Of a stretch of 64,000 nucleotides of DNA, positions 1 to 64,000 are shown piece by piece (position 1 is the first letter of the stretch; each line of letters starts with the position of its first letter). A model generated the notes under the pieces. It had not been told where the DNA came from and ran no database searches. It saw nothing but the letters and a program-made list of their open reading frames with translations. The stretch lies in NCBI RefSeq assembly GCF_003326795.1, contig NZ_JPWI01000010.1:1-64000 (forward strand), given 5' to 3'. The DNA comes from Thalassospira profundimaris (GTDB taxonomy: Bacteria; Pseudomonadota; Alphaproteobacteria; Rhodospirillales; Thalassospiraceae). Both the position numbers and the translations under genes were made by a program.

Positions 1-1469
1 ATGGCACATGGACGCTCACAGCGGATGATCTCGAAGGTCTGACGATTACGCCCGCCGATGATTATTCCGGCTCGTTTGATCTGGGCATAACGGTGACTTC
101 GACCGATGGTGATGACACCGCAACGGTCACTGACGCCATTACTGTCGATGTTACCGGTGTCGCAGACACCCCGAAGCTTGAAGTGTCGGATGCTTCCGGC
201 AGCGAAGAAGGCGCGATTGTGCTGGATATCGATGCGGGCCTGAGCGACGCCTCGGAAGTTCTGTCGATCACCATTTCCGGTGTTCCGGATGGGGCAGAAC
301 TTTCGGCTGGTACGGACAACGGTGATGGCACATGGACGTTGTCGGCGGATGACCTCGAAGGCCTGACGATCACCCCGGCTGATGATTATTCCGGCTCGTT
401 CGATCTGGGTGTTACGGTCACTTCGACCGATGGTGAGGATACCGCAACTACATCGGGCTCAATCACCGTTGATGTTGAAGGTGTCGCGGATGCGCCGACG
501 CTGGAAGTCTCTGACGCTTCGGGTAGTGAAGAGGGTTCAATTGCCCTTGATATTGACGCGGGCCTGACTGATGCGTCGGAAGTTCTGTCGATCACGATCT
601 CCGGTGTTCCGGATGGCGCCGAGTTGTCTGCCGGTACCGATAATGGCGACGGCACCTGGACACTGTCTGCCTCAGACCTCGAAGGTCTGACACTTACCCC
701 TGCGGATGATTATTCAGGGTCCTTCGATCTGGGTGTCACCGTCACATCGACTGATGGTGACGATACCGCAACTACATCCGGCTCGATAACCGTTGATGTA
801 GCGGGTGTTGCGGATGCTCCGACCCTTGAAGTCTCGGATGCGTCTGGCAGCGAAGAAGGTGCGATTGCCCTTGATATTGACGCTGGCCTGACGGATGCAT
901 CGGAGGTTCTGTCGATCACGATTTCTGGCGTGCCCGATGGTGCCGTGCTGTCGGCTGGTTCTGATAATGGTGACGGCACCTGGACGCTGACGGCGGATGA
1001 TCTCGAAGGCCTGACGATTACGCCCGCCGATGATTATTCCGGCTCCTTCGATCTGGGCGTCACCGTCACATCGACTGATGGTGAGGATACCGCGACTACC
1101 TCGGGCTCAATCACCGTTGATGTTGCCGGTGTTGCGGACACTCCGACGCTTGAAGTCTCCGACGCGTCGGGCAGCGAAGACAGTGCGATCACTCTCAATA
1201 TCGACGCGGGGCTCGCGGATAGTTCAGAAACCCTGACAATAACGATTTCCGGTGTGCCGGAAGGTGCGACCTTGTCGGCAGGTACTCTGAATGATGACGG
1301 AACCTGGTCGCTGACGTCGGATGATCTTGACGGGCTGTCAATAACGCCTCCCGATGATTATAGCGGTAGTTTTGATCTCGAAATTACGGCGAGTACTCAG
1401 GACGGCGTAGATATCGCAAGTGTGACGGATACCGTCATGGTCAATGTGCGCAGATGCCCCGACCCTTGA
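1..1469 (+). CDS. giant type I-secreted repeat protein, 5' portion in window (partial; ends at a frameshift)
   Basis: The reading frame is open from the first bases, so the gene starts before the window. It encodes about four and a half copies of a roughly 108-residue acidic cadherin/Ig-like repeat; each copy carries motifs such as [44 protein letters not shown] and TSTDG.DTAT. Such tandem beta-sandwich arrays are typical of very large adhesins exported by type I secretion. The frame stops at 1469 because the junction near 1449 lacks 8 nt found at other repeat boundaries. The protein continues in another frame from 1444, so the two ORFs are almost certainly one gene, broken either by a real mutation or by repeat misassembly. 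The repeats are certain; the exact role (adhesion, biofilm) is inferred from the family. Confidence 0.8.
1044..1448 (+). repeat. 405-bp direct repeat, copy A
   Basis: By eye identical to 1600-2004. The offset between the copies is 556 bp, which is not a multiple of three, so the duplication itself carries the frame change between the two ORFs of the secreted protein. Confidence 0.85.
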
Positions 1470-4455
1470 AGTGTCGGATGCTTCCGGCAGTGAAGAAGGT
1501 GCGATTGCGCTCGATATTGACGCTGGCCTGAGTGATGCATCGGAAGTTCTTTCGATCACGATCTCTGGCGTGCCCGATGGAGCCGTGCTGTCGGCTGGTT
1601 CCTTCGATCTGGGCGTCACCGTCACATCGACTGATGGTGAGGATACCGCGACTACCTCGGGCTCAATCACCGTTGATGTTGCCGGTGTTGCGGACACTCC
1701 GACGCTTGAAGTCTCCGACGCGTCGGGCAGCGAAGACAGTGCGATCACTCTCAATATCGACGCGGGGCTCGCGGATAGTTCAGAAACCCTGACAATAACG
1801 ATTTCCGGTGTGCCGGAAGGTGCGACCTTGTCGGCAGGTACTCTGAATGATGACGGAACCTGGTCGCTGACGTCGGATGATCTTGACGGGCTGTCAATAA
1901 CGCCTCCCGATGATTATAGCGGTAGTTTTGATCTCGAAATTACGGCGAGTACTCAGGACGGCGTAGATATCGCAAGTGTGACGGATACCGTCATGGTCAA
2001 TGTGATTGGCGATGCAGATTTGCCAACCCTTGAAGTGTCTGATGCTTCGGGTAACGAAGAAGGTGCGATAGCGCTCGATATTGATGCGGGCCTGACGGAT
2101 GCATCGGAAGTTCTGTCGATCACGATTTCTGGTGTTCCGGATGGCGCAGAGTTGTCTGCCGGGACCGATAATGGTGACGGTACCTGGACGCTCTCGGCCT
2201 CAGACCTCGAAGGTGGCACATCGACGCTCACAGCGGATGATCTTGAAGGTCTGACGATCACGCCTGCCGATGATTATTCCGGATCGTTTGATCTGGGTGT
2301 GACGGTGACTTCGACCGATGGTGATGACACCGCAACGGTCACTGACGCCATTACTGTCGATGTTGCCGGTGCCGCAGATGCGCCGACCCTTGAAGTGTCG
2401 GATGCTTCTGGCAGCGAAGAGGGCGCGATTGTGCTCGATATTGACGCTGGCCTGAGTGATGGATCGGAAGTTCTGTCGATCACGATCTCCGGTGTTCCAG
2501 ATGGTGCCGAGTTGTCAGCCGGTACCGATAATGGTGACGGCACCTGGACGCTCTCGGCCTCAGACCTCGAAGGTCTGACGATCACGCCTGCCGATGATTA
2601 TTCCGGATCGTTTGATCTGGGCATAACGGTGACTTCGACCGATGGTGATGACACCGCAACGGTCACTGACGCCATTACTGTCGATGTTGCCGGTGTTGCG
2701 GATACTCCGACGCTTGAAGTAACGGACGCGACCGGTGAGGAGGGCAATAGTGTTGCCCTTGATATTGATGCCGCTGTAACCGACAGCAGTGAAACACTGA
2801 CGGTGACCATTAGCGGTGTGCCCTCAGGGGCGAGCCTGTCGGCAGGTACCAACAACGGTGATGGCAGCTGGACGTTAAGTGCAGCCCAGTTGGCAGGCCT
2901 TACGATCACGACGGCAAGTGACTATTCCGGGACATTCGAGCTGACTGTTTCTGTGCAGTCCCAGGATGGAGAGGATACCGCCACGACCACAGCAATCCTT
3001 GAAGTAACGATCGAGGAAATGGCAGCGGGTGACGAAACCCTTTGGGGAACTGACGCGAGCGAAGTCTTCGAGACAGGGGCTGGTAACGACACTGTCGGCG
3101 CTGGTGGTGGCAATGATACGGTCTCGACCAATGCCGGTGACGATACGATCTGGGGCGGTAACGGTAATGATGTGATCTATGCCGGGGATGGTAACGACAG
3201 CATCACCGGTGATGGCGGCAATGACTATATTGATGGTGGTGCCGGTGACGACACCATTCATGGCGGCGAGGGAACCAACACCATCTATGGCGGCGCCGGG
3301 AACAACTACATTACCGGTGGCAGTGGCAATGACAGCATCTATGCCAGTGATGGTGACAACATCATCTATGCCAATGAGGGCAATAACCACATCGAAACCG
3401 GTGCTGGAAATGACAGCCTGTATGCTGGAAGCGGTGACGACACCATCATTGGCGGAGATGGCAATAATTATGTCAGTGCCGGTGAAGGCAAAAACTATGT
3501 CGAGACCGGGTCGGGCAATGACACGATCACGTCAGGCAGCAATGATGACAAAATCAATGCGGGTGATGGTGACAACCTGATTTCTGCTGGCGAGGGCAAA
3601 AACACCATCTGGGGTGGTTCGGGTGCGGACAGCATCAGTGTCGGTTCTGGCGATGACAGGATTTATGCCGGGGACGGTGACAATACCGTCAATGCCGGCG
3701 AGGGCCGGAACGATATCGAAACCGGCAGCGGCGATGACACCATCACGTCGGGCAGCGACAACGATACGGTTTCGTCGGGGGCTGGCGATGACAACATTGA
3801 TGTCAGCGGCGGCAAGAACACTGTCTGGGGAGGCGACGGCAACGATTCCATTCATGGAGCCTGGGGCAACGACACTTTCTATGGCGGGGCTGGAAATGAC
3901 ATCCTGAATGCGGATGGGGGCGACAACTATTTCGATGGCGGTGCCGACAGCGATACCCTGACCGGTGGTTGGGGCAAGGATACCTTCTATGGCGGATCGG
4001 GCGATGACATGCTTGATGGCGGTGGTGGGGATGACAAGCTGTATGGTGAGGACGGGGATGACACCCTTTCTGGCGGTGCAGGCAAGGACACACTCAGTGG
4101 CGGAGATGGTAATGACCTTCTGCTGGGTGGGGATGACGACGATACGCTGATGGGCGGGATCGGGGACGACACGCTGTATGGCGATGGCGGATCGGATCTG
4201 TTCATCTTTAATATGGGCGAGGGCAATGACCATGTAGATGGTGGTGCCAATGGCTGGACGACCGATACCATCGAATTGCACGGTATTGGCGGCGGCAATC
4301 TCGACTCGAGTGACTGGACCCTGATCCTTGATGAGGGGACCATCACCGATTCGAAGAAACACTCGCTTGAACTTTCCACCGATTCGTCTGGAACCATCGT
4401 CTTTTCGGATGGTTCCGAGTTGACATTCTCCAATGTCGAACGTATCGAGTGGTGA
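1444..4455 (+). CDS. giant type I-secreted repeat protein, 3' portion with RTX repeats and secretion signal
   Basis: This ORF of about 1,003 residues has no ribosome binding site at its first ATG and is best read as the continuation of the upstream frame. Residues 1 to about 525 hold further cadherin/Ig-like repeats. About 530 to 918 are glycine/aspartate-rich nonapeptides of the GGxGxDxUx type (for example [16 protein letters not shown]), which bind calcium and fold as a parallel beta-roll outside the cell. The last 85 or so residues (SDLFIFN..., ending SNVERIEW) resemble the C-terminal target domain of type I secretion substrates. No transporter genes for it are visible in the window; they may lie upstream. 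Two internal irregularities are present: a 28-residue deletion near 1600 and a 12-residue duplication at 2179-2250. Confidence 0.85.
1600..2004 (+). repeat. 405-bp direct repeat, copy B
   Basis: Second copy of 1044-1448. Its left edge coincides with an 84-bp in-frame deletion relative to a normal unit (GAVLSAGS joins directly to FDLG), and the sequence just before it has lost 8 nt at a unit boundary near 1449. Confidence 0.85.
3031..4200 (+). repeat. RTX calcium-binding nonapeptide repeat region
   Basis: Dense GGxGxD-type nonapeptide coding repeats, in roughly 18-codon (two-nonapeptide) periods. The core is degenerate in places ([28 protein letters not shown]), then returns to canonical [15 protein letters not shown] near the C-terminus. 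This is the hallmark of type I secretion substrates. Confidence 0.9.
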
Positions 4456-4535
4456 CGAATTCACATTTCGGGTGCCGTCGGGACGAAATCCCGGCGGCAT
4501 TGCCGGTTTTCTGGGGGTGAACACCTTGTCTCGAG

Positions 4536-4564
4536 TTGACAGCCATGGTGTGAAGCCCTATACA
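4536..4564 (+). promoter_or_regulatory. near-consensus housekeeping promoter for the rpmH operon
   Basis: TTGACA at 4536-4541, a 17-nt spacer, then TATACA at 4559-4564. It lies about 50 nt upstream of the rpmH GTG start, so the leader would be about 44 nt. A strong constitutive promoter is what a ribosomal protein and RNase P gene would need. Confidence 0.8.
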
Positions 4565-4614
4565 GCGGACCTCGAATTTTATCGGATTACCTTATTTAGA
4601 ACGGAGTAAGTGCA

Positions 4615-4749
4615 GTGAAGCGCACCTACCAGCCAAGCAAACTCGTACGGAAACGCCGCCACGGCTTCCGTTCCCGCAGCGCGACCGTCGGTGGCCGCCG
4701 TGTGCTGACCGCACGCCGCGCCAAGGGCCGCAAGCGTCTGTCGGCCTAA
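4615..4749 (+). CDS. rpmH: 50S ribosomal protein L34
   Basis: A 44-residue, very basic protein beginning at GTG with the L34 signature [20 protein letters not shown] and ending [11 protein letters not shown]. It is a structural protein of the large ribosomal subunit. The GTG start is supported by an ACGGAG Shine-Dalgarno about 8 nt upstream and by full alignment to the family from the first residues. The gene is followed after 4 nt by rnpA, the classic bacterial order. It is short and easily missed by ORF callers that require ATG. Confidence 0.97.
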
Positions 4750-4753
4750 TGTT

Positions 4754-5215
4754 GTGACCATTTCGGTGGAACGCCTTAAAAAGCGTGCGGAATTCCTCCG
4801 TGTTGCGGGCACCCGCCGAAAATGGGTTACACAGGGGTTGATCCTGCAGGGCGCACCACGCCCGGGGATCAAGCCGGATACAGAATACGCCGGTGAAGAA
4901 CGACTCGCCCGAGTCGGTTTCACTGTCACCAAAAAGGTGGGAAAGGCCGTCGTCCGCAATCGCGTTCGGCGGCGTTTGCGTGCTGTGGCAGAGCAATTGA
5001 TGAGCGAACTCGCATTGCCCGGATGGGATTATGTCGTGATCGGTCGTGCCCAAACCATTGATCGGCCTTTTGAAAAACTGATTGATGATTTGAAATTTGC
5101 CCTGCGTCGGGTTCCTGATGCCAAGCCGTCTGCGCCGGATTCGCGCCGTCCCCGCAAGGGACGCAGTGCCAGTTCGTCAGGTGGGACATCAAAGGCAGGA
5201 GGTCCGTCAAAATGA
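4754..5215 (+). CDS. rnpA: ribonuclease P protein component
   Basis: The 153-residue protein subunit of RNase P, which assists the catalytic RNA in maturing tRNA 5' ends. The diagnostic RNR motif is visible as [17 protein letters not shown] at about residues 59-75. Start is GTG, 4 nt after the rpmH stop. The family usually has about 110-130 residues; here a low-complexity Ser/Lys/Gly tail (about residues 120-153) extends it. The stop overlaps the yidD start by 4 nt (ATGA), implying translational coupling. Confidence 0.95.
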
Positions 5216-5523
5216 CCTCTTCGAATCCTGCACCCGGTTTCCTTGCCCGCCTTCTTCAAATCGCAGTTCGCGGTTATCAGCTGTTTTTGTCGCCTTATAT
5301 CGGGTGGTCATGTCGCTATCAGCCGACCTGTTCGGCATACATGATGGAAGCATTGGCCCGGCACGGGGCAATAAAAGGCAGCTGGATGGGAATTAAACGG
5401 ATAATGCGTTGCCATCCATGGGGTGGTCATGGTTATGATCCCGTGCCCGGATGTGGCTGCGAACAAAACAAAGCGTCGTCGGATGGTGAAAACCGGTCCC
5501 CGGCGCTTTCGTCATGTAAATAG
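5212..5523 (+). CDS. yidD: membrane protein insertion efficiency factor YidD
   Basis: A 103-residue small protein with the conserved family core [21 protein letters not shown] followed by [14 protein letters not shown] and [12 protein letters not shown]. The family is thought to sit at the inner membrane and help YidC-dependent insertion. The conserved cysteines (SCRYQPTCS) are intact. It overlaps rnpA by 4 nt and lies 45 nt upstream of yidC, so it is part of the same transcript. The C-terminal 20 residues are poorly conserved. Confidence 0.95.
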
Positions 5524-5568
5524 AATAAGCGGTCGGCAAATGCTGGCTGAGCAAAGCGGAATGAGGCG

Positions 5569-7281
5569 ATGAACGAACAACGTAACCTGTGGGTGGCAAT
5601 TGCATCGGCAGTTGTGATTCTTATCGGGTGGCAATTCTTCTTTGCGCCGGAACCTGATACCCAGGTTCGCGAAGCGCAAGTTCGTGAACAGCTTGATGCA
5701 AACGGCAGCAACGCGCCGCAGGTATCAACCGGTGGGCCCAGTGTCCCGGGCGGTCAGCCAGCAGTGCCGACTGTCAAGCGTGAAGACGCGTTGGCGAAAT
5801 CGCCGCGTATCACCATCGAAACCCCGCGTGTCGAAGGCTCGATTCGCCTTGTCGGGGGGGTGATTGACGATATTCAGCTTCAGGATTACCGCGAGACCGA
5901 AGAACCTGACAGCCCGCTGATCCATGTTCTGAACCCGACGGGCAGCAATGATGCCTATTTTGCGGAGTTCGGCTGGGTCGCCGGTGAAAAGGGGATCAGT
6001 CTTCCCAATAGTGATACCCGCTGGACCGCAAGCAGCGACAAGTTGACGCCCGATAGTCCGGTAACGCTGAGCTGGGATAACGGCGCAGGCCTTACCTTCA
6101 AGCGTCAGATCGCGATTGACGAGAACTATCTGTTCACCGTCAATCAGTCGGTCGTGAACAACAGCGGTGGCGCAGTCACCCTGTATCCGTACGGACTGAT
6201 TTCGCGTAAGAACAAGCCGCTCACTGCCGGTTTCTATATTCTGCATGAAGGTCCGCTTGGTGTGATCGACGGTACGCTTACCGAGATCGACTATGACGAT
6301 CTGGCCGACGATGGCGCAGTTGAAAAGAAAACCACTGGCGGATGGCTTGGCATTACCGACAAATATTGGCTGGTTGCGCTGGCGCCGTCTTCGGACGAAG
6401 CGCTGACCGCACGTTTCAGCCACCATGTGGCGGACAATTCCGACAAGTACCAGACGGATTATCTTGGTGCGCCGCGCACGATTGCTGATGGGGCAGAAGC
6501 CGCTGCCGAGACGCGTTTGTTTGCCGGTGCAAAAGAAGTCACATTGCTTGATAGCTATGCCGAGGAATACGGGATTACCAACTTTGATCTCGCGATTGAC
6601 TTTGGCTGGTTCTACTTCCTGACCAAGCCGTTCTTCCTGTTCTTGCAGTACCTGTATCATCTGGTTGGCAACTTTGGTGTGTCGATCCTGATCATTACGG
6701 TCATCATCAAGGGGATCATGTTCCCGCTTGCAAACAAGTCGTACAAATCCATGAGTGCGATGAAAAAGTTGCAGCCGCAGATCACCAAGATGCGCGAACA
6801 GTTCAAGGATGACCGTCAGCGTCAACAGCAGGAAATGATGGCACTGTACAAGCGCGAGAAGATCAACCCGGCTTCGGGTTGCCTTCCGATCATTGTCCAG
6901 ATCCCGGTCTTCTTTGCGCTTTACAAGGTTCTGTTTGTCAGCATCGAAATGCGCCATGCGCCGTTCTTTGGCTGGATTCAGGATCTGTCGGCGCCGGACC
7001 CCACGTCGTTGTTCAACCTGTTTGGTCTGATTCCATGGGATCCGCCGCAGATGCTGATGATCGGTGTCTGGCCGTTGATCATGGGTATTACCATGTATCT
7101 GCAACAGAAACTCAACCCGGCTCCGGCTGATCCGACCCAGGCAAAGATCATGATGTTCCTTCCGCTGATCTTTACCTTCATGCTGGCAAGTTTCCCGGCG
7201 GGTCTTGTGATCTACTGGGCATGGAACAACACGCTGTCGATCATTCAGCAGCGCTACATCATGTACAAGATGGGGGTTTAA
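5569..7281 (+). CDS. yidC: membrane protein insertase YidC
   Basis: A 570-residue Oxa1/YidC insertase. It has an N-terminal transmembrane helix (residues about 5-22), a large periplasmic beta domain (about 60-345) and a C-terminal five-helix insertase core starting near [18 protein letters not shown]. Conserved stretches include [20 protein letters not shown] and the cytoplasmic [18 protein letters not shown] loop with [21 protein letters not shown]. Length is typical for Gram-negative YidC. It inserts and folds inner-membrane proteins with or without SecYEG. Confidence 0.97.
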
Positions 7282-7355
7282 CCCCCCCATCTACCCTTTA
7301 CGGGTCCATCTTCCCTTCGGGGGAAAATCCCCGCAAAACCGGGGAAGGAATAACG

Positions 7356-8018
7356 ATGACACAAGAAAATCTGCCGTCGGCAACTGCAATTCCGACGCAT
7401 GAAGACTCAGTAATCGAAGCCGGGCGGAAGCTTTTTAGCCGCCCGGTTAACTTCGTTCTTGGTGTGGCGCAGCTCGAACAGCTGCCGCCCGAGGAAAAAA
7501 CCGAAATCTGTTTTGCCGGACGCTCAAACGTTGGCAAATCCAGCCTGATCAATGCGATCACGGGGCGTAAGGACATTGCACGCACGTCCAATACGCCGGG
7601 TCGTACCCAGCAGCTGAACTATTTCGATCTTGATGGCGCATGCCATATTGTCGACTTGCCGGGCTATGGCTTTGCACAGGCCCCGAAGGATATTGTCGAT
7701 ACCTGGCATGCCCTGATCAAACAGTATCTGCGTGGGCGTGTTACGTTGCGTCGCGTGTTTGTTCTGATCGATTCCAGACATGGTTTCAAAAAGGCCGATC
7801 TGGACATGATGAAGCTGCTTGATGAGTCGGCTGTGCCATATCAGGTTGTACTGACCAAGTCGGACAAGCTAAAAAAGGGACAGCTTGAAAAACGCATCAA
7901 GGAAGTGGTCGATGCTCTGGTGAAACATCCGGCGGCCTTGCCACAGATTTTTGCGACATCAAGTGAAAAGAATACCGGACTTGCGGAATTGCGGGCAGAA
8001 ATCTCGACGCTGCTCTGA
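7356..8018 (+). CDS. yihA: ribosome biogenesis GTP-binding protein YihA/YsxC (EngB)
   Basis: A 220-residue TrmE-Era-EngA-like GTPase needed for 50S subunit assembly. G1 is [14 protein letters not shown] near residue 55, the T of G2 lies in [10 protein letters not shown]3 is DLPGYG near 100 and G4 is TKSDK near 167. An upstream in-frame start exists, but ATG at 7356 has a GGGAAGGAA Shine-Dalgarno and matches the usual family length. It follows yidC by 74 nt, a spacer containing a small C/G-rich hairpin. Confidence 0.95.
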
Positions 8019-8055
8019 GGCCGTCAGGTTCATCGCTTAAATATGGGGAAGTGAG

Positions 8056-8985
8056 ATGAACGAAGAAATCCGTTCTGAAGAAGATCAATCGGAATCCAGC
8101 GCATACCGGACGTTGGCACGCGCCAAAGTCCTTTCCGAGGCTCTTCCCTATATGCGACGATTCAATGGCCAGACGATCGTGATCAAGTATGGCGGTCACG
8201 CCATGGGTGATCCGGAACTGGCGCGTCTGTTTGCGCAGGATATGGTGCTTCTCAAGCAGGTTGGCATGAACCCGATTGTCGTTCATGGCGGCGGCCCGCA
8301 GATTGGCCAGATGCTCAAGCAGCTCAATATCCAGTCAGAATTCGTTGACGGTCTTCGCGTAACCGATCAGCAAACAATCGACGTTGTCGAAATGGTTCTG
8401 GCGGGCAAGATCAACAAGGAAATCGTTTCCAATATCAATGCCGCAGGCGGCATCGGTGTTGGCCTGTGCGGCAAGGATGCGCATCTGATTACCGCGCGCA
8501 AGCTGACCCGTACCAAACGCGATCCGGAAAGCAATATCGAGAAGGTCCTTGATCTGGGCTTTGTTGGTGAGCCGGCAAAGGTCAATCCCCACGTTCTTGA
8601 TTGCTTCATCAATACCGACATCATTCCGGTTATCTCACCGATCGGTGTTGGCGAAGACGGTCAGACATATAATATCAATGCGGATACTGCTGCCGGTGCA
8701 ATTGCCAAGGCAGTTGGTGCGCGTCGTCTCTATATGCTGACGGATGTTAAGGGGATTCTTGATGGCGAGAAGAACCTTGTAAGGGATGCGGATATTGACC
8801 ACATCAATGCAATGATTGCAGATGGTACCATTCAGGGAGGCATGATCCCGAAAACCGAAACCTGCATGGATGCGGTTCAAAACGGGGTCGAGGCAGCGGT
8901 TATTGTTGATGGCCGTGCGCCACACGCCGTCTTGCTGGAGCTTTTCACCGAGCGCGGTGCCGGGACAATGATCCGCGGAAACTGA
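8056..8985 (+). CDS. argB: acetylglutamate kinase
   Basis: A 309-residue amino acid kinase-family enzyme catalysing the second step of arginine biosynthesis, phosphorylation of N-acetylglutamate. The family glycine-rich motifs are visible (KYGGHAM near residue 45, HGGGPQIG near 78), as are FVDGLRVTD and the C-terminal [14 protein letters not shown]. The N-terminal extension of about 25 residues is typical of arginine-sensitive hexameric forms, so feedback inhibition is likely. It is 37 nt downstream of yihA and probably in the same operon. Confidence 0.96.
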
Positions 8986-9108
8986 CCGTCAACAGAGAGC
9001 CAACACTTTAGTATAGTTTTGTGCGACGTATATCTGGTTCCGTGAATTGAATTAGGATATGTTGATGCGATAAATAACGCCGGTCAGGCGTAACGTATTG
9101 ACTTAACT

Positions 9109-10161
9109 ATGAAAACACGAGCTGGAGCAACCGTTGTGACCACGACGGAACAACAGATATCTCGCCACTGGGATTATGCGGAAGCGACTTTGAAGGCTCT
9201 GCGCGAGCGGGGCCTTCGTCCGACGCCTGAACTGTACCATGTGTGGTTCGTTTACTTTGCTGAAGAAAATCCTGAAATCCTGCGGGTTATCGATGCTGTT
9301 CAGGCCAGTGGTGACCAACTGGCCGAAGACACGCTGCTTCAGCTTTATTACCGCTATATTTTCGACCGGCAGGCGGCTGATTTCCTTCAGCGCGGCATGG
9401 AAGACTTTTCCGAACTGGTTGAAAACAGTGACGAATGCCTGACCACGGCAAAGTCGGGTCTTGGCAGTTATGGTGACTTGCTGAACAGGTCGCTCAAGAC
9501 ACTGGAAAAGCACAAGGAAGTCAGTCCGGTGCTGCGCGAAGTGATCAGCCATACTGACCAGATGAAAGAAACCATCGATAATCTTCACAAGCGTCTGGAT
9601 AGCTATCTGAACAGTGTTGCGCTGTTGCAGCGCGAACTCGACGAGACCCGCGAGCGGTCCTATACCGATGGTCTGACCCGTGTTTCCAACCGCATGTATT
9701 TCGAAGAGCAACTGGCACTGCTTGCCGCAGAATATGATGCCTCGGCAAACCCGGAGCCGTTCTGCGTGATGATGGTCGATCTTGATCAGTTCAAATCGGT
9801 CAATGACCGGTTCGGGCATCGGATTGGTGATGAAATTCTGGTCCTGATTGCTTCGATGCTGAAGGCCAATATCAAGGGGCGTGATATTGTGGCGCGCTAT
9901 GGCGGGGATGAATTTGCCATCCTGTTGCCCCAGACACCATTGGCCGATGCCATGGCCCTGGCCGAAGATATGAGCAAGCGCATTGCCGCGCGCGAAATCA
10001 AATCAAAGTCCTCCGGGGCATCTTATGGTCATATGACGGTATCTGTCGGTGCTGCGCAATATGTCGCCAACGAGGGCGGCGCCAAACTGATTGATCGCGC
10101 GGATAGTGCGCTATATCGCGCCAAGAAGGATGGTCGGAACCGTAATTTCGCGGCCGAGTAA
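9109..10161 (+). CDS. diguanylate cyclase (GGDEF domain)
   Basis: 350 residues. An N-terminal helical region of about 175 residues, with no recognised sensor domain, precedes a C-terminal GGDEF domain (SYTDGLTRVSNRMYFEEQL to the end). The active-site loop RYGGDEF is intact, so c-di-GMP synthesis is expected. The inhibitory I-site RxxD that normally lies five residues upstream reads KGRD, so product inhibition may be weakened. No EAL domain and no membrane segment: predicted cytosolic. An alternative GTG start lies at 9136. The gene stands alone between argB and mtaB. Confidence 0.9.
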   Translation: MKTRAGATVVTTTEQQISRHWDYAEATLKALRERGLRPTPELYHVWFVYFAEENPEILRVIDAVQASGDQLAEDTLLQLYYRYIFDRQAADFLQRGMEDFSELVENSDECLTTAKSGLGSYGDLLNRSLKTLEKHKEVSPVLREVISHTDQMKETIDNLHKRLDSYLNSVALLQRELDETRERSYTDGLTRVSNRMYFEEQLALLAAEYDASANPEPFCVMMVDLDQFKSVNDRFGHRIGDEILVLIASMLKANIKGRDIVARYGGDEFAILLPQTPLADAMALAEDMSKRIAAREIKSKSSGASYGHMTVSVGAAQYVANEGGAKLIDRADSALYRAKKDGRNRNFAAE

Positions 10162-10381
10162 CGGAATTCTACCGTCGATAGGGGCTGCTGGCGTGGTTTT
10201 AAGCCTGCCATGCATGTGTGCCATGACGGTGGCGGACTTGCATTGAAGCGTTCAAAAGCGTATGTAACCAGCGCCCGGCACGGTCAGACGACTTTGCCGG
10301 GCGTTCCGCACTTGCTGCATCTGACTTGTTTGCGCAGGCGGAATGTTTCCCGGAATAAAGACAGATCACAGAAAGCCGAGC

Positions 10382-11629
10382 ATGAAAGAGCCGCGCGTAG
10401 TTACATTTGGATGTCGTCTGAACACCTATGAGTCCGAGGTGATGCGCGATCATGCCAAAAATGCCGGCCTTGATGATGCGATCATCATCAATACCTGTGC
10501 TGTCACGACCGAGGCCGAACGTCAGGCGCGCCAGAGCATCCGTCGGCTGCGCCGGGAAAATCCCGATGCCAAGATTTTCGTGACCGGCTGCGCGGTACAG
10601 GTCAATCCGGATAAATTTGCCAAAATGACCGAGATCGACCGTATCTTTGGCAATGATGCCAAGATGAAGGCCGAAACGTTCCTGATGCCGGAACATGAAC
10701 GTGTTGTCGTCAATGACATCATGTCGGTGGAAGAAACTGCAAGTCACCTTGTATCGGGGTTCGAGGGGCGTGCGCGTGCGTTCGTTCAGGTCCAGAACGG
10801 TTGCGATCACCGTTGTACGTTCTGCATCATTCCGTTTGGTCGCGGGAATTCGCGCAGTGTCCCGATGGGTGAGATCGTCACCCAGGTCCGGGAGCTGGTT
10901 TCCAATGGCTATGGCGAGGTTGTCCTGACCGGGGTCGATATCACGTCCTATGGTCATGATCTTCCGGGGCAGCCGACCCTTGGGCAGATGTCGCGCCGTT
11001 TGCTGGCGCAGGTTCCTGAATTGCCGCGCTTGCGCATTTCATCAATTGATCCGGTCGAAGTTGACGAAGAGCTGTTTCGACTGATCGAAACCGAACCGCG
11101 TCTGATGCCGCATATGCATATCAGTTTGCAGGCAGGTGATGACATGGTGCTTAAACGCATGAAGCGCCGCCATCTGCGTCAGGATGTTGTGGATTTCTGC
11201 AAAAAGGTCCGCGAATTACGTCCCGATGTGACATTCGGCGCCGATATCATCGCAGGTTTCCCGACCGAAACCGACGAGATGGCTGAAAATACGCTGCGCC
11301 TTGTTGATGAATGCGGTCTGATTTACCTGCATGTCTTTCCCTATTCAGCGCGCCCAGGAACCCCGGCCGCACGGATGCCGCAGGTGCCAAAGGATCTTCG
11401 CAAGGAACGCGCAAGTGCGCTTCGCGACGCCGGCGACGTTCAGTTGAACAATTTCCTGAAATCACGTATCGGCATGATCGAGAATGTGCTGGTTGAAAAG
11501 GAAAATACTGGCCATACGGAGCATTTTGCTCCCGTTCTGCTTGATCGCGTGATAGAACCGGGCTCGATAGCAAAGGCCAAGGTTACCGGCCTTGAAGATG
11601 GAAAACTGATTGCGGAGCTTGTGGGATGA
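10382..11629 (+). CDS. mtaB: tRNA t6A37 methylthiotransferase MtaB
   Basis: A radical-SAM methylthiotransferase (about 415 residues) that converts t6A37 to ms2t6A in tRNAs. The UPF0004 domain cysteines appear as FGCRLNTYE, NTCAVTTEAE and TGCAVQ. The SAM-cluster motif CDHRCTFCIIPFGRGNSRS begins near residue 141. A degenerate TRAM-like segment closes the protein. ATG 10382 is preferred because MKEPRVVTFGCRLN matches the family start; an in-frame upstream start at 10343 cannot be excluded. The stop overlaps ftsY by 4 nt. Confidence 0.93.
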   Translation: MKEPRVVTFGCRLNTYESEVMRDHAKNAGLDDAIIINTCAVTTEAERQARQSIRRLRRENPDAKIFVTGCAVQVNPDKFAKMTEIDRIFGNDAKMKAETFLMPEHERVVVNDIMSVEETASHLVSGFEGRARAFVQVQNGCDHRCTFCIIPFGRGNSRSVPMGEIVTQVRELVSNGYGEVVLTGVDITSYGHDLPGQPTLGQMSRRLLAQVPELPRLRISSIDPVEVDEELFRLIETEPRLMPHMHISLQAGDDMVLKRMKRRHLRQDVVDFCKKVRELRPDVTFGADIIAGFPTETDEMAENTLRLVDECGLIYLHVFPYSARPGTPAARMPQVPKDLRKERASALRDAGDVQLNNFLKSRIGMIENVLVEKENTGHTEHFAPVLLDRVIEPGSIAKAKVTGLEDGKLIAELVG

Positions 11630-12561
11630 CCGAAGAGGGGAAAAAGAGCTGGTTTAGCCGCCTGAAAGACGGGTTGAAACGCTCCTCCTCAAAGCTGACC
11701 GCCGGGATTGCCGATATCTTCACCAAGCGTCGTCTTGATGACGATGCGCTTGAAGAATTTGAAGACCTTCTCATTACATCGGATCTGGGTGTCACAACCG
11801 CGGCCAAACTGAGCGCGGAGCTGGCGAAAACGCGTTTCGACAAGGAAGTCGATTCAAGCGAAATTCAGGAATTCATTGCCGACGAAGTCGCCAAAATCCT
11901 TGAACCTGTTGCCAAGCCGCTGGTGATTGATCCGGGCAAGAAACCCCATGTGGTTCTGGTTGTCGGGGTGAACGGATCGGGCAAGACGACCACGATTGGC
12001 AAGCTTGCCAAAACCTACAAGGATCAGGGCCTTAAGGTCATGATGGCGGCGGGCGATACATTCCGTGCTGCTGCGGTTGAGCAGCTCAAGGTCTGGGGTG
12101 AGCGGACCAATTGTCCGGTGATAGCGCGTGATACCGGTGCCGATGCGGCCGGTCTTGCCTTTGATGCCATCGAGCAGGCCCAGCGCGAAGGCTATGATCT
12201 GTTGCTGATTGATACGGCCGGTCGCCTTCAGAACAAGGCGCATCTGATGGACGAGCTTAAAAAGATCGTCCGCGTGATCAAAAAGCGTGATGAAAGTGCC
12301 CCGCATGACACGCTTCTGGTGCTTGATGCCACGACCGGACAGAACGCCCATTCACAGGTCGAAACCTTTGGCGAGGCGACCAATGTTTCCGGCCTGATTG
12401 TGACCAAGCTTGACGGGACGGCAAAGGGTGGTGTTGTGGTTGCCCTGGCAGAGAAATTCGGCAAGCCGGTTCATGCGATTGGTGTTGGCGAAGCTGCCGA
12501 GGATTTGCGCCCGTTTGAGGCAAGGTCATTTGCACGCAGTCTGGCCGGGCTTGAAGACTGA
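11626..12561 (+). CDS. ftsY: signal recognition particle receptor FtsY
   Basis: A 311-residue SRP GTPase with the NG domain only; the long acidic A domain of enterobacterial FtsY is absent, as is common in alphaproteobacteria. The P-loop GVNGSGKTTT is near residue 114, DTAGR near 195 and TKLDGTAKGG near 259. It docks ribosome-SRP complexes at the inner membrane. Overlap with mtaB (ATGA) indicates coupling. A strong terminator follows. Confidence 0.96.
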   Translation: MTEEGKKSWFSRLKDGLKRSSSKLTAGIADIFTKRRLDDDALEEFEDLLITSDLGVTTAAKLSAELAKTRFDKEVDSSEIQEFIADEVAKILEPVAKPLVIDPGKKPHVVLVVGVNGSGKTTTIGKLAKTYKDQGLKVMMAAGDTFRAAAVEQLKVWGERTNCPVIARDTGADAAGLAFDAIEQAQREGYDLLLIDTAGRLQNKAHLMDELKKIVRVIKKRDESAPHDTLLVLDATTGQNAHSQVETFGEATNVSGLIVTKLDGTAKGGVVVALAEKFGKPVHAIGVGEAAEDLRPFEARSFARSLAGLED

Positions 12562-12583
12562 TTGCAGACAAAGCCGAAATGAC

Positions 12584-12612
12584 GAAAGGCAGCCTGGTAG
12601 GCTGCCTTTTTT
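12584..12612 (+). terminator. rho-independent terminator after ftsY
   Basis: A perfect 9-bp stem AGGCAGCCT/AGGCTGCCT (12587-12595 and 12599-12607) with a 3-nt loop, followed by six T. It separates ftsY from the convergent lipid-kinase-like gene. Confidence 0.9.
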
Positions 12613-12616
12613 CGTT

Positions 12617-13996
12617 CTAGCGGGTCTTGATAAAGTCGTTAATCGAATTGCGAAACTGGCTGATTTCCCGATCAAGGGAGGCAACCGGATCACGCAAATC
12701 TTCGGGCAGTTTTTCAATGACCAGTTCGTCAAGTTCTGCCGCCAATTGTGCGGCCCGCTGATCAAGGCCGATGGCCAGGCGCTGATCGGCATCATTAAAC
12801 AGCCAATCCATGATCCGGTCCCTTAACTCTTCAAGGCTTTGTAAATCCGGGTCTGGTGTTGCCGCAATAACGCCGAGCGGGCGCAAGGCCAGTTCGATCT
12901 GACGATAGATGTCGCGCAAGTTCCGGGTGCTGTCATGGCAAAGTGATTTCAGTTTGCTGTCGCGGACAACCGGAAAAATCGCCTCAAGCCGAAGTGCGAA
13001 ATCAAGAGTATCGCGCAAGACATCATTGACCGCGTCTTGCTGAGGGATTGTGGTCGGGCTGTTTGCCTGATGCCTGTTTTCTTCCTCGACATAGCTGTTG
13101 GGGGCAAATACAGGAAGGGTGCTTGCGCGAAGGGTAAAGCGTGCCGGAAGTTCCCCGATGATTTCACCGTCGGCAAGAATTGGCGCGCCGTCGGCCCCTT
13201 CAATCGTGATTTCGTTGCATTCCATCGCCATGGCATAGCTGCTGTTATCGACCGAGCCAAACAGAAGCTCGGCTGCGATATCAAGACCGCTTAGCGTATC
13301 GACGCTGTCGCGGATGGCAAACATGTGCAAGAGCCCGTCCTCGGGGCTTTTGGTGTCGCTGGGACGCAGGCCGCCGCCAAAATACCGGCCATTGGTAATG
13401 GTGACCTGACGCAGTTTAAGGTTTTGCGGTTTTTCGTTGCCACAGGTGATCGACAGATCAAGCGGATCCATTTCATGCCAGCTTTGCCAGTTGGCAACGG
13501 CATAGCTGATTGCGCCCAACGTTCTTTTAAGGTCGGGATTGATCCGTTTGCGGGCATCAGCCGGGACACCGATACTGGCCGCATTGATAAAGCTGTGATC
13601 ATTGACCCGGCCGACATCAAGCATTCTGATCTGGCCGTGAATGGTTGCACGTGCTGCATCAATCAGATCATCGGGCAGGCCAAGGGTGCGTGCAAAGTCG
13701 TTTGCGGTGCCAAGCGGCACAGGGATAAGAACCACCTTTGCCGCGATTACGGTATCGAGAACGGCATTGATCGTGCCATCACCGCCCCCAACCGCGACAA
13801 TATCGCCAGCACGGGTATTTGAGCGGATAAAGGCACAAATATCGTCCGGATTGTCACACAGGGTCAGCTCGGTCTGATAGCCGGCATCTTCAAATACGGC
13901 TCGCAATGGCTGTGCGCCGTTGCCACGCCAGTCTTCGGGAAGTTTTCCCTTTGTCAGAAGCAGACAAACCTTACCCGTCAGATCAGAATTTTTCAC
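12617..13996 (-). CDS. diacylglycerol kinase-family protein with C-terminal extension
   Basis: 459 residues. The N-terminal about 300 residues form a DAGK/YegS-type lipid kinase domain, with the catalytic AVGGGDGTINAVLDT motif near residue 70 and the IPVPLGTANDFARTLGLP motif after it. The C-terminal about 140 residues are charged and helical (rich in LRDI, LEELRDR, QLAAELDEL) and match nothing I recognise. The substrate may be diacylglycerol or another lipid alcohol; this cannot be decided from sequence. It is convergent with ftsY and lies downstream of dps on the same strand. Confidence 0.8.
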   Translation of the reverse strand: MKNSDLTGKVCLLLTKGKLPEDWRGNGAQPLRAVFEDAGYQTELTLCDNPDDICAFIRSNTRAGDIVAVGGGDGTINAVLDTVIAAKVVLIPVPLGTANDFARTLGLPDDLIDAARATIHGQIRMLDVGRVNDHSFINAASIGVPADARKRINPDLKRTLGAISYAVANWQSWHEMDPLDLSITCGNEKPQNLKLRQVTITNGRYFGGGLRPSDTKSPEDGLLHMFAIRDSVDTLSGLDIAAELLFGSVDNSSYAMAMECNEITIEGADGAPILADGEIIGELPARFTLRASTLPVFAPNSYVEEENRHQANSPTTIPQQDAVNDVLRDTLDFALRLEAIFPVVRDSKLKSLCHDSTRNLRDIYRQIELALRPLGVIAATPDPDLQSLEELRDRIMDWLFNDADQRLAIGLDQRAAQLAAELDELVIEKLPEDLRDPVASLDREISQFRNSINDFIKTR

Positions 13997-14031
13997 GACA
14001 ACGGACTTTCACATGTGAATGGGGCGGGGGC

Positions 14032-14058
14032 CGAACCGGCATCAAATGTGCCGGTTCG
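14032..14058. other. 10-bp inverted repeat downstream of dps
   Basis: A perfect stem CGAACCGGCA/TGCCGGTTCG with a 7-nt loop, between the dps stop and the lipid-kinase start. No T-run follows in either direction, so it may stabilise the dps mRNA end or act as a weak terminator. Confidence 0.5.
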
Positions 14059-14073
14059 CGTCAGTTATACAGA

Positions 14074-14577
14074 TCAGGAAAGTGTCGCGCGCAGCATCCA
14101 GGCTGCTTCTTCATGCACGCCGATACGGTCGGTCAGAAGGTCGGCTGTTTTCACATCGTCAACTTCCTCGGCCGCAGCGACACCATCGCGGATCAGGCGC
14201 GCCATCTTTTCATGGTCATCGACAAGCTCGGTAACCATGTCATTGGTGGTCAGAAGTTTTTCCTGATCGGCAATGACCGAATTTTCCATCATTTCCTTGA
14301 GACCCGTCGGCGCTGCAAATCCGATGGCACGAATGCGTTCGGCCATGTCATCAATCGCCACATGAAGGTCTTCATATTGCTCCTCGGTCATTTTATGGAG
14401 CGAATAGAAAGCCGGACCCACGACGTTCCAGTGTACGCCGCGCATTTTGGCATAGAGTACGTGCGAAGAACCAACGATCTGGGTCAGCATCGTGGCCAGT
14501 TCGCGGCGATCCTTGCGATTCACGCCGGTTTCGACGGGAAATTCCTTTGCAACGGTCTGCATACTGCTATGTGCCAT
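14074..14577 (-). CDS. dps: Dps-family ferritin-like DNA-protection protein
   Basis: 167 residues with the Dps helical bundle. The first ferroxidase helix is recognisable as YAKMRGVHWNVVG, followed by the acidic partner motif HVAIDDMAERIRAIG. Dps oligomers oxidise and store iron and shield DNA during starvation and oxidative stress. The start at 14577 is supported by AAGGAG 8 nt upstream. An EcfG-type promoter on the minus strand (14672-14696) lies about 95 nt upstream, which links the gene to the general stress response. Confidence 0.93.
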   Translation of the reverse strand: MAHSSMQTVAKEFPVETGVNRKDRRELATMLTQIVGSSHVLYAKMRGVHWNVVGPAFYSLHKMTEEQYEDLHVAIDDMAERIRAIGFAAPTGLKEMMENSVIADQEKLLTTNDMVTELVDDHEKMARLIRDGVAAAEEVDDVKTADLLTDRIGVHEEAAWMLRATLS

Positions 14578-14671
14578 GGTTAAACTCCTTTTGGTTTAGC
14601 GCGTCCCCGCGAAGCATCGGGCTTGAATGTTCGACGCTTTCCTTATTCGGCAGGGGCGCTTTGACCATATT

Positions 14672-14696
14672 AACGTCGGCATTTTCGAAAAGTTCC
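14672..14696 (-). promoter_or_regulatory. EcfG (general stress sigma) type promoter for dps
   Basis: Read on the minus strand: GGAAC at 14696-14692, a 16-nt spacer and CGTT at 14675-14672. This matches the alphaproteobacterial EcfG consensus GGAAC-N16/17-CGTT exactly. It faces dps, a classical general-stress target. Confidence 0.75.
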
Positions 14697-14718
14697 GCGA
14701 AATAAAATAACCACAATT

Positions 14719-14743
14719 GGAACATTCTTTTGTACCACCCGTT
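14719..14743 (+). promoter_or_regulatory. EcfG-type promoter for the secreted protein at 14802
   Basis: GGAAC at 14719-14723, a 16-nt spacer and CGTT at 14740-14743. It is back-to-back with the minus-strand copy, with the GGAAC elements 22 bp apart, so both genes would be switched on together. Confidence 0.75.
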
Positions 14744-14801
14744 TGCCATTGTAAGCAGCGCGCAAGTAATTGTGCTGCCCTTAATGAATAAGGAGGTTGT
14801 G

Positions 14802-15269
14802 ATGTTGAGCAAGAACATGCTGATGATTGGTACGGTACTTATGTCTGTGGGTGTTGCGGCACCGGCCTATGCCGGGTCGTCCTCGGCGACCGATACATCA
14901 GGAACGATGGCAACCGATGATGCGATGAAGTCGGACGCAAACAAACTGGGTGACAAGGTTGCCGCCCAGTATGAGAAAGCCAAGGACTTCACCTTTGAGC
15001 AGAAAGAAGATTTTCTGGCATGGGTCGGTGAAAAATCCGATCAGCTTGGTGACCAGTATGATGACGTATCTGCGCGTGTGAAAAGCGATAGCGAGGAAGC
15101 GGTCGATGAGCTGGCTGAAGCCTGGGACAGCGCCAGTGATGAGCTGAGCGATGCGATGGCATCGGCCAAGGACGCTTCAGCAGACACGTGGGAAGACGTC
15201 AAGAAGGACACGCTGAATGCACTTGAGAGTGCACAGAAAGCGATCTCGGGCAGCGGGTCTGCCGAATAG
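14802..15269 (+). CDS. small secreted acidic coiled protein, stress-associated
   Basis: 155 residues. Residues 1-24 form a clear signal peptide ending APAYA, so export to the periplasm is expected. The mature part is acidic, Ala/Asp/Ser-rich and predicted helical, with repeating patterns (SDQLGDQYDDV, AEAWDSASDELSDAMASAKDA) reminiscent of LEA-like or apolipoprotein-like amphipathic helices. No known enzyme motif. The start is fixed by a strong AAGGAGG; the 13 bases ending in this ATG also precede the ECF sigma gene at 16583. Promoter context suggests a general-stress envelope protein; the function is unknown. Confidence 0.8.
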   Translation: MLSKNMLMIGTVLMSVGVAAPAYAGSSSATDTSGTMATDDAMKSDANKLGDKVAAQYEKAKDFTFEQKEDFLAWVGEKSDQLGDQYDDVSARVKSDSEEAVDELAEAWDSASDELSDAMASAKDASADTWEDVKKDTLNALESAQKAISGSGSAE

Positions 15270-15314
15270 GACGTCACAACCTGAACTCGGCGGCCTGATA
15301 AACGTCCGAGGAAG

Positions 15315-15345
15315 ACAGCCCGCCCGTTCTGGGCGGGCTGTTCTT
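15315..15345 (+). terminator. hairpin terminator after the secreted protein gene
   Basis: A perfect 11-bp stem ACAGCCCGCCC/GGGCGGGCTGT with a 5-nt loop (15315-15341), followed by a weak T-rich tail. Confidence 0.7.
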
Positions 15346-15371
15346 GTCTGTGCAGTGAAGAAGGAATGATT

Positions 15372-15956
15372 GTGAACCAGAATCAGAAATCATTGGTGGC
15401 ACGCCTGAAGGACTTTTCCAGAACGGCCCAGCGGTATCTGGCCAGTCTGGCTGCGGGTCGGAAGGGGCTTGCCGGAATTGCCGGGGCGTCGTTCCTTGAG
15501 ACCACGATCATCCCGATCCCGATCGAACTGGTGATTGCGCCTGTCATGGCCGCGTCGCGGGCGCGCGGCTTTATTGTCGCGACGGTTACTCTGGCCGGAA
15601 GCGTTATTGGCGCTTTCGGACTTTATGTTCTTGCATGGGCATTGTTCGATGATCTGGCGCAGCCCCTGATTGATCTGACGGGCGGGCAGGCGCAGTTTGA
15701 TGATCTTGAGGCCAAATTTGAAACAGGGGGCTTCTGGTTGGTCTTTTTGATCAGCATTGCGCCGGTTCCGATGCAGATTGCTGCTTTGGCGGCAGGTGCT
15801 GCCTCTTATCCCGTCTGGCTGTTTCTGATTGCCATCATTGTGTCGCGCGCTTTGCGGTATTACGGATTATGGCTTTTGGTTTTGGGATTCGGGGTTGGAA
15901 TCGCCCGGATATTTGAAGGCAAGAAGCCAAAAATACACTCTGAATCGTCCCGATGA
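15372..15956 (+). CDS. YqaA/DedA-family (VTT domain) membrane protein
   Basis: About 194 residues. An N-terminal basic segment is followed by a SNARE-associated/VTT-type membrane domain with several hydrophobic helices. Motifs are ASFLETTIIPIPIELVIAPVM (re-entrant loop region), ETGGFWLVFLISIAPVPMQ and a C-terminal LRYYGLWLLVLGFGVGIA. Such proteins are linked to lipid scrambling or envelope homeostasis; the substrate is unknown. GTG at 15372 is chosen because AAGGA lies 6 nt upstream; ATG at 15366 would abut the Shine-Dalgarno. Confidence 0.82.
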   Translation: MNQNQKSLVARLKDFSRTAQRYLASLAAGRKGLAGIAGASFLETTIIPIPIELVIAPVMAASRARGFIVATVTLAGSVIGAFGLYVLAWALFDDLAQPLIDLTGGQAQFDDLEAKFETGGFWLVFLISIAPVPMQIAALAAGAASYPVWLFLIAIIVSRALRYYGLWLLVLGFGVGIARIFEGKKPKIHSESSR

Positions 15957-15980
15957 GGCATTGTTTCAGAGCGGAAAAGC

Positions 15981-16013
15981 AAAAAAGGCCCGGAAAATAG
16001 CCGGGCCTTTTTT
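15981..16013 (+). terminator. bidirectional rho-independent terminator
   Basis: A perfect 13-bp stem with a 7-nt loop: A-tract plus GGCCCGG, then CCGGGCC plus T-tract. The A and T tracts on either side let it serve both the membrane protein gene and the convergent ribbon-helix-helix gene. Confidence 0.9.
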
Positions 16014-16028
16014 GTGGAAAACTGATTT

Positions 16029-16238
16029 TTATTCCGACTCAACGCGGAAATCGGTCGTGCTTTTGCCTTCGGTATCGGGTTCTGCGACATCTTCGGCGAT
16101 CAAGCCACGGCGGATCAATTCACGGATCGCAGCCGCGCGCGTTGGCATGCGATGCTCGAAACGCCAGTCATCAATGACTTTCAACTCCTCGTCATCGAGC
16201 ATGATCTGGAGCTTTTCGGTTCTTTTCGACGTTGGCAC
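16029..16238 (-). CDS. small ribbon-helix-helix-like DNA-binding protein
   Basis: 69 residues from a GTG start with AGGAA 6 nt upstream. The pattern TEKLQIMLDDEELKVIDDW (beta-strand then helix) followed by PTRAAAIRELIRRGL (second helix) matches small MetJ/Arc/CopG-type ribbon-helix-helix proteins, which bind DNA as dimers, often autoregulating. The acidic tail (AEPDTEGKSTTDFRVESE) is not conserved. No toxin partner is adjacent, so it is more likely a stand-alone regulator. An upstream extension of the frame is possible but not needed. Confidence 0.7.
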   Translation of the reverse strand: MPTSKRTEKLQIMLDDEELKVIDDWRFEHRMPTRAAAIRELIRRGLIAEDVAEPDTEGKSTTDFRVESE

Positions 16239-16582
16239 GTGGGGTTTCCTGTCAAAGTCAGGGGCTATAAAAACCGCCTGAAGCCATTGAAAATCAATGC
16301 ATTCAAAAATTTTGGAGTAACTTACGTTACCTCCGTTTCCTCCATAAGACAACCATCTTGCCTAAGTGCGGTAACTGCCTGTGATGCTGTAAGTAATGGA
16401 AAGTAATTATGTGAAGTAACCCATGTAGTATATTGAAGTTATCTACAATGTGTCAGATATGTGTTTTGATGTTGTTGTATATATGCTGTATGTTCATTGT
16501 ATTACCTTAGTTAACCATACGATTTTACTTTAAATATTATTTTCGTTTGTTACGGTTGGGGCATCCGAACAAGGAGGTTGTG
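16239..16582. promoter_or_regulatory. AT-rich divergent regulatory region with repeated GTAA motifs
   Basis: 344 nt between the ribbon-helix-helix gene and the ECF sigma gene, with no ORF of substance. It holds a GTAAC-TTAC-GTTAC inverted repeat (16317-16330) and three AAGTAA copies at 16391, 16401 and 16414. The rest is strongly AT-rich. I see no convincing housekeeping or EcfG promoter. Confidence 0.5.
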
Positions 16583-17110
16583 ATGTCTATGCAAGTGATG
16601 AACGAAATCGAAGACCATGTGCCTGCTTTGCGCCGTCATGCGTATCGTCTGACCGGCAGCATGGATATGGCCCAGGATCTGGTTCAGGACACTTTGTTGA
16701 AAGCCATCAGCAAAAAGGACCAGTTCGAAGAAGGTACGAGCCTTAAGGCCTGGCTGCACCGTATTCTGTTCAATACCTTTATTTCGGGAAAGCGCCGCGA
16801 AAAGACCCGTGGTCCGCAGGTGGACTGGGATGATCTTGGCGACATTTACGGTCATGGCAGCAATCAGATGGCGCGTTTGCAATTGCGTGATGCTGATCGT
16901 GTTCTTGAATCTCTGCCCGAGCAGGAGCGCGAGGCGATTATGCTGACCGCTGTCGAAGAGGTTTCCTATCAGGATGCAGCGGATCAGATGTCGGTCGAAA
17001 TTGGCACGGTGAAATCAAGGGTCGGTCGCGCGCGCCGCAAGCTGCGTGCATCGGTTGGCCGAATCGAAGCCCGCGAACATGCGTCGCGTTATGTCGCAGA
17101 GGCAGCATGA
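16583..17110 (+). CDS. ECF-family RNA polymerase sigma factor
   Basis: 175 residues with sigma region 2 (ALRRHAYRLTGSMDMAQDLVQ and LKAWLHRILFNTFISGKRRE) and region 4 (LPEQEREAIMLTAVEEVSYQ, GTVKSRVGRARRKLR). It directs core polymerase to stress- or envelope-type promoters. The start is set by AAGGAGG; an upstream in-frame start is less likely. It resembles EcfG-like sigmas in region 2, but neither nepR nor phyR is next to it. Instead a mini anti-sigma-like gene follows at once, so an independent ECF circuit is equally possible. Confidence 0.9.
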   Translation: MSMQVMNEIEDHVPALRRHAYRLTGSMDMAQDLVQDTLLKAISKKDQFEEGTSLKAWLHRILFNTFISGKRREKTRGPQVDWDDLGDIYGHGSNQMARLQLRDADRVLESLPEQEREAIMLTAVEEVSYQDAADQMSVEIGTVKSRVGRARRKLRASVGRIEAREHASRYVAEAA

Positions 17111-17111
17111 T

Positions 17112-17354
17112 ATGAGCCCGGTTCTTGCGATATACGGCAAGGAGCACATTCTTGGCTATGTTCGCGGGACACTTGAGGACGACGAAGAACAACAGGATAT
17201 CGAAAGTCTGGTCGAAAGTGATCCGCGCGCTGCCAGAGTAGTCTGTGACTTGCAATTGACCGATATAGGTGACTGTGAGGCATTTGATGAAGCCGCACGT
17301 CGCAGGCTTGGCAAGCTGCAAAGGATTGCAGGCAACGCGGGCATATTAGCGTGA
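17112..17354 (+). CDS. small anti-sigma-like protein
   Basis: 80 residues, starting 1 nt after the sigma stop codon, so co-translated. The stretch ILGYVRGTLEDDEEQQDIES followed by LVESDPRAARVV resembles the N-terminal cytoplasmic segment of zinc-finger/FecR-type anti-sigma factors. The HxxxCxxC zinc ligands are missing and there is no transmembrane helix. It could be a minimal soluble anti-sigma protein or a truncated relic. The assignment rests mainly on operon position and this weak similarity. Confidence 0.6.
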   Translation: MSPVLAIYGKEHILGYVRGTLEDDEEQQDIESLVESDPRAARVVCDLQLTDIGDCEAFDEAARRRLGKLQRIAGNAGILA

Positions 17355-17394
17355 GCTATGCATGCTGCGAATGAAAGGTCCGCGTTGATTGAAA

Positions 17395-17423
17395 TTGACA
17401 TTGCTGACCAGTGGTCATATATA
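17395..17423 (+). promoter_or_regulatory. consensus-like promoter of a candidate small RNA
   Basis: TTGACA at 17395-17400, a 17-nt spacer and TATATA at 17418-17423. No ORF follows; a rho-independent terminator ends about 90 nt downstream. Confidence 0.75.
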
Positions 17424-17429
17424 TGCAGA

Positions 17430-17514
17430 TATCAGGGTTGACCGTCTTTTCCCTCAACGTCTAAGGCACCTCCCTGAAATTGCCGAAACCGTCCCCCGGT
17501 TTCGGCACTTTTTT
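17430..17514 (+). ncRNA. candidate trans-acting small RNA with anti-Shine-Dalgarno motif
   Basis: A transcript of about 85 nt is implied by the promoter at 17395 and the terminator at 17482-17513. The 5' part can form a short GTTGA/TCAAC hairpin with a CTTTTCCC-containing loop. A single-stranded linker then carries GCACCTCCCTGA, complementary to ribosome binding sites, before the terminator stem and poly-U tail. This layout is typical of Hfq-dependent alphaproteobacterial sRNAs with C/U-rich loops. No expression evidence is available. Confidence 0.6.
17482..17513 (+). terminator. rho-independent terminator of the candidate sRNA
   Basis: A perfect 9-bp stem GCCGAAACC/GGTTTCGGC (17482-17490, 17498-17506) with a C-rich 7-nt loop, followed by ACTTTTTT. 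Confidence 0.88.
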
Positions 17515-17868
17515 ATCCGGATTCCATAATGGGCTGATTGAGCAATGACACGGAATGTCTGCGGGCCCGTCAGTTATGAGCCCCGCATCAAAACTGTCAT
17601 TTGGAATTCTTGAAAATAAATCCGACATATAAGTCATAAGCTTCTGAAACCGACTGAAAATCGGGGGTATGTTGTATATCCCGGTTTGTTCATGAATGGA
17701 TATTCGCCCGGTGATTGTGGATGGCGAAAAAAGTTTTCGGTTGTCAGAAGGCGGGCGAGCGGTGATAAATCTCTCGCTCCAAGGGCTTTTGTAATTGATC
17801 GGGCGTGGTTTCGCGCACCTTGATCAGACAGAAGTTCCAAACAACAATAACAAAAAGGAGCATCCATT
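17515..17868. other. gene-free region upstream of amn
   Basis: 354 nt without a credible ORF. It must hold the amn promoter, but I see no clear -35/-10 pair. A short imperfect inverted repeat surrounds GGGGGTATGTTGTATATCCC (17665-17684). The amn Shine-Dalgarno AAGGAG lies at the end of the region. Confidence 0.5.
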
Positions 17869-19338
17869 ATGGTTTCTGGAGTCCACGGATCGGTACGCGA
17901 TCTGTTTGAATTCACCGACGCTGACAAGGCAATTGCGCGCATCAAGGATATTTATGCGACCGGTGCCAGTGCCGTCCAGGAGGCCTTTGCCCGTTTCGGC
18001 CAAGGTCAGCAATCTTCCCCCGTCCGCGCCTATTACCCGTATCTTGGCATCGAAGTGCCGCCAGAAAAGCTGCATGTTGAAAGCACGCTGTCATTTGGCG
18101 CGCCGCGTGATCCCGGCGTATATGGCACGACGCTAACAAGGCCTGATCTGTTTGACGAATATTATCGCGAACAGATCGAACTTCTGTTGAAAAACCATGA
18201 CGTGCCGGTTGTGGTTGGCGTTTCTGATCGGCCTATTCCGTTGCCGTTCCTTGTTGAATCCGCAACAGACAGCATCGGACCAACCGATATTCGCCCGATG
18301 CAGCTGATATTTGATATGCCTGATCTTGCCCGCACTGATGACGATATTGCCAATGGTGTGCATTACGGTAATAGCGACGGCCCAAAACCATTGTCGCTGT
18401 TTTCAGGGGAACGCGTTGATTACTCGCTCGCACGGTTGCGCCACTATACTGCGACTGCGCCCGAACATTTTCAGAAGTTCGTCCTGTTCACCAACTATCA
18501 GCGCTATGTTGACGAGTTCATCGAGTTTGCCAAAACCCAACTCGAAGACCCCAAAAGCCCCTATGTGGCCTTTGTCGAACCGGGGCCGAAAGTCCATGTA
18601 CGCAAAAACGCCCCCAAGGGCTGGGTAGAATCCGGTGAACCTGTCAGGCAACTGCCGCAGATGCCGTCATATCACCTGATCCGTGAAGACGGTCTGGGCG
18701 TGACATTGGTCAATATCGGTGTTGGTCCGTCAAACGCCAAAACGGCGACGGATCATATTGCTGTTCTGCGCCCGCATTGCTGGTTGATGCTTGGTCACTG
18801 TGCCGGTCTGCGTCGCAGTCAGTTGCTTGGGGATTACGTTCTGGCCCACGGCTATGTCCGTGACGACCATGTCCTTGATTCTGACTTGCCGCTGTGGATT
18901 CCGGTGCCGCCGATTGCCGAGGTGCAGGTTGCGCTGGCAAATTCAGTTGCCAAGATCACCGGCCTCAGAGGCCGCGAGATGAAGGCACGTATGCGCACAG
19001 GTACGGTTGCAACGACCGACAACCGGAACTGGGAATTGCGATACAGTGAACTGTTCGTGCGTTTGAACCAGTCACGCGCCATTGCGGTCGATATGGAAAG
19101 CGCAACCATTGCTGCCAACGGTTTCCGCTTCCGCGTTCCGTATGGCACGCTTTTGTGTGTGTCGGACAAACCGGTTCATGGTGAGTTGAAGCTGCCCGGT
19201 ATGGCGAACAATTTCTATCGCCAGCGCATCGGACAGCATCTTCAGGTTGGTTTGGATACGATTGATACCCTGCGTCAGGAAGTCAATCAGCTTCACTCAC
19301 GCAAGTTGCGATCCCTTGACGAGCCTGCTTTCCGCTAA
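17869..19338 (+). CDS. amn: AMP nucleosidase
   Basis: 489 residues, full length for the family. It hydrolyses AMP to adenine and ribose 5-phosphate and so limits the cellular AMP pool. The N-terminal regulatory domain (about 1-180; YYPYLGIEVP, VGVSDRPIPLPF) precedes a nucleoside-phosphorylase-like catalytic domain (NIGVGPSNAKTATDHIAVLR, LMLGHCAGLRRSQ, AVDMESATIAANGFRFRVPYG). The AVDMES motif is the nucleoside-binding signature. A terminator follows 40 nt after the stop; it is monocistronic. Confidence 0.95.
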   Translation: MVSGVHGSVRDLFEFTDADKAIARIKDIYATGASAVQEAFARFGQGQQSSPVRAYYPYLGIEVPPEKLHVESTLSFGAPRDPGVYGTTLTRPDLFDEYYREQIELLLKNHDVPVVVGVSDRPIPLPFLVESATDSIGPTDIRPMQLIFDMPDLARTDDDIANGVHYGNSDGPKPLSLFSGERVDYSLARLRHYTATAPEHFQKFVLFTNYQRYVDEFIEFAKTQLEDPKSPYVAFVEPGPKVHVRKNAPKGWVESGEPVRQLPQMPSYHLIREDGLGVTLVNIGVGPSNAKTATDHIAVLRPHCWLMLGHCAGLRRSQLLGDYVLAHGYVRDDHVLDSDLPLWIPVPPIAEVQVALANSVAKITGLRGREMKARMRTGTVATTDNRNWELRYSELFVRLNQSRAIAVDMESATIAANGFRFRVPYGTLLCVSDKPVHGELKLPGMANNFYRQRIGQHLQVGLDTIDTLRQEVNQLHSRKLRSLDEPAFR

Positions 19339-19378
19339 GCCTGTCTGATCGTGCGAATTGCACATTCAAATCTGTTAG

Positions 19379-19415
19379 CCCCTGCCATCGCATAACCGTG
19401 TTGGCAGGGGTTTTG
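19379..19415 (+). terminator. rho-independent terminator after amn
   Basis: A 9-bp stem CCCCTGCCA/TGGCAGGGG (19379-19387, 19402-19410) with a 14-nt loop, followed by TTTTG. Confidence 0.8.
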
Positions 19416-19529
19416 TTATGAAATGATGACGAATGGTCGGGGAGCTGCTTTTGGCTTTGCCATTGTCGGCCTGTTGCGTATGGTCAGGCGAAAATGAAAC
19501 CGCCATCTGATCAGGGATCATAATCCGCA

Positions 19530-20801
19530 ATGCCAAGTTCGAGCCCACATAGCGACCCGGCGCCTCAAAAAACAATGTCGGAACAGCAGGGAAGCATGCC
19601 GATGGTCTCGGTCGGGTTGTGGCAGATTTTCCTGATTTTCCTGCGTCTTGGTTTGACCAGCTTTGGCGGGCCGGTTGCCCATATCAGCTATTTCCGCGAA
19701 GAGTTCGTTGCCCGTCGCAAATGGCTAGGCGATGCACGTTATGCCGATCTGGTTGCCCTTTGCCAGTTCGCCCCGGGACCGGCAAGTTCGCAAGTCGGGA
19801 TGGGTATCGGTATGGCATTGGGCGGGGTGCCCGGATCGCTTGTTGCATGGCTTGGCTTTACCATGCCATCGGCAATTGTTCTGGCGACCCTTGGTATGGC
19901 CTTTGTCGGTTTTGATCTTGCCTCGGTCGAAGGTGTGTTGCGCGGATTGAAACTGGTTGCTGTCGGGGTGGTTGCCCATGCGCTGTTTGGAATGGCGCGC
20001 ACACTTTGTCCTGATGTCCCGCGGGCCATACTTGCTGTGTTGGCGGCAATCATCATGATCGCAAGTGATACTGTCACAGCACAATTTGCCGTCATTCTTG
20101 GCGGCATGCTGGCCGGACTGATCCTTTTGCGGGGCAAGGCGGATGTGTCGGCAGCCGGTTTTGGCAAGCCGCATTCGGTCAAGGGTGCGGTTGTGGCGCT
20201 GTGTGCTTTCTTTGCCTTGCTGATCCTGTTGCCGGTTGCTGCGCGGATGGATCAAAGCGGACTGTTTGCCGTTATTGACGGATTTTATCGAAGTGGTGCA
20301 CTGGTATTTGGTGGCGGGCATGTTGTTTTGCCGTTGCTGCAAAATGCGGTGGTGGCACCGGGCTGGGTCGATGGTGAAACCTTCCTTGCCGGATATGGTG
20401 CGACACAGGCAGTTCCCGGGCCGATCTTTACCTTTGCCGCGTATCTTGGTGCAGCTCTTCATTCTGGAGGCGGTATCTGGGTCAGTGCGCTTACATCACT
20501 TGTCGCCCTGATTGCGATCTTTTTGCCGGCGTGGTTGCTGGTGGTGGGGCTGTTACCGTTCTGGGACAGGGTCCGTCATATGCCGTTGATGCGGGCAGGA
20601 TTGCTTGGCGTTAATGCCGCAGTTGTCGGCTTGCTGGCGGCGGTCCTGTATGATCCGATCTGGACCGATGCCATCCATGATCTGTTTGATATCGGATGTG
20701 TCGCGCTTGCCTTTGTGGTGCTGCAATGGCGGATCATTCCGGTCTGGGCTTTGGTCGGTGTGGGGGCGCTTGCCGGATATCTTGCGGAACTGGTGATCTG
20801 A
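19530..20801 (+). CDS. chrA: chromate efflux transporter, long-chain ChrA
   Basis: Up to 423 residues, with two homologous halves of the CHR family. The first half has LRLGLTSFGGPVAHISYFRE and LCQFAPGPASSQVGMGIG; the second has GGGHVVLPLLQN and GYGATQAVPGPIFTFAAYLG. It is an inner-membrane protein with about ten hydrophobic segments. Family members export chromate, or sulfate-like oxyanions, by proton antiport. ATG at 19575 is an alternative start; neither has a strong Shine-Dalgarno. No chrB regulator is nearby, so a housekeeping oxyanion role is possible. Confidence 0.9.
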   Translation: MPSSSPHSDPAPQKTMSEQQGSMPMVSVGLWQIFLIFLRLGLTSFGGPVAHISYFREEFVARRKWLGDARYADLVALCQFAPGPASSQVGMGIGMALGGVPGSLVAWLGFTMPSAIVLATLGMAFVGFDLASVEGVLRGLKLVAVGVVAHALFGMARTLCPDVPRAILAVLAAIIMIASDTVTAQFAVILGGMLAGLILLRGKADVSAAGFGKPHSVKGAVVALCAFFALLILLPVAARMDQSGLFAVIDGFYRSGALVFGGGHVVLPLLQNAVVAPGWVDGETFLAGYGATQAVPGPIFTFAAYLGAALHSGGGIWVSALTSLVALIAIFLPAWLLVVGLLPFWDRVRHMPLMRAGLLGVNAAVVGLLAAVLYDPIWTDAIHDLFDIGCVALAFVVLQWRIIPVWALVGVGALAGYLAELVI

Positions 20802-20846
20802 TGATCGCGATTGCCATCTGAGACTGGCAGCCCCGGCAAGATGCAA

Positions 20847-22331
20847 TCAGTCGGTGCTTGAACCGGTATTATTCTGCGCGCTGTCGCCGTCTGGCATATC
20901 GTCGGGAATTGCAGGCCTGTCGGGGAAGATATTGCTGATACCGGCAATAAAGTTCCGCAGGTTAAAGGCCCCGTGTTTGCGGGTGACGCCAAGGCGCACA
21001 ATAACAAGTTCTTTGGACGGGATGACGGTAAGCGACTGTCCATCATGGCCGAGTGCAAAAAATGCGTCGCCGGGTAATTCTGGAACATCGCGACGCGGAT
21101 TGCCATCCTCGTCCCGTCCGTCAGGTAGATCCAGCCACCAATGGGCACCATAGGTGCCGTTCGGATCGTCTTCTGCCGGGCGGGTTGAATAACGGACCCA
21201 GCCTTCCGGCAACAGGCGTTGACCGTTCCAGACGCCATCTTGCAAATAAAGCTGGCCGATCTTTGCCCAGTCACGTGCCGTCGCACTCATGAAACTGGAT
21301 GCGATGAAATAGCCGTCCGGGTCGGTTTCAATAACAGCACTTGCCATGCCAAGTGGACGGAACAAAAGATCGGTCGGTCTCGCCAGATAGCTTGTCCGAG
21401 ATCCGCTCAGATTACGAACCGCAGCAGACAGGATGTTTGACGCCCCGGAATTATACGAAAATGTTGTTCCCGGCGTGTGTTCAAGCGGTTTGGAAACGGC
21501 AAACCCGGCTGCTGCGGGCTCGATGAATAGCATCTGGACCACATCGGAAAGCGGGTTCCAGTAGGTTTCGTCGAATTCGAGGCCGCTGCGCATTCGCAGC
21601 AGATCATCATAAGTGATTGTGGCGCGCGGGTCATTTACCTGTGCCTGCCATTCATTGATTAAAACCGGTTCATGAACATCAGGCATCATGCCTTCCTGAC
21701 GCATGCGACCCAGAATGGTGTTCCAGACACTTTTGGTCATTGACCAGCCCGGTAACGGTGTTTGCGCGGTGATACCCTCGGCATAGCGTTCGGCGATGAC
21801 TTTGCCCTGATACAGGATGACGACCGCGCGCGTGCGCCGTTCCGGGATGATGCCGGGTTCGTCCATCGCATCAAACAGGATATTGTTCAATGCTCGGCGA
21901 TCGACATTGGCGGGCAGGCTGGCGGTCAGAAGCGGCTTGGGCGTAATCGGTGTGATGACCGGATATGAATTGCGCAGGCGGGCAATATGAGTTTGGTCTT
22001 CGGCCAGTGTGCAGCCCAGATTCGGGCGATAAATCGCAAAGCGCTTGCGAAAACCGAATGCATGGGCACTGATTGTCTGATTGCGCAGATCGACATTGGT
22101 GGTGATCAGGGACAAAAGTGCATTGTTATCGGCCAGCACATCCTCGGCACGGGCCCGGCTGGAGGACAAGCCATCGACAAAAATGGCCGAACACATAGTC
22201 TTGGCACTAAAGGCCGCACCAACCGGGGCAAGCCAAATGAAGAACCCGGCGACAAGCGACAGGCCAATCAATATCAGTCCGATAAAGATGGCCTTGATCA
22301 AATGCATTCCGCGTCCCTGCCCTGGTTTCAT
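20847..22331 (-). CDS. serine hydrolase, beta-lactamase class C/penicillin-binding family
   Basis: 494 residues. An N-terminal hydrophobic helix (about residues 10-40) anchors or exports the protein. The catalytic triad motifs of the family are present: SMTK (SxxK) in GWSMTKSVWNTILGRM, YNS (YxN) in FSYNSGASNILSA, and HDG in GHDGQSLTVIPSK, in place of KTG. Such enzymes act on peptides, esters or cell-wall compounds; substrate unknown. A start at 22307 (MHLIK) is also possible. It is convergent with chrA and downstream of the MFS gene on the same strand. Confidence 0.85.
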   Translation of the reverse strand: MKPGQGRGMHLIKAIFIGLILIGLSLVAGFFIWLAPVGAAFSAKTMCSAIFVDGLSSSRARAEDVLADNNALLSLITTNVDLRNQTISAHAFGFRKRFAIYRPNLGCTLAEDQTHIARLRNSYPVITPITPKPLLTASLPANVDRRALNNILFDAMDEPGIIPERRTRAVVILYQGKVIAERYAEGITAQTPLPGWSMTKSVWNTILGRMRQEGMMPDVHEPVLINEWQAQVNDPRATITYDDLLRMRSGLEFDETYWNPLSDVVQMLFIEPAAAGFAVSKPLEHTPGTTFSYNSGASNILSAAVRNLSGSRTSYLARPTDLLFRPLGMASAVIETDPDGYFIASSFMSATARDWAKIGQLYLQDGVWNGQRLLPEGWVRYSTRPAEDDPNGTYGAHWWLDLPDGRDEDGNPRRDVPELPGDAFFALGHDGQSLTVIPSKELVIVRLGVTRKHGAFNLRNFIAGISNIFPDRPAIPDDMPDGDSAQNNTGSSTD

Positions 22332-22402
22332 AGCCTCGCATTTTTGAGGATTTGGAGGGTCGCCTGCTTCGTCGGGTAGGTCAAGTCATCGTATCGTATA
22401 GG

Positions 22403-23569
22403 TCATGCAGCCGCCCGGCGCATTGGTGCGCGGATCGCTGAAATCAGGAAGCCGGTGAAATAGAACCCGGCAAGAATAGCCGCCGCACCGATCCAGCCAT
22501 TCCGGTCAATCATTGCACCGGTAAGCGGGGGCACGATCACCACGAAAATCTCGGCAAACTGGGCCAGCATTCCCTGCAAGGCCGGCATCGAAAGCCCGCC
22601 CTTCGCAATACCGGGCAACAGGGCAAAACAGGTACCGGCAACCGCCCCCTGACCGATATTGAAAATGATCAGTGCGACAAGGCTCAGCATCATGTTGTCG
22701 CTGACAAAAAGGGTGCCAATGGCCGTTGCCATGACGGGCAAAAAGATAACCAGTATGGTGCGACCGGAAATGTCACGGCCAAGCGCCATGCCTGCACCGA
22801 TGCTGCCGACAATATTTCCGGCAATTGCGGTGGTGCCGATGATGCCAGCGGCCAGTGCAATGCCGATATCAAGATTATCAACCATCATTGCGGGCATGAA
22901 GGCAAGGGCGGCGGATGTCGCACCGGCAAAGGCCGAAAATGTCAGCGCAACTTTAAGGGCAGCACGGGATTTCAGAACACCGATGACCCCGACACTCAGT
23001 GACTTCCGGGCTGTCGGCGTTGCGGGCTTTTCCATCATGGCAAGCAACGGCAACAGGATCACGATGGGTAAGGTGCAGGCACCAACCGCCAGTCGCCAGT
23101 CAAGCCAGACAACCATGGCCGCGCTGACCCAGTTGCCAAGTGCAATGCCAACCGGAATGAAAGTGCCCCAGATGCTCATGGCCATGGCGACCAGCTTGGG
23201 ATTGTTAAATCCGGCCATCCAGCTTGGTGCGCCAACAACGATCAGCAAATAACCGATACTGGTAACCAGTCGTCCGACATAAAGAAGGGTGGTGATATTG
23301 GCGGTGGCAAAAATTGCGGCACCGGCAATCATCATCACACAGCCCAGAACCAGCGATTTGCGCAATCCGGCCCGCGCGGCCCAGACGCCGGTCGGAATGG
23401 CGGTCAGGGCGCCCGCCGCCGTGATCAGGGACGCCACCAGTCCGAATTCCGCCTGACTAAGGCCAAACCCGGCGCGCAGATCAGGCGCGATGGGGCCAAT
23501 CAGGCCAACTTGCATTGAGGCCGTCAGTCCAAGTCCATAAAGAATGACAATGGCAAGGATCGGGGGCAT
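22403..23569 (-). CDS. MFS transporter, CynX/NimT-like
   Basis: 388 residues with twelve predicted helices of the major facilitator superfamily. The loop 2-3 signature is degenerate (GVWAARAGLRKSLVLG). No substrate-specific motif is recognisable; CynX/NimT-like relatives move small anions or aromatic compounds. The upstream gene on the same strand (23689-24273) is an XRE-type regulator 119 nt away, which is a plausible controller. Confidence 0.8.
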   Translation of the reverse strand: MPPILAIVILYGLGLTASMQVGLIGPIAPDLRAGFGLSQAEFGLVASLITAAGALTAIPTGVWAARAGLRKSLVLGCVMMIAGAAIFATANITTLLYVGRLVTSIGYLLIVVGAPSWMAGFNNPKLVAMAMSIWGTFIPVGIALGNWVSAAMVVWLDWRLAVGACTLPIVILLPLLAMMEKPATPTARKSLSVGVIGVLKSRAALKVALTFSAFAGATSAALAFMPAMMVDNLDIGIALAAGIIGTTAIAGNIVGSIGAGMALGRDISGRTILVIFLPVMATAIGTLFVSDNMMLSLVALIIFNIGQGAVAGTCFALLPGIAKGGLSMPALQGMLAQFAEIFVVIVPPLTGAMIDRNGWIGAAAILAGFYFTGFLISAIRAPMRRAAA

Positions 23570-23688
23570 GGGGCGTTTCCGTCGGATATTGTTCTGGTGG
23601 CACAGGGGCGATGAAGAATGCTGCTATCACTACCCGATATCGGTGTAACTTTGCCACGTATGAAATATGCGCGGGGACTGAATAGTGC

Positions 23689-24273
23689 CTAGATATGGGT
23701 GGGCGCGTTATCATATCCGGTGGTTAGGCGCACAGCCGTTCCGTCAGACAAAAAGAACCGTTCCCACAGAATAAAGCTGTCAACAATGCGCATCGGTGCG
23801 CCGTCACGGCGGGATGTTTCAAAGGTCAGATGGTCGGTCTGGTCTTCGTGCCAGCCAAGATCATGCAGGCTTTTTTCAGCCGTCGCGATTTCCGGGGTGG
23901 CAAACCGCCAAAGCGACATGCCCAGAAGTTCGGAGCAATCGCGTTGCCATTCATTGGCGCGCGCACCGGATGCGCACAGCAAACGATGCGATCTGTCTTC
24001 GATCAGATGAACGCGCTGACTGGAATGGGTCACCAGCCGCTTGATCGCGTGATCAAGCCGGAAGTTGCGTTTGCGCGTCATCATTTGGCGGATCAGCTCA
24101 TGCTGCAACGGGGCAGGTCGCTGGGTGCCATTTTCCCAACGTGAAACGGTGGCCTGCGTTACACCAAGAATATCTGCAAGACGCGCTTGCTTGATGTCGC
24201 TCGTGCGGCGCCATTGGCGCAGCAGGCGTCCGAATTCCTTGTCTGGTGCAATCGGGGACAGGGCTTGCATCAC
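23689..24273 (-). CDS. XRE-family regulator with PAS-like sensor region
   Basis: 194 residues. The helix-turn-helix at about residues 15-60 (FGRLLRQWRRTSDIKQARLA, then DILGVTQATVSRWENGTQRP) is a textbook XRE/Cro fold. The C-terminal half (RVHLIEDRSHRLLCAS to the end) looks like a PAS-type ligand domain with an alternating hydrophobic pattern. The adjacent MFS gene is the likely target. Start at 24273 or 24270. Confidence 0.82.
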   Translation of the reverse strand: MMQALSPIAPDKEFGRLLRQWRRTSDIKQARLADILGVTQATVSRWENGTQRPAPLQHELIRQMMTRKRNFRLDHAIKRLVTHSSQRVHLIEDRSHRLLCASGARANEWQRDCSELLGMSLWRFATPEIATAEKSLHDLGWHEDQTDHLTFETSRRDGAPMRIVDSFILWERFFLSDGTAVRLTTGYDNAPTHI

Positions 24274-24387
24274 AATCTACCGTTTCAAAACTGGCGAAAA
24301 GGTATCACAGATTGTTTTTGTTGGCAGCAGGTTGGTGCGAATGGCTGGTCTGCAACACTGACCCAAAAAGGTGAGTGGCCATCGAAT

Positions 24388-24957
24388 TCAGCCGATCAGA
24401 CGACCGATATCAATCTGGCAGCGGCCATATTTGCGCGAATCACAAATCTCGAACCCGGCAAGGCCGATTTCGGGATCACGGGGATCACGTTCGGCAATGA
24501 TCAGGGTATTGGCATCAATCCATCCGGCACTTGCAAGGGCGGTGATGCTGGGTTCCAGCAACTCCTTGCCATAGGGCGGATCAAGAAAGATCATGCTTGC
24601 CGGTTCAATGGCGCGCGGCGGCTTGGTCGCATCGGCGCGCTGTACCTTGGCCTTGTCATTGACCTTAAGTGTGTCGATGTTTTGTTCGACAATGGCGATT
24701 GCCTTGCGGTCGGTGTCAAAGAACACCGCTTTGGATGCACCGCGCGAAAGGGCTTCAAGTCCCAGTGCGCCGGACCCGGCATAGGCATCAAGCACCACAC
24801 CGTCATAAAGCGGGTGGAAATCATCGTCATACCAGCGCGATGCATGCGAAAGGATGTTAAAAAGCGCCTCACGCACACGATCAAGGGTCGGGCGGGTGTC
24901 GCGCCCTTCAGGCGCGCTCAAGACCCGACCACGATGACTTCCGCCGACAATCCGCAT
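24388..24957 (-). CDS. rsmD: 16S rRNA (guanine966-N2)-methyltransferase
   Basis: 189 residues. Family N-terminus MRIVGGSHRGR, then RPTLDRVREALFNIL, the SAM-binding loop VLDAYAGSGALGLEALSRGA and the catalytic DPPYG. It methylates G966 of 16S rRNA during 30S assembly. It follows the pseudouridine synthase by 6 nt, so the three minus-strand genes from 27008 down to 24388 form an operon of RNA-modification character. Confidence 0.95.
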   Translation of the reverse strand: MRIVGGSHRGRVLSAPEGRDTRPTLDRVREALFNILSHASRWYDDDFHPLYDGVVLDAYAGSGALGLEALSRGASKAVFFDTDRKAIAIVEQNIDTLKVNDKAKVQRADATKPPRAIEPASMIFLDPPYGKELLEPSITALASAGWIDANTLIIAERDPRDPEIGLAGFEICDSRKYGRCQIDIGRLIG

Positions 24958-24963
24958 CTATGC

Positions 24964-26289
24964 TCAGTCCTTCTTGCCGCGCGGGCGATTGCCTGCGGGC
25001 TTGCGGCCCGGGGCGCTGGTGCCTGCATTGCCGCCTCTGCCCGACGGGCGACCACCGGATTTGCCAACCGGCTTGTTGCTGACATCGTTGAAGTTGCCTC
25101 CGGAACGACCAGCACTGCCGCTGCGGCCACGACCGCCTGCATTGCCGCCAGCCTTGCGATCATCAGATGCGCTTGCCTTGCCGCCCGGCGTGTAACGGCC
25201 GCGACCCTTGTTGGTCGGGCGGCCCGAATTGCGATCACCCTGTTCGTTGCGGTCATCGCGTTCGGGACGTGCATTCTGGGCGGCCGGTTTGCCACGTCCA
25301 AGCGGACGCGGAGCCGCACCGATGCGCGGGCCCTTGCGTGCCGCACCTGAGCCCGGACGCGAACCGGTACGGGTGTCGCGCTGTTCTTCGGTCTCTGCGG
25401 TGTTCTGGGCATTACCAGCCGGGCCACCCTGCGGGCGTTTGCGTTGTGCGGGCTGGCCAAATACCGTGCGCGGTGCCTTGGGGCGACCGGTACCACCACG
25501 GGCAACAGATTTCTTTTCGGAAACCTTGCTGTAATCACCGCGGAAGAACGCAGCGAGCTGTTCTTTCATTACCTTGCCGGTGATTTCCTCGCACTCGCCC
25601 GGTGCCAGACTGCCAAGCTGGAACGGGCCATAGGAAACACGCATCAGGCGCGTTACCGGCCAGCCCAGATGTTCCATCACGCGGCGGATTTCGCGGTTCT
25701 TGCCTTCACGAAGGGTCACGGTCATCCAGGCATTGGTGCCTTTCTGAACGTCGACTTCGGCCTGAATGGAACCATAGTTCACACCGTCAACCGTGATGCC
25801 TTCTTCAAGCTGTTTCAGCTTTTCTTCCTCGATCCGGCCATGAACACGCACGCGATAACGGCGCGCCCAGCCGGTTGCCGGCAGTTCAAGATAACGCGCA
25901 AGCTCGCCATCATTGGTCAGCAACAGCAAACCTTCGGAGTTAAGGTCAAGACGGCCGACCGAAATCACACGCGGGACATAGCTTGGCAGATGTTCAAAGA
26001 CCGTATCGCGGCCCTGTTCATCGCGGTGGCTGGTGACCAGTCCACGCTTCTTAAACAGACGCCAAAGACGCGGTTTTTCCTTTTCCGGAAGCGGTTTGCC
26101 ATCGACAATGATTTCGTCCTCGTCGGTGACGGTCACGGCCGGGCTGTCAAGCTTCTTGCCGTTCAGTCGCACCAGACCCTCGGCGATCATGCGTTCTGCA
26201 TCGCGCCGGGAACAGACACCGGAACGGGCAATGCGTTTGGCAATGCGCTCGGGCTTGTTGTCGTTCTGGTTGTCGTCTTTTTCGCTCAT
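24964..26289 (-). CDS. rluB: 23S rRNA pseudouridine synthase, RluB/RsuA family, with basic disordered tail
   Basis: 441 residues from ATG 26289. An N-terminal S4 RNA-binding domain (ERIAKRIARSGVCSRRDAER) is followed by the RsuA/RluB catalytic domain with the active-site motif SVGRLDLNSEGLLLLTND and the REGKNREIRRVMEHLGWPV signature. The last about 190 residues are low-complexity, rich in Arg, Gly, Pro and Lys, and presumably bind RNA without fixed structure. The chosen start overlaps the upstream stop (ATGA). RluB is preferred over RluE/F by architecture, but specificity is inferred. Confidence 0.88.
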   Translation of the reverse strand: MSEKDDNQNDNKPERIAKRIARSGVCSRRDAERMIAEGLVRLNGKKLDSPAVTVTDEDEIIVDGKPLPEKEKPRLWRLFKKRGLVTSHRDEQGRDTVFEHLPSYVPRVISVGRLDLNSEGLLLLTNDGELARYLELPATGWARRYRVRVHGRIEEEKLKQLEEGITVDGVNYGSIQAEVDVQKGTNAWMTVTLREGKNREIRRVMEHLGWPVTRLMRVSYGPFQLGSLAPGECEEITGKVMKEQLAAFFRGDYSKVSEKKSVARGGTGRPKAPRTVFGQPAQRKRPQGGPAGNAQNTAETEEQRDTRTGSRPGSGAARKGPRIGAAPRPLGRGKPAAQNARPERDDRNEQGDRNSGRPTNKGRGRYTPGGKASASDDRKAGGNAGGRGRSGSAGRSGGNFNDVSNKPVGKSGGRPSGRGGNAGTSAPGRKPAGNRPRGKKD

Positions 26290-27008
26290 TTGCGGGCCTC
26301 GGAAATCAGGGCGTCGAAAATCTTCGCATCGCCCGAACTGATATGAAATTCGGGATGCCACTGGACCCCGAGACAATAACGGTATTTCGGATGCTCAATC
26401 CCCTCGATGACCCCGTCGGGGGCATAGGAATTGATGATCACATCCGGGCCAACCCCATCAACCGCCTGATGGTGGGCGGAATTGACCGACAGTGTTTTTA
26501 CATCGCCAACGATCCTGGCCAGCAGCGTATCGGCTTCGACTGTGACGTCGTGACCGGGCTCGTTGCGCGGGTTCGGCTGTTCGTGGGGCAGACAGTTTTC
26601 AACACTGTCAGGAATATGCTGGATCAGGGATCCGCCCAGAATAACGTTCAGCAATTGCTGTCCGCCACAAATGCCCAGAACCGGCATGTCACGTTTCAGC
26701 GCACCTTCGGCCATCGCCCATTCAAATTTGGTGCGCCGATCCTTGGTGACAACCGTGTCATGTTTTTCGGTCGCGCCAAAAAGGCCGGGATCAACGTCAA
26801 ACGCGCCACCGGTGACGACCAGCCCGTCGATCAGATCAAGAAGATCCGGCACCAGATCAATTTCATGGGGCAGGGGCATCGGGATGCCACCTGCGGCGGT
26901 CACGGCACCGGCATAGTTTTCACGCAGCGCATACCACGGGAATTTCGAATAACCGCCCGGTTCTTCGGAATCGAGTGTGATGCCAATGATCGGCTTGCGC
27001 TTGGTCAT
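26286..27008 (-). CDS. gamma-glutamyl-gamma-aminobutyrate hydrolase family class I amidotransferase
   Basis: 240 residues, peptidase C26 family (PuuD-like). The nucleophile cysteine lies in PVLGICGGQQLLNVILGG, and the His/Glu pair in LGVQWHPEFH. PuuD releases GABA from gamma-glutamyl-GABA in putrescine breakdown, but no other puu genes are nearby, so the in vivo substrate may differ. Its stop overlaps the rluB-like start by 4 nt, so the pairing with RNA-modification genes is positional only. Confidence 0.85.
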   Translation of the reverse strand: MTKRKPIIGITLDSEEPGGYSKFPWYALRENYAGAVTAAGGIPMPLPHEIDLVPDLLDLIDGLVVTGGAFDVDPGLFGATEKHDTVVTKDRRTKFEWAMAEGALKRDMPVLGICGGQQLLNVILGGSLIQHIPDSVENCLPHEQPNPRNEPGHDVTVEADTLLARIVGDVKTLSVNSAHHQAVDGVGPDVIINSYAPDGVIEGIEHPKYRYCLGVQWHPEFHISSGDAKIFDALISEARK

Positions 27009-27317
27009 GACGAACGGAACCTTGATGCTGGTAACGGGATGGCGAATTAAGTTTGGCGGAAACTACCTGTGTAAGTCGCTTTGGGCAACGGCAATTCACG
27101 CCGATAGTCTATGCGTTCTGCGCAGGCAGGCAAGGATTGTTCCCGGTGATGTGTTCCAGTGATCATGGCTTGACCGATCCGGTGCTCTGAGAGGACAATG
27201 ATCTTTGCCGACTTACGGGCCAAGATATGAGCCAAGGGTCCTAAAATGAAGTAAAAGTACGGATTAGGCCACGACAGATCATACCATTTGTCGAAACAAT
27301 AAGCGGGATGGAAAAGC
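27009..27317. other. divergent intergenic region between amidotransferase and tadA
   Basis: 309 nt holding the promoters of two divergent genes. A 90-codon minus-strand ORF inside has no homology features or Shine-Dalgarno and is taken as chance. No clear operator, RNA or repeat was recognised. Confidence 0.5.
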
Positions 27318-27770
27318 ATGAGTGCAGACAGCTATATGGACATGGCCCTTGAAGAAGCACGTGCAGCTGCGCGTCGCGGCGAAGTGCCCGTAGGTGCCGT
27401 TCTGGTCGATGCTGATAGCGGCGAGGTACTTGCACGCGCCGGGAACCTGACCGAAGAGCTCAATGATCCGACGGCCCATGCCGAAATTCTGGTGATCCGT
27501 GCTGCGGCCGGGGCCAAGGGCGAACCGCGTCTGCCCAACTGTGATCTCTATGTCACGCTGGAACCCTGCCCGATGTGTGCAACCGCAATTTCCTTTGCCC
27601 GTCTGCGCCGGGTGTATTTCGGTGCCTATGACCCCAAAGGCGGCGGTGTCGATCACGGCCCGCGTGTGTTCGAAAGCACAAGCTGTCATCACCGGCCCGA
27701 AGTCTATGGCGGCATCGGCGAGGTCGAAGCCGCCAAGCTTTTGAAGGATTTCTTTGGCAGTCTGCGTTAA
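27318..27770 (+). CDS. tadA: tRNA-specific adenosine deaminase (A34 to I34)
   Basis: 150 residues. The zinc-binding deaminase motifs are clear: PTAHAEILVIRAA (HAE) and TLEPCPMCATAIS (PCPMC). It produces inosine at the wobble position of tRNA-Arg(ACG), an essential activity. Family N-terminus MDMALEEARAAARRGEVPVG. It ends 1 nt before the convergent Rrf2 gene stop. Confidence 0.95.
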   Translation: MSADSYMDMALEEARAAARRGEVPVGAVLVDADSGEVLARAGNLTEELNDPTAHAEILVIRAAAGAKGEPRLPNCDLYVTLEPCPMCATAISFARLRRVYFGAYDPKGGGVDHGPRVFESTSCHHRPEVYGGIGEVEAAKLLKDFFGSLR

Positions 27771-27771
27771 A

Positions 27772-28245
27772 TCAGCTGTCCTGTGGGCCGGTATGATGCA
27801 GATCGTCCTGGGTTAGGCCCAATTCAGCCAGCCGTTTCTCAAAATCATCTGCCAGATCGGCCATGGTTACCGATGACAGGATGCCGATGAAGGTTTCCGA
27901 TGCCTTTTGAAGGGCACGGGCTGTTGCCGCATTGGCGGCCTTCTCCATCAGGCACGGACTGCTTTCATTGCTGTATCCCAATGCAAACAGGGTTGGCGCA
28001 CCCAGCGCCTCATAGATTTCTGCCAGTGTGATCTGATCCAGTGTCTTTGCCAGTTGCCAGCCGCCGCCATGCCCCTTGATGGATGTCAGGATTCCCTGTT
28101 CACGCAGGCCAGCCATTGTACGTCTCACGACGGCGGCATTGGTGTTGAGCATCCCGGCGAGTTGTTCGGATGTGGCCGGGTCTTTCATGTCGCTCAGATG
28201 CAAAAGCGCATGCAAAACACGGGGAAGACGGTTGTCCTGACGCAT
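27772..28245 (-). CDS. Rrf2-family transcriptional regulator
   Basis: 157 residues. The winged HTH near the N-terminus (DPATSEQLAGMLNTNAAVVR followed by RTMAGLREQGILTSIKGHGG) is typical of Rrf2. Only one cysteine (SSPCLMEKA) is present in the region that binds Fe-S clusters in IscR/NsrR, so a redox-cluster role is unlikely and single-cysteine or ligand sensing is more plausible. It is divergent from a methyltransferase gene; a long palindrome lies between them. Confidence 0.88.
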   Translation of the reverse strand: MRQDNRLPRVLHALLHLSDMKDPATSEQLAGMLNTNAAVVRRTMAGLREQGILTSIKGHGGGWQLAKTLDQITLAEIYEALGAPTLFALGYSNESSPCLMEKAANAATARALQKASETFIGILSSVTMADLADDFEKRLAELGLTQDDLHHTGPQDS

Positions 28246-28326
28246 GAAATCGGTCCTGTATAGCGGTCAGTTTTCCAGTTGTTTCTATCACACGTAACAA
28301 TCAAAGATACATGAAATTGACAGATG

Positions 28327-28365
28327 TCACGAATCATGTAACTTTTAATGTTACGTGATTCGTGA
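28327..28365. promoter_or_regulatory. 39-bp inverted repeat, probable Rrf2 operator
   Basis: Arms TCACGAATCATGTAAC (28327-28342) and GTTACGTGATTCGTGA (28350-28365) match in 15 of 16 positions around a 7-nt AT spacer. It lies 36 nt upstream of the methyltransferase start and about 80 nt from the Rrf2 start. Confidence 0.75.
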
Positions 28366-28401
28366 TCACGGTTATCCCCCGATCTGATCAAGAGGCCTCC
28401 G

Positions 28402-29046
28402 ATGAAATTTAATCCGAACATTGATACCAGTATGGATCCGAGAACCTTCTGGGAAGAAACCTATGAAAAGGCGTCACCTGTAACCAGTGGCAAACCATCA
28501 GCCGTCCTGGAACGGTTCGTCAAAGACAGGCCGGTTGGCCGTGCGCTTGAACTTGGCTGCGGCAAGGGTGATGATGCTGTCTGGCTGGCAAAAAACGGCT
28601 GGGAAGTCACCGCCGTTGATATCTCCGAGACCGCACTGGGATATGCTCGATCAAATGCCAGTCGAAATGGGGTAAAGGACCGGATTGCGTTTGAAGCCCA
28701 CGATCTGAACAACAGTTTGCCTGACGGCATGTTCGATCTTGTGACCGCGCAATTCCTGCAATCGCCTGTCAAATTCGCCCGCGAGAAGATTTTGAACCGT
28801 GCTTCACAACAACTATCCCTTGGTGGATTGTTGCTGATCACATCCCACGGATCACGACCATCCTGGTCGTGGGTGGCCGAAGGCACAGTATTTCCCACAC
28901 CGCAGCAGGCACTTGATGCGCTGTTGCTCGATATGCGTGAATGGGATCTTGTGACGGTTGATAATTTTGAACGGATGGCAACCGGGCCCAAGGGTGAAAA
29001 GGGTAAGGTGACTGATACAGTCATAGCGCTTGAACGTCGCGCCTGA
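28402..29046 (+). CDS. class I SAM-dependent methyltransferase
   Basis: 214 residues with the Rossmann methyltransferase motif I ALELGCGKGDDAVWLAKNGW, motif II VTAVDIS and a DLVTAQFLQSP post-motif. This TehB/thiopurine-like architecture often modifies small or toxic molecules; the substrate cannot be told. Divergent from the Rrf2 regulator and sharing its palindrome, so probably an inducible detoxification enzyme. A GC hairpin follows. Confidence 0.85.
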   Translation: MKFNPNIDTSMDPRTFWEETYEKASPVTSGKPSAVLERFVKDRPVGRALELGCGKGDDAVWLAKNGWEVTAVDISETALGYARSNASRNGVKDRIAFEAHDLNNSLPDGMFDLVTAQFLQSPVKFAREKILNRASQQLSLGGLLLITSHGSRPSWSWVAEGTVFPTPQQALDALLLDMREWDLVTVDNFERMATGPKGEKGKVTDTVIALERRA

Positions 29047-29061
29047 CGGCATATTAAATAC

Positions 29062-29088
29062 AACCGGCACCGCAAGACGGTGCCGGTT
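29062..29088. terminator. GC-rich hairpin between convergent genes
   Basis: A perfect 11-bp stem AACCGGCACCG/CGGTGCCGGTT with a 5-nt loop. No T-run follows, so it is a terminator-like structure of moderate confidence serving convergent genes. Confidence 0.55.
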
Positions 29089-29125
29089 GGTGGTGTCGGT
29101 TGGCGGGGTGGGCAGTTTTGCGGGA

Positions 29126-29872
29126 TCAAAAGGCCGAAGCCGTCGGGCGCACAATGACTTCGTTGACGTCAACATCTGCGGGTTGATCCAGCGCATAAAG
29201 AACCGCGCGGGCAATGGCGTCAGGTGTCAGCGCGATCTGGCGGAACTGGGTCAGCAATTCCTTGCTGGTCGGGTCGCTGATATCGTGGCCAAGTTCGGTT
29301 TCAACCACGCCGGGCGAAATGGTGGTGACGCGGACATTGTCACTTTCCTGGCGCAGGCCTTCGGATATCGCCCAGACGGCATATTTGGTCGCGCAATAGA
29401 CGACGCCGCTTGGCACAACAACATGGGCGCCGATTGAGGCGGTATTGATGACATGGCCGCTGCCTTGCGTCTTGAAAATCGGAAGGACGGCGGCAATGCC
29501 GTTCAGAACGCCCCGGATATTGACGTTAATCATGTTGTCCCATTCGTCGGTTTTAAGTTCCGACATCGGGGCAAGCGGCATGACACCGGCATTGTTAAAG
29601 ATCGCATCCACACGACCAAACAGGTTATGCGCATTATACACCAGTGCTTCGACGCTATCGACACTGGTGACATCAACGGATCTGGCCATCGCGGTTCCGC
29701 CAGCAGCTTCGATTTCCGTGACAATCTGATCAAGGCGTTCGGTGCGACGTGCACCAAGAACAACTTTGGCCCCGCGTGATGCCAGAAGTCGGGCGGTGGC
29801 TTCCCCGATGCCGCTGCTGGCACCCGTGATGATAACGGTTTTGTTTTCTAGATAATTGATCGGGTTCGTCAT
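29126..29872 (-). CDS. short-chain dehydrogenase/reductase
   Basis: 248 residues, classical SDR. Cofactor motif TGASSGIG near residue 16; GARRTER suggests NADP(H) preference; NNAGV; catalytic Ser in NTASIGAH and YCATK (YxxxK). Substrate unknown. It is divergent from an AraC-family regulator at 30043, the usual arrangement for a regulator and its target. Confidence 0.9.
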   Translation of the reverse strand: MTNPINYLENKTVIITGASSGIGEATARLLASRGAKVVLGARRTERLDQIVTEIEAAGGTAMARSVDVTSVDSVEALVYNAHNLFGRVDAIFNNAGVMPLAPMSELKTDEWDNMINVNIRGVLNGIAAVLPIFKTQGSGHVINTASIGAHVVVPSGVVYCATKYAVWAISEGLRQESDNVRVTTISPGVVETELGHDISDPTSKELLTQFRQIALTPDAIARAVLYALDQPADVDVNEVIVRPTASAF

Positions 29873-29913
29873 GACATGCTCCTTGTGTTTGTGTCATGGC
29901 GCTTACTGTGTCG

Positions 29914-29930
29914 ATCAATGGCCGATTGAT
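29914..29930. promoter_or_regulatory. short inverted repeat in the SDR/AraC intergenic region
   Basis: ATCAAT-GGCCG-ATTGAT, 6-bp perfect arms, 42 nt upstream of the SDR start. A possible operator for the divergent AraC-type regulator; short enough to be chance. Confidence 0.4.
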
Positions 29931-30042
29931 GAATACACAGAACTCGAATTGGATTGCCTAATCCTCCAAATGCAGAAAAGTGAGCTTTGTTCGGGTTATC
30001 CGACGTGTATATTACATCCTTGGAAATTGAAGGAACCTGGTC

Positions 30043-30960
30043 ATGGATAGCTATCAACGGCTTTGTAATCTGATTGACAAATACTGCGAGTCAGATGGTT
30101 CTGTGCGAACCGCGATCGAGCCGGTCTGGATGTTTCGATCCACGGGGCCGACCCTTAAGGTGCCGACCATCTACAGGCCGTGTTTATGTCTGATTGCCTC
30201 GGGGGCCAAGGAAGTCACGTTGGGGCAGGAAGTCTATCGCTATGAACCCGGACAACTTCTGGCAGCATCGGTGGATTTGCCGCTTGTCGGGCATGTCACG
30301 CTGGCCAGTGACCATCAACCCTATCGCAGTCTTTCGCTTGATCTTGATGCCCAGATACTCAGCGAACTTGTCACCAACATGGATCTTAAAATCGGGACAG
30401 AGGGTGAAAGTGCGCGTGGACTGTTTGTGGAACAAACGACCGAAAGTCTGATTGATGCCGTGCTTCGGGTGGTCGAGTTGCTCGAACGTCCTGATGATGT
30501 TGCGGTGATGTTGCCGCTTCTGATGCGCGAGGTGCATTACCGCCTGTTGCGCACCGGAAAGGGGGCCCTGATCGCGGGGCTTGCGATTGGTGGCAGCAAT
30601 ATGCAGCGGATATCTGCCGTCCTTCGACGGATGAAGGATAATTTCGACAAGCCGCTCAGGATCGAGGAACTGGCCGATTTCGCCAATATGAGCCCGTCAT
30701 CCTTCCATCATCATTTCAAGCAGGTCACCGCGATGAGCCCGCTGCAATATCAAAAGCGGCTACGCCTGACGACAGCACGTCAGATCATGCTGGCAGAAAT
30801 GAAGGATGCGGCAAGTGCTGCCTATGAGGTCGGCTATGAAAGCGCATCACAATTCAGTCGCGAATATGCCCGGATGTTCGGGGCGCCTCCGATGCGTGAT
30901 GTCATGGCGATCCTTGGTCAAAACGGGGATGCCCGAACCGGTGAAACTGTCACCTATTGA
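30043..30960 (+). CDS. AraC-family transcriptional regulator
   Basis: 305 residues. The N-terminal AraC_N cupin-like domain (YRPCLCLIASGAKEVTLGQE, VDLPLVGHV) is followed by the C-terminal double HTH: LRIEELADFANMSPSSFHHH, then FKQVTAMSPLQYQKRLRL and AYEVGYESASQFSREYARMF. Such regulators usually activate a divergent oxidoreductase; here the SDR at 29126. Confidence 0.9.
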   Translation: MDSYQRLCNLIDKYCESDGSVRTAIEPVWMFRSTGPTLKVPTIYRPCLCLIASGAKEVTLGQEVYRYEPGQLLAASVDLPLVGHVTLASDHQPYRSLSLDLDAQILSELVTNMDLKIGTEGESARGLFVEQTTESLIDAVLRVVELLERPDDVAVMLPLLMREVHYRLLRTGKGALIAGLAIGGSNMQRISAVLRRMKDNFDKPLRIEELADFANMSPSSFHHHFKQVTAMSPLQYQKRLRLTTARQIMLAEMKDAASAAYEVGYESASQFSREYARMFGAPPMRDVMAILGQNGDARTGETVTY

Positions 30961-31005
30961 TCGGACATCCATCCGGGTTGCTAAAACGCGGGATGATTGA
31001 CCTCA

Positions 31006-32616
31006 TCAGCCCTGATGCTGGTTACCGACGGCGGGCAGGTGCTGATACATCCAGGTTTCACTGAGCGGAGCATCACCGCGTTTGAGATACATGCGCAGAT
31101 CAACCGGATCGGTGCCAGCGGCCTTAAGGTCAAAGGCTGCGCGCCAGATGCGGGTATCCATGATCGGTTCGATCTTGGTGCGGGTGATTTCACCGCGTGA
31201 TGTCGACACCACGATTTCGGGGAACTCGCCATAGGCAAGGGTTCCAAGAATATCGCCCTCGAACTCGACGGAAAACTTGATTTCGTCTCTTGGGCGATTG
31301 GTGCCCGGTTCACCGCCACGACCCATGCGGGTTGCCGTTGCACGCGCCAGTTCCGCAACCGGGAACGGGTTATGCGCCTGCCAGTGAAGGCGGTATTTGA
31401 ACGCATAGGAATTACCCGCCCTGGCCGGGCCATTGGGCACCCAGAACGCCGCGATGTTGTCGTGAATCTCGTCATCGGTCGGGATTTCGATCAGCTGCAC
31501 GGCACCATCATTCCAGTCACCTTTGGGTTCGACCCACAGGCTGGGGCGACGGTGATAGCGCACGCCATCGAGATAGTTCTTCACATCGCGGTCACGCTGC
31601 ATCAGGCCAAAGCCGCGCGGATTATGATCGGCAAAGGCCGATGCGCGGATCGTTTCGGGATTGTTGAGCTGTCGCCAGATACGTTCACCGCTTCCTGTCC
31701 AAAGTTCAAGACCATCGCTGTCATGGACTTCCGGGCGCCAGTCAAAGCGGAATGATTTGTTCTGTTCGGAATACCAGAACATGCTGGTCAGCGGTGCGAT
31801 GCCAAGGCGTTCGATATCGCGGCGAACAAACAGATGCTTTTCCACATCCATGGTCACGCCCTGACCGCGATAGAGCAGGAATTTATACGCACCCGTGATG
31901 CTTGGCCCATCCAGAAGGGCATAGATCGTCACCGGGTCTTCGGCATTTTTTGCAGGTTCGATAAAGAACTGCCGGAAGTCCGGAAACTCTTCGGGCACCG
32001 AAGTTGCCGTATTCACGGCAATCCCGCGCGCAGACAGGCCATATTGCCCTTCATCACCGATTGCCCGGAAATAGGATGCGCCAAGGAATGCTGCCCAGTC
32101 CTGGGTTTTCCAGTCATCACGCGACTGGTTTTCATGCAGGCGGAAACCGGCAAAGCCGCTGTTTGGCGGTAACTGGCGGGCAATGCTGTCTTCGGGCATG
32201 TCAAAGTAATCGGGCTTATAGATAACTTCGCGTGCCGCACCGTTTTCCAAAAGATACATATGGACCGGTTTGGCGAAATACATGCCCAGATGGAAAAAGG
32301 TCACCGGATAGGTGCCCGACCCGTCGGAAAACGGCGAATGATCGCGTTTGTAGTGAAGCTTGCCATGGGTGTCATAGTCAATCCGCCCGACAATTTCCGG
32401 GTTTGGTGCCACGGGGGGCTCATATGCGGCCTGCGCCATGGATTTGGCGCGCGCAATCAGATCGGCAAACTCGAACGGTTGGGCATTGCCAAGATCAAGC
32501 CCCGGAACTTCTGCCAATGCCGTTTGATAGATCGACAGCCCCGGCAGGATCAGCCCGGCTGCCGCGATGGATTTCAAAAAGCGTCTGCGTTCCACAGAAG
32601 TCGTCATTTGCATCAT
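31006..32616 (-). CDS. periplasmic glucan biosynthesis protein OpgG/OpgD family
   Basis: 536 residues. A twin-arginine signal (RRRFLKSIAAAGLILPG) at residues 10-26 indicates Tat export, as for OpgD. The mature protein is of MdoG type, with PFEFADLIARAKSMAQAAYE and many conserved aromatic motifs (SYFRAIGDEGQYGLSARGIA, FWVPNGPARAGNSYAFKYRL). These proteins shape the branched backbone of osmoregulated periplasmic glucans. No opgH is adjacent. OpgD fits the Tat signal better than OpgG; kept at family level. Confidence 0.9.
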   Translation of the reverse strand: MMQMTTSVERRRFLKSIAAAGLILPGLSIYQTALAEVPGLDLGNAQPFEFADLIARAKSMAQAAYEPPVAPNPEIVGRIDYDTHGKLHYKRDHSPFSDGSGTYPVTFFHLGMYFAKPVHMYLLENGAAREVIYKPDYFDMPEDSIARQLPPNSGFAGFRLHENQSRDDWKTQDWAAFLGASYFRAIGDEGQYGLSARGIAVNTATSVPEEFPDFRQFFIEPAKNAEDPVTIYALLDGPSITGAYKFLLYRGQGVTMDVEKHLFVRRDIERLGIAPLTSMFWYSEQNKSFRFDWRPEVHDSDGLELWTGSGERIWRQLNNPETIRASAFADHNPRGFGLMQRDRDVKNYLDGVRYHRRPSLWVEPKGDWNDGAVQLIEIPTDDEIHDNIAAFWVPNGPARAGNSYAFKYRLHWQAHNPFPVAELARATATRMGRGGEPGTNRPRDEIKFSVEFEGDILGTLAYGEFPEIVVSTSRGEITRTKIEPIMDTRIWRAAFDLKAAGTDPVDLRMYLKRGDAPLSETWMYQHLPAVGNQHQG

Positions 32617-32789
32617 GTTCCAATGGTTTCACGTGTCGGGCAAGGATACCGGACAGTGTGGAGGTAATCGGGATGAAACATGGCAAATTCAAGGTCGTGT
32701 CGACTGCTTTTTATGCATGGACCCTTGCATAAATGCCACTGGTGATTGGCCAATTTCCTTGACCGGCATTTTGGTTTAATCTAACCGTC

Positions 32790-32972
32790 AGATGTCGGTA
32801 TCCGGATATCGGATAAAGGGAATTCGACGTGGCCTGTCAAACAGGTCATTAACCGAAGCTGCCCCCGCAACTGTAGGCGGTGAGTGTTTTTCTGACCAAT
32901 GCCACTGGGAACCAACCCGGGAAGGCCAGGAAAAGCATGATGACCCGCGAGCCAGGAGACCTGCCGACATGA
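32790..32972 (+). promoter_or_regulatory. cobalamin (B12) riboswitch aptamer
   Basis: Conserved aptamer segments appear in order: AAAGGGAA, the B12 box-like GCCCCCGCAACTGTAGGCGG, GCCACTGGGAACC, CCGGGAAGGCC and AGCCAGGAGACCTGCC. P1 is closed by ATGTCGG (32792-32798) with CCGACAT (32964-32970). It lies upstream of an ABC importer operon, so adenosylcobalamin would be expected to repress it. The apparent expression platform extends to about 33074. Confidence 0.95.
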
Positions 32973-33101
32973 ATGCGACGGACCGGGCGGGGTGCCCCGG
33001 AGAATGTCGGCTTATGTCCCGGTCTTCGGGAGCTCGCCAAGGTTTGACCTGAGCTCTGACCCCGACATCTTCCGCCATTTCCCGACACTTTTGCCAGTCC
33101 C

Positions 33102-33139
33102 TTGACAGTAGAAATGTGATCGTTATGTTATAACATAAC
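33102..33139 (+). promoter_or_regulatory. internal promoter overlapping a Zur-like palindrome
   Basis: TTGACA at 33102-33107 and TATGTT at 33124-33129 (16-nt spacer) form a plausible promoter. The 18-bp perfect palindrome GTTATGTTATAACATAAC (33122-33139) covers its -10 region. The sequence TGTTATAACATAACA (33127-33141) matches the general Zur-box consensus TGTTATAnTATAACA at all but one defined position. It sits between the riboswitch and the importer start. Confidence 0.6.
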
Positions 33140-33209
33140 ATTTGTGGTGTGCTGTGTTTGGAGCAGGGAAACCTGGTCCTGGCCAGTGCATCGTTGAAAG
33201 GAAGTCGAA

Positions 33210-34235
33210 GTGATCAATCACTATAAACGTGTACTGGCGGTCGGGGTGTTTGCCGCTGGTTCTATGGCATCTGCCGCAAGTGTATCTGCAACCGAATATC
33301 CGCTTCAGATCCGCAATTGCGGGACCGTACTTCAGTTTGATTCTGCGCCGGACCGCGTCGTGTCCCTTGGGCAAAGCACAACAGAAATCCTTTATTCACT
33401 GGGACTTGCCGACAAGGTCAAAGGGACCAGTGTCTGGTTTGGCCCGGTTATGGATGAATTCAAGGATGTCAACGCAACCGTTCCGCGTCTGGCCGATAAT
33501 GATCCGGGATTTGAAACCGTGGTTGCGCAAAAGCCGCAACTGGTTGCCACCCAGTATCAATGGCATGTCGGTCCCAAGGGGATTGTCGGAACCACCGAGC
33601 AGTTCAGCGAACTTTCCATCCCGGTTTATACCGCACCGGCCGATTGCGTCGGCAAGGACAATACGGGTGGCGGCGACGGTGTCCGCCATGACGATTTCAC
33701 CATGAACCTGATTTATCAGGAGATCACCGATCTTGCGCAGATCTTTAATGTCGAGGATCGCGGCGAAGCCCTGATAGCCAAACTGCATGCCCGCGAAGCC
33801 CGGTCGCTGGAACAGGTGAAGGCAAGCGGACATGATAATGTATCTGCCGTTTTCTGGTTTTCGAGTGCCGAGATCAAAAGCGATCCCTATGTGGCCGGTA
33901 AAAATGGTGCAGCGGGTTATATCGCAGGCAAACTTGGTGTGACCAACATCATCGATAGTCCGGAAGAATGGCCGACCGTTGGATGGGAAACCATTGCACG
34001 TGCCAATCCCGATATCATCGTGATCGGCAAGATGGGGCGTCGCCGTTTCCCGGCAGATGACTGGCAGGTCAAAATGGACTTCCTGAAAACCGACCCTGTC
34101 ACAAGCCAGATGAAGGCGGTGAAAAACGGCAATATCGTTGTGATGGATGCCCAGTCGATGGATCCGACAATCCGCCTGATCGAGGGGATTGAAACACTGG
34201 CCGAGGCCGTCGAACGACTAAGTGCTTCGAACTGA
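33210..34235 (+). CDS. ABC transporter substrate-binding protein, BtuF/FecB family
   Basis: 341 residues from GTG with AAAGGAAG upstream. The signal peptide ends near ASVSA (about residue 27). Periplasmic binding protein type III fold (PF01497-like): DRVVSLGQSTTEILYSLGLA, then a long central helix, then ARANPDIIVIGKMG. First gene of a three-gene importer under the cobalamin riboswitch, so the cargo is probably cobalamin, a corrinoid or a related metal chelate. The Zur-like site raises a zinc or cobalt connection. Confidence 0.85.
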   Translation: MINHYKRVLAVGVFAAGSMASAASVSATEYPLQIRNCGTVLQFDSAPDRVVSLGQSTTEILYSLGLADKVKGTSVWFGPVMDEFKDVNATVPRLADNDPGFETVVAQKPQLVATQYQWHVGPKGIVGTTEQFSELSIPVYTAPADCVGKDNTGGGDGVRHDDFTMNLIYQEITDLAQIFNVEDRGEALIAKLHAREARSLEQVKASGHDNVSAVFWFSSAEIKSDPYVAGKNGAAGYIAGKLGVTNIIDSPEEWPTVGWETIARANPDIIVIGKMGRRRFPADDWQVKMDFLKTDPVTSQMKAVKNGNIVVMDAQSMDPTIRLIEGIETLAEAVERLSASN

Positions 34236-34275
34236 TCGCATAAGGCAAAGGCGTTCGATATGCCCGGAGAATTCA

Positions 34276-35340
34276 ATGTTTGAAAAAACGCCAGTTCATC
34301 CGCCTGCACAAAGACGGGCGGGACGGGCATATCTTGTGCGAACCGGTGCAGTTTTTTTCGCACTGGTCTTGCTGATCGGTGTGATTGCGATTGCCGCAGC
34401 CAAGGGGGAAACGGAAATCCCCCTTGGCACGGTTCTTCACACCATTGCCAATCACATCTGGAATGCCGGTTTCGACGTTGATCCGATTGATGGGGGGATC
34501 ATCTGGAATTACCGCATATCAAGGGCGCTTGTGGCCGCCGCTTGCGGTGCATCGCTGGCGTTGTCAGGTGCGGTTTTGCAGGCGTTGTTGCGCAACAGTC
34601 TGGCCGATCCCTATTTGCTGGGTATTTCGGCAGGTGCATCGACCGGTGCGGTCAGTGTTGCGATCCTTGGTTTTGGTGCGGGGATGGTATCCCTGTCCCT
34701 TGGGGCCTTCGCCGGTGCACTGGTGGCATTCGGATTTGTTGCGCTTTTGGCTATTCCGGCGGGACGGAGTGCCGGGGCAATTATTCTGGCCGGTGTTGCC
34801 GGATCCCAACTTTTTAACGCGCTGACATCATTCATCGTGACCAAGGCCGCGACCGCAGACGAGGCACGCGGCATCATGTTCTGGTTGCTCGGGAATCTAA
34901 GCGGGGTGCGCTGGCCCGATGTTTATCTTGCGCTTCCTGTCGCGGTGATCGGGTTGCTGGTGTGTCTTTGGTATGCGCGTGCGCTTGATGCTTTTACCTT
35001 TGGTGTCGAGTCAGCCGCATCGCTTGGTGTGCCGGTTCGCCGGGTTTACGTGGTCCTGATTGCCGTTGCGGCATCCATGACCGCCGTGATGGTCAGTATC
35101 GTCGGTTCCATCGGGTTTGTTGGCTTGGTAATCCCGCATGCTGCGCGCTTTTTTGTCGGAACGCGCCACGGGCTGTTGTTGCCGGTATCCGCCCTGATCG
35201 GGGCAATGTTCCTGGTGGCGGCTGATATCGTGTCGCGCATCATTCTTGATGGCCAGGTATTGCCAATCGGGGTGATAACAGCCCTGATCGGGGCACCGGC
35301 CTTTGCGCTTATCCTTTGTCATGGAAGGGTTCTGCGATGA
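34276..35340 (+). CDS. ABC transporter permease, BtuC/FecCD family
   Basis: 354 residues with about ten transmembrane helices. Family motifs: RISRALVAAACGASLALSGA, LLRNSLADPYLLGISAGAST and GSIGFVGLVIPHAARFFVG. The start at 34276 has GGAGA 5 nt upstream; an upstream extension is not conserved in character. The stop overlaps the ATPase start (ATGA), so stoichiometric translation is expected. Confidence 0.92.
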   Translation: MFEKTPVHPPAQRRAGRAYLVRTGAVFFALVLLIGVIAIAAAKGETEIPLGTVLHTIANHIWNAGFDVDPIDGGIIWNYRISRALVAAACGASLALSGAVLQALLRNSLADPYLLGISAGASTGAVSVAILGFGAGMVSLSLGAFAGALVAFGFVALLAIPAGRSAGAIILAGVAGSQLFNALTSFIVTKAATADEARGIMFWLLGNLSGVRWPDVYLALPVAVIGLLVCLWYARALDAFTFGVESAASLGVPVRRVYVVLIAVAASMTAVMVSIVGSIGFVGLVIPHAARFFVGTRHGLLLPVSALIGAMFLVAADIVSRIILDGQVLPIGVITALIGAPAFALILCHGRVLR

Positions 35341-36137
35341 CCCTTGAATTGCGCAATGTCGGCTGGAATGCCGGGTTCAAGAAAATCATCAGTGATGTGT
35401 CACTCAGCGTGGAGCGGGGTGAGTTTCTGGGGCTGATCGGGCCGAACGGGTCGGGCAAAACCAGCCTGATGACGGTTCTTGCCGGTATTCGTGCGCCGTC
35501 AACAGGGCAGGCGTTGCTTGTTGGTCAGGCCATGAAAAAGATCGGGCGTCGCAATCTGGCGCAACAGATCGGTTTTGTTGAACAGCAGGCCGATACGATT
35601 GACCGCATCACGGTACGCGAGGCGGTTTCACTTGGCAGAACGCCATATCTGAGTTTGCTTTCACCATGGTCTGAACGTGATGATGAAATCGTTGCGGATG
35701 CGCTTGGCAGTGTCGAAATGTCCCAGATGGCAGATCGTATGTGGCAGACCCTGTCGGGCGGGGAAAAGCAGCGTGTGCATATCGCGCGTACCCTGGCCCA
35801 GCAGCCTGACTTTTTGTTGCTTGATGAACCAACCAACCATCTCGACATCCATCATCAGTTGGGATTGCTTGAACTGGTGCGCGCGCTTCCGGTGACGGTG
35901 GTGGCCGCCCTGCATGATCTGAACCATGCCGCGATGTTCTGTGACCGCATTGCAATGATGGATCGTGGTAAACTGATTGCGGTCGGAACACCGGAACAGA
36001 TTTTAACGGCGCAAAATCTGCGCGATGTTTTCGGGGTTGCCGCCGATATCGAAATTGATGATCAGGGCCGCTGTCATATCCGCTATCACGTCGGAACATC
36101 GGGCCATGCGGGCATAAAAAAAGACCGGGTTGCGTAA
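35337..36137 (+). CDS. ABC transporter ATP-binding protein, BtuD/FecE family
   Basis: 266 residues. Walker A GPNGSGKTS near residue 37, Q-loop FVEQQAD, signature LSGGEKQRVHIART near 139, Walker B FLLLDEPTNHLD near 160, H-loop ALHDLNHAAMF. Powers the importer with the two preceding genes. The stop codon lies inside the following terminator hairpin. Confidence 0.94.
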   Translation: MTLELRNVGWNAGFKKIISDVSLSVERGEFLGLIGPNGSGKTSLMTVLAGIRAPSTGQALLVGQAMKKIGRRNLAQQIGFVEQQADTIDRITVREAVSLGRTPYLSLLSPWSERDDEIVADALGSVEMSQMADRMWQTLSGGEKQRVHIARTLAQQPDFLLLDEPTNHLDIHHQLGLLELVRALPVTVVAALHDLNHAAMFCDRIAMMDRGKLIAVGTPEQILTAQNLRDVFGVAADIEIDDQGRCHIRYHVGTSGHAGIKKDRVA

Positions 36138-36148
36138 CCCGGTCTTTT
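36119..36148. terminator. bidirectional rho-independent terminator
   Basis: A perfect 13-bp stem AAAAGACCGGGTT/AACCCGGTCTTTT with loop GCGT, flanked by A and T tracts. It ends the importer operon and the convergent purD. Confidence 0.92.
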
Positions 36149-36169
36149 GGAAATCCGATCTGGAACGGC

Positions 36170-37453
36170 TTATGCCTGTTCGCGGGCAACTGCGCGCCAG
36201 CCGATATCACGGCGGCAGAAACCACCGTCCCAGTCAATTGCATCAACGGCCTCATAGGCGCGTTGCTGGGTTTCGGTAACGGTCGTGCCGCGTGCGGTTA
36301 CGCCAAGAACGCGGCCACCGGTCGCAACCAGCTTGTCGCCATCCATTTTGGTGCCAGCGTGCAGAACCTTGACCTTGTCCATGGCATCCGCGGCCGCGAC
36401 ATTTTTGATCTCGGTGCCTTTTTCATAAGATCCCGGATAGCCCTTTGCTGCCATGACAACCACCATCGCGGTTTCGTCATGCCATTCCGGTTTGACTTTA
36501 TCGAGGGTGCCGGTCGCCGCACCATCAAGGATATCAAGAACGTCTGATTTCAGACGGGTCATCAGGACCTGACATTCCGGATCACCGAAACGAATGTTGT
36601 ATTCGATCAGCTTCGGGTTGCCTTCATCGTCAATCATCAGACCGGCAAACAGCACACCCTTGAACGGATGGCCTTCATTGGCCATGCCCTTGACGGTCGG
36701 GACGATGATCTGTTCCATGACCTTGGCTTCGACCGCATCGGTGAAAACCGGGGCCGGGGAATAGGCCCCCATGCCACCTGTATTCGGACCCGTATCGCCT
36801 TCGCCAACGGCCTTGTGGTCCTGGGCTGCGACCAGCGGAATAACGTTTTCGCCGTCACAAACCGCAAAAAATGAGGCTTCCTCACCTTTGAGGAATTCCT
36901 CAATCACGATTTCCGCGCCAGCATCGCCAAACTTGCCGCCAATCATGCATTCATCAATCGCGGCAAAGGCTTCGTCATTTGTCATACAAATGGTGACACC
37001 CTTGCCCGCTGCCAGACCGTCGGTTTTTACCACGATCGGCGCGCCATGCTTTTCTACAAATGCCTTGGCATCTGCCGGATTGGTGAAACGGCCATAGGCC
37101 GCGGTCGGGACACCGAATTTTGCGACCATGTCCTTCATGAAGCCCTTGGAGCCTTCAAGCTGTGCCGCCGCCCTGGAGCACCCAAACGACTTGATGCCTT
37201 CTGCGTCGAGCGCATCAACAAGGCCAGCCACCAGCGGGGCCTCGGGGCCGACAACCACCAGATCAACTGCATTGTCCTTGGCGAAGGTTACCAGACCGTC
37301 GATATCGCCATCGGAAATCGCGACACATTCGGCGGAATCCGCGATCCCGGCATTGCCCGGTGCACACCACAGTTTGGAAATGCGCGGGCTGCGCGCAATG
37401 GCCCAGCACAATGCGTGTTCACGTCCGCCGCCGCCAACGACCAGAACCTTCAT
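36170..37453 (-). CDS. purD: phosphoribosylamine-glycine ligase
   Basis: 427 residues, standard ATP-grasp GAR synthetase of purine biosynthesis. N-terminus [20 protein letters not shown], then [48 protein letters not shown] and [13 protein letters not shown]. The longer frame upstream has no family character; ATG 37453 fits. It is divergent from xseA. Confidence 0.96.
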
Positions 37454-37572
37454 GACTTTATCCTTCGACTTGTCCGATTGCTTGATGGTCCATGCGCGAT
37501 GAACTAGGCTAGACCCAAACGCCATCCCGCAAAATGATTCAATGTGCGGGCTTTTAGCATAAAGTACCCTTG

Positions 37573-39255
37573 ATGACGCAAGATTTGTTCGACCCCTATG
37601 CCCCGGTACCGGAAACCCCTGTGAAATCGGGAAATACGCCCGAATTTTCGGTTTCGGATTTGTCCAATGCACTCAAACGCACGGTCGAGGATGCCTTTTC
37701 CTTTGTCCGGGTGCGCGGGGAAATTTCCGGCTTTAAACAGGCCAGTAGTGGCCATATGTATCTGGCGCTTAAGGACGACAAGGCGGTTCTTGATGGCGTG
37801 TGCTGGCGCGGGCAGGCGACCAAACTTGGTCTGGTGCCCGAAGACGGCATGGAAGTCATTGTTACCGGACGCCTGACGACATTCCCGGGCCGTTCGAAAT
37901 ATCAGATCGTCATTGAAAGCATGGAAGTGGCGGGCGAAGGCGCGCTGCTTAAATTGCTTGAAGAACGCAAAAAGAAACTTGCCGCCGAAGGTCTGTTTGA
38001 CCCGGATCGTAAAAAGCCGATCCCGTTTCTACCCAATGTCATTGGTATTGTGACCTCTCCCACCGGGGCGGTGATCCGCGATATCATGCATCGTCTGCGC
38101 GAACGTTTTCCGCGCCGGGTTCTTTTGTGGCCGGTGCTGGTTCAGGGGCAGGGCGCTGCCGAACAGGTGGCCGAGGCCGTGCGGGGCTTTAATGATCTTT
38201 TACCCTATGGGCAAATCCCCCGTCCGGACGTCTTGATCGTCGCGCGTGGCGGCGGATCGCTTGAAGATTTGTGGTGCTTTAACGAGGAAGTCGTTGCCCG
38301 TGCCGTGGCGGACTCCGATATCCCGGTGATTTCGGCGGTCGGGCACGAAACTGATACGACGTTGATTGACTTCGTATCAGACCTGCGCGCACCAACGCCG
38401 ACCGGGGCGGCCGAAAAGGCCGTGCCGGTCCGTATGGACCTGATCGGTCAGGTCGAGGAAGATGGTCTGCGACTGGCACAGGCGGTCCGTCGTTTGGGTC
38501 TTGAAAAGAAAACTGCACTTGAAAGTCTGGCGCGTGGTTTGGGTGATCCCAAAAGGATGCTCGAAGAACGCGCGCAGATACTCGATAACTGGGCGGATCG
38601 TTTGCCACGCGCAGCCGTAAACCTGACAGCGCAGGCACGTGCGCGTCTGAACGAGGCCAGTGCGCGTCTTGTCAGTCCGCGAGAACAGCTTTCTGAAAAA
38701 CGCGGGCGTCTTGAAAATGCGGCATTGCGTCTGGATGGTGCAATGAAATCCGCCCTTCAGATGCAGCAATCGCGCCTTGATCGGGCATCTGCCGGGTTGC
38801 GTCCGACCGATGCCAAACGCGATATCCTGCGCGCAGACAAACAAATTGCTGATCTTGCTGGCCGAATGCAGGCGGCAGTGCGCAACACGCTTACGCGTGA
38901 GGCCGAAGGACTGGCGCGTTACGACCGGCTTCTGGAAAGCTATTCCTATCGCAATGTTCTTAAACGCGGCTTTGCGGTCGTGCGGGATGGTGCGGGCAAC
39001 CTTGTTGGCAAGTCGGGCGATCTGGTGACCGGCCAGCCCTATGATCTTGAGATGGGCGACGGCATCACCCGTGTTACGGCGGGCGAGGGCGTTGCAACCC
39101 CGGATCCCGCGCCAGTGCAGCGCCAGGATGATAGTGCTAATATCGCTGATCCGAACCTTGCCACATCGGCGCCCGAAACATCCGCCAAACCGAAACCGTC
39201 AAAGAAGAAAAATCCGCGACCACAGGAAGATGACAGACAGGGGAGCCTTTTGTAA
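37573..39255 (+). CDS. xseA: exodeoxyribonuclease VII large subunit
   Basis: 560 residues. An N-terminal OB-fold ([40 protein letters not shown]) is followed by the catalytic domain ([71 protein letters not shown]). It degrades single-stranded DNA with XseB. The helical stalk is long and a basic Pro/Lys tail closes the protein, about 100 residues longer than the E. coli enzyme. It overlaps the next gene by one base (TAATG). Confidence 0.95.
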
Positions 39256-40109
39256 TGCGCTTGGCATTTAAAACCATTATCGCAGCCGCCAGTCTGTTGG
39301 GCGCCAGCATCACGGCACAGGCGGCCGAGCCGACCTATAAAGGCCAGTTTGTTCAGGGCGGGATTGTCTTTGGCCAGACAGCGGCGGGCGATGCCATTTT
39401 TCTGGATGATGAAGCGATTGATACCATTGCACCCGATGGTCGTTTCATCATCGGCTTCCCGCGCGACTATGAAGGCCCGGCCAAGCTGACAATCCGGCAT
39501 TCGGACGGCAGCACCGAAGAATTCGCCTATGACATTGGTGATCGCGCGTTTGACATTCAGCGGATTGATGGCCTGCCCAAAAAGATGGTCACCCCCGATC
39601 CCGAGGTCATGAACCGGATCAAGGATGATAACCGTCAGGCGCGCGAAGCACGTGTCGAACGCTTTACCGAGAACTTCCTTGAAAACGGGTTCATCTGGCC
39701 AGCGATTGGTCCGATCAGCGGTGTCTATGGATCGCAACGCATTTTAAATGGCGAACCGCGATCCCCACATTGGGGAGTAGATATTGCCGTTCCGACCGGA
39801 ACGCCGGTTGTGGCACCGGCTGACGGGATCGTGACGCTGGCCCATCCCGATATGTATTTTTCCGGGGCGACGCTGTTTCTTGATCACGGACTGGGTATGG
39901 TGTCGGCCTTTTTGCATCTGGCTGAAATCGATGTCAAAGTTGGCGATGTGGTCAGGCAGGGGGATGTGATTGCCAAGGTGGGGGCATCGGGCCGGGCGAC
40001 CGGGCCGCATCTGGATTGGCGGATCAATGTCGGGGCCGCACGGGTCGATGCCCAATTGCTGGTCCCGCCGATGGAAGAAGCGCAAAAGGCGGCAAACGCC
40101 AACAACTGA
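39255..40109 (+). CDS. secreted M23-family metallopeptidase (LytM-like)
   Basis: 284 residues. Signal peptide 1-23 (ending TAQA), an N-terminal beta-rich domain, then a peptidase M23 domain: SPHWGVDIAVPTGTPVVAPA carries the first zinc ligands, LHLAEIDVKVGDVVRQGD follows, and GPHLDWRI carries the last. Zinc ligand residues look intact. It probably cleaves peptidoglycan cross-links or activates amidases. Co-transcribed with xseA (1-nt overlap). Confidence 0.9.
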   Translation: MRLAFKTIIAAASLLGASITAQAAEPTYKGQFVQGGIVFGQTAAGDAIFLDDEAIDTIAPDGRFIIGFPRDYEGPAKLTIRHSDGSTEEFAYDIGDRAFDIQRIDGLPKKMVTPDPEVMNRIKDDNRQAREARVERFTENFLENGFIWPAIGPISGVYGSQRILNGEPRSPHWGVDIAVPTGTPVVAPADGIVTLAHPDMYFSGATLFLDHGLGMVSAFLHLAEIDVKVGDVVRQGDVIAKVGASGRATGPHLDWRINVGAARVDAQLLVPPMEEAQKAANANN

Positions 40110-40124
40110 CGGGAAACGCAAACC

Positions 40125-41672
40125 ATGAAAAAGCACGGGGCCGTCGCCGCAGGACATGATGTCACAGCACTTGCGGCTGCCCGTGTGCTTGAAGAAGGTG
40201 GTAATGCGTTTGACGCGGTGGTGGCTGCGATGTGGGCGGCCTGTGTTGCCGAACCCGTATTGGCATCCCTTGGCGGTGGTGGCTTTGTCATGGCGCGTCC
40301 TGCGGGCAAACCGCCGCGCCTTTATGATTTCTTTGTCGAAACGCCACTTGAAAAACGATCCCGCGAAGATCTGGAATTCGAGAGCCGCCTTGCGACCTTT
40401 GCCGGTGGCGTAACCCAGGAATTCCATGGCGGATACGGTTCAGCTGCGACACCGGGTGTTGTGGCGGGCCTGTTTAAAATCCATGCCGATCTGGCCCGTT
40501 TGCCAATGGCGCAACTGGCTGAACCGGCCATGATCGCCGCACGGGATGGCGTGGTTCTCGATGACTTTCAGCGCTATGTGATGGGGATCGTTGAACCCTT
40601 GTTGGCGTTTGCCCCCGATAGCCGGACAATCTTTGGTAAACCGGGCCACACCGACGAGGCCGGGTTTGAACTGCTTGAGAGTGGCGCGCTTCACGTCCAA
40701 ACCGACCTGGCTGATAGCATCGATTATCTGGTGCGAACCGGGGCAGACGGGTTTTATCGCGGTGATCTGGGGCATGCGCTGGTAAGGGAATGCAAGGAGT
40801 TCGGTGGGTATCTCGGTGCCGGGGATTTGGCTGCCTATCGTGTTCTGGTGCGTGATCCGCTGCTTGTCAGCGGGCGAAAGGGGCGCTTTATTCTGAACCC
40901 GCCACCGGCATCGGGCGGTGTTCTGGTCGGATTTGGACTTAAACTGGCGCGCGAGATGTCCTTGGGGAGTTTCGGATCGGCCCGTCATCTTGAAGCCATG
41001 TCACGGATTATTCATGCCACGGGGCTGGTGCGCGGGGATTATGGCGCAACCTCGGCCATTCTTGCCGACGAGCTTTGCGAACGGTATCGCCTGATGATCG
41101 GCGAACGCCCGTTGAGCCAGCAGGGAACAACCCATATTTCGGTCGTTGATGAAGACGGGAACCTTGCGGCTGCGACGATATCGAACGGATCGACATCGGG
41201 CCGGATCGTTCCGAAAACCGGGATCATGATGAATAACATGCTGGGCGAGGCTGATCTTTCACCCGACGGGTTCCATCTATGGCCGTGCGGCGTTCGGATG
41301 ACATCGATGATGACGCCTGCGCTTTACCTTGGCGATGACGGGAATTCGGTGGCATTGGGGTCGGGCGGATCTAACCGCATCAGATCGACGATGCTTCAGG
41401 TCCTGTTGAATATCGATGCCTTTGACATGACCCTGCATGGGGCGGTTTCCGCACCGCGCATGCATGTTGAGGATGATCTTCTATCCGTTGAACCGGGATT
41501 TGATGACGCCTTGCTTGATCAACTGAGTCTTGAAAATCAAAGCCGTTGGGACAGCGAAGATATGTTCTTTGGCGGGGTGCATGCCGCCAAGGTCAGTGCG
41601 GATGGCATGACTTTTTCTGCCGTCGGCGATGCAAGACGCAACGGGCATCACATCAGCATTTCGAAAGACTGA
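40125..41672 (+). CDS. gamma-glutamyltransferase family protein, apparently cytosolic
   Basis: 515 residues, Ntn-hydrolase GGT family. Motifs: GGNAFDAVVAAMWAACVAEP, LGGGGFVMARPAG and the autoprocessing/nucleophile threonine in QQGTTHISVVDEDGN. No signal peptide: the protein starts at MKKHGAVAAGHDVT, so unlike classical periplasmic GGT it should stay inside the cell, as in oxamate amidohydrolase-like or intracellular relatives. It lies 15 nt after the M23 gene. Confidence 0.85.
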   Translation: MKKHGAVAAGHDVTALAAARVLEEGGNAFDAVVAAMWAACVAEPVLASLGGGGFVMARPAGKPPRLYDFFVETPLEKRSREDLEFESRLATFAGGVTQEFHGGYGSAATPGVVAGLFKIHADLARLPMAQLAEPAMIAARDGVVLDDFQRYVMGIVEPLLAFAPDSRTIFGKPGHTDEAGFELLESGALHVQTDLADSIDYLVRTGADGFYRGDLGHALVRECKEFGGYLGAGDLAAYRVLVRDPLLVSGRKGRFILNPPPASGGVLVGFGLKLAREMSLGSFGSARHLEAMSRIIHATGLVRGDYGATSAILADELCERYRLMIGERPLSQQGTTHISVVDEDGNLAAATISNGSTSGRIVPKTGIMMNNMLGEADLSPDGFHLWPCGVRMTSMMTPALYLGDDGNSVALGSGGSNRIRSTMLQVLLNIDAFDMTLHGAVSAPRMHVEDDLLSVEPGFDDALLDQLSLENQSRWDSEDMFFGGVHAAKVSADGMTFSAVGDARRNGHHISISKD

Positions 41673-41676
41673 CTTA

Positions 41677-42267
41677 TCAGGACAACCCGACCCGTTCCTT
41701 GACCGCCCGACGGCTGGAAGCAAGGATGCTTTCGGCTTGTTCATCATCAAAGGTTGCCCGTGCCATGGCAAGGGCCCCGGCCATTTCACTTGTCAGGGAT
41801 TTTGCCAAAGATGCGGTATCGACGGATTTCGGTTCGATCTGTTCGAGATGTTCCGTGATGACCTGATGCATCATGGAAAGGCCGCGTCCAAAGGCCTGTT
41901 TTCCGGCGGCGTCCATACGGGCTACATCACCTGAAAGTGCTGCCATCGGGCATCCTGTTTCGGGGTGATCACGGTGGTCACGCCCCAGATAAAGATCGAT
42001 GTAAAGACGCAAACCCTGAGATGGTGTACCGTTTGCCAATGTTCTGGTCAGATGAATAAGGGTTGTTTCAAACATCTCGGTGATGGTTTGCGCGACAAGG
42101 TCTTCCTTGGATTTGAAGTGGGCATAAAAGCCGCCATGGGTCAGACCGGCCTCTGACATCAGCTTGGCAACGCCAACGCCATCCGGCCCTTTGAGACGGA
42201 TGGTCTGCGACGCACTGGCAAGAATGCGTTTGCGGGTTTCTTCCTTGTGGCTGGCATCATAACGCAT
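41677..42267 (-). CDS. TetR-family transcriptional regulator
   Basis: 196 residues from ATG 42267. HTH at the N-terminus: ETRKRILASASQTIRLKGPD, GVGVAKLMSEAGLTHGGFYA, HFKSKEDLVAQTI. The C-terminal domain is of the type seen in regulators of redox enzymes (TGCPMAALSGDVAR with a cysteine). The longer frame to 42453 overlaps the upstream reductase and lacks family similarity. It lies downstream of an aldo/keto reductase on the same strand. Confidence 0.88.
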   Translation of the reverse strand: MRYDASHKEETRKRILASASQTIRLKGPDGVGVAKLMSEAGLTHGGFYAHFKSKEDLVAQTITEMFETTLIHLTRTLANGTPSQGLRLYIDLYLGRDHRDHPETGCPMAALSGDVARMDAAGKQAFGRGLSMMHQVITEHLEQIEPKSVDTASLAKSLTSEMAGALAMARATFDDEQAESILASSRRAVKERVGLS

Positions 42268-42290
42268 GGCAAAATCCGGTTCATTGGTGG

Positions 42291-42329
42291 AGCAACCCTT
42301 CCCGAATGCGTAAATCGGGAAGGGTTGCT
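42291..42329. other. 15-bp perfect hairpin between reductase and tetR
   Basis: AGCAACCCTTCCCGA/TCGGGAAGGGTTGCT with a 9-nt loop. No T-run on the minus-strand 3' side, so it could be an attenuating hairpin, an operator or an mRNA stabiliser. Confidence 0.55.
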
Positions 42330-42352
42330 TAAAGCATGAAGAAACAGCGCTG

Positions 42353-43417
42353 TCACGCGGTGGTGACAAAGCTCGCCCGGCGAATGATTTTGTCGCCACC
42401 GCGCGCCTGCGCACCAAGGGACTGGATTTGATCATGGGGTGTGCCGCGCTCAAAGGCGCTTACCGACGTCAGTCTGTCAATTTGATCCTGTGTCAGATGA
42501 ACATCAAGCGCACCAAGTGTCGCGTCAAGTTGGGACAGGGTACGGGGCCCGAGGATCGGAACCATGCCGGTCGACAGATTGCGGGATTGATCAAGCAGCC
42601 ATGCAATGGCGACATTTGCAGGTGTTGTATCGGCCTCTGTCGCGATGCTGATGACGGTATCAAGAATTGCAGTTTTGCGACCTGATTGTTCAGAGTGAAC
42701 AAGAATACCCCCCAGCCCCTGCAGGCGACCTTGTTCGTTGTTGCGGTATTTTCCGGTCAACATGCCACCTGCCAATGGTGACCAGGTGGTGATGCCAAGT
42801 CCAAGGGCATCGGCCATCGGGATCAGGTCGCGCTCAGCACTGCGTTCGACCAGATTATATTCGGTTTGAATAGCAACAAGCGGCGACCAGCCGCGAAGTT
42901 CGCCAATCATGTCCGCGCGTGCGATGCGCCATGCCGGGAAATTTGAAAGGCCCGCATAATGGATTTTCCCGGCCTGTACGAGGTCTTCAAAGCCCCGCAT
43001 GATTTCTTCCATCGGGGTCGTCTCGTCGGTAAAATGTGCCCAATAGAGGTCGATATGGTCTGTTTTTAGCCGTTTGAGGCTGGCTTCGACCGAGCGGACC
43101 ATGTTTTTGCGGCTGTTGCCCGACTTGCTGATGCTGCCATCATTTTCGGCACCCATTGTATATTTGCTTGAAAGCACAAAATGGTCGCGGTCATTGGCAA
43201 TCAGTTGACCAACGAATTCTTCGGATTGGCCAACCTGATAGGTATCAGCGGTGTCAATGAAAAATCCGCCTGCCTCTGCATAGCGGTCAAAAATCTTTCT
43301 TGCCTCTGCAAAGTCGCTTCCATATCCCCAGCCCGTGCCGAAATTGCCGGTGCCAAGGGCCAGTTGGGACACGCGCAGCCCGGATTTGCGACTTAAAACC
43401 TGATTTCCGATGGTCAT
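42353..43417 (-). CDS. aldo/keto reductase
   Basis: 354 residues, AKR fold. Motifs: FFIDTADTYQVGQSEEFVGQ (catalytic Asp and Tyr region), SSKYTMG (Lys), HIDLYWAHFTDETTPMEEIM and a C-terminal NADPH-binding SVSAFERG region. Start at 43417 with AAGGA 9 nt upstream. Reduces aldehydes/ketones; substrate unknown. Two related palindromic boxes lie upstream (43463-43500). Confidence 0.9.
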   Translation of the reverse strand: MTIGNQVLSRKSGLRVSQLALGTGNFGTGWGYGSDFAEARKIFDRYAEAGGFFIDTADTYQVGQSEEFVGQLIANDRDHFVLSSKYTMGAENDGSISKSGNSRKNMVRSVEASLKRLKTDHIDLYWAHFTDETTPMEEIMRGFEDLVQAGKIHYAGLSNFPAWRIARADMIGELRGWSPLVAIQTEYNLVERSAERDLIPMADALGLGITTWSPLAGGMLTGKYRNNEQGRLQGLGGILVHSEQSGRKTAILDTVISIATEADTTPANVAIAWLLDQSRNLSTGMVPILGPRTLSQLDATLGALDVHLTQDQIDRLTSVSAFERGTPHDQIQSLGAQARGGDKIIRRASFVTTA

Positions 43418-43462
43418 TTCTGTGATCCTTCTCAAGCGATGCCGACTGGCATGCTGAATTAA

Positions 43463-43500
43463 ATTATGTTCGTAATTTAATATAAAATTATGATCATAAT
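43463..43500. promoter_or_regulatory. paired palindromic operator boxes upstream of aldo/keto reductase
   Basis: ATTATGTTCGTAAT (43463-43476) and ATTATGATCATAAT (43487-43500) share 12 of 14 bases, start 24 bp apart, and the second is a perfect palindrome. They lie 46-83 nt upstream of the reductase start in an AT-rich promoter zone (the 301-nt gap 43418-43718 otherwise shows nothing clear). The likely binder is the linked TetR protein or another regulator. Confidence 0.6.
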
Positions 43501-43718
43501 ATAAAAAGGCAAGCAGAAACTTTCCACGGATGTGATCGGGAATCAGTTATCGCAGGGGTAATGTTGAAAAAGGTGTTCGGGAATAAGGTATTGGCCTGAC
43601 AAGGTTCGGCAAATCAAATGCTCTTCAGTCAGGCAGGTTCACCGGGAATTTTCCATGTTTCCGATTTTTAATCAAAGGACTCGGTGGCCATGTCTTTGTA
43701 ATATGGTTTCCGAACCTC

Positions 43719-44204
43719 TTAACGCGGGACGTCGTCGACGGCCCGAACATCAAGCAACGGTGCCGCGTCGATATTTTCGGCATTCATCATGGAAGCTACA
43801 CGCTGCATGGATGAGAGAAGCTGGGTTTTTTCCCAGTCGGGCAAGCCTTCGAACTGCTTGATGAATTCTTCATGAAGCATGGTGGGTGCGGTGGCCAGAA
43901 CGGCACGTCCGGCCTCGGTCAGGAAGGTATTTACCACACGTTTATCCGTCGAACTGCGGCGGCGTTCGGCAAGGTCGCGCTGTTCAAGGCGGTTCAGAAT
44001 TGTCGTGACAGTCGCCTGACTGAGCGACACATGGTTGGAAATCCGTTTGACCGTGACATTCTGCAATTCGTCAATGGCGCGCAGAACCATCACCTGCGGG
44101 ATGGTCAGGCCGCACACTTTCATCACGCGCTTTGAATGCAAATCCGTCGCCCGGATAATCTGGCGCAAGGCGACAAGAATATCCTGCCAATAGGTTTCGG
44201 TCAT
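43719..44204 (-). CDS. MarR-family transcriptional regulator
   Basis: 161 residues. Winged HTH: LTIPQVMVLRAIDELQNVTV, KRISNHVSLSQATVTTILNR and the wing LAERRRSSTDKRVVNTFLTE, all typical MarR. Dimerisation helices at both ends. Target unknown; it lies upstream of the reductase on the same strand but 301 nt away, so it is a candidate regulator of it. Confidence 0.88.
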   Translation of the reverse strand: MTETYWQDILVALRQIIRATDLHSKRVMKVCGLTIPQVMVLRAIDELQNVTVKRISNHVSLSQATVTTILNRLEQRDLAERRRSSTDKRVVNTFLTEAGRAVLATAPTMLHEEFIKQFEGLPDWEKTQLLSSMQRVASMMNAENIDAAPLLDVRAVDDVPR

Positions 44205-44319
44205 GGCGTTCCCTTTTGCTTTTAGGGGCGTGTGAAAGTCAGTGTTATCGGGTAACGGGCTTTGTGTTTTTGTTCAAGACCATTTGTCTTGCGACAAAGT
44301 GCGCCTGCAAATTCCAAAC

Positions 44320-44913
44320 CTATCTGAAACGCTGGATCACGGCGAAGATCAGCGAGAAAATCGCAATCAGGATGATGGCAACGGTTGCAATCAAAAGGGC
44401 CTGTTTTGTGCGCAATTCATTGGCTTGTTTAAGCTCGATATAGGCGATCACATTGTGTCGAAGCTGATCCATTTCCGGAGCAACATCAAGTCCGCTTAGA
44501 TAAAGTCTGGCCCCGGCACGTGCCAAAAGATCATTGGTCTTGTTCATTTGCTGGGTGAAAAGAGCGTACCGTTCCTCGGTATCGGCAAGGTCACCTGTCA
44601 GATCGTCTTCGTTATCGCCAGCGCGTGCGATCGTGATTGTGGTTTTGATCAGGCTGTTTGCATCGGCCTCGACGCATTCGGAAAGTGTGGCACGCGGCTG
44701 GTCATCCGAGCATTCCACTGCGCGATTACCATATTCCTCAAGTGCCTTGCGCAAATGTTCCTTAAGCTGTTTGTCGAGTTCGGAGACCTGCAAGCGGATG
44801 TCGCGCGCTGCACTGCGGATTTCAGAAACGTCCTGATCAAGCGCCATGCTTGGCCAAACGGCAAACATCGATCCGGCAATCAATAAACAAACAATGACCA
44901 GGAAACGGCTCAA
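44320..44913 (-). CDS. membrane-anchored hypothetical protein with periplasmic helical domain
   Basis: 197 residues. Signal peptide or anchor at 1-24 (FLVIVCLLIAGSMFAVWPSM), a helical, charged central region with two cysteines (AVECSDDQPRATLSECVEA) that could form a disulfide, and a C-terminal transmembrane helix (about 171-193). The topology suggests a periplasmic domain tethered at its C-terminus. I do not recognise the family. Confidence 0.75.
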   Translation of the reverse strand: MSRFLVIVCLLIAGSMFAVWPSMALDQDVSEIRSAARDIRLQVSELDKQLKEHLRKALEEYGNRAVECSDDQPRATLSECVEADANSLIKTTITIARAGDNEDDLTGDLADTEERYALFTQQMNKTNDLLARAGARLYLSGLDVAPEMDQLRHNVIAYIELKQANELRTKQALLIATVAIILIAIFSLIFAVIQRFR

Positions 44914-45010
44914 AAAGGGGGACTCCAGCCTTCGATCAGAACATCAAGCCGCAAGTCTGAGGCAATGGTGTTCCTATTGGGTTAATGCACCGGCCGGAAT
45001 TTCAAGCAGA

Positions 45011-45910
45011 TCAGTTCGGCCAGCGGCGATGAACCCAAAGCCATTGTTCAGGGCGTTCGCGTATCCAGGATTCCAGAACCGCGTTTACATCGGTCATGAT
45101 CGTGGCGACATCAGCGTGGCGGTCGCCGGTTCTGGTGACTGGAAGTGCCGGATAGAACGTCATGCGAAAATGCGCACCTTGTAGTCGTTCAACCCGCACT
45201 GGTATGATCGGTGCGTCATATTTCAGGGCAAATTGCGCAAGTGCGGGGGCAGTCATCGCATCACGGCCAAAAAACGGGACCGGGATGCCGTCACTCATTT
45301 TCTGATCGACCAGCATGCAGGCATGACCGCCCTGTTTCATAAAGCGTGTCAGTTTGCGTGCACCATCGGGGCCTTTTTGTACCAATTGCCCGCGGAAAGT
45401 CTTGCGCGCGCGCATGAACAGATCATCCACCCATGGATTATCCGGTGCGCGATAGACACTCATCATGTCCATCTCAAGCACGGCTGCGATGCACATGCTG
45501 ACTTCCCAGTTGCCGATATGCCCGGTAAAGAACAGACCGGGTTTGCCGTCATCTTTAAGCGCACGTCCATTTTCCGCACCGATGATTTCAATGCGGGAAC
45601 CACCGGGCCGCATTTTATGCAGATGCGGTATTTCGGCCGCAGACCGGCCAAGATTTTCCCACATATCGGCGATGATTTTTTCGATCTCGTCAGCGGACTT
45701 TTCAGGAAAGGCCTTGATCAGATTGTTTCGCGCCTTTTTGGATTGTCCGACTTTGGTGCCAATGGTGCGCAGTAACCAGCCGCCGAAATTTGACGCCATA
45801 TCAACCGGCATGATCGCAAACAGCCAATAAAGAAGATACGCCCCGAACCCCTGAAGCGGGTGGGAGATGTATTTTTGGCGCATCCGGTAGAGATTGCTGT
45901 TCTTATCCAT
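45011..45910 (-). CDS. lpxL: lipid A biosynthesis acyltransferase (LpxL/LpxM family)
   Basis: 299 residues. The HX4E catalytic motif is in FFTGHIGNWEVSMC, and the family blocks ADMWENLGRSAAEIPHL and LVDQKMSDGIPVPFFG are present. Adds secondary acyl chains to Kdo-lipid A at the inner membrane. The ATG at 45910 overlaps the end of lpxK by 8 nt. Chain-length specificity cannot be read from sequence. Confidence 0.88.
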   Translation of the reverse strand: MDKNSNLYRMRQKYISHPLQGFGAYLLYWLFAIMPVDMASNFGGWLLRTIGTKVGQSKKARNNLIKAFPEKSADEIEKIIADMWENLGRSAAEIPHLHKMRPGGSRIEIIGAENGRALKDDGKPGLFFTGHIGNWEVSMCIAAVLEMDMMSVYRAPDNPWVDDLFMRARKTFRGQLVQKGPDGARKLTRFMKQGGHACMLVDQKMSDGIPVPFFGRDAMTAPALAQFALKYDAPIIPVRVERLQGAHFRMTFYPALPVTRTGDRHADVATIMTDVNAVLESWIRERPEQWLWVHRRWPN

Positions 45911-46874
45911 CGGCAAGTACTGTCTTCACAATCTGGGCAAGCTGATCGGGTGTCTCGAACACCAGTCGAATGTCGAGACTGTTTATGCCGACACGGCTTT
46001 CCAAAGGCAAGCGCATCAGATCTTTTTGCGTCGTAACCAGTGTTGCGTCCAGACGTGCTGCATTCATGCGCAGGGTCTTTAGCTCCTCGGTTGTAAACAC
46101 ATGATGATCATCAAAGTCGTTTGTTGCAACGATCCCGGCACCAATTGATTTCAGGGTGTCATAGAATTTTTGAGGGCGTCCTATGCCGGCAAAGGCCAGG
46201 ACTTTCTTGCCTGCAAACTCTGATCCGTTGATCGGCTCGATCCGGGCACGCAACACAGGGACGGATGCCGGAAGGTTGGTAATAAAGGCGGGCGTTTCAT
46301 CCCCGATCAGGATGATGGCGCGGACTTTCTCCAAACCACTGAGCAGCGTTTCACGCATTGGACCAGCTGGCATGACACGGCCATTGCCAATCCCGTACCG
46401 GCTGTCGATGACGGCAAAACTGCAATCCTTGATCACGGACGGGTTCTGTAAGCCATCATCAAGAATGATGGCATCCGCACCGGCGTTACGGGCCGTTTCG
46501 GCGCCCAGAAAACGCTCGCGCGATACCCATGCAGGGCCATGCTGTGCGAGCAAAAGGGGCTCGTCCCCAACCCCGGATGCCGTGTCGTGAACGGGATCAA
46601 CGCGATGGGGCCCGGCGACCGATCCCCCGTATCCGCGACTGACAAAATGCGGGTTGCGACCCAGTGCTGTCAGAATGTCATACAGCGCAACAGCGGTCGG
46701 GGTTTTGCCCGCACCACCAACCGTGAAATTGCCCACGCAAAATACGGGGCACCCCGGATGACGTGCGGTGGTGGATTTGTTGCGGATACAGGCACCTGCC
46801 TGCCAAAGCAGGGACAACGGACTTAAGATTTTCGGGACAAGGCCGTCTTGCTGCCAGAATGCCGGATCACGCAT
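45903..46874 (-). CDS. lpxK: tetraacyldisaccharide 4'-kinase
   Basis: 323 residues. P-loop NFTVGGAGKTPTAVALYDIL near residue 49 and the family motif VSRGYGGS, DAIILDDGLQNPS, then LAFAGIGRPQKFYDTL. Phosphorylates the lipid A precursor at the 4' position. Overlaps both neighbours (lpxL and waaA), so it is within a tightly coupled operon. Confidence 0.95.
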   Translation of the reverse strand: MRDPAFWQQDGLVPKILSPLSLLWQAGACIRNKSTTARHPGCPVFCVGNFTVGGAGKTPTAVALYDILTALGRNPHFVSRGYGGSVAGPHRVDPVHDTASGVGDEPLLLAQHGPAWVSRERFLGAETARNAGADAIILDDGLQNPSVIKDCSFAVIDSRYGIGNGRVMPAGPMRETLLSGLEKVRAIILIGDETPAFITNLPASVPVLRARIEPINGSEFAGKKVLAFAGIGRPQKFYDTLKSIGAGIVATNDFDDHHVFTTEELKTLRMNAARLDATLVTTQKDLMRLPLESRVGINSLDIRLVFETPDQLAQIVKTVLADG

Positions 46875-48159
46875 GATCCACCTCGTCGATTGCTTTTTGC
46901 GCCATTAACGGGCGCAAGGCATCAACGGTGCGCTCAAGGACTTCGGCCTTGGAATTGGCATATTGAAGGGCCGTGGCAGCAACCTTTCGTGCTGCGGCGT
47001 GATCACGCAACAAGGCACCAACCTGACGGCATAGATCATCGGCATCCGTTGCAAGGCGGCATGCCCCGACGGCGCGCATTTCTTCACTGATTGTGGTGAA
47101 GTTGCTCATATCCGGGCCGTGCAGAATGGCACAGTCAAGCCGGGCCGGTTCAAGCGGGTTCTGGCCGCCACTTGCACAGAGGGTTTTGCCCATAAAGCAG
47201 ACCGGTGCGATACGATAAAACAGGCCGAGCTCGCCAATGGTATCGGCAAGATAAATATCTGTTCCCGGTGTGATCGCATGGCCGCGGCTTCGCCGGGCAA
47301 CTTGCAATCCCTGTGCGATCAGGTCTTCCTCGATATCCTCGGCGCGGTCGGGATGACGTGGCACAATGATGGTCAGAAGTCCGACCTGTTCATGGGCGAG
47401 CTTTTTGTGGATATCACCGGCAACGTGCTCTTCCCCGGCAAAGGTACTTGATGCCAGCCAGACCGGGCGTTGACCGATCTGTTCTTGCAGATTGGCAAGT
47501 TCGGTTGCGTCCGCCGGAAGCGGCGGGGCGGCAAATTTCAGGTTGCCGACCGTTTTTACATTGCTTGCACCCAGACTTTCAAAGCGTCGACTTTCTTCAT
47601 CGCTTTGGGTCAGAACAAGGTCAAAGGCGGCAATGACCGGACGGATAAAGGACGGGAAGCGGGAATATCCCTTGAAGCTTTTTTCCGAGATACGGCCATT
47701 AAGCAGTGCAAGTTTTACCCCGGCCTTATGCGCCTTGGTCAGCATATTCGGCCAAAGGTCACTTTCAAGCCAAAGGGCAATGTCGGGTTTCCAGTGATGG
47801 AGAAAACGCGCGACACAGACCTGGCGATCAATCGGAACAAACTGGTGAATGACCCCCTTGGGCAGGCGGGCATGCATCAATTCCGCCGATGTTACGGTTC
47901 CCGTGGTGACCAGAACAGACAAACCGGGGTAACGACGGCGAATTTCGTCAATGACGGGAAGAGCCGAAAGGGATTCTCCGACACTTGCGCCGTGGATCCA
48001 CACAAGATGCCCCTTGGGGCGCATGGCACTTGGATGACCGAACCGCTCACCGATGCGACCGGGATCTTCCTTGCCGCGTTTCTTGCGCCGGTTCAGATAG
48101 AAATGGAGTGCCGGTCCGAGCAGGCGGGTTGCTGCGCGATATGCATAAAACAGGCTCAT
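46867..48159 (-). CDS. waaA: 3-deoxy-D-manno-octulosonic acid transferase
   Basis: 430 residues, GT30 family. GERFGHPSAMRPKGHLVWIH, GASVGESLSALPVI, LWLESDLWPNML, LASSTFAGEEHV and KTLCASGGQNPLEPARLDCA are the expected blocks. Attaches Kdo to lipid IVA, possibly two residues. Eight-nt overlap with lpxK, 4-nt overlap with the upstream acyltransferase gene. Confidence 0.95.
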   Translation of the reverse strand: MSLFYAYRAATRLLGPALHFYLNRRKKRGKEDPGRIGERFGHPSAMRPKGHLVWIHGASVGESLSALPVIDEIRRRYPGLSVLVTTGTVTSAELMHARLPKGVIHQFVPIDRQVCVARFLHHWKPDIALWLESDLWPNMLTKAHKAGVKLALLNGRISEKSFKGYSRFPSFIRPVIAAFDLVLTQSDEESRRFESLGASNVKTVGNLKFAAPPLPADATELANLQEQIGQRPVWLASSTFAGEEHVAGDIHKKLAHEQVGLLTIIVPRHPDRAEDIEEDLIAQGLQVARRSRGHAITPGTDIYLADTIGELGLFYRIAPVCFMGKTLCASGGQNPLEPARLDCAILHGPDMSNFTTISEEMRAVGACRLATDADDLCRQVGALLRDHAAARKVAATALQYANSKAEVLERTVDALRPLMAQKAIDEVDHA

Positions 48160-48923
48160 TGCCCGGTTTCCCCTGCTGCCATGGCAGAACGTTTCTGTTT
48201 TGGCACTTCGTCTGGCCCGGCAGGCGGAATGGCGTTAAGGCCAAGGGCGACGTCCGTGCTTTGTGTCAGCGCGGTCAGGGCATTTTCAAGTTCCAGCCGC
48301 TTGGCTTCCAGTCCGGCATCGTCAAGTTTGCGATCGACAAAGATCGGCTCCCCCCAATGAAAGACCCCGCGAGAGAACGGTAATGGCAGGATGAACCGGT
48401 CCCAGCTGCCAATCACCTTGCGATTGGAGGCGGAATAGGTCAGCGGGAAAATAGGCACATTTGCCATGCGAGCGGCCTGAATGATCCCGTCGGATGCGCG
48501 CATACGCGGGCCTCGCGGGCCATCGGGCGTCATGCCAACGACTTCGCCCGCTTTCAATACTTTCAGGATCTGGCGAAGGGCAGCGGCACCGCCTTTACCC
48601 TTGCCGGTCGATCCGGCAATCGTCTTGATGTCAAATTGCGCAATGGTTCGCGAGATGATTTCACCATCACGATGAGACGAAATCAGCATGTTGAACGGGC
48701 GATCACCTGCGACCGAACGCCAGGTATAGGGCATCATCAAAAGACGCTGATGCCAGAACGCCACAATGAAGGGTTTGCCCTCTGTCAGATAATGCGCCGG
48801 ATGATCGCCGCCTTTGGTTTCCCAGCTTCCGGTTCGACGAATGAAACGGACATAGGTTGCCGCCAGCCAGCACAAAGTGCTGCGCATCGTGTCGCTTTTG
48901 ATGATCCGCTTATGCCACTGCAC
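48156..48923 (-). CDS. DUF374 lysophospholipid acyltransferase-like protein
   Basis: 255 residues. PlsC-like DUF374 motifs: FWHQRLLMMPYTW, ISSHRDGEIISRTIAQFDIK, VGMTPDGPRGPRM and an FPLTYSASNRKVIGSWDRF block. Position between msbA and waaA is conserved in alphaproteobacteria, which suggests a role in lipid A or phospholipid acylation; the activity is not established. It overlaps waaA by 4 nt. Confidence 0.85.
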   Translation of the reverse strand: MQWHKRIIKSDTMRSTLCWLAATYVRFIRRTGSWETKGGDHPAHYLTEGKPFIVAFWHQRLLMMPYTWRSVAGDRPFNMLISSHRDGEIISRTIAQFDIKTIAGSTGKGKGGAAALRQILKVLKAGEVVGMTPDGPRGPRMRASDGIIQAARMANVPIFPLTYSASNRKVIGSWDRFILPLPFSRGVFHWGEPIFVDRKLDDAGLEAKRLELENALTALTQSTDVALGLNAIPPAGPDEVPKQKRSAMAAGETGQ

Positions 48924-48949
48924 GCCTGATTATCCTGAAATTGCCCGGA

Positions 48950-50764
48950 TCAGTTTCCGTTTTCCTCAGAGAATTGCAAGTTATAGAGGTTCGCATAAGC
49001 GCCTCCCAGTGCAAGCAATTCTTCATGTTTACCTTGCTCGATGACACGACCATTATTGATCACACAGATTTTGTCGGCATCAACGATGGTCGACAAACGG
49101 TGCGCAATCACAAGTGTCGTACGGCCTTTCATCAATTCGGCAAGCGCACCCTGAATGTGACGCTCTGATTCTGTATCAAGGGCCGAGGTGGCCTCGTCCA
49201 GCAACAGGATCGGCGCGTTTTTCAGCATGGCGCGCGCAATGGCGATACGCTGACGCTGGCCACCCGAAAGCTTCACACCATGCTCACCAACAATGGTGTC
49301 ATAGCCATTTTCAAGTTGCAGGATGAAATCATGGGCGGCGGCGTGACGGGCTGCTTCTTCAATCTCGGCATCGCTTGCACCCGCACGGCCATAGGCGATG
49401 TTGGCACGCACAGTATCATCAAACAGGGTGATTTCCTGACTGACCAATGCCGTTGCCTTGCGAAGGCTTTCAAGCGTGATGCCGCGAATGTCCTGACCAT
49501 CAATGCTGATCGCACCGTTATCGATGTCATAAAAGCGCGGGATCAGGTTCAGAATGGTCGATTTGCCGGCCCCGGACGGGCCGACAAGGGCAACGGTTTC
49601 ACCAGCCTTGATATCAAGATCAATATCGCGAAGCGCGGTGATTTCCGGGTTATAGGAAAACACGACATTTCTGAAATTGATATTGCCGCCCGAAACTTTC
49701 AGTTCCCTGGCATCCGGGGTGTCCTTGATCCCGGGTTCGATATCGAGAACCGTGAAAACGCGCTGCGATGCTGCAAGACCCTGTTGCAAGGTGATGTTGA
49801 TATTTGCCAGACGCTTTACCGGCTCATATGCAAGCAAGAGTGCTGTGATAAAGGCAAAGAAGCTGCCCGGATCGCTCGATCCGTCAATTACGCGGCTGCC
49901 ACCATAAATGATGATCGCAGTGATCGCAGCACCACCGAGTGTTTCCATGATGGGCGACGAACGTGCACTGACAGTTTGCGCCTTGAAGCTGAGATTGAAG
50001 ACAATTTCAACAAGTCTGCCCATACGCGAACATTCATAAGGCTCCATGCCATAGGCTTTGACGTGGCGAATGCCCTGGAAAGTCTGTTCAAGCAGTGTCG
50101 CGAATTCGCCGATCTGCTGTTGGGTATTGGCCGACACTTTACGCATCCGGCGTCCCAGACGCGCAATTGGATAAATTGCTGCGGGAAAGACCGTGAACGC
50201 AATAATGGCAAGCAGCCAGTCTTTGTAGAACATCACGCTGATCAGAACGATTGCCGTCAGCAAGTCCTTGCCAAAGCCGGTCAGCGAGTTCGAGACAGCC
50301 GCGCGCATTGCCGTGATGTCATTGGTAAAGCGGGTTATCAGCTTGCCGGTATTGGTGCTGTGGAAAAAGCCGATATCAAGACGAATGACATGCTCGTAAA
50401 GACGGTTCTGGATATCTGCCAGAATACGCCCGCCGACATAGCTCATCAAAACGGTCTGGCCGTAATTTGCAAAGCCTTTAAGAGCAAACGACCCCAGCAC
50501 TGCTGCGCCAACAGGGACCAGCATTGCCTCTTTTTTATTGATGAAGACATCATTGATGATCGGATCCATCAACAGGGCATAAAGTCCCGTTGCGCCTGCC
50601 ATCAGAGCCATACACAGAAGGGCAAGGAAAATCTTGCCGAAATAGGGGGCAACGGCGTCCTTGACGATGCGCTTGACCAGAGGCCAGGTTCCCCAATGTT
50701 CTGTAGTGTGGTCCATGGAGTTTTCGGGCAATTGCTTCTTCCTGGTCGCTTCCGCCATTTCCAC
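48950..50764 (-). CDS. msbA: lipid A/phospholipid flippase ABC transporter MsbA-like
   Basis: 604 residues, an ABC half-transporter. Six transmembrane helices (about 45-350), then a nucleotide-binding domain: Walker A VGPSGAGKSTILNLI near 391, signature LSGGQRQRIAIARAML near 498, Walker B ILLLDEATSALD, H-loop IAHRLST. Flips core-lipid A across the inner membrane. First gene of the minus-strand lipid A cluster. Starts at 50764 or 50758. Confidence 0.92.
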   Translation of the reverse strand: MEMAEATRKKQLPENSMDHTTEHWGTWPLVKRIVKDAVAPYFGKIFLALLCMALMAGATGLYALLMDPIINDVFINKKEAMLVPVGAAVLGSFALKGFANYGQTVLMSYVGGRILADIQNRLYEHVIRLDIGFFHSTNTGKLITRFTNDITAMRAAVSNSLTGFGKDLLTAIVLISVMFYKDWLLAIIAFTVFPAAIYPIARLGRRMRKVSANTQQQIGEFATLLEQTFQGIRHVKAYGMEPYECSRMGRLVEIVFNLSFKAQTVSARSSPIMETLGGAAITAIIIYGGSRVIDGSSDPGSFFAFITALLLAYEPVKRLANINITLQQGLAASQRVFTVLDIEPGIKDTPDARELKVSGGNINFRNVVFSYNPEITALRDIDLDIKAGETVALVGPSGAGKSTILNLIPRFYDIDNGAISIDGQDIRGITLESLRKATALVSQEITLFDDTVRANIAYGRAGASDAEIEEAARHAAAHDFILQLENGYDTIVGEHGVKLSGGQRQRIAIARAMLKNAPILLLDEATSALDTESERHIQGALAELMKGRTTLVIAHRLSTIVDADKICVINNGRVIEQGKHEELLALGGAYANLYNLQFSEENGN

Positions 50765-50935
50765 ATTGTATCGGATTGATACTAACGATATGGATAGGGC
50801 TTCAAAATAATATCAAAGACACGCGCTGTTGCTAACATGCCGGGAGTTGGGCGGCAAGCCGCAGGACGCGCGCGACGGGCACAAAATTACTTTGCTGTTT
50901 AGCAGGGTACGAAGAGCGACATATAAGACAAAATA

Positions 50936-51736
50936 ATGAACGAGCAACTACACGCACTTGTAGAGCACACAATTGCTCAAGGTGTTGGCGCACGGGTTTT
51001 TCCGCTGAGCTGGAATGGCAGGCGTATCTGGGTCAAGCAAGCGGTGCCGGCAAAGCAGAAAGTCTGGCATCGGTTGCAGCGCTTTTTGGCCAATATCACC
51101 GGCATTCCCCTGTTGCGCCCAACGGTGTCGCCGGGCGGAAAAGCCGGTCTCGATAGCGAGGCAGCGACGCTTCGTAACCTTGCTGCCAAGGGTATTCTGG
51201 TGCCGGACCTGATTGACGAAGGTGCCAGCTGGATTGCGATTGGCGACAATGGCGGGATACTGAAATCCTTCATCGAAGATGAAGTGCGCGCCGGGCATGA
51301 TGATAAGGTCAAATCATACATAACGGCCGCCGCCAAAGCCTTGGCCCAATTGCATATGGCAGGGGTCTCGCATGGGGCGCCGTTGCTTCGAAACATGACG
51401 ATCCGCGAAGATGGCGAGATCGGCTTTATCGATTTTGAAGAAGATCCCAATGCCCGAATGCCGGTCGCAGATGCACAGGCGCGCGACGTTTTGCTGTTTG
51501 TTTTTTCCATTCAGCGCGAATTCAAAAAACGTCCGGAACTGTTGCGTGCAGGATGGAGTGCATATGTCACAGCGGCGGGCGAGGATGCTGCGCAGCTTGT
51601 GCCACTGCGCAAGGTAATCCGTCTTCTGCGCCCGGTTTACCTGATCCTGCGCCCGTTCCGCAGATGGCTGGGCACCGATGCGCTTAACGGGCTTCTGGCC
51701 TATCGCACATTGCGCAAAAGTCTTTATCGCAATTAA
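50936..51736 (+). CDS. atypical lipopolysaccharide kinase/InaA-like protein
   Basis: 266 residues with a eukaryotic-kinase-like fold resembling WaaP/KdkA/InaA proteins. The catalytic-loop region reads SHGAPLLRNMTI, where the usual HxD aspartate is replaced by alanine, while the metal-binding DFG-equivalent IGFIDFEEDP is present. It may be a pseudokinase or use another base. Divergent from msbA, consistent with a role in LPS core modification or envelope stress. N-terminal substrate/ATP lobe includes WVKQAVPAKQK. Confidence 0.75.
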   Translation: MNEQLHALVEHTIAQGVGARVFPLSWNGRRIWVKQAVPAKQKVWHRLQRFLANITGIPLLRPTVSPGGKAGLDSEAATLRNLAAKGILVPDLIDEGASWIAIGDNGGILKSFIEDEVRAGHDDKVKSYITAAAKALAQLHMAGVSHGAPLLRNMTIREDGEIGFIDFEEDPNARMPVADAQARDVLLFVFSIQREFKKRPELLRAGWSAYVTAAGEDAAQLVPLRKVIRLLRPVYLILRPFRRWLGTDALNGLLAYRTLRKSLYRN

Positions 51737-51755
51737 TCGTCCCGACTGGCCCCGC

Positions 51756-52886
51756 TTATTGCGCGGGTTGCCCAATCGGGACGGTGCCGGTTTCATGGCT
51801 GTCCGGTTCGGACGGGGTGTCCATGCTGCCTGTTCGTGCCGCATCATCAAGGGAAATGCGGATGGCCTCGATCCCGTCAAACCCGCCGGAAAAGGGTGCA
51901 AGATTGTGCAGGAACTGATTGGCGGAATTTTGCCAGCTATATTGTTCGGCCAGCGCACGGGCATCTTCTGATTTAAGGTCAAGGGCGGCGAGTGCCGCCT
52001 CGCGAAGATCGGCATCAATCGCGCCTGCCTTGGTGCCGCGCACGATATCGGCGGGCCCCTGAACCGGGAAGACGGCAACAGGGGTTCCCGATGCAAGTGC
52101 TTCAAGGATCACAAGGCCAAACGTGTCGGTCTTGCTTGGAAACACAAACACATCCGCAGAGGCAAAAGCCTTGGCCAGATCTTCGCCAACCTTTTTGCCA
52201 AGGAACTGAGCATTGGGATACTTGCCCTTAAGCTCATTGAGCTGCGGGCCATCGCCGACCACGAACTTGGTGCCGGGCAAGTCAAGATCAAGAAAATGAC
52301 CAATATTCTTTTCAACCGCGACCCGGCCAACGAACAGCCAATGCGGTTTGGGAAAATCGCCAAAGCTTGCATCCGGGCGTGGCCGAAACAGATCAAGATC
52401 AACCCCGCGCGACCAGATATGCAGATTATCAAAACCCCAGTCGGAAAGTTCCTGGCGCAGGCTTTCGGTTGCCACCATCACTGAACGGGACTTCGAATGG
52501 AACTTTCGCATGCCGCGATAGGTGATCGAAAGCGGTAACCGCCAGCGCGCATGAATATATTCGGGAAAACGCGTGTGATAGGCGGTTGAGAACGGCAGGC
52601 CGTGTTTGAGGCAATAGGACCGTGCCGCCTGCCCAAGCGGTCCTTCGGTAGAGATGTGAATTGCAACCGGGTGCAGGGCCTCGATCATTTTTGCCATCTT
52701 GCGTTTGGCAAACAGGGCAAGGCGGATTTCCGGGTAGGTCGGGCATGGAATGGTTTTGAACTGATCGGGCGAGATGACGTGAACGTCATGCCCCATCTCG
52801 CCCAACTCGCCGCGTACGGTTTCAAGGGTACGGACAACACCGTTTACCTGTGGGTACCAGGCATCGGTTACGATCAGTATTTTCAT
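51756..52886 (-). CDS. agt: GT4 glycosyltransferase, Agt-like diacylglycerol glycosyltransferase
   Basis: 376 residues. GT-B fold, family 4: VTDAWYPQVNGVVRTLETVR at the N-terminus, HISTEGPLGQAARSYC, WLFVGRVAVEKNIGHFLDLD, and the acceptor/donor motif FPSKTDTFGLVILEALASGT. Agt-type enzymes transfer hexuronic acid or hexose to diacylglycerol to make phosphorus-free glycolipids. The 4-nt overlap with the phosphoesterase (plcP-like) upstream supports this. A variable acidic tail follows. Confidence 0.75.
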   Translation of the reverse strand: MKILIVTDAWYPQVNGVVRTLETVRGELGEMGHDVHVISPDQFKTIPCPTYPEIRLALFAKRKMAKMIEALHPVAIHISTEGPLGQAARSYCLKHGLPFSTAYHTRFPEYIHARWRLPLSITYRGMRKFHSKSRSVMVATESLRQELSDWGFDNLHIWSRGVDLDLFRPRPDASFGDFPKPHWLFVGRVAVEKNIGHFLDLDLPGTKFVVGDGPQLNELKGKYPNAQFLGKKVGEDLAKAFASADVFVFPSKTDTFGLVILEALASGTPVAVFPVQGPADIVRGTKAGAIDADLREAALAALDLKSEDARALAEQYSWQNSANQFLHNLAPFSGGFDGIEAIRISLDDAARTGSMDTPSEPDSHETGTVPIGQPAQ

Positions 52887-53800
52887 GCAGTCTTTCCAAT
52901 TGGTGCATCATTGCGTTTTTTTGATGCACCTGATGTGGAGCTGCCCGTGCTATGGGCGATGCGGAACATGGAAATCAGTTTGCCAAGACCCAGTGACGGG
53001 GCGTTTGATGCATCGCGGCCCGGATTGGAATGGCTCATCGCCATCTGGCGCATTTCTGCCCAGTGAAGCAGTTCAAGTTTGCCGTTCATGTCTTCGACAA
53101 GGGCCGTGCAGCTTTCGACCCAGTCACCGTCGTTGCAATACAGAACATCCCCGATCATGCGTTTTTCAGCATGATGGATATGCCCGCATACCACGCCGTC
53201 GACCTTGCGTTTGGCAGCTTCGTGGGCAACAGCATTTTCAAAATTGCAGATGAACTGAACCGCGTTCTTGACCCGGTTCTTCAGATAGGCCGACAGTGAC
53301 CAGTACCCATATCCGAGACGGCGGCGGATGCCGTTGTAATAGCGGTTCAGAACAATGGCGAGGTTGTAGGCCGTGTCCCCAAGATAGGCGAGCCATCTTG
53401 CATATTTGACAACACCGTCAAATTCGTCGCCATGAATGACCAGCAAACGTTTGCCGTCGGCCGTTTCATGGATATCGTTCATTTTGACATCGACATGCCC
53501 GAAGGTCATATCAACAAATTCGCGGGCAAATTCATCATGGTTTCCGGGGACAAAGATGACTTTGGCGCCATTTTTTGCCTTATCCATGATTGTCGTGATA
53601 ACAGCGTGATGACTTTCCGGCCAATACCAGCTTTTCTTAAGCCGCCAGCCATCAATAATGTCACCGACCAGATAGTAGGTGTCTGCTGTTACTTCATTGA
53701 GGAAATCCAAAAGAAGATCTGCCTGACATCCACGTGTCCCCAGATGGACGTCTGAAATCCAGACCGTGCGGTAATGCGGTTGCAGCGTCATCGCTGTCAT
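52883..53800 (-). CDS. plcP: PlcP-like metallophosphoesterase (phospholipase C / LpxH-like)
   Basis: 305 residues from ATG 53800, with GGAGGGG upstream. Calcineurin-type metal motifs: ISDVHLGTRGC, YLVGDIIDGWRLKKSWYW, VPGNHDEFA, VIHGDEFDG and GHIHHAE. Usually auto-annotated as UDP-2,3-diacylglucosamine hydrolase, but this long form coupled to a GT4 enzyme fits PlcP, which removes head groups from phospholipids under phosphate limitation and supplies diacylglycerol to Agt. The C-terminal tail is disordered. LpxH activity remains an alternative. Confidence 0.7.
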   Translation of the reverse strand: MTAMTLQPHYRTVWISDVHLGTRGCQADLLLDFLNEVTADTYYLVGDIIDGWRLKKSWYWPESHHAVITTIMDKAKNGAKVIFVPGNHDEFAREFVDMTFGHVDVKMNDIHETADGKRLLVIHGDEFDGVVKYARWLAYLGDTAYNLAIVLNRYYNGIRRRLGYGYWSLSAYLKNRVKNAVQFICNFENAVAHEAAKRKVDGVVCGHIHHAEKRMIGDVLYCNDGDWVESCTALVEDMNGKLELLHWAEMRQMAMSHSNPGRDASNAPSLGLGKLISMFRIAHSTGSSTSGASKKRNDAPIGKTA

Positions 53801-53933
53801 TGCCGCCCCTCCGTATCCTGCCAAAAGGATGGCTGGAACCCGGCATTTGAAGGTGCCGAATACTGTCCTCAACCAGTATCGGTTTAGAATAAAAAACGTG
53901 ACAACATAACCCGTTCACAGAAATTTCGTCGTT

Positions 53934-53951
53934 CTGTAAAGCAACTGTTAC
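53934..53951 (+). promoter_or_regulatory. Pho-box-like direct repeat
   Basis: CTGTAAA-GCAA-CTGTTAC: two 7-nt CTGTnAn repeats with a 4-nt spacer, the PhoB box layout (consensus CTGTCAT N4 CTGTCAT). It faces the lipid-kinase gene, with TATGGT (53965-53970) as a possible -10. It also lies in the shared region upstream of the plcP-agt pair. Confidence 0.6.
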
Positions 53952-54019
53952 ATATTTTCTTTCATATGGTGTTTCGTATGTATGATTTATTTCGGTTTTA
54001 TTTCGGAAGTATGTTCTGA

Positions 54020-54967
54020 ATGGCTCATGCCGATGTAACTGTGATCTTTAATCCGCGTGCGGGCGGCAATAAACAGCGATTCCTGTCGAATATTTTGCAG
54101 CACGCGGGGATCAAGGTTGAATTGTTACAGACCACCCATCCGGGCCATGCACGCGAGCTGGCCCGCAAGGTGCGCGCCCATCAGCGGCTGTTTGTTGCGG
54201 GTGGCGACGGATCACTGAACGAAGCACTTAACGGCTTGCTTGACGCCCAGATCGAGGGACATGAAGTCCCGCCACTTGGGGTGATCCCGCTGGGGACCGC
54301 AAATGTTCTGGCCGTCGAGGTTGGTCTGGAGCGCAAGGCAAAGGCGATTGCCGACTATATCAACAATCCCGGTCAGGTCTGGATACGTCCGGGGCTGGTC
54401 AATGGACGGGCGTTCTTCCTGATGGTTGGCATGGGGGCAGACGCCGATACGGTTGCCAATGTATCGCTTAAGCTCAAACGCCTGATCGGCAAGGGGGCCT
54501 ATGTCCTTGAAGGTCTGCGCAACATCATCTTTCCACATCACCGGGATTTTGAAGTCAATATCGGGCGGGAAAACTATCGCGTGGCCGGCGTGGTTGTTAC
54601 CCATGCCCAACATTATGGTGGCGAGTTCATTATTTCCCCATCCGCCAAGCTGACCGATAACGGTTTTGACGTGGTGCTGATGCCTGGCAACGGTATTGGT
54701 GCGCTGTCGCGATACGGGCTGGCACTTACACTTAACCGGTTACACGAACAAAGTGATGTTTCGGTTGTGCGTACAGAACGGGTCACCATCACCAGTCATT
54801 GTGGGCCAGCGCCAATGCAAATTGATGGTGAAAGTGCCGGAAAGCTTCCTTGCGAAATCAGTTTGTCGCCTTATCCGGTGCGTCTGATGGTGCCGCAAGC
54901 CTATGCACGCGCTGCTGGTGGTATGGTCGATTCAGGCAATCAGCCCCTTCAACTGACCAAGGCTTAA
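54020..54967 (+). CDS. diacylglycerol/lipid kinase-like protein (YegS/DAGK family)
   Basis: 315 residues. DAGK catalytic motif FVAGGDGSLNEALNGLL near residue 60 and the IPLGTANVLAVEVGL motif; the C-terminal lobe carries HYGGEFIISPSAKLTDNGF and MQIDGES. Phosphorylates diacylglycerol or a related lipid. Divergent from the plcP/agt pair and preceded by a Pho-box-like site, so it may tune the diacylglycerol pool made during lipid remodelling. Distinct from the larger paralogue at 12617. Confidence 0.85.
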   Translation: MAHADVTVIFNPRAGGNKQRFLSNILQHAGIKVELLQTTHPGHARELARKVRAHQRLFVAGGDGSLNEALNGLLDAQIEGHEVPPLGVIPLGTANVLAVEVGLERKAKAIADYINNPGQVWIRPGLVNGRAFFLMVGMGADADTVANVSLKLKRLIGKGAYVLEGLRNIIFPHHRDFEVNIGRENYRVAGVVVTHAQHYGGEFIISPSAKLTDNGFDVVLMPGNGIGALSRYGLALTLNRLHEQSDVSVVRTERVTITSHCGPAPMQIDGESAGKLPCEISLSPYPVRLMVPQAYARAAGGMVDSGNQPLQLTKA

Positions 54968-54995
54968 GCCAACAAAGCGGGGACACAGAATTGAC

Positions 54996-55030
54996 GCATC
55001 CCGGCCATTGATCGCCGGGATGCTTTTTTA
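54996..55030 (+). terminator. rho-independent terminator
   Basis: Stem GCATCCCGGC/GCCGGGATGC (54996-55005, 55014-55023) followed by six T. It ends the lipid-kinase transcript and separates it from the convergent fusion gene. Confidence 0.92.
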
Positions 55031-55057
55031 TTTGTTGTTCAGATCACCTTGCCGTTG

Positions 55058-58000
55058 TCAGGGGGTGACGAGGGCCAGACATTCCTCGAAATTGCCGAGG
55101 AACGTGTTGGCGTCATCAAGGTCAAAGGTGATTGGTGGCTTTATCTTGATGACATTGTCCATCGGGCCGTCGGTCGAAATCAGGATGTTGCGATCCTTCA
55201 TCATATTGGCAATCTGCCCGGCCTTTTCGGTTGCCGGTTCCTTTGTTTCAAGGTTGTGTACCAGTTCGATCCCGATGAACAGACCGGCACCGCGAACTTC
55301 GCCGATCAACGGATTTCTTGCCGCAATTTCGCGCAATCTTGCCATCATATGATCGCCGACAATGCGTGCATTCGCCTGAAGACGTTCATCACGGATAACA
55401 TGCAAAACTTCACGCCCGATGGCACATGACACCGGATTGCCGCCAAAGGTGTTGAAATATTCCATGCCGTTGTAAAACGCATTTGCGACCTCGCGGGTGG
55501 TAATCACCGCACCAAGCGGATGGCCATTGCCAATCGGTTTGCCCAGCGTGACGATATCGGGCACCACGTCTTGCAGTTCAAAGCCCCACATGTGGCTTCC
55601 GACGCGACCAAAACCGACCTGGACTTCATCGGCAATGCACAGACCGCCGGATGCACGAACGGCCGCGTAGATGTGTTTGAGATAACCGTCAGGCAAGAAG
55701 ATCTGCCCGCCACATCCAAGAACAGATTCCGCGATGAAAGCAGCAGGCGGGCGGCCTTCGGCCTCAAACGCGCGAAGCTGATCAATCGCCAGATCGGCGT
55801 ATTTCCTGCCGCATTCGGGATCATCGGAACGGATCGGTCCGCGGAACCCGTCGGGCATCGGACAGATTTTGACATGATCCGGGCATCCCTTGCCGCCCTT
55901 GCGATTGAACTTATAGGGGCTGAGATCAATGAGCGACGTCAGGTTACCGTGATAGGCATGATCAACAATCAGCATTTCGCGGCGACCGCTATAGGCCTGT
56001 GCAAGACGGAGGGCCAGATCATTGGCTTCACTGCCCGAATTGACAAAGAAACAGACCGAAAGCGGATCGGGGAAGGTTGCGACCAGTTCGTTTGCATAAT
56101 TGACGATATTGTCATGCAGATAACGGGTGTTGGTATTGAGTTCGGCAGCCTGTCTGGCAGCAGCAGCGACCACACGCGGATGCGAATGGCCGATATGGCA
56201 GACGTTATTGACCATATCGAGGTATTTTTCCCCGGTATCGGTATAAAGATACTGGCCTGCACCACGGACCATCTTGAGTGGTTTTTTGTATGAAATACTA
56301 AGGTTCGGGCCAAGATGACGACTGCGTTCGGCGGTGATTTTTGCCGGTGCCCGTTCCACGATATCCTGGCAATCAATCGCCATGCCGAGCATCAGGTTCG
56401 GGTTGGGGCAGATGCTGCTCCAGACATTGGCCTCACTCGCGGCGGCGACCCCGCAGATATCTGCCCCCATACCGACCAGATCGACCATGATCTGGAAATG
56501 CAAATGTGGTGCCCAGTTTCCATTTTCCGGATAGGGCCCGACATAACCGACCAGTTCGCCTTTGCGCACGGTTTTGCCAACCGGACTGACGGGCAGTGAC
56601 GTCCGGCTGAGATGGCCGTATTTGGTATAGAAAGTCAGCCCGCACGATGTCTTGTGTTCAAGAATGATGATCGGGCCATAGTCAAAATCGCGCGCGTTGT
56701 CGTTTGAAACGACAACCACACCGTCAAGCGGCGCAAAAAGCGGTGTCTGATCGGGAACAAACAGGTCAATGCCAAGATGCAGGCTGCGCCACTCGCCCCT
56801 GGTTGCGGTCTCGAAGAATGGCCCCTGATAGACTTTGCGGTTTTCAAGGTACTTGCCAACGCCCACCTCGGCATTGGCGGCATCCATCGCGGCAAAGATG
56901 GCATCGGTAACAATGTTGGCAGGGCGGAGTTTGCCGTCCGGATCGAGGGACAGTCCGTTCAGATCAACTATATGCAGGTTCGACGCATCCATGGATTGCG
57001 GGATAACCGGACCGATCTGATCGGCATTGACCGTCAACCAGTTCACCACCTTGCGTGATCCGGGGCAGGGTTCCCAGCCACAGGCATCGCGGAAGCGGTA
57101 ATGGGCGATGGCCGGATTGAGTTTTGCCATCCTGGCCAGAAGGTCGTTCACACCGGCCTGACTGATCAGAAGATAGTCGTTGTCGGGTTCCTTGGCATAT
57201 TGCTGGGCCGCCATGCAGGCACTTTGGGCCAAACGGCAGGCAATCAGATCATAAAGAATGGCGACTTCATCCTCGCCAAGCGGGTTTACCCGGTGATAGG
57301 CAGTGATAATGTCAACAGCACAGGCGAGCGGATCTGGCTGATCCATCATCGCATAGGCAAGTGCGACCGCCAGATTGCAAATGCGATGGGTTTCGATGAA
57401 GTCCCCGAAATCAATCAGGCCATTGATGGTCAGGTTTCCATCGACCAGCAGATTATAGTCATTGGCATCATTGTGAATGACCTGACGCGGTGTTTTGGCA
57501 AGTTTTTCGGCGATGCCGTGATCGAAGCGGTCGAGAATGTCTGTCACACATGCACGCACATCGTCATCGCCAATCAGATCAGAAAATTCGCGATGTTTTG
57601 ATGTCTGGGCGATATCCCAAAGGAAATCGCGATGGGCTGCCGGATGATCGAATTCTTTCATGCAGGCATCCAGACGGCCAAGCAGGGTTCCGATCTGGGC
57701 AAAATCAAGGTCGTGGGATTCCCGTGCCTTAGCCCAGACAGTGCCGTCAATCCAGTTCAATGTCCTTAGGAGACGCCGGTTGCCATCGTCATCGGTGATT
57801 GGGGTGGTGGTGCTACCTGCTTTGGATAGAAGTAATTGCGGTACCGGAAACCCGCCAATCCGGGCGATGTGATCAAGAACCTGATCCTGAGCCGCAAGCC
57901 AGTCCTGATCCGTACCCGGTGCATAAATCTTGAAGATGAACTGTGTACCGTCTTCGCAGGTCATATGAAAATTCAAATCCCGCTCGCCGGGCAGGCGAAT

Positions 58001-58102
58001 GGCCGTGGCGGCAAGGTTGAAATGCTGAGCGAACAGGACACAGGCTTCTTGTACGGAATAGATGTGAAAATCAGGACGGGACATGATCTGGCATTCTCGC
58101 AT
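55058..58102 (-). CDS. three-domain fusion: APH-like kinase, M23-like domain, class III PLP aminotransferase/phospho-lyase
   Basis: About 1,014 residues (1,008 if started at 58084). Residues about 20-330: aminoglycoside-phosphotransferase-like kinase with catalytic loop IHNDANDYN near 208 and metal motif LIDFGD. About 420-560: an M23-like domain with HLGIDLFVP near 439 and HLHFQIM near 530. About 590-1014: aminotransferase class III with [18 protein letters not shown] and PLP lysine in [12 protein letters not shown] near 853. Homologous separate proteins act as hydroxylysine or ethanolamine-type kinases and phospho-lyases, so phosphorylation followed by elimination of an amino alcohol in one polypeptide is inferred. 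Divergent from an AsnC regulator. Confidence 0.85.
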
Positions 58103-58139
58103 TGTGGCGTTGGTTGTTGATGCCAGTCTAGTTTTGTCA

Positions 58140-58170
58140 TTTGGCCAATACTTTCGCCATTATGGCCAAA
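58140..58170. promoter_or_regulatory. inverted-repeat operator between fusion gene and AsnC regulator
   Basis: TTTGGCCA (58140-58147) and TGGCCAAA (58163-58170) form perfect 8-bp arms. A further GCCAT-T-ATGGC palindrome (58156-58166) overlaps the right arm. Multiple spaced half-sites suit an Lrp/AsnC oligomer. Confidence 0.65.
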
Positions 58171-58227
58171 ATATTGTTTTAATGGCTAACTATGTTAAGT
58201 TTGGTTCCATTCAACACCGGGGGCCAA

Positions 58228-58653
58228 ATGCGTCATCTTGATGATACCGACCAGAAGATATTACAGGTCCTGCGGGCCAATGGCCGCGAAAGTCTTAAGG
58301 GGATTGCTGCCAAGACCGGTCTGGCGCGGTCCACAATCCGGTATCGGCTTGAAAAGCTTGAGTCGGAACGGGTGATTTCCGGCTATGAAGTCAAAATCAA
58401 TCCCGGTTCGGAAGCCGGGTTGTCGGCATTTCTGTTTGTGCGTTTAAAACATACGCCGGCACATGAAGTTATACGCCATTTGTCCGGGTATTCAGAAGTT
58501 CGCGGGTGTTTCTCGCTGGCGGGGGATCCGGACCTGATTGTGGATGTCAGGGTCGATAATAGCGAACGGCTCAACGCGCTTCGTGATGCGCTGGCGTTGT
58601 TGCCAGCCTGTGCAGAGGTCAAGACATCAATTGTCCTTAAACAGGAAATCTGA
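58228..58653 (+). CDS. Lrp/AsnC-family transcriptional regulator
   Basis: 141 residues. HTH: HLDDTDQKILQVLRANGRES, LKGIAAKTGLARSTIRYRLE. The C-terminal RAM ligand domain follows (FVRLKHTPAHEVIRHLSGY, GDPDLIVDVRVDN). ATG 58228 with GGGGG upstream is preferred over 58192. Divergent from the fusion enzyme, so it probably senses its amino acid or amino alcohol substrate. Confidence 0.9.
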   Translation: MRHLDDTDQKILQVLRANGRESLKGIAAKTGLARSTIRYRLEKLESERVISGYEVKINPGSEAGLSAFLFVRLKHTPAHEVIRHLSGYSEVRGCFSLAGDPDLIVDVRVDNSERLNALRDALALLPACAEVKTSIVLKQEI

Positions 58654-58900
58654 ACCGGCCAAGCCGACAGAGTTCATTCCAGGTATCTGTAAGGACAGAG
58701 AGGCGTAGCGCTTCAACAGGTTTATTCTACCTTTCCTTGTAATTTCCTCACTGCCACCAAACCTTTACTGTAATTGGTAATATTATAATTCCAATATGTG
58801 CGTAATGAACTCCCTATATGGGGATGAACGCAACGTTCAAGTGCAGATACCCTGATGTGCAAAGCGATCATGGTGTCCTGCCATGAGCACGGAGGGTATG

Positions 58901-60946
58901 ATGGTGTCGCGTGTTTCTTCCGCATCGAATGGATCGTTTTTTGCGAATTTGGGTGTCAAAACCAAGATTCTTTCGGGCTTTTCAGCCGTCCTGATCATTC
59001 TGGTCTCGGCATTGGCCTTTGCCTATTACAGCTTTACCCGGGTTGCACATGATGTTGATGAATACGCCCTGCGCGTAGAAGAGGCAGGTCTTGTCGCCCA
59101 GATTGAAACCAGATTCCTGCGTTTTAAAAGTCATGCCCAGGAATTTGCCAGTACAGCCAGTGCACAGGATGCGGAACAGGTTTTCCTGATCGCAGACGAA
59201 ATTCGTCCGATCCTTGATCAGGCGTTGCAACGCTTTGATTCCGAAGAACATCGTGCGCGCATTTCCAACATCTCAACCGCGCTTGATCGCTATATGCATG
59301 ACTTTGAAAAGGTCCGTGATCTCAGCGATGAATATCATGAGATGATTGTCGAACGTCTTGAGCCCGACGGGATCAAGGTCGTTTCGGATATTAATGCCCT
59401 GATTGCGCGGGCCGAAAACAACCAGAATATCGATACCCTGAAAAAAGCGGTGGCGGCGCGCGAGCATGCCCTGCTGGCGCGGCTTTATGCGAATATTCTG
59501 ATTGGTCGACAGGATGACAGTTTTGGCGAAAAAGCAGCCAGTGAATTCGGATTACTCAAGACCGGCCTGCTGGAACTTGATCAGACCGTCCCGGATGCTG
59601 AAGACAAAAAGACCCTGTCCGAAGTCATGACACTGTTTGATGATTACCGCGAAGCCTTTGACAAGATCCGTTCCAACGAACTGATCATTATGGACACCGT
59701 TAACGGTGACATGGAGCAGGCATCCAATATTCTTCTGTCCGAAACAGCCGACCTGATGACGGAATTTACAACAAGCGAGCATACGATTTTTGAACGGGTC
59801 ATTCATGAAATCGAACTGGCCGAAATTGAAATTCTGATCGCGTCTCTGGTGGGGATGGGGCTGGGAATTGCGATTGCGATGTTGATCGGGGATCGTCTTT
59901 CGAAACCGATTGTTGCGATCACGGCGCTCATGCGCAAACTGGCGGATCACGATCTGAGTGTGAATATCCCGTGGCAGGGACGTCGCGATGAAATCGGGCA
60001 AATGGCCGGTGCCGTACAGGTGTTCAAGGAAAACGCCATCCGTAATGACGAACTTGAAGCCAAGGCCATCGAAGACGAAAAGCGCGCCAAGGAAGCCCAG
60101 CGTCTTTTCATGAACCAGACGGCCGATACCTTCAATGCCGATGTCGGGCAGATCATTGAAACGGTTGCCGCAGCTGCTGTCGAGTTGCAGGCGACCGCAG
60201 ACAGCATGTCGCGTCTGGCAAGTTCGGCCTCGGAACAGACCGTGGCCGTTGCGTCGGCGACCGAACAGGCAAGCGGTAATGTGCATTCGGTGGCGTCGGC
60301 GACCGAGGAGCTCAACACTTCGATCGAAGAGATCAACCGTCAGGTTGTTCATTCATCCGAAGTCGCCCGCAATGCAGTTGACGAGGTCACGAAAACCAAG
60401 GCTGATCTCAAAGAACTGGTCGATGCGTCCGAGAATATTTCAAATGTGTTGAAACTGATTTCCGACATTGCGGACCAGACCAACATGCTTGCGCTTAATG
60501 CGACCATCGAGGCCGCGCGTGCGGGGGATGCCGGTCGCGGATTTGCCGTTGTCGCCAACGAGGTCAAAAACCTTTCGGACCAGACCGCAAAGGCGACCGA
60601 GGAAATCACCCGTTATGTCGCAAACCTTCAGACGCGTACCGGAAGTGCGGTCAGTCAGGTCGATGCGGTTGGTAAAACAGTCACGGACATGGAAGCCATC
60701 ATCGCAACCATCTCCTCTGCTATTGAGGAACAGACTGCCGCGACGCGCGAAATCGCCTTTAACGTTGAACAGGCGGCAACGGGTACGACCGTTGTGAGTT
60801 CCAACATCGCAACCGTAAGCTCGGCCGTGAATGAGGCCGGAACGGCATCCGGTGATGTGTTGCGTGCGGTCGGCATGCTTTCGGAAAACTTCACGACGCT
60901 TAAGGGCGCAACGGATCATTTCGTCAGCACCATCAGGACTGCGTGA
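58901..60946 (+). CDS. methyl-accepting chemotaxis protein
   Basis: 681 residues (687 if started at 58883). First transmembrane helix near the N-terminus, a purely helical periplasmic ligand domain of about 255 residues consistent with the helical bimodular (HBM) type, second transmembrane helix (IASLVGMGLGIAIAMLIG), HAMP domain, then the signalling hairpin with the invariant tip ISDIADQTNMLALNATIEAA. GGAGGG precedes 58901. Signals to CheA; the ligand is unknown. HBM receptors bind organic acids. Confidence 0.93.
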   Translation: MVSRVSSASNGSFFANLGVKTKILSGFSAVLIILVSALAFAYYSFTRVAHDVDEYALRVEEAGLVAQIETRFLRFKSHAQEFASTASAQDAEQVFLIADEIRPILDQALQRFDSEEHRARISNISTALDRYMHDFEKVRDLSDEYHEMIVERLEPDGIKVVSDINALIARAENNQNIDTLKKAVAAREHALLARLYANILIGRQDDSFGEKAASEFGLLKTGLLELDQTVPDAEDKKTLSEVMTLFDDYREAFDKIRSNELIIMDTVNGDMEQASNILLSETADLMTEFTTSEHTIFERVIHEIELAEIEILIASLVGMGLGIAIAMLIGDRLSKPIVAITALMRKLADHDLSVNIPWQGRRDEIGQMAGAVQVFKENAIRNDELEAKAIEDEKRAKEAQRLFMNQTADTFNADVGQIIETVAAAAVELQATADSMSRLASSASEQTVAVASATEQASGNVHSVASATEELNTSIEEINRQVVHSSEVARNAVDEVTKTKADLKELVDASENISNVLKLISDIADQTNMLALNATIEAARAGDAGRGFAVVANEVKNLSDQTAKATEEITRYVANLQTRTGSAVSQVDAVGKTVTDMEAIIATISSAIEEQTAATREIAFNVEQAATGTTVVSSNIATVSSAVNEAGTASGDVLRAVGMLSENFTTLKGATDHFVSTIRTA

Positions 60947-60990
60947 TATCGGTTGCCCACCGGGTGTGTAAAATCGGCCATATGAAATGA

Positions 60991-61023
60991 AAGACGCCCG
61001 GTTTGGTTTGAACCGGGCGTCTT
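60991..61023. terminator. terminator between convergent chemoreceptor and pmbA
   Basis: A perfect 13-bp stem AAGACGCCCGGTT/AACCGGGCGTCTT with a 7-nt loop, flanked by A and T residues on either side, usable in both directions. Confidence 0.88.
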
Positions 61024-61050
61024 TTAATTCGTCTGATGATGTGATTGCGG

Positions 61051-62400
61051 CTACTGACCGGCCAGCGTCAAGCCATCAATGCGCAATGTCGGCGCGTTGG
61101 TGCCATATTTGAAGGTCAGGTCATTGGCGGGAACGGCTGTCCTGAACATATCCTTGAGGTTCCCGGCAACGGTGATTTCCGAGACCGGATAGGCAAGTTC
61201 GCCATTCTCGATCCAGAAGCCCGATGCGCCACGCGAATAATCGCCGGTGACACCGTTGATGCTGCTTCCGATCATGTCGGTGATATAGAGGCCCGATTTG
61301 ATATCCTTGATCATGTCCTCGGGCGAAATGGTGCCTGCTTCCATGTAAAGGTTCGTGGTCGACGGGCCCGGCAGGCTTCCCGCACCACGCGATGCATGAC
61401 CGGTCGATTTCAGGCCCAACTGACGGGCCGAACGCAGATCCATGATCCAGGTTTTCAGAACGCCATTTTCAATCAGATACCGTTTCTGGTTGGCGACACC
61501 TTCGGCGTCAAACGGCTTTGATCGCAGGCCGCGCACCCGGTGCGGGTCATCAACGATGTTGATATGCGGGGCAAAGATTTCCTTGTCCATGGCGTCAAGC
61601 AGGAAGCTGGTACCGCGCGCAATGCCCGAACCGTTGATTGCACCGGACAGGTGCCCGACGATGGAGGACGAAACACGCGGGTCATAAATGACCGGGACCT
61701 GTGTGCTTTTGACTTTGCGCGGGTTCAGTCGACGCAAGGTTTTTTGAGCAGCTTTAAGGCCGATATCGGCCGGATCGCGCAAGTCGGTCGAAAAGACCGC
61801 GCTGTCATAATCATAATCGCGTTCCATCGCCGTGCCGGTTCCTGCCAGAACCGAAACCGAAATATGGCTTCCTGACCCGGCATAGGAATTGGCAAAGCCA
61901 TTGGTCGCAGCAAGGGTGATCTGATGACGTCCCCAACCGGCGTCGGCACCTTCGGAATTGGTGATGCCTTCGACCGAACGTGCGGCTTCTTCACAGGCGG
62001 TAGCCCATTCGATCAGTTTTGCCTGATCGACTTCGCCCGGTTCACACAGTTCAAGGGCTTCTACATTAAAGGTCTCGGCAAGTTCGGACGGATCGGCAAT
62101 CCCGCAATAGGGATCTTCGGGCGCGTTTTTCGCCATTGCTACAGCACGTTCGACCAGTTCGGAAAGTGCCGCATCACTTGTATCGGATGACGAGACAACA
62201 GCCTGTTGCTTGCCGATCAGAACGCGCAGGCCAAGATCGGCCCCTTCGGAGCGTTCAAGCTTTTCCATCTTGCCAAGACGCTGGGCAACTGAAAGCGACG
62301 TTCCTTCGACATAGACGGCATCTGCGTCATCGGCACCGGCTTTCTTGGCGCTTTTGAGCAGATCATTGATGCGATCAAGTGTCATGTCGGTCTTGGGCAT
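61051..62400 (-). CDS. pmbA: metalloprotease subunit PmbA/TldE
   Basis: 449 residues. PmbA/TldE family: GADDADAVYVEGTSLSVAQR, GLRVLIGKQQAVVSSSD, NTSYAG-like NSYAGSGSHISVSV, YDPRVSSSIVGHLSGAINGS, GHASRGAGSLPGPSTTNLYM and a C-terminal NGVTGDYSRGASGFWIENGE. With TldD it forms a heterodimeric protease degrading unfolded peptides and maturing microcins. tldD is not in the window. PmbA itself lacks the HExxxH metal site, as expected. Confidence 0.93.
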   Translation of the reverse strand: MPKTDMTLDRINDLLKSAKKAGADDADAVYVEGTSLSVAQRLGKMEKLERSEGADLGLRVLIGKQQAVVSSSDTSDAALSELVERAVAMAKNAPEDPYCGIADPSELAETFNVEALELCEPGEVDQAKLIEWATACEEAARSVEGITNSEGADAGWGRHQITLAATNGFANSYAGSGSHISVSVLAGTGTAMERDYDYDSAVFSTDLRDPADIGLKAAQKTLRRLNPRKVKSTQVPVIYDPRVSSSIVGHLSGAINGSGIARGTSFLLDAMDKEIFAPHINIVDDPHRVRGLRSKPFDAEGVANQKRYLIENGVLKTWIMDLRSARQLGLKSTGHASRGAGSLPGPSTTNLYMEAGTISPEDMIKDIKSGLYITDMIGSSINGVTGDYSRGASGFWIENGELAYPVSEITVAGNLKDMFRTAVPANDLTFKYGTNAPTLRIDGLTLAGQ

Positions 62401-62646
62401 GGAAGCTCCCTTATATCGGAATGTATCTATGGGCTAGTTATAGGGGGCAGGGACGCATTCGCAAAGAGCAGAAACAAAAAGACCGTGTCGCGTCTGTGCA
62501 TCCTGACACCTCTGTTCAGAGGTGGCTTGAAACCGGCCACCGGGCAAGGGTGCGGTGGCTCTGTTTTCCGGGATTTATCTGCTATAGTGCGGAAAACAGA
62601 TGATAATTGGCGGGTATGATCGCCAGACAAACGGGATCGGACACTG

Positions 62647-63234
62647 ATGCGCACTATTATGGTTGGCCTGATTGCAGGTGGCTTGTTCGTCGGGTTTGGC
62701 AATCCGTCATTCGCCGATAATCAGGATCAGACAAACGGGCCTGATGAAAACGGTGTCTGGGAACTCAATGCCGATGGCAAGGCTGATCCGGTATCAACAG
62801 CTCAGCTTTACGCCGAGATGCGCTTTCAGGGCGGGCAATATGCACGTAACTATCGTCATCAGATGCTGACAGGTGATTTTACCTGTGACGATGTTGTCGA
62901 CCGGATTGCAGGATGGGTTGATCTTGATAGCCCCGAAGGTCCGAAATTTGCCATGCTGTTTGTGACCAACCATGGTGGCAAGGCGCAAAGCGAAATCCAT
63001 TACCTGCCGTTTGAACAATCCGAACAGTTTGCACTTTGTATCCATGATGAAACTGCCCCGCCCGTCATGAGCTGGCAGGAAAACAGCACAGAATTTATGG
63101 AAGAAGTCATCGGATCGAAAGACAGCTGCAACTTCGCCATCCGGGTTGATGATTTCATGTGCGATGCGCCGCAATTCTTCTATTCGGAGAAGCCCGCCGA
63201 TAATGGCGATCACTGGTTCTTTTTCCGAAATTGA
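62647..63234 (+). CDS. secreted hypothetical protein
   Basis: 195 residues. Signal peptide 1-23 (VGLIAGGLFVGFGNPSFA). The mature protein has four cysteines (TCDD, LCIH, SCNF, MCDA), which could form two disulfides in the periplasm, and the motif YAEMRFQGGQYARNYRHQML. No recognised domain. Divergent from pmbA. Confidence 0.75.
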   Translation: MRTIMVGLIAGGLFVGFGNPSFADNQDQTNGPDENGVWELNADGKADPVSTAQLYAEMRFQGGQYARNYRHQMLTGDFTCDDVVDRIAGWVDLDSPEGPKFAMLFVTNHGGKAQSEIHYLPFEQSEQFALCIHDETAPPVMSWQENSTEFMEEVIGSKDSCNFAIRVDDFMCDAPQFFYSEKPADNGDHWFFFRN

Positions 63235-63280
63235 GGCGAATGAGAAAAGTTGATAGAACGTGCGCATGAAAGGTCGGTCA

Positions 63281-63523
63281 ATGGCGGGCGTGAACGCAGC
63301 GGCACTTCGTAAGGCGACCAATATCAGCATTGATGTGGAATTGCTGGCAGAAGCCAAAAGCCTTGGAATTAATATCTCGCGGACGGCAGAGCAGGGGCTG
63401 CGTGAGGCGGTTGTCAAGAAGCGGGCCGAACAGTGGCGCGCGCAAAACAAGGCTGCACTTGAAGCCAGTAATGCCTTTGTTGAAGAACAGGGTATTCCGC
63501 TTTCTACACATCGGAAATTCTGA
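63281..63523 (+). CDS. ccdA: CcdA-like antitoxin
   Basis: 80 residues from ATG 63281 (AAGG 7 nt upstream). An N-terminal ribbon-helix-helix (RKATNISIDVELLAEAKSLG, then INISRTAEQGLREAV) is followed by the toxin-binding tail (AEQWRAQNKAALEASNAFV, EEQGIPLSTHRKF), the typical CcdA layout. The stop overlaps the toxin start (TGATG), as in intact ccdAB operons. Its partner toxin gene carries a premature stop. Confidence 0.9.
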   Translation: MAGVNAAALRKATNISIDVELLAEAKSLGINISRTAEQGLREAVVKKRAEQWRAQNKAALEASNAFVEEQGIPLSTHRKF

Positions 63524-63813
63524 TGGCAAAGGGCGATATCTATCGGTTTGAGGCGGGATATGTCGTTGATGTGCAGTCTGATCTTTTATCAGACCTGAAA
63601 ACTCGCGTCGTTGTCCCTCTGCGGCTCAAATCCGAATATGCAATCCCGGCGTAACGGTTAAATCCGGTTATCAGGATTGAGAGCAATGAGTGGGTTTTAC
63701 TGCCGCAATTTATTGCAACGGTCAGTCTCGCAGAGTTTGGCGAAAAGGTTGGTGAGTTTGAAGACAGCTTCGCCCTCACCAACGCATTGGATATGGTGTT
63801 CCACGGGATCTAG
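63523..63813 (+). pseudogene. ccdB: CcdB-like gyrase toxin, interrupted by an in-frame stop
   Basis: The frame starting MAKGDIYRFEAGYVVDVQSD runs through LKTRVVVPLRLK to a TAA at 63652-63654 (codon 44). It then continues in the same frame as RLNPVIRIESNEWVLLPQF to LDMVFHGI and a TAG at 63811. Both halves align to CcdB across its length (E. coli CcdB ends NLMFWGI). A single base change, for example CAA to TAA, explains it. The Trp of the gyrase-contacting WGI end is His here. Probably inactive unless the stop is read through. Confidence 0.88.
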
Positions 63814-63816
63814 CGA

Positions 63817-64000
63817 TCAGTCCCGCCAGATTTTTTTGCCCGATCCGGGAAGGCCATAGCGTTCCCATTTCTGATCCACCCGGTCGATAATCTCGTCATC
63901 CATATAGATTTTTTCACCCCATTCCCGGTTGGTTTCGCCCGGGAACTTGTTGGTGGCATCAAGGCCAAGCTTGCCGCCAAGGCCGCTGACCGGGGATGCG
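63817..64000 (-). CDS. ubiD: UbiD-family decarboxylase, C-terminal end (partial)
   Basis: About 60 residues, entering from beyond the window. The C-terminal UbiD signature is clear: [20 protein letters not shown], then [20 protein letters not shown]. UbiD uses prenylated FMN to decarboxylate 4-hydroxy-3-polyprenylbenzoate in ubiquinone synthesis. It is convergent with the ccdAB locus. Confidence 0.9.

Follow-up and report, generated by a model that had tools for sequence, protein, structure and literature searches.

Layout of the leader and the importer operon

The window, by which we mean the whole 64-kb stretch of DNA analyzed here, lies on contig C2 of a 4.68-Mb genome, and the importer binding protein encoded in it is 88 to 89% identical to five Thalassospira records. 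Positions 33210 to 36137 hold an ABC importer operon whose three genes encode a binding protein, a permease, and an ATPase, and the features of the operon and its leader are as follows.

32759..32764, + strand: TTGACC, tentative -35 of the upstream promoter for the long transcript (read in the sequence)
32779..32982, + strand: cobalamin riboswitch aptamer (RF00174; Rfam, 105 bits, E = 3.1e-25, full length, positions 1 to 189 of 189)
33102..33107, + strand: TTGACA, -35 of a putative internal promoter (sequence reading and promoter scan)
33122..33139, + strand: predicted Zur-type operator GTTATGTTATAACATAAC, a perfect 18-bp palindrome over the -10 (sequence, genome scan, and conservation)
33124..33129, + strand: TATGTT, -10 of the putative internal promoter, within the operator (sequence and promoter scan)
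33197..33204, + strand: AAAGGAAG, likely ribosome-binding site (read in the sequence)
33210..34235, + strand: substrate-binding protein, CbtJ-like (Peripla_BP_2; 59% identical to the Sinorhizobium meliloti pSymB protein)
34222..35340, + strand: FecCD-type permease of a CbtKL-type importer (PF01032, 282 bits; 74% identical to the pSymB permease)
35316..36137, + strand: ABC ATPase of the importer (PF00005; 61% identical to the pSymB ATPase)

An earlier note on this DNA had described TTGACA-N16-TATGTT, with a perfect 18-bp palindrome, between a riboswitch and the importer. Both proved exact when the sequence was read directly, and the Rfam match and the gene call place the aptamer before these elements and the GTG start codon of the importer (33210) after them. 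The aptamer was covered in its entirety and scored far above the gathering threshold of 31.5 bits. The same note had compared the 15-mer TGTTATAACATAACA (positions 33126 to 33140) with a general Zur consensus, and one defined position does differ from that consensus, as it had said.

Upstream of the aptamer, the TTGAC at the 32759 place is kept in the riboswitch-bearing leaders compared (correctly oriented rows); no convincing -10 was found for a promoter there, and the promoter scan makes no call at that place. Directly 3' of the aptamer, a GC-rich hairpin sequence, GGGCGGGGTGCCCCGG (window positions 32992 to 33012), is invariant or nearly so in nine aligned leaders and is perhaps part of the riboswitch expression platform. 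A scan of the leader called no intrinsic terminator between the aptamer and the gene, and the riboswitch may act on either transcription or translation. The GAAAGG of the likely ribosome-binding site is invariant in nine aligned leaders.

When positions 32620 to 33260 were scanned for promoters, TTGACA-N16-TATGTT was the single sigma-70-like site, with 10 of 12 matches. Shuffled sequences contained a mean of 0.4 such sites, compared with the 1 found, so that the promoter match is weak by itself. If the site is used, transcription would be expected to start near 33135.

A Zur-type box at the importer and at znuA

With up to 3 mismatches allowed, the pattern of the box matches once in the window, and shuffles average 0.97; what distinguishes the window box is the absence of any mismatch. 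Scanning the 4.68-Mb genome with the pattern GTWATGNWATWNCATWAC revealed exactly two perfect places, the importer leader and the region upstream of znuA, where the box lies 25 nt 5' of the znuA start (ZnuA scored 284 bits against an NCBIfam cut-off of 268). The motif scan proposed in the earlier note thus finds the same palindrome in front of a gene for zinc uptake elsewhere in this genome. At the level of 2 mismatches, the genome-wide counts were 7/7 for the pattern and 8/8 for a reversed-pattern control; because there is no excess at this level, only the perfect sites are informative, and weaker sites have only their position to speak for them. Among the latter are a 2-mismatch box immediately 5' of the likely start of a gene for a ZigA-type GTPase (609.7 bits; cut-off, 600) and a looser form of the box, found in the 15-mer scan only, 10 nt 5' of the zur open reading frame in a zur-znuC-znuB group.

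The candidate Zur is the product of a Fur-family gene located 5' of znuC and znuB. Its best model is Zur, at 125 bits and below the cut-off of 167; its best match among solved structures is Escherichia coli Zur, and the PPTVYRALxFL stretch is kept. The genome has three Fur-family genes, and the other two best fit IrrA and Fur. We class the importer box as a predicted Zur operator on three grounds, namely, that the same type of box stands 5' of zinc-uptake genes in the same genome, that the box is conserved in orthologous leaders (see below), and that this genome encodes a Zur-like protein, albeit one scoring under its model cut-off. The Zur of Paracoccus denitrificans has been reported to bind GTAATGTAATAACAT-type sites in gel shifts (PMC5387054), and the GTTATGTTATAACAT of the window differs from such a site at two A/T positions. 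The same kind of box was sought at ZnuA in a chosen set of 30 genomes. It was present upstream of the best match to the ZnuA model with 2 or fewer mismatches in 26 of them and with 3 or fewer in 28, the best match being below the model cut-off in three of the 30. Some of those 26 genomes are without an importer box.

Conservation of the box in Thalassospira

Our genus set comprised 29 genomes, including that of the window; 28 had a match to the importer, and 27 carried an orthologue with at least 64% identity, the remaining two genomes having only a 30% match in one case and none in the other. The box stands without mismatch between riboswitch and start in 22 of the 27 orthologous leaders. It was also found in many leaders outside the genus. 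The earlier note had staked its reading on the palindrome not being absent from orthologous operons and from Zur targets, and it is present at both. TTGAC precedes the box by exactly 20 nt in 21 of the 22 box-bearing leaders, and TTGAT does so in the other. The mean information in these 22 leaders was 1.97 bits per column over the box, compared with 1.37 in the preceding 50 columns and 0.56 in the following 30; with near-copies removed (11 rows), the values were 1.98, 1.29, and 0.48, respectively.

The five box-less leaders keep the riboswitch and lack one continuous block of ~70 nt (a 68-column gap in the alignment), which spans the box and reaches to just before the ribosome-binding site; they also have no TTGAC at the -35 place. 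On the tree of binding proteins, four of them cluster in a single clade, with the fifth apart. These natural absences would provide ready controls.

The importer and its likely cargo

S. meliloti CbtJKL, which is encoded on pSymB behind a cobalamin riboswitch, was first taken for a B12 importer and is reported to carry Co(II) (PMC7689651). On pSymB of S. meliloti CCMM B554, the sole place matching the window importer is a three-gene operon with an Rfam-scored riboswitch, and strain 1021 has the same operon. The pSymB records are without gene names, so we infer the identity of this operon as cbtJKL from the replicon, the uniqueness of the match, and the riboswitch. The pSymB binding protein falls inside the importer family tree. 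Since the window importer, too, is a three-gene operon behind a cobalamin riboswitch and its binding protein shares a family tree with S. meliloti CbtJ, we take it as CbtJKL-type, and cobalt as its probable cargo is carried over from this 59%-identical relative. The earlier note had left the cargo as "corrinoid or cobalt"; with the importer grouping with S. meliloti CbtJKL, the cobalt half is the better supported and the corrinoid half the less so. The binding protein did not qualify as a member of the siderophore-associated EitA family (326 bits; cut-off, 640), though EitA is its best family model.

Other cobalamin riboswitches in the genome lie 5' of cbiM/cbiQ, cobW-cobN, and cobT genes, which indicates a further cobalt importer and a capacity for B12 synthesis. 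The genome scan found no perfect box at any of these three riboswitch loci.

Two arrangements of box and riboswitch beyond the genus

We searched 84,980 species genomes and kept the best 80 of 454 confirmed places. The box (at most 1 mismatch) was present in the 750 nt before the match in 36 of these best 80 leaders, compared with 1 of 974 control pieces, which were of equal size and taken from other parts of these loci, and with 0 of 4,000 shuffled leaders. A chance origin of the box was considered and is set back by this enrichment (36/80 versus 1/974) and by the two-site genome scan. The single control match lies 5' of a gene for an AztC-like zinc-binding protein (306.7 bits; cut-off, 350) beside the importer in an Aureimonas. 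At this locus, in Aureimonas jatrophae (L075:3216-4372), a perfect Zur-type box precedes the AztC-like gene directly upstream of the cbtJKL-type operon; a second perfect box occurs near the end of the same locus (position 10696).

We then classed leaders along a tree of 100 binding proteins, from which seven Thalassospira loci (L020 to L025 and L027) were omitted as repeats of the genus set; six of the seven have the box, and L027 does not. In 32 of the 100 rows, the box is downstream of the riboswitch core (22 rows from Thalassospira, one from L026, a related metagenome-assembled genome, eight from the Agrobacterium tumefaciens complex, and one from a Mesorhizobium), and in 20 it is upstream, with at most 1 mismatch. 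Five further rows with 2-mismatch boxes were classed as upstream, one of them without a detected riboswitch core, and 43 rows have no box. Box-less loci include those of Sinorhizobium L031, L034, L042, and L064, of Shinella, and of the Brucella group. The three states (downstream, upstream, and none) require at least 15 changes on the tree; the link is therefore old or has often been regained, and the place of the box relative to the riboswitch has shifted. A downstream box would constitute a bypass, whereas an upstream box would put both controls on one transcript.

Plasmid records matching the S. meliloti operon numbered 138, of which five from Sinorhizobium were read; in all five of these cbtJKL-type loci, a Zur-like box stands 5' of the riboswitch core, the box having 2 mismatches in strain 1021 and 1 in each of the other four. 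The A. tumefaciens-type leaders, in which the box stands behind the riboswitch, have no clear -35 before it. A small leader peptide over the A. tumefaciens-type box was considered and rejected, as its reading frame is, by eye, not kept in L067. In an Agrobacterium, a terC RNA (RF03067, 60.7 bits; L028:7918-7977) lies behind the importer operon.

A proposed Zur-gated bypass of the riboswitch and its alternatives

We regard it as fairly probable that a CbtJKL-type cobalt importer has a Zur-gated internal promoter that bypasses the cobalamin riboswitch. What the DNA itself shows is which elements are present, in what order they stand, that they are conserved, and that znuA has the same box. From this we propose that a tentative upstream promoter would make a long transcript, which the cobalamin riboswitch would lower at sufficient B12, and that the internal promoter would start a second one near 33135, downstream of the riboswitch. 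Because the -10 sits inside the operator, zinc-loaded Zur would cover it and hold the internal promoter off. Upon zinc shortage, Zur would leave, and a short mRNA would be made whatever the B12 level; because this mRNA would be without the riboswitch, the importer would be produced regardless of B12. The importer would then bring in cobalt or a cobalt chelate, probably as a stand-in for zinc, where the substrate is that suggested by the S. meliloti relative and the benefit, the simplest one, is that proposed for the Zur-controlled pyochelin-cobalt importer of Pseudomonas aeruginosa (PMC11481552). Several findings weigh against this reading: the Zur candidate scores below its model cut-off, the best family model of the binding protein is a siderophore one and its cobalt specificity is carried over from a relative, the promoter match by itself is little above chance, the box is missing from 5 of the 27 Thalassospira leaders and from 43 of the 100 tree rows, no clear -35 precedes it in the A. 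tumefaciens-type leaders, a list of the A. tumefaciens Zur regulon does not name the importer (PMC6103462), and many P. denitrificans importers of the iron/B12 type rise in low zinc without a Zur motif (PMC5387054).

An importer of true B12 (corrinoid) could stand behind the same Zur-gated promoter, with the benefit tied to B12 in zinc shortage. The cobalamin riboswitch in front and the FecCD/BtuC-like permease (219.8 bits; BtuC cut-off, 461) are in keeping with this, as is the fact that methionine synthesis seems to be B12 dependent where MetE is missing, only 1 of the 22 box-bearing Thalassospira genomes having full-length MetE. Cobalamin import was also what was first suggested for the Zur-controlled importer of P. 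aeruginosa (PMC4542158). However, the binding protein reached only 23.3 bits with the BtuF model (cut-off, 234), and the S. meliloti relative, once called a B12 importer, is reported to transport Co(II) (PMC7689651). MetE sparing, in which imported B12 would allow MetH to take over from MetE, a zinc enzyme, was tried as an explanation and fails. The genome of the window has no MetE match, and among 69 chosen genomes (29 Thalassospira genomes and 40 found by way of named loci), full-length MetE above the cut-off was found in 15, including 1 of the 22 box-bearing and 2 of the 5 box-less Thalassospira orthologue carriers. On balance, we consider a corrinoid importer unlikely.

Zur targets are mostly zinc importers, and Zur might gate the promoter because the importer also takes up a zinc chelate, the riboswitch then reflecting a second, cobalt substrate. 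We know of no zinc transport by the CbtJKL-type family, and no histidine, which would be expected at a free-zinc site, occurs among the nearly invariant residues of 38 family members. In favor of such a chelate, the Aureimonas importer adjoins the Zur-box-bearing AztC-like gene, and a review proposes that related Pseudomonas importers take up zinc or cobalt in complexed form (PMC10393844). The relative that has been studied genetically, however, requires the importer for cobalt (PMC7689651). A zinc chelate as the reason for Zur control strikes us as quite unlikely. We think it very unlikely that a different member of the Fur family (Fur or Irr) acts at the box, which would make iron the second input. 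Two of the three Fur-family genes best fit IrrA and Fur, and the importer family resembles siderophore importers, but the other perfect box is 5' of znuA, the weaker ones are at the ZigA gene and zur-znuCB, all of them zinc genes, and the Fur and Irr motifs of Alphaproteobacteria probably differ from the box. The motif is, moreover, one bound by a Zur in gel shifts (PMC5387054). Finally, the palindrome lies in a leader and is predicted to form a 7-bp hairpin, so it could act in RNA, as a riboswitch expression-platform hairpin or a terminator, rather than as a DNA operator. This hairpin is AU rich and without a U-run, and the scan calls no terminator there; the same box also occurs at znuA and, in other genera, 5' of the riboswitch, variants in leaders L111 and L124 disrupt the RNA pairing and keep the box, and the letters are conserved beyond what pairing alone would call for. 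A function in RNA is thus hardly credible.

Relation to known systems

The Zur-gated bypass has partial precedents. The S. meliloti pSymB CbtJKL (PMC7689651) shares with the window importer the gene order, identities of 59, 74, and 61%, the riboswitch in front, and the family tree, and strain 1021 also has the Zur-like box, with 2 mismatches; the S. meliloti locus differs in that its box is upstream of the riboswitch, so that both controls would act on one transcript. P. aeruginosa PA2911-PA2914 is described as a Zur-controlled importer of pyochelin-cobalt, with cobalt lowering the demand for zinc (PMC11481552). It resembles the present case in that Zur controls an ABC importer of the B12/siderophore type whose proposed role is to bring in cobalt in zinc shortage, and differs in having its own TonB-dependent receptor and in that the accessible portions of that report mention no riboswitch (PMC11481552); we liken the two by description.

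Zur regulons of Alphaproteobacteria have the same type of box and have znuABC, zur, and a COG0523 GTPase among their targets, whereas the accessible portions of the same reports name no cobalamin-riboswitch operon as a motif-bearing Zur target (PMC5387054, PMC6103462). A table of the A. tumefaciens Zur regulon in a review, with targets assessed by quantitative reverse transcription-PCR, lists znuABC/troABC, zinT, and yciC but not this importer (PMC6103462). In P. denitrificans at low zinc, many iron- and B12-type importers are reported to rise modestly without a Zur motif, and cross talk with Fur has been considered (PMC5387054). In the literature covered by our partial search, neither a cobalamin-riboswitch operon nor CbtJKL was reported to be under Zur control. 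The earlier note had not known a link of corrinoid or cobalt uptake to zinc status to be described for this importer family. For zinc and cobalt there is a precedent in P. aeruginosa (PMC11481552); neither the link in this family nor the riboswitch bypass was found in print in the literature searched.

More tentatively, and with somewhat less than even confidence, we suggest that a metal sensor overrides a vitamin riboswitch here, freeing cobalt import from B12 control so that cobalt can replace zinc, and that this link recurs across Alphaproteobacteria, in series with the riboswitch or behind it, with the logic rewired. If that is true, many Alphaproteobacteria, S. meliloti among them, would import cobalt as part of their response to zinc starvation, and the final say over the genes behind a cobalamin riboswitch would not lie with the riboswitch. 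The exchange of cobalt for zinc reported for P. aeruginosa could then be tested in marine bacteria and in those associated with plants, and the importer leaders would offer a clean case of regulatory rewiring in which the same two signals act in series in some genera and by bypass in others.

Other B12-related observations in the genome

A partial cobalamin riboswitch match on the - strand (L138:9202-9309; genome C1:835201-835308) scored 41.6 bits, compared with the gathering threshold of 31.5, over positions 45 to 169 of 189. It lies directly 5' of methylmalonyl-CoA mutase genes; a B12 riboswitch in front of an enzyme that depends on B12 would reverse the usual riboswitch logic. MetH, the only methionine synthase found, matches as two adjacent pieces (genome C6:119012-122598; L139 and L140), which cover model positions 331 to 1181 and 2 to 340, the smaller match containing one internal TGA.
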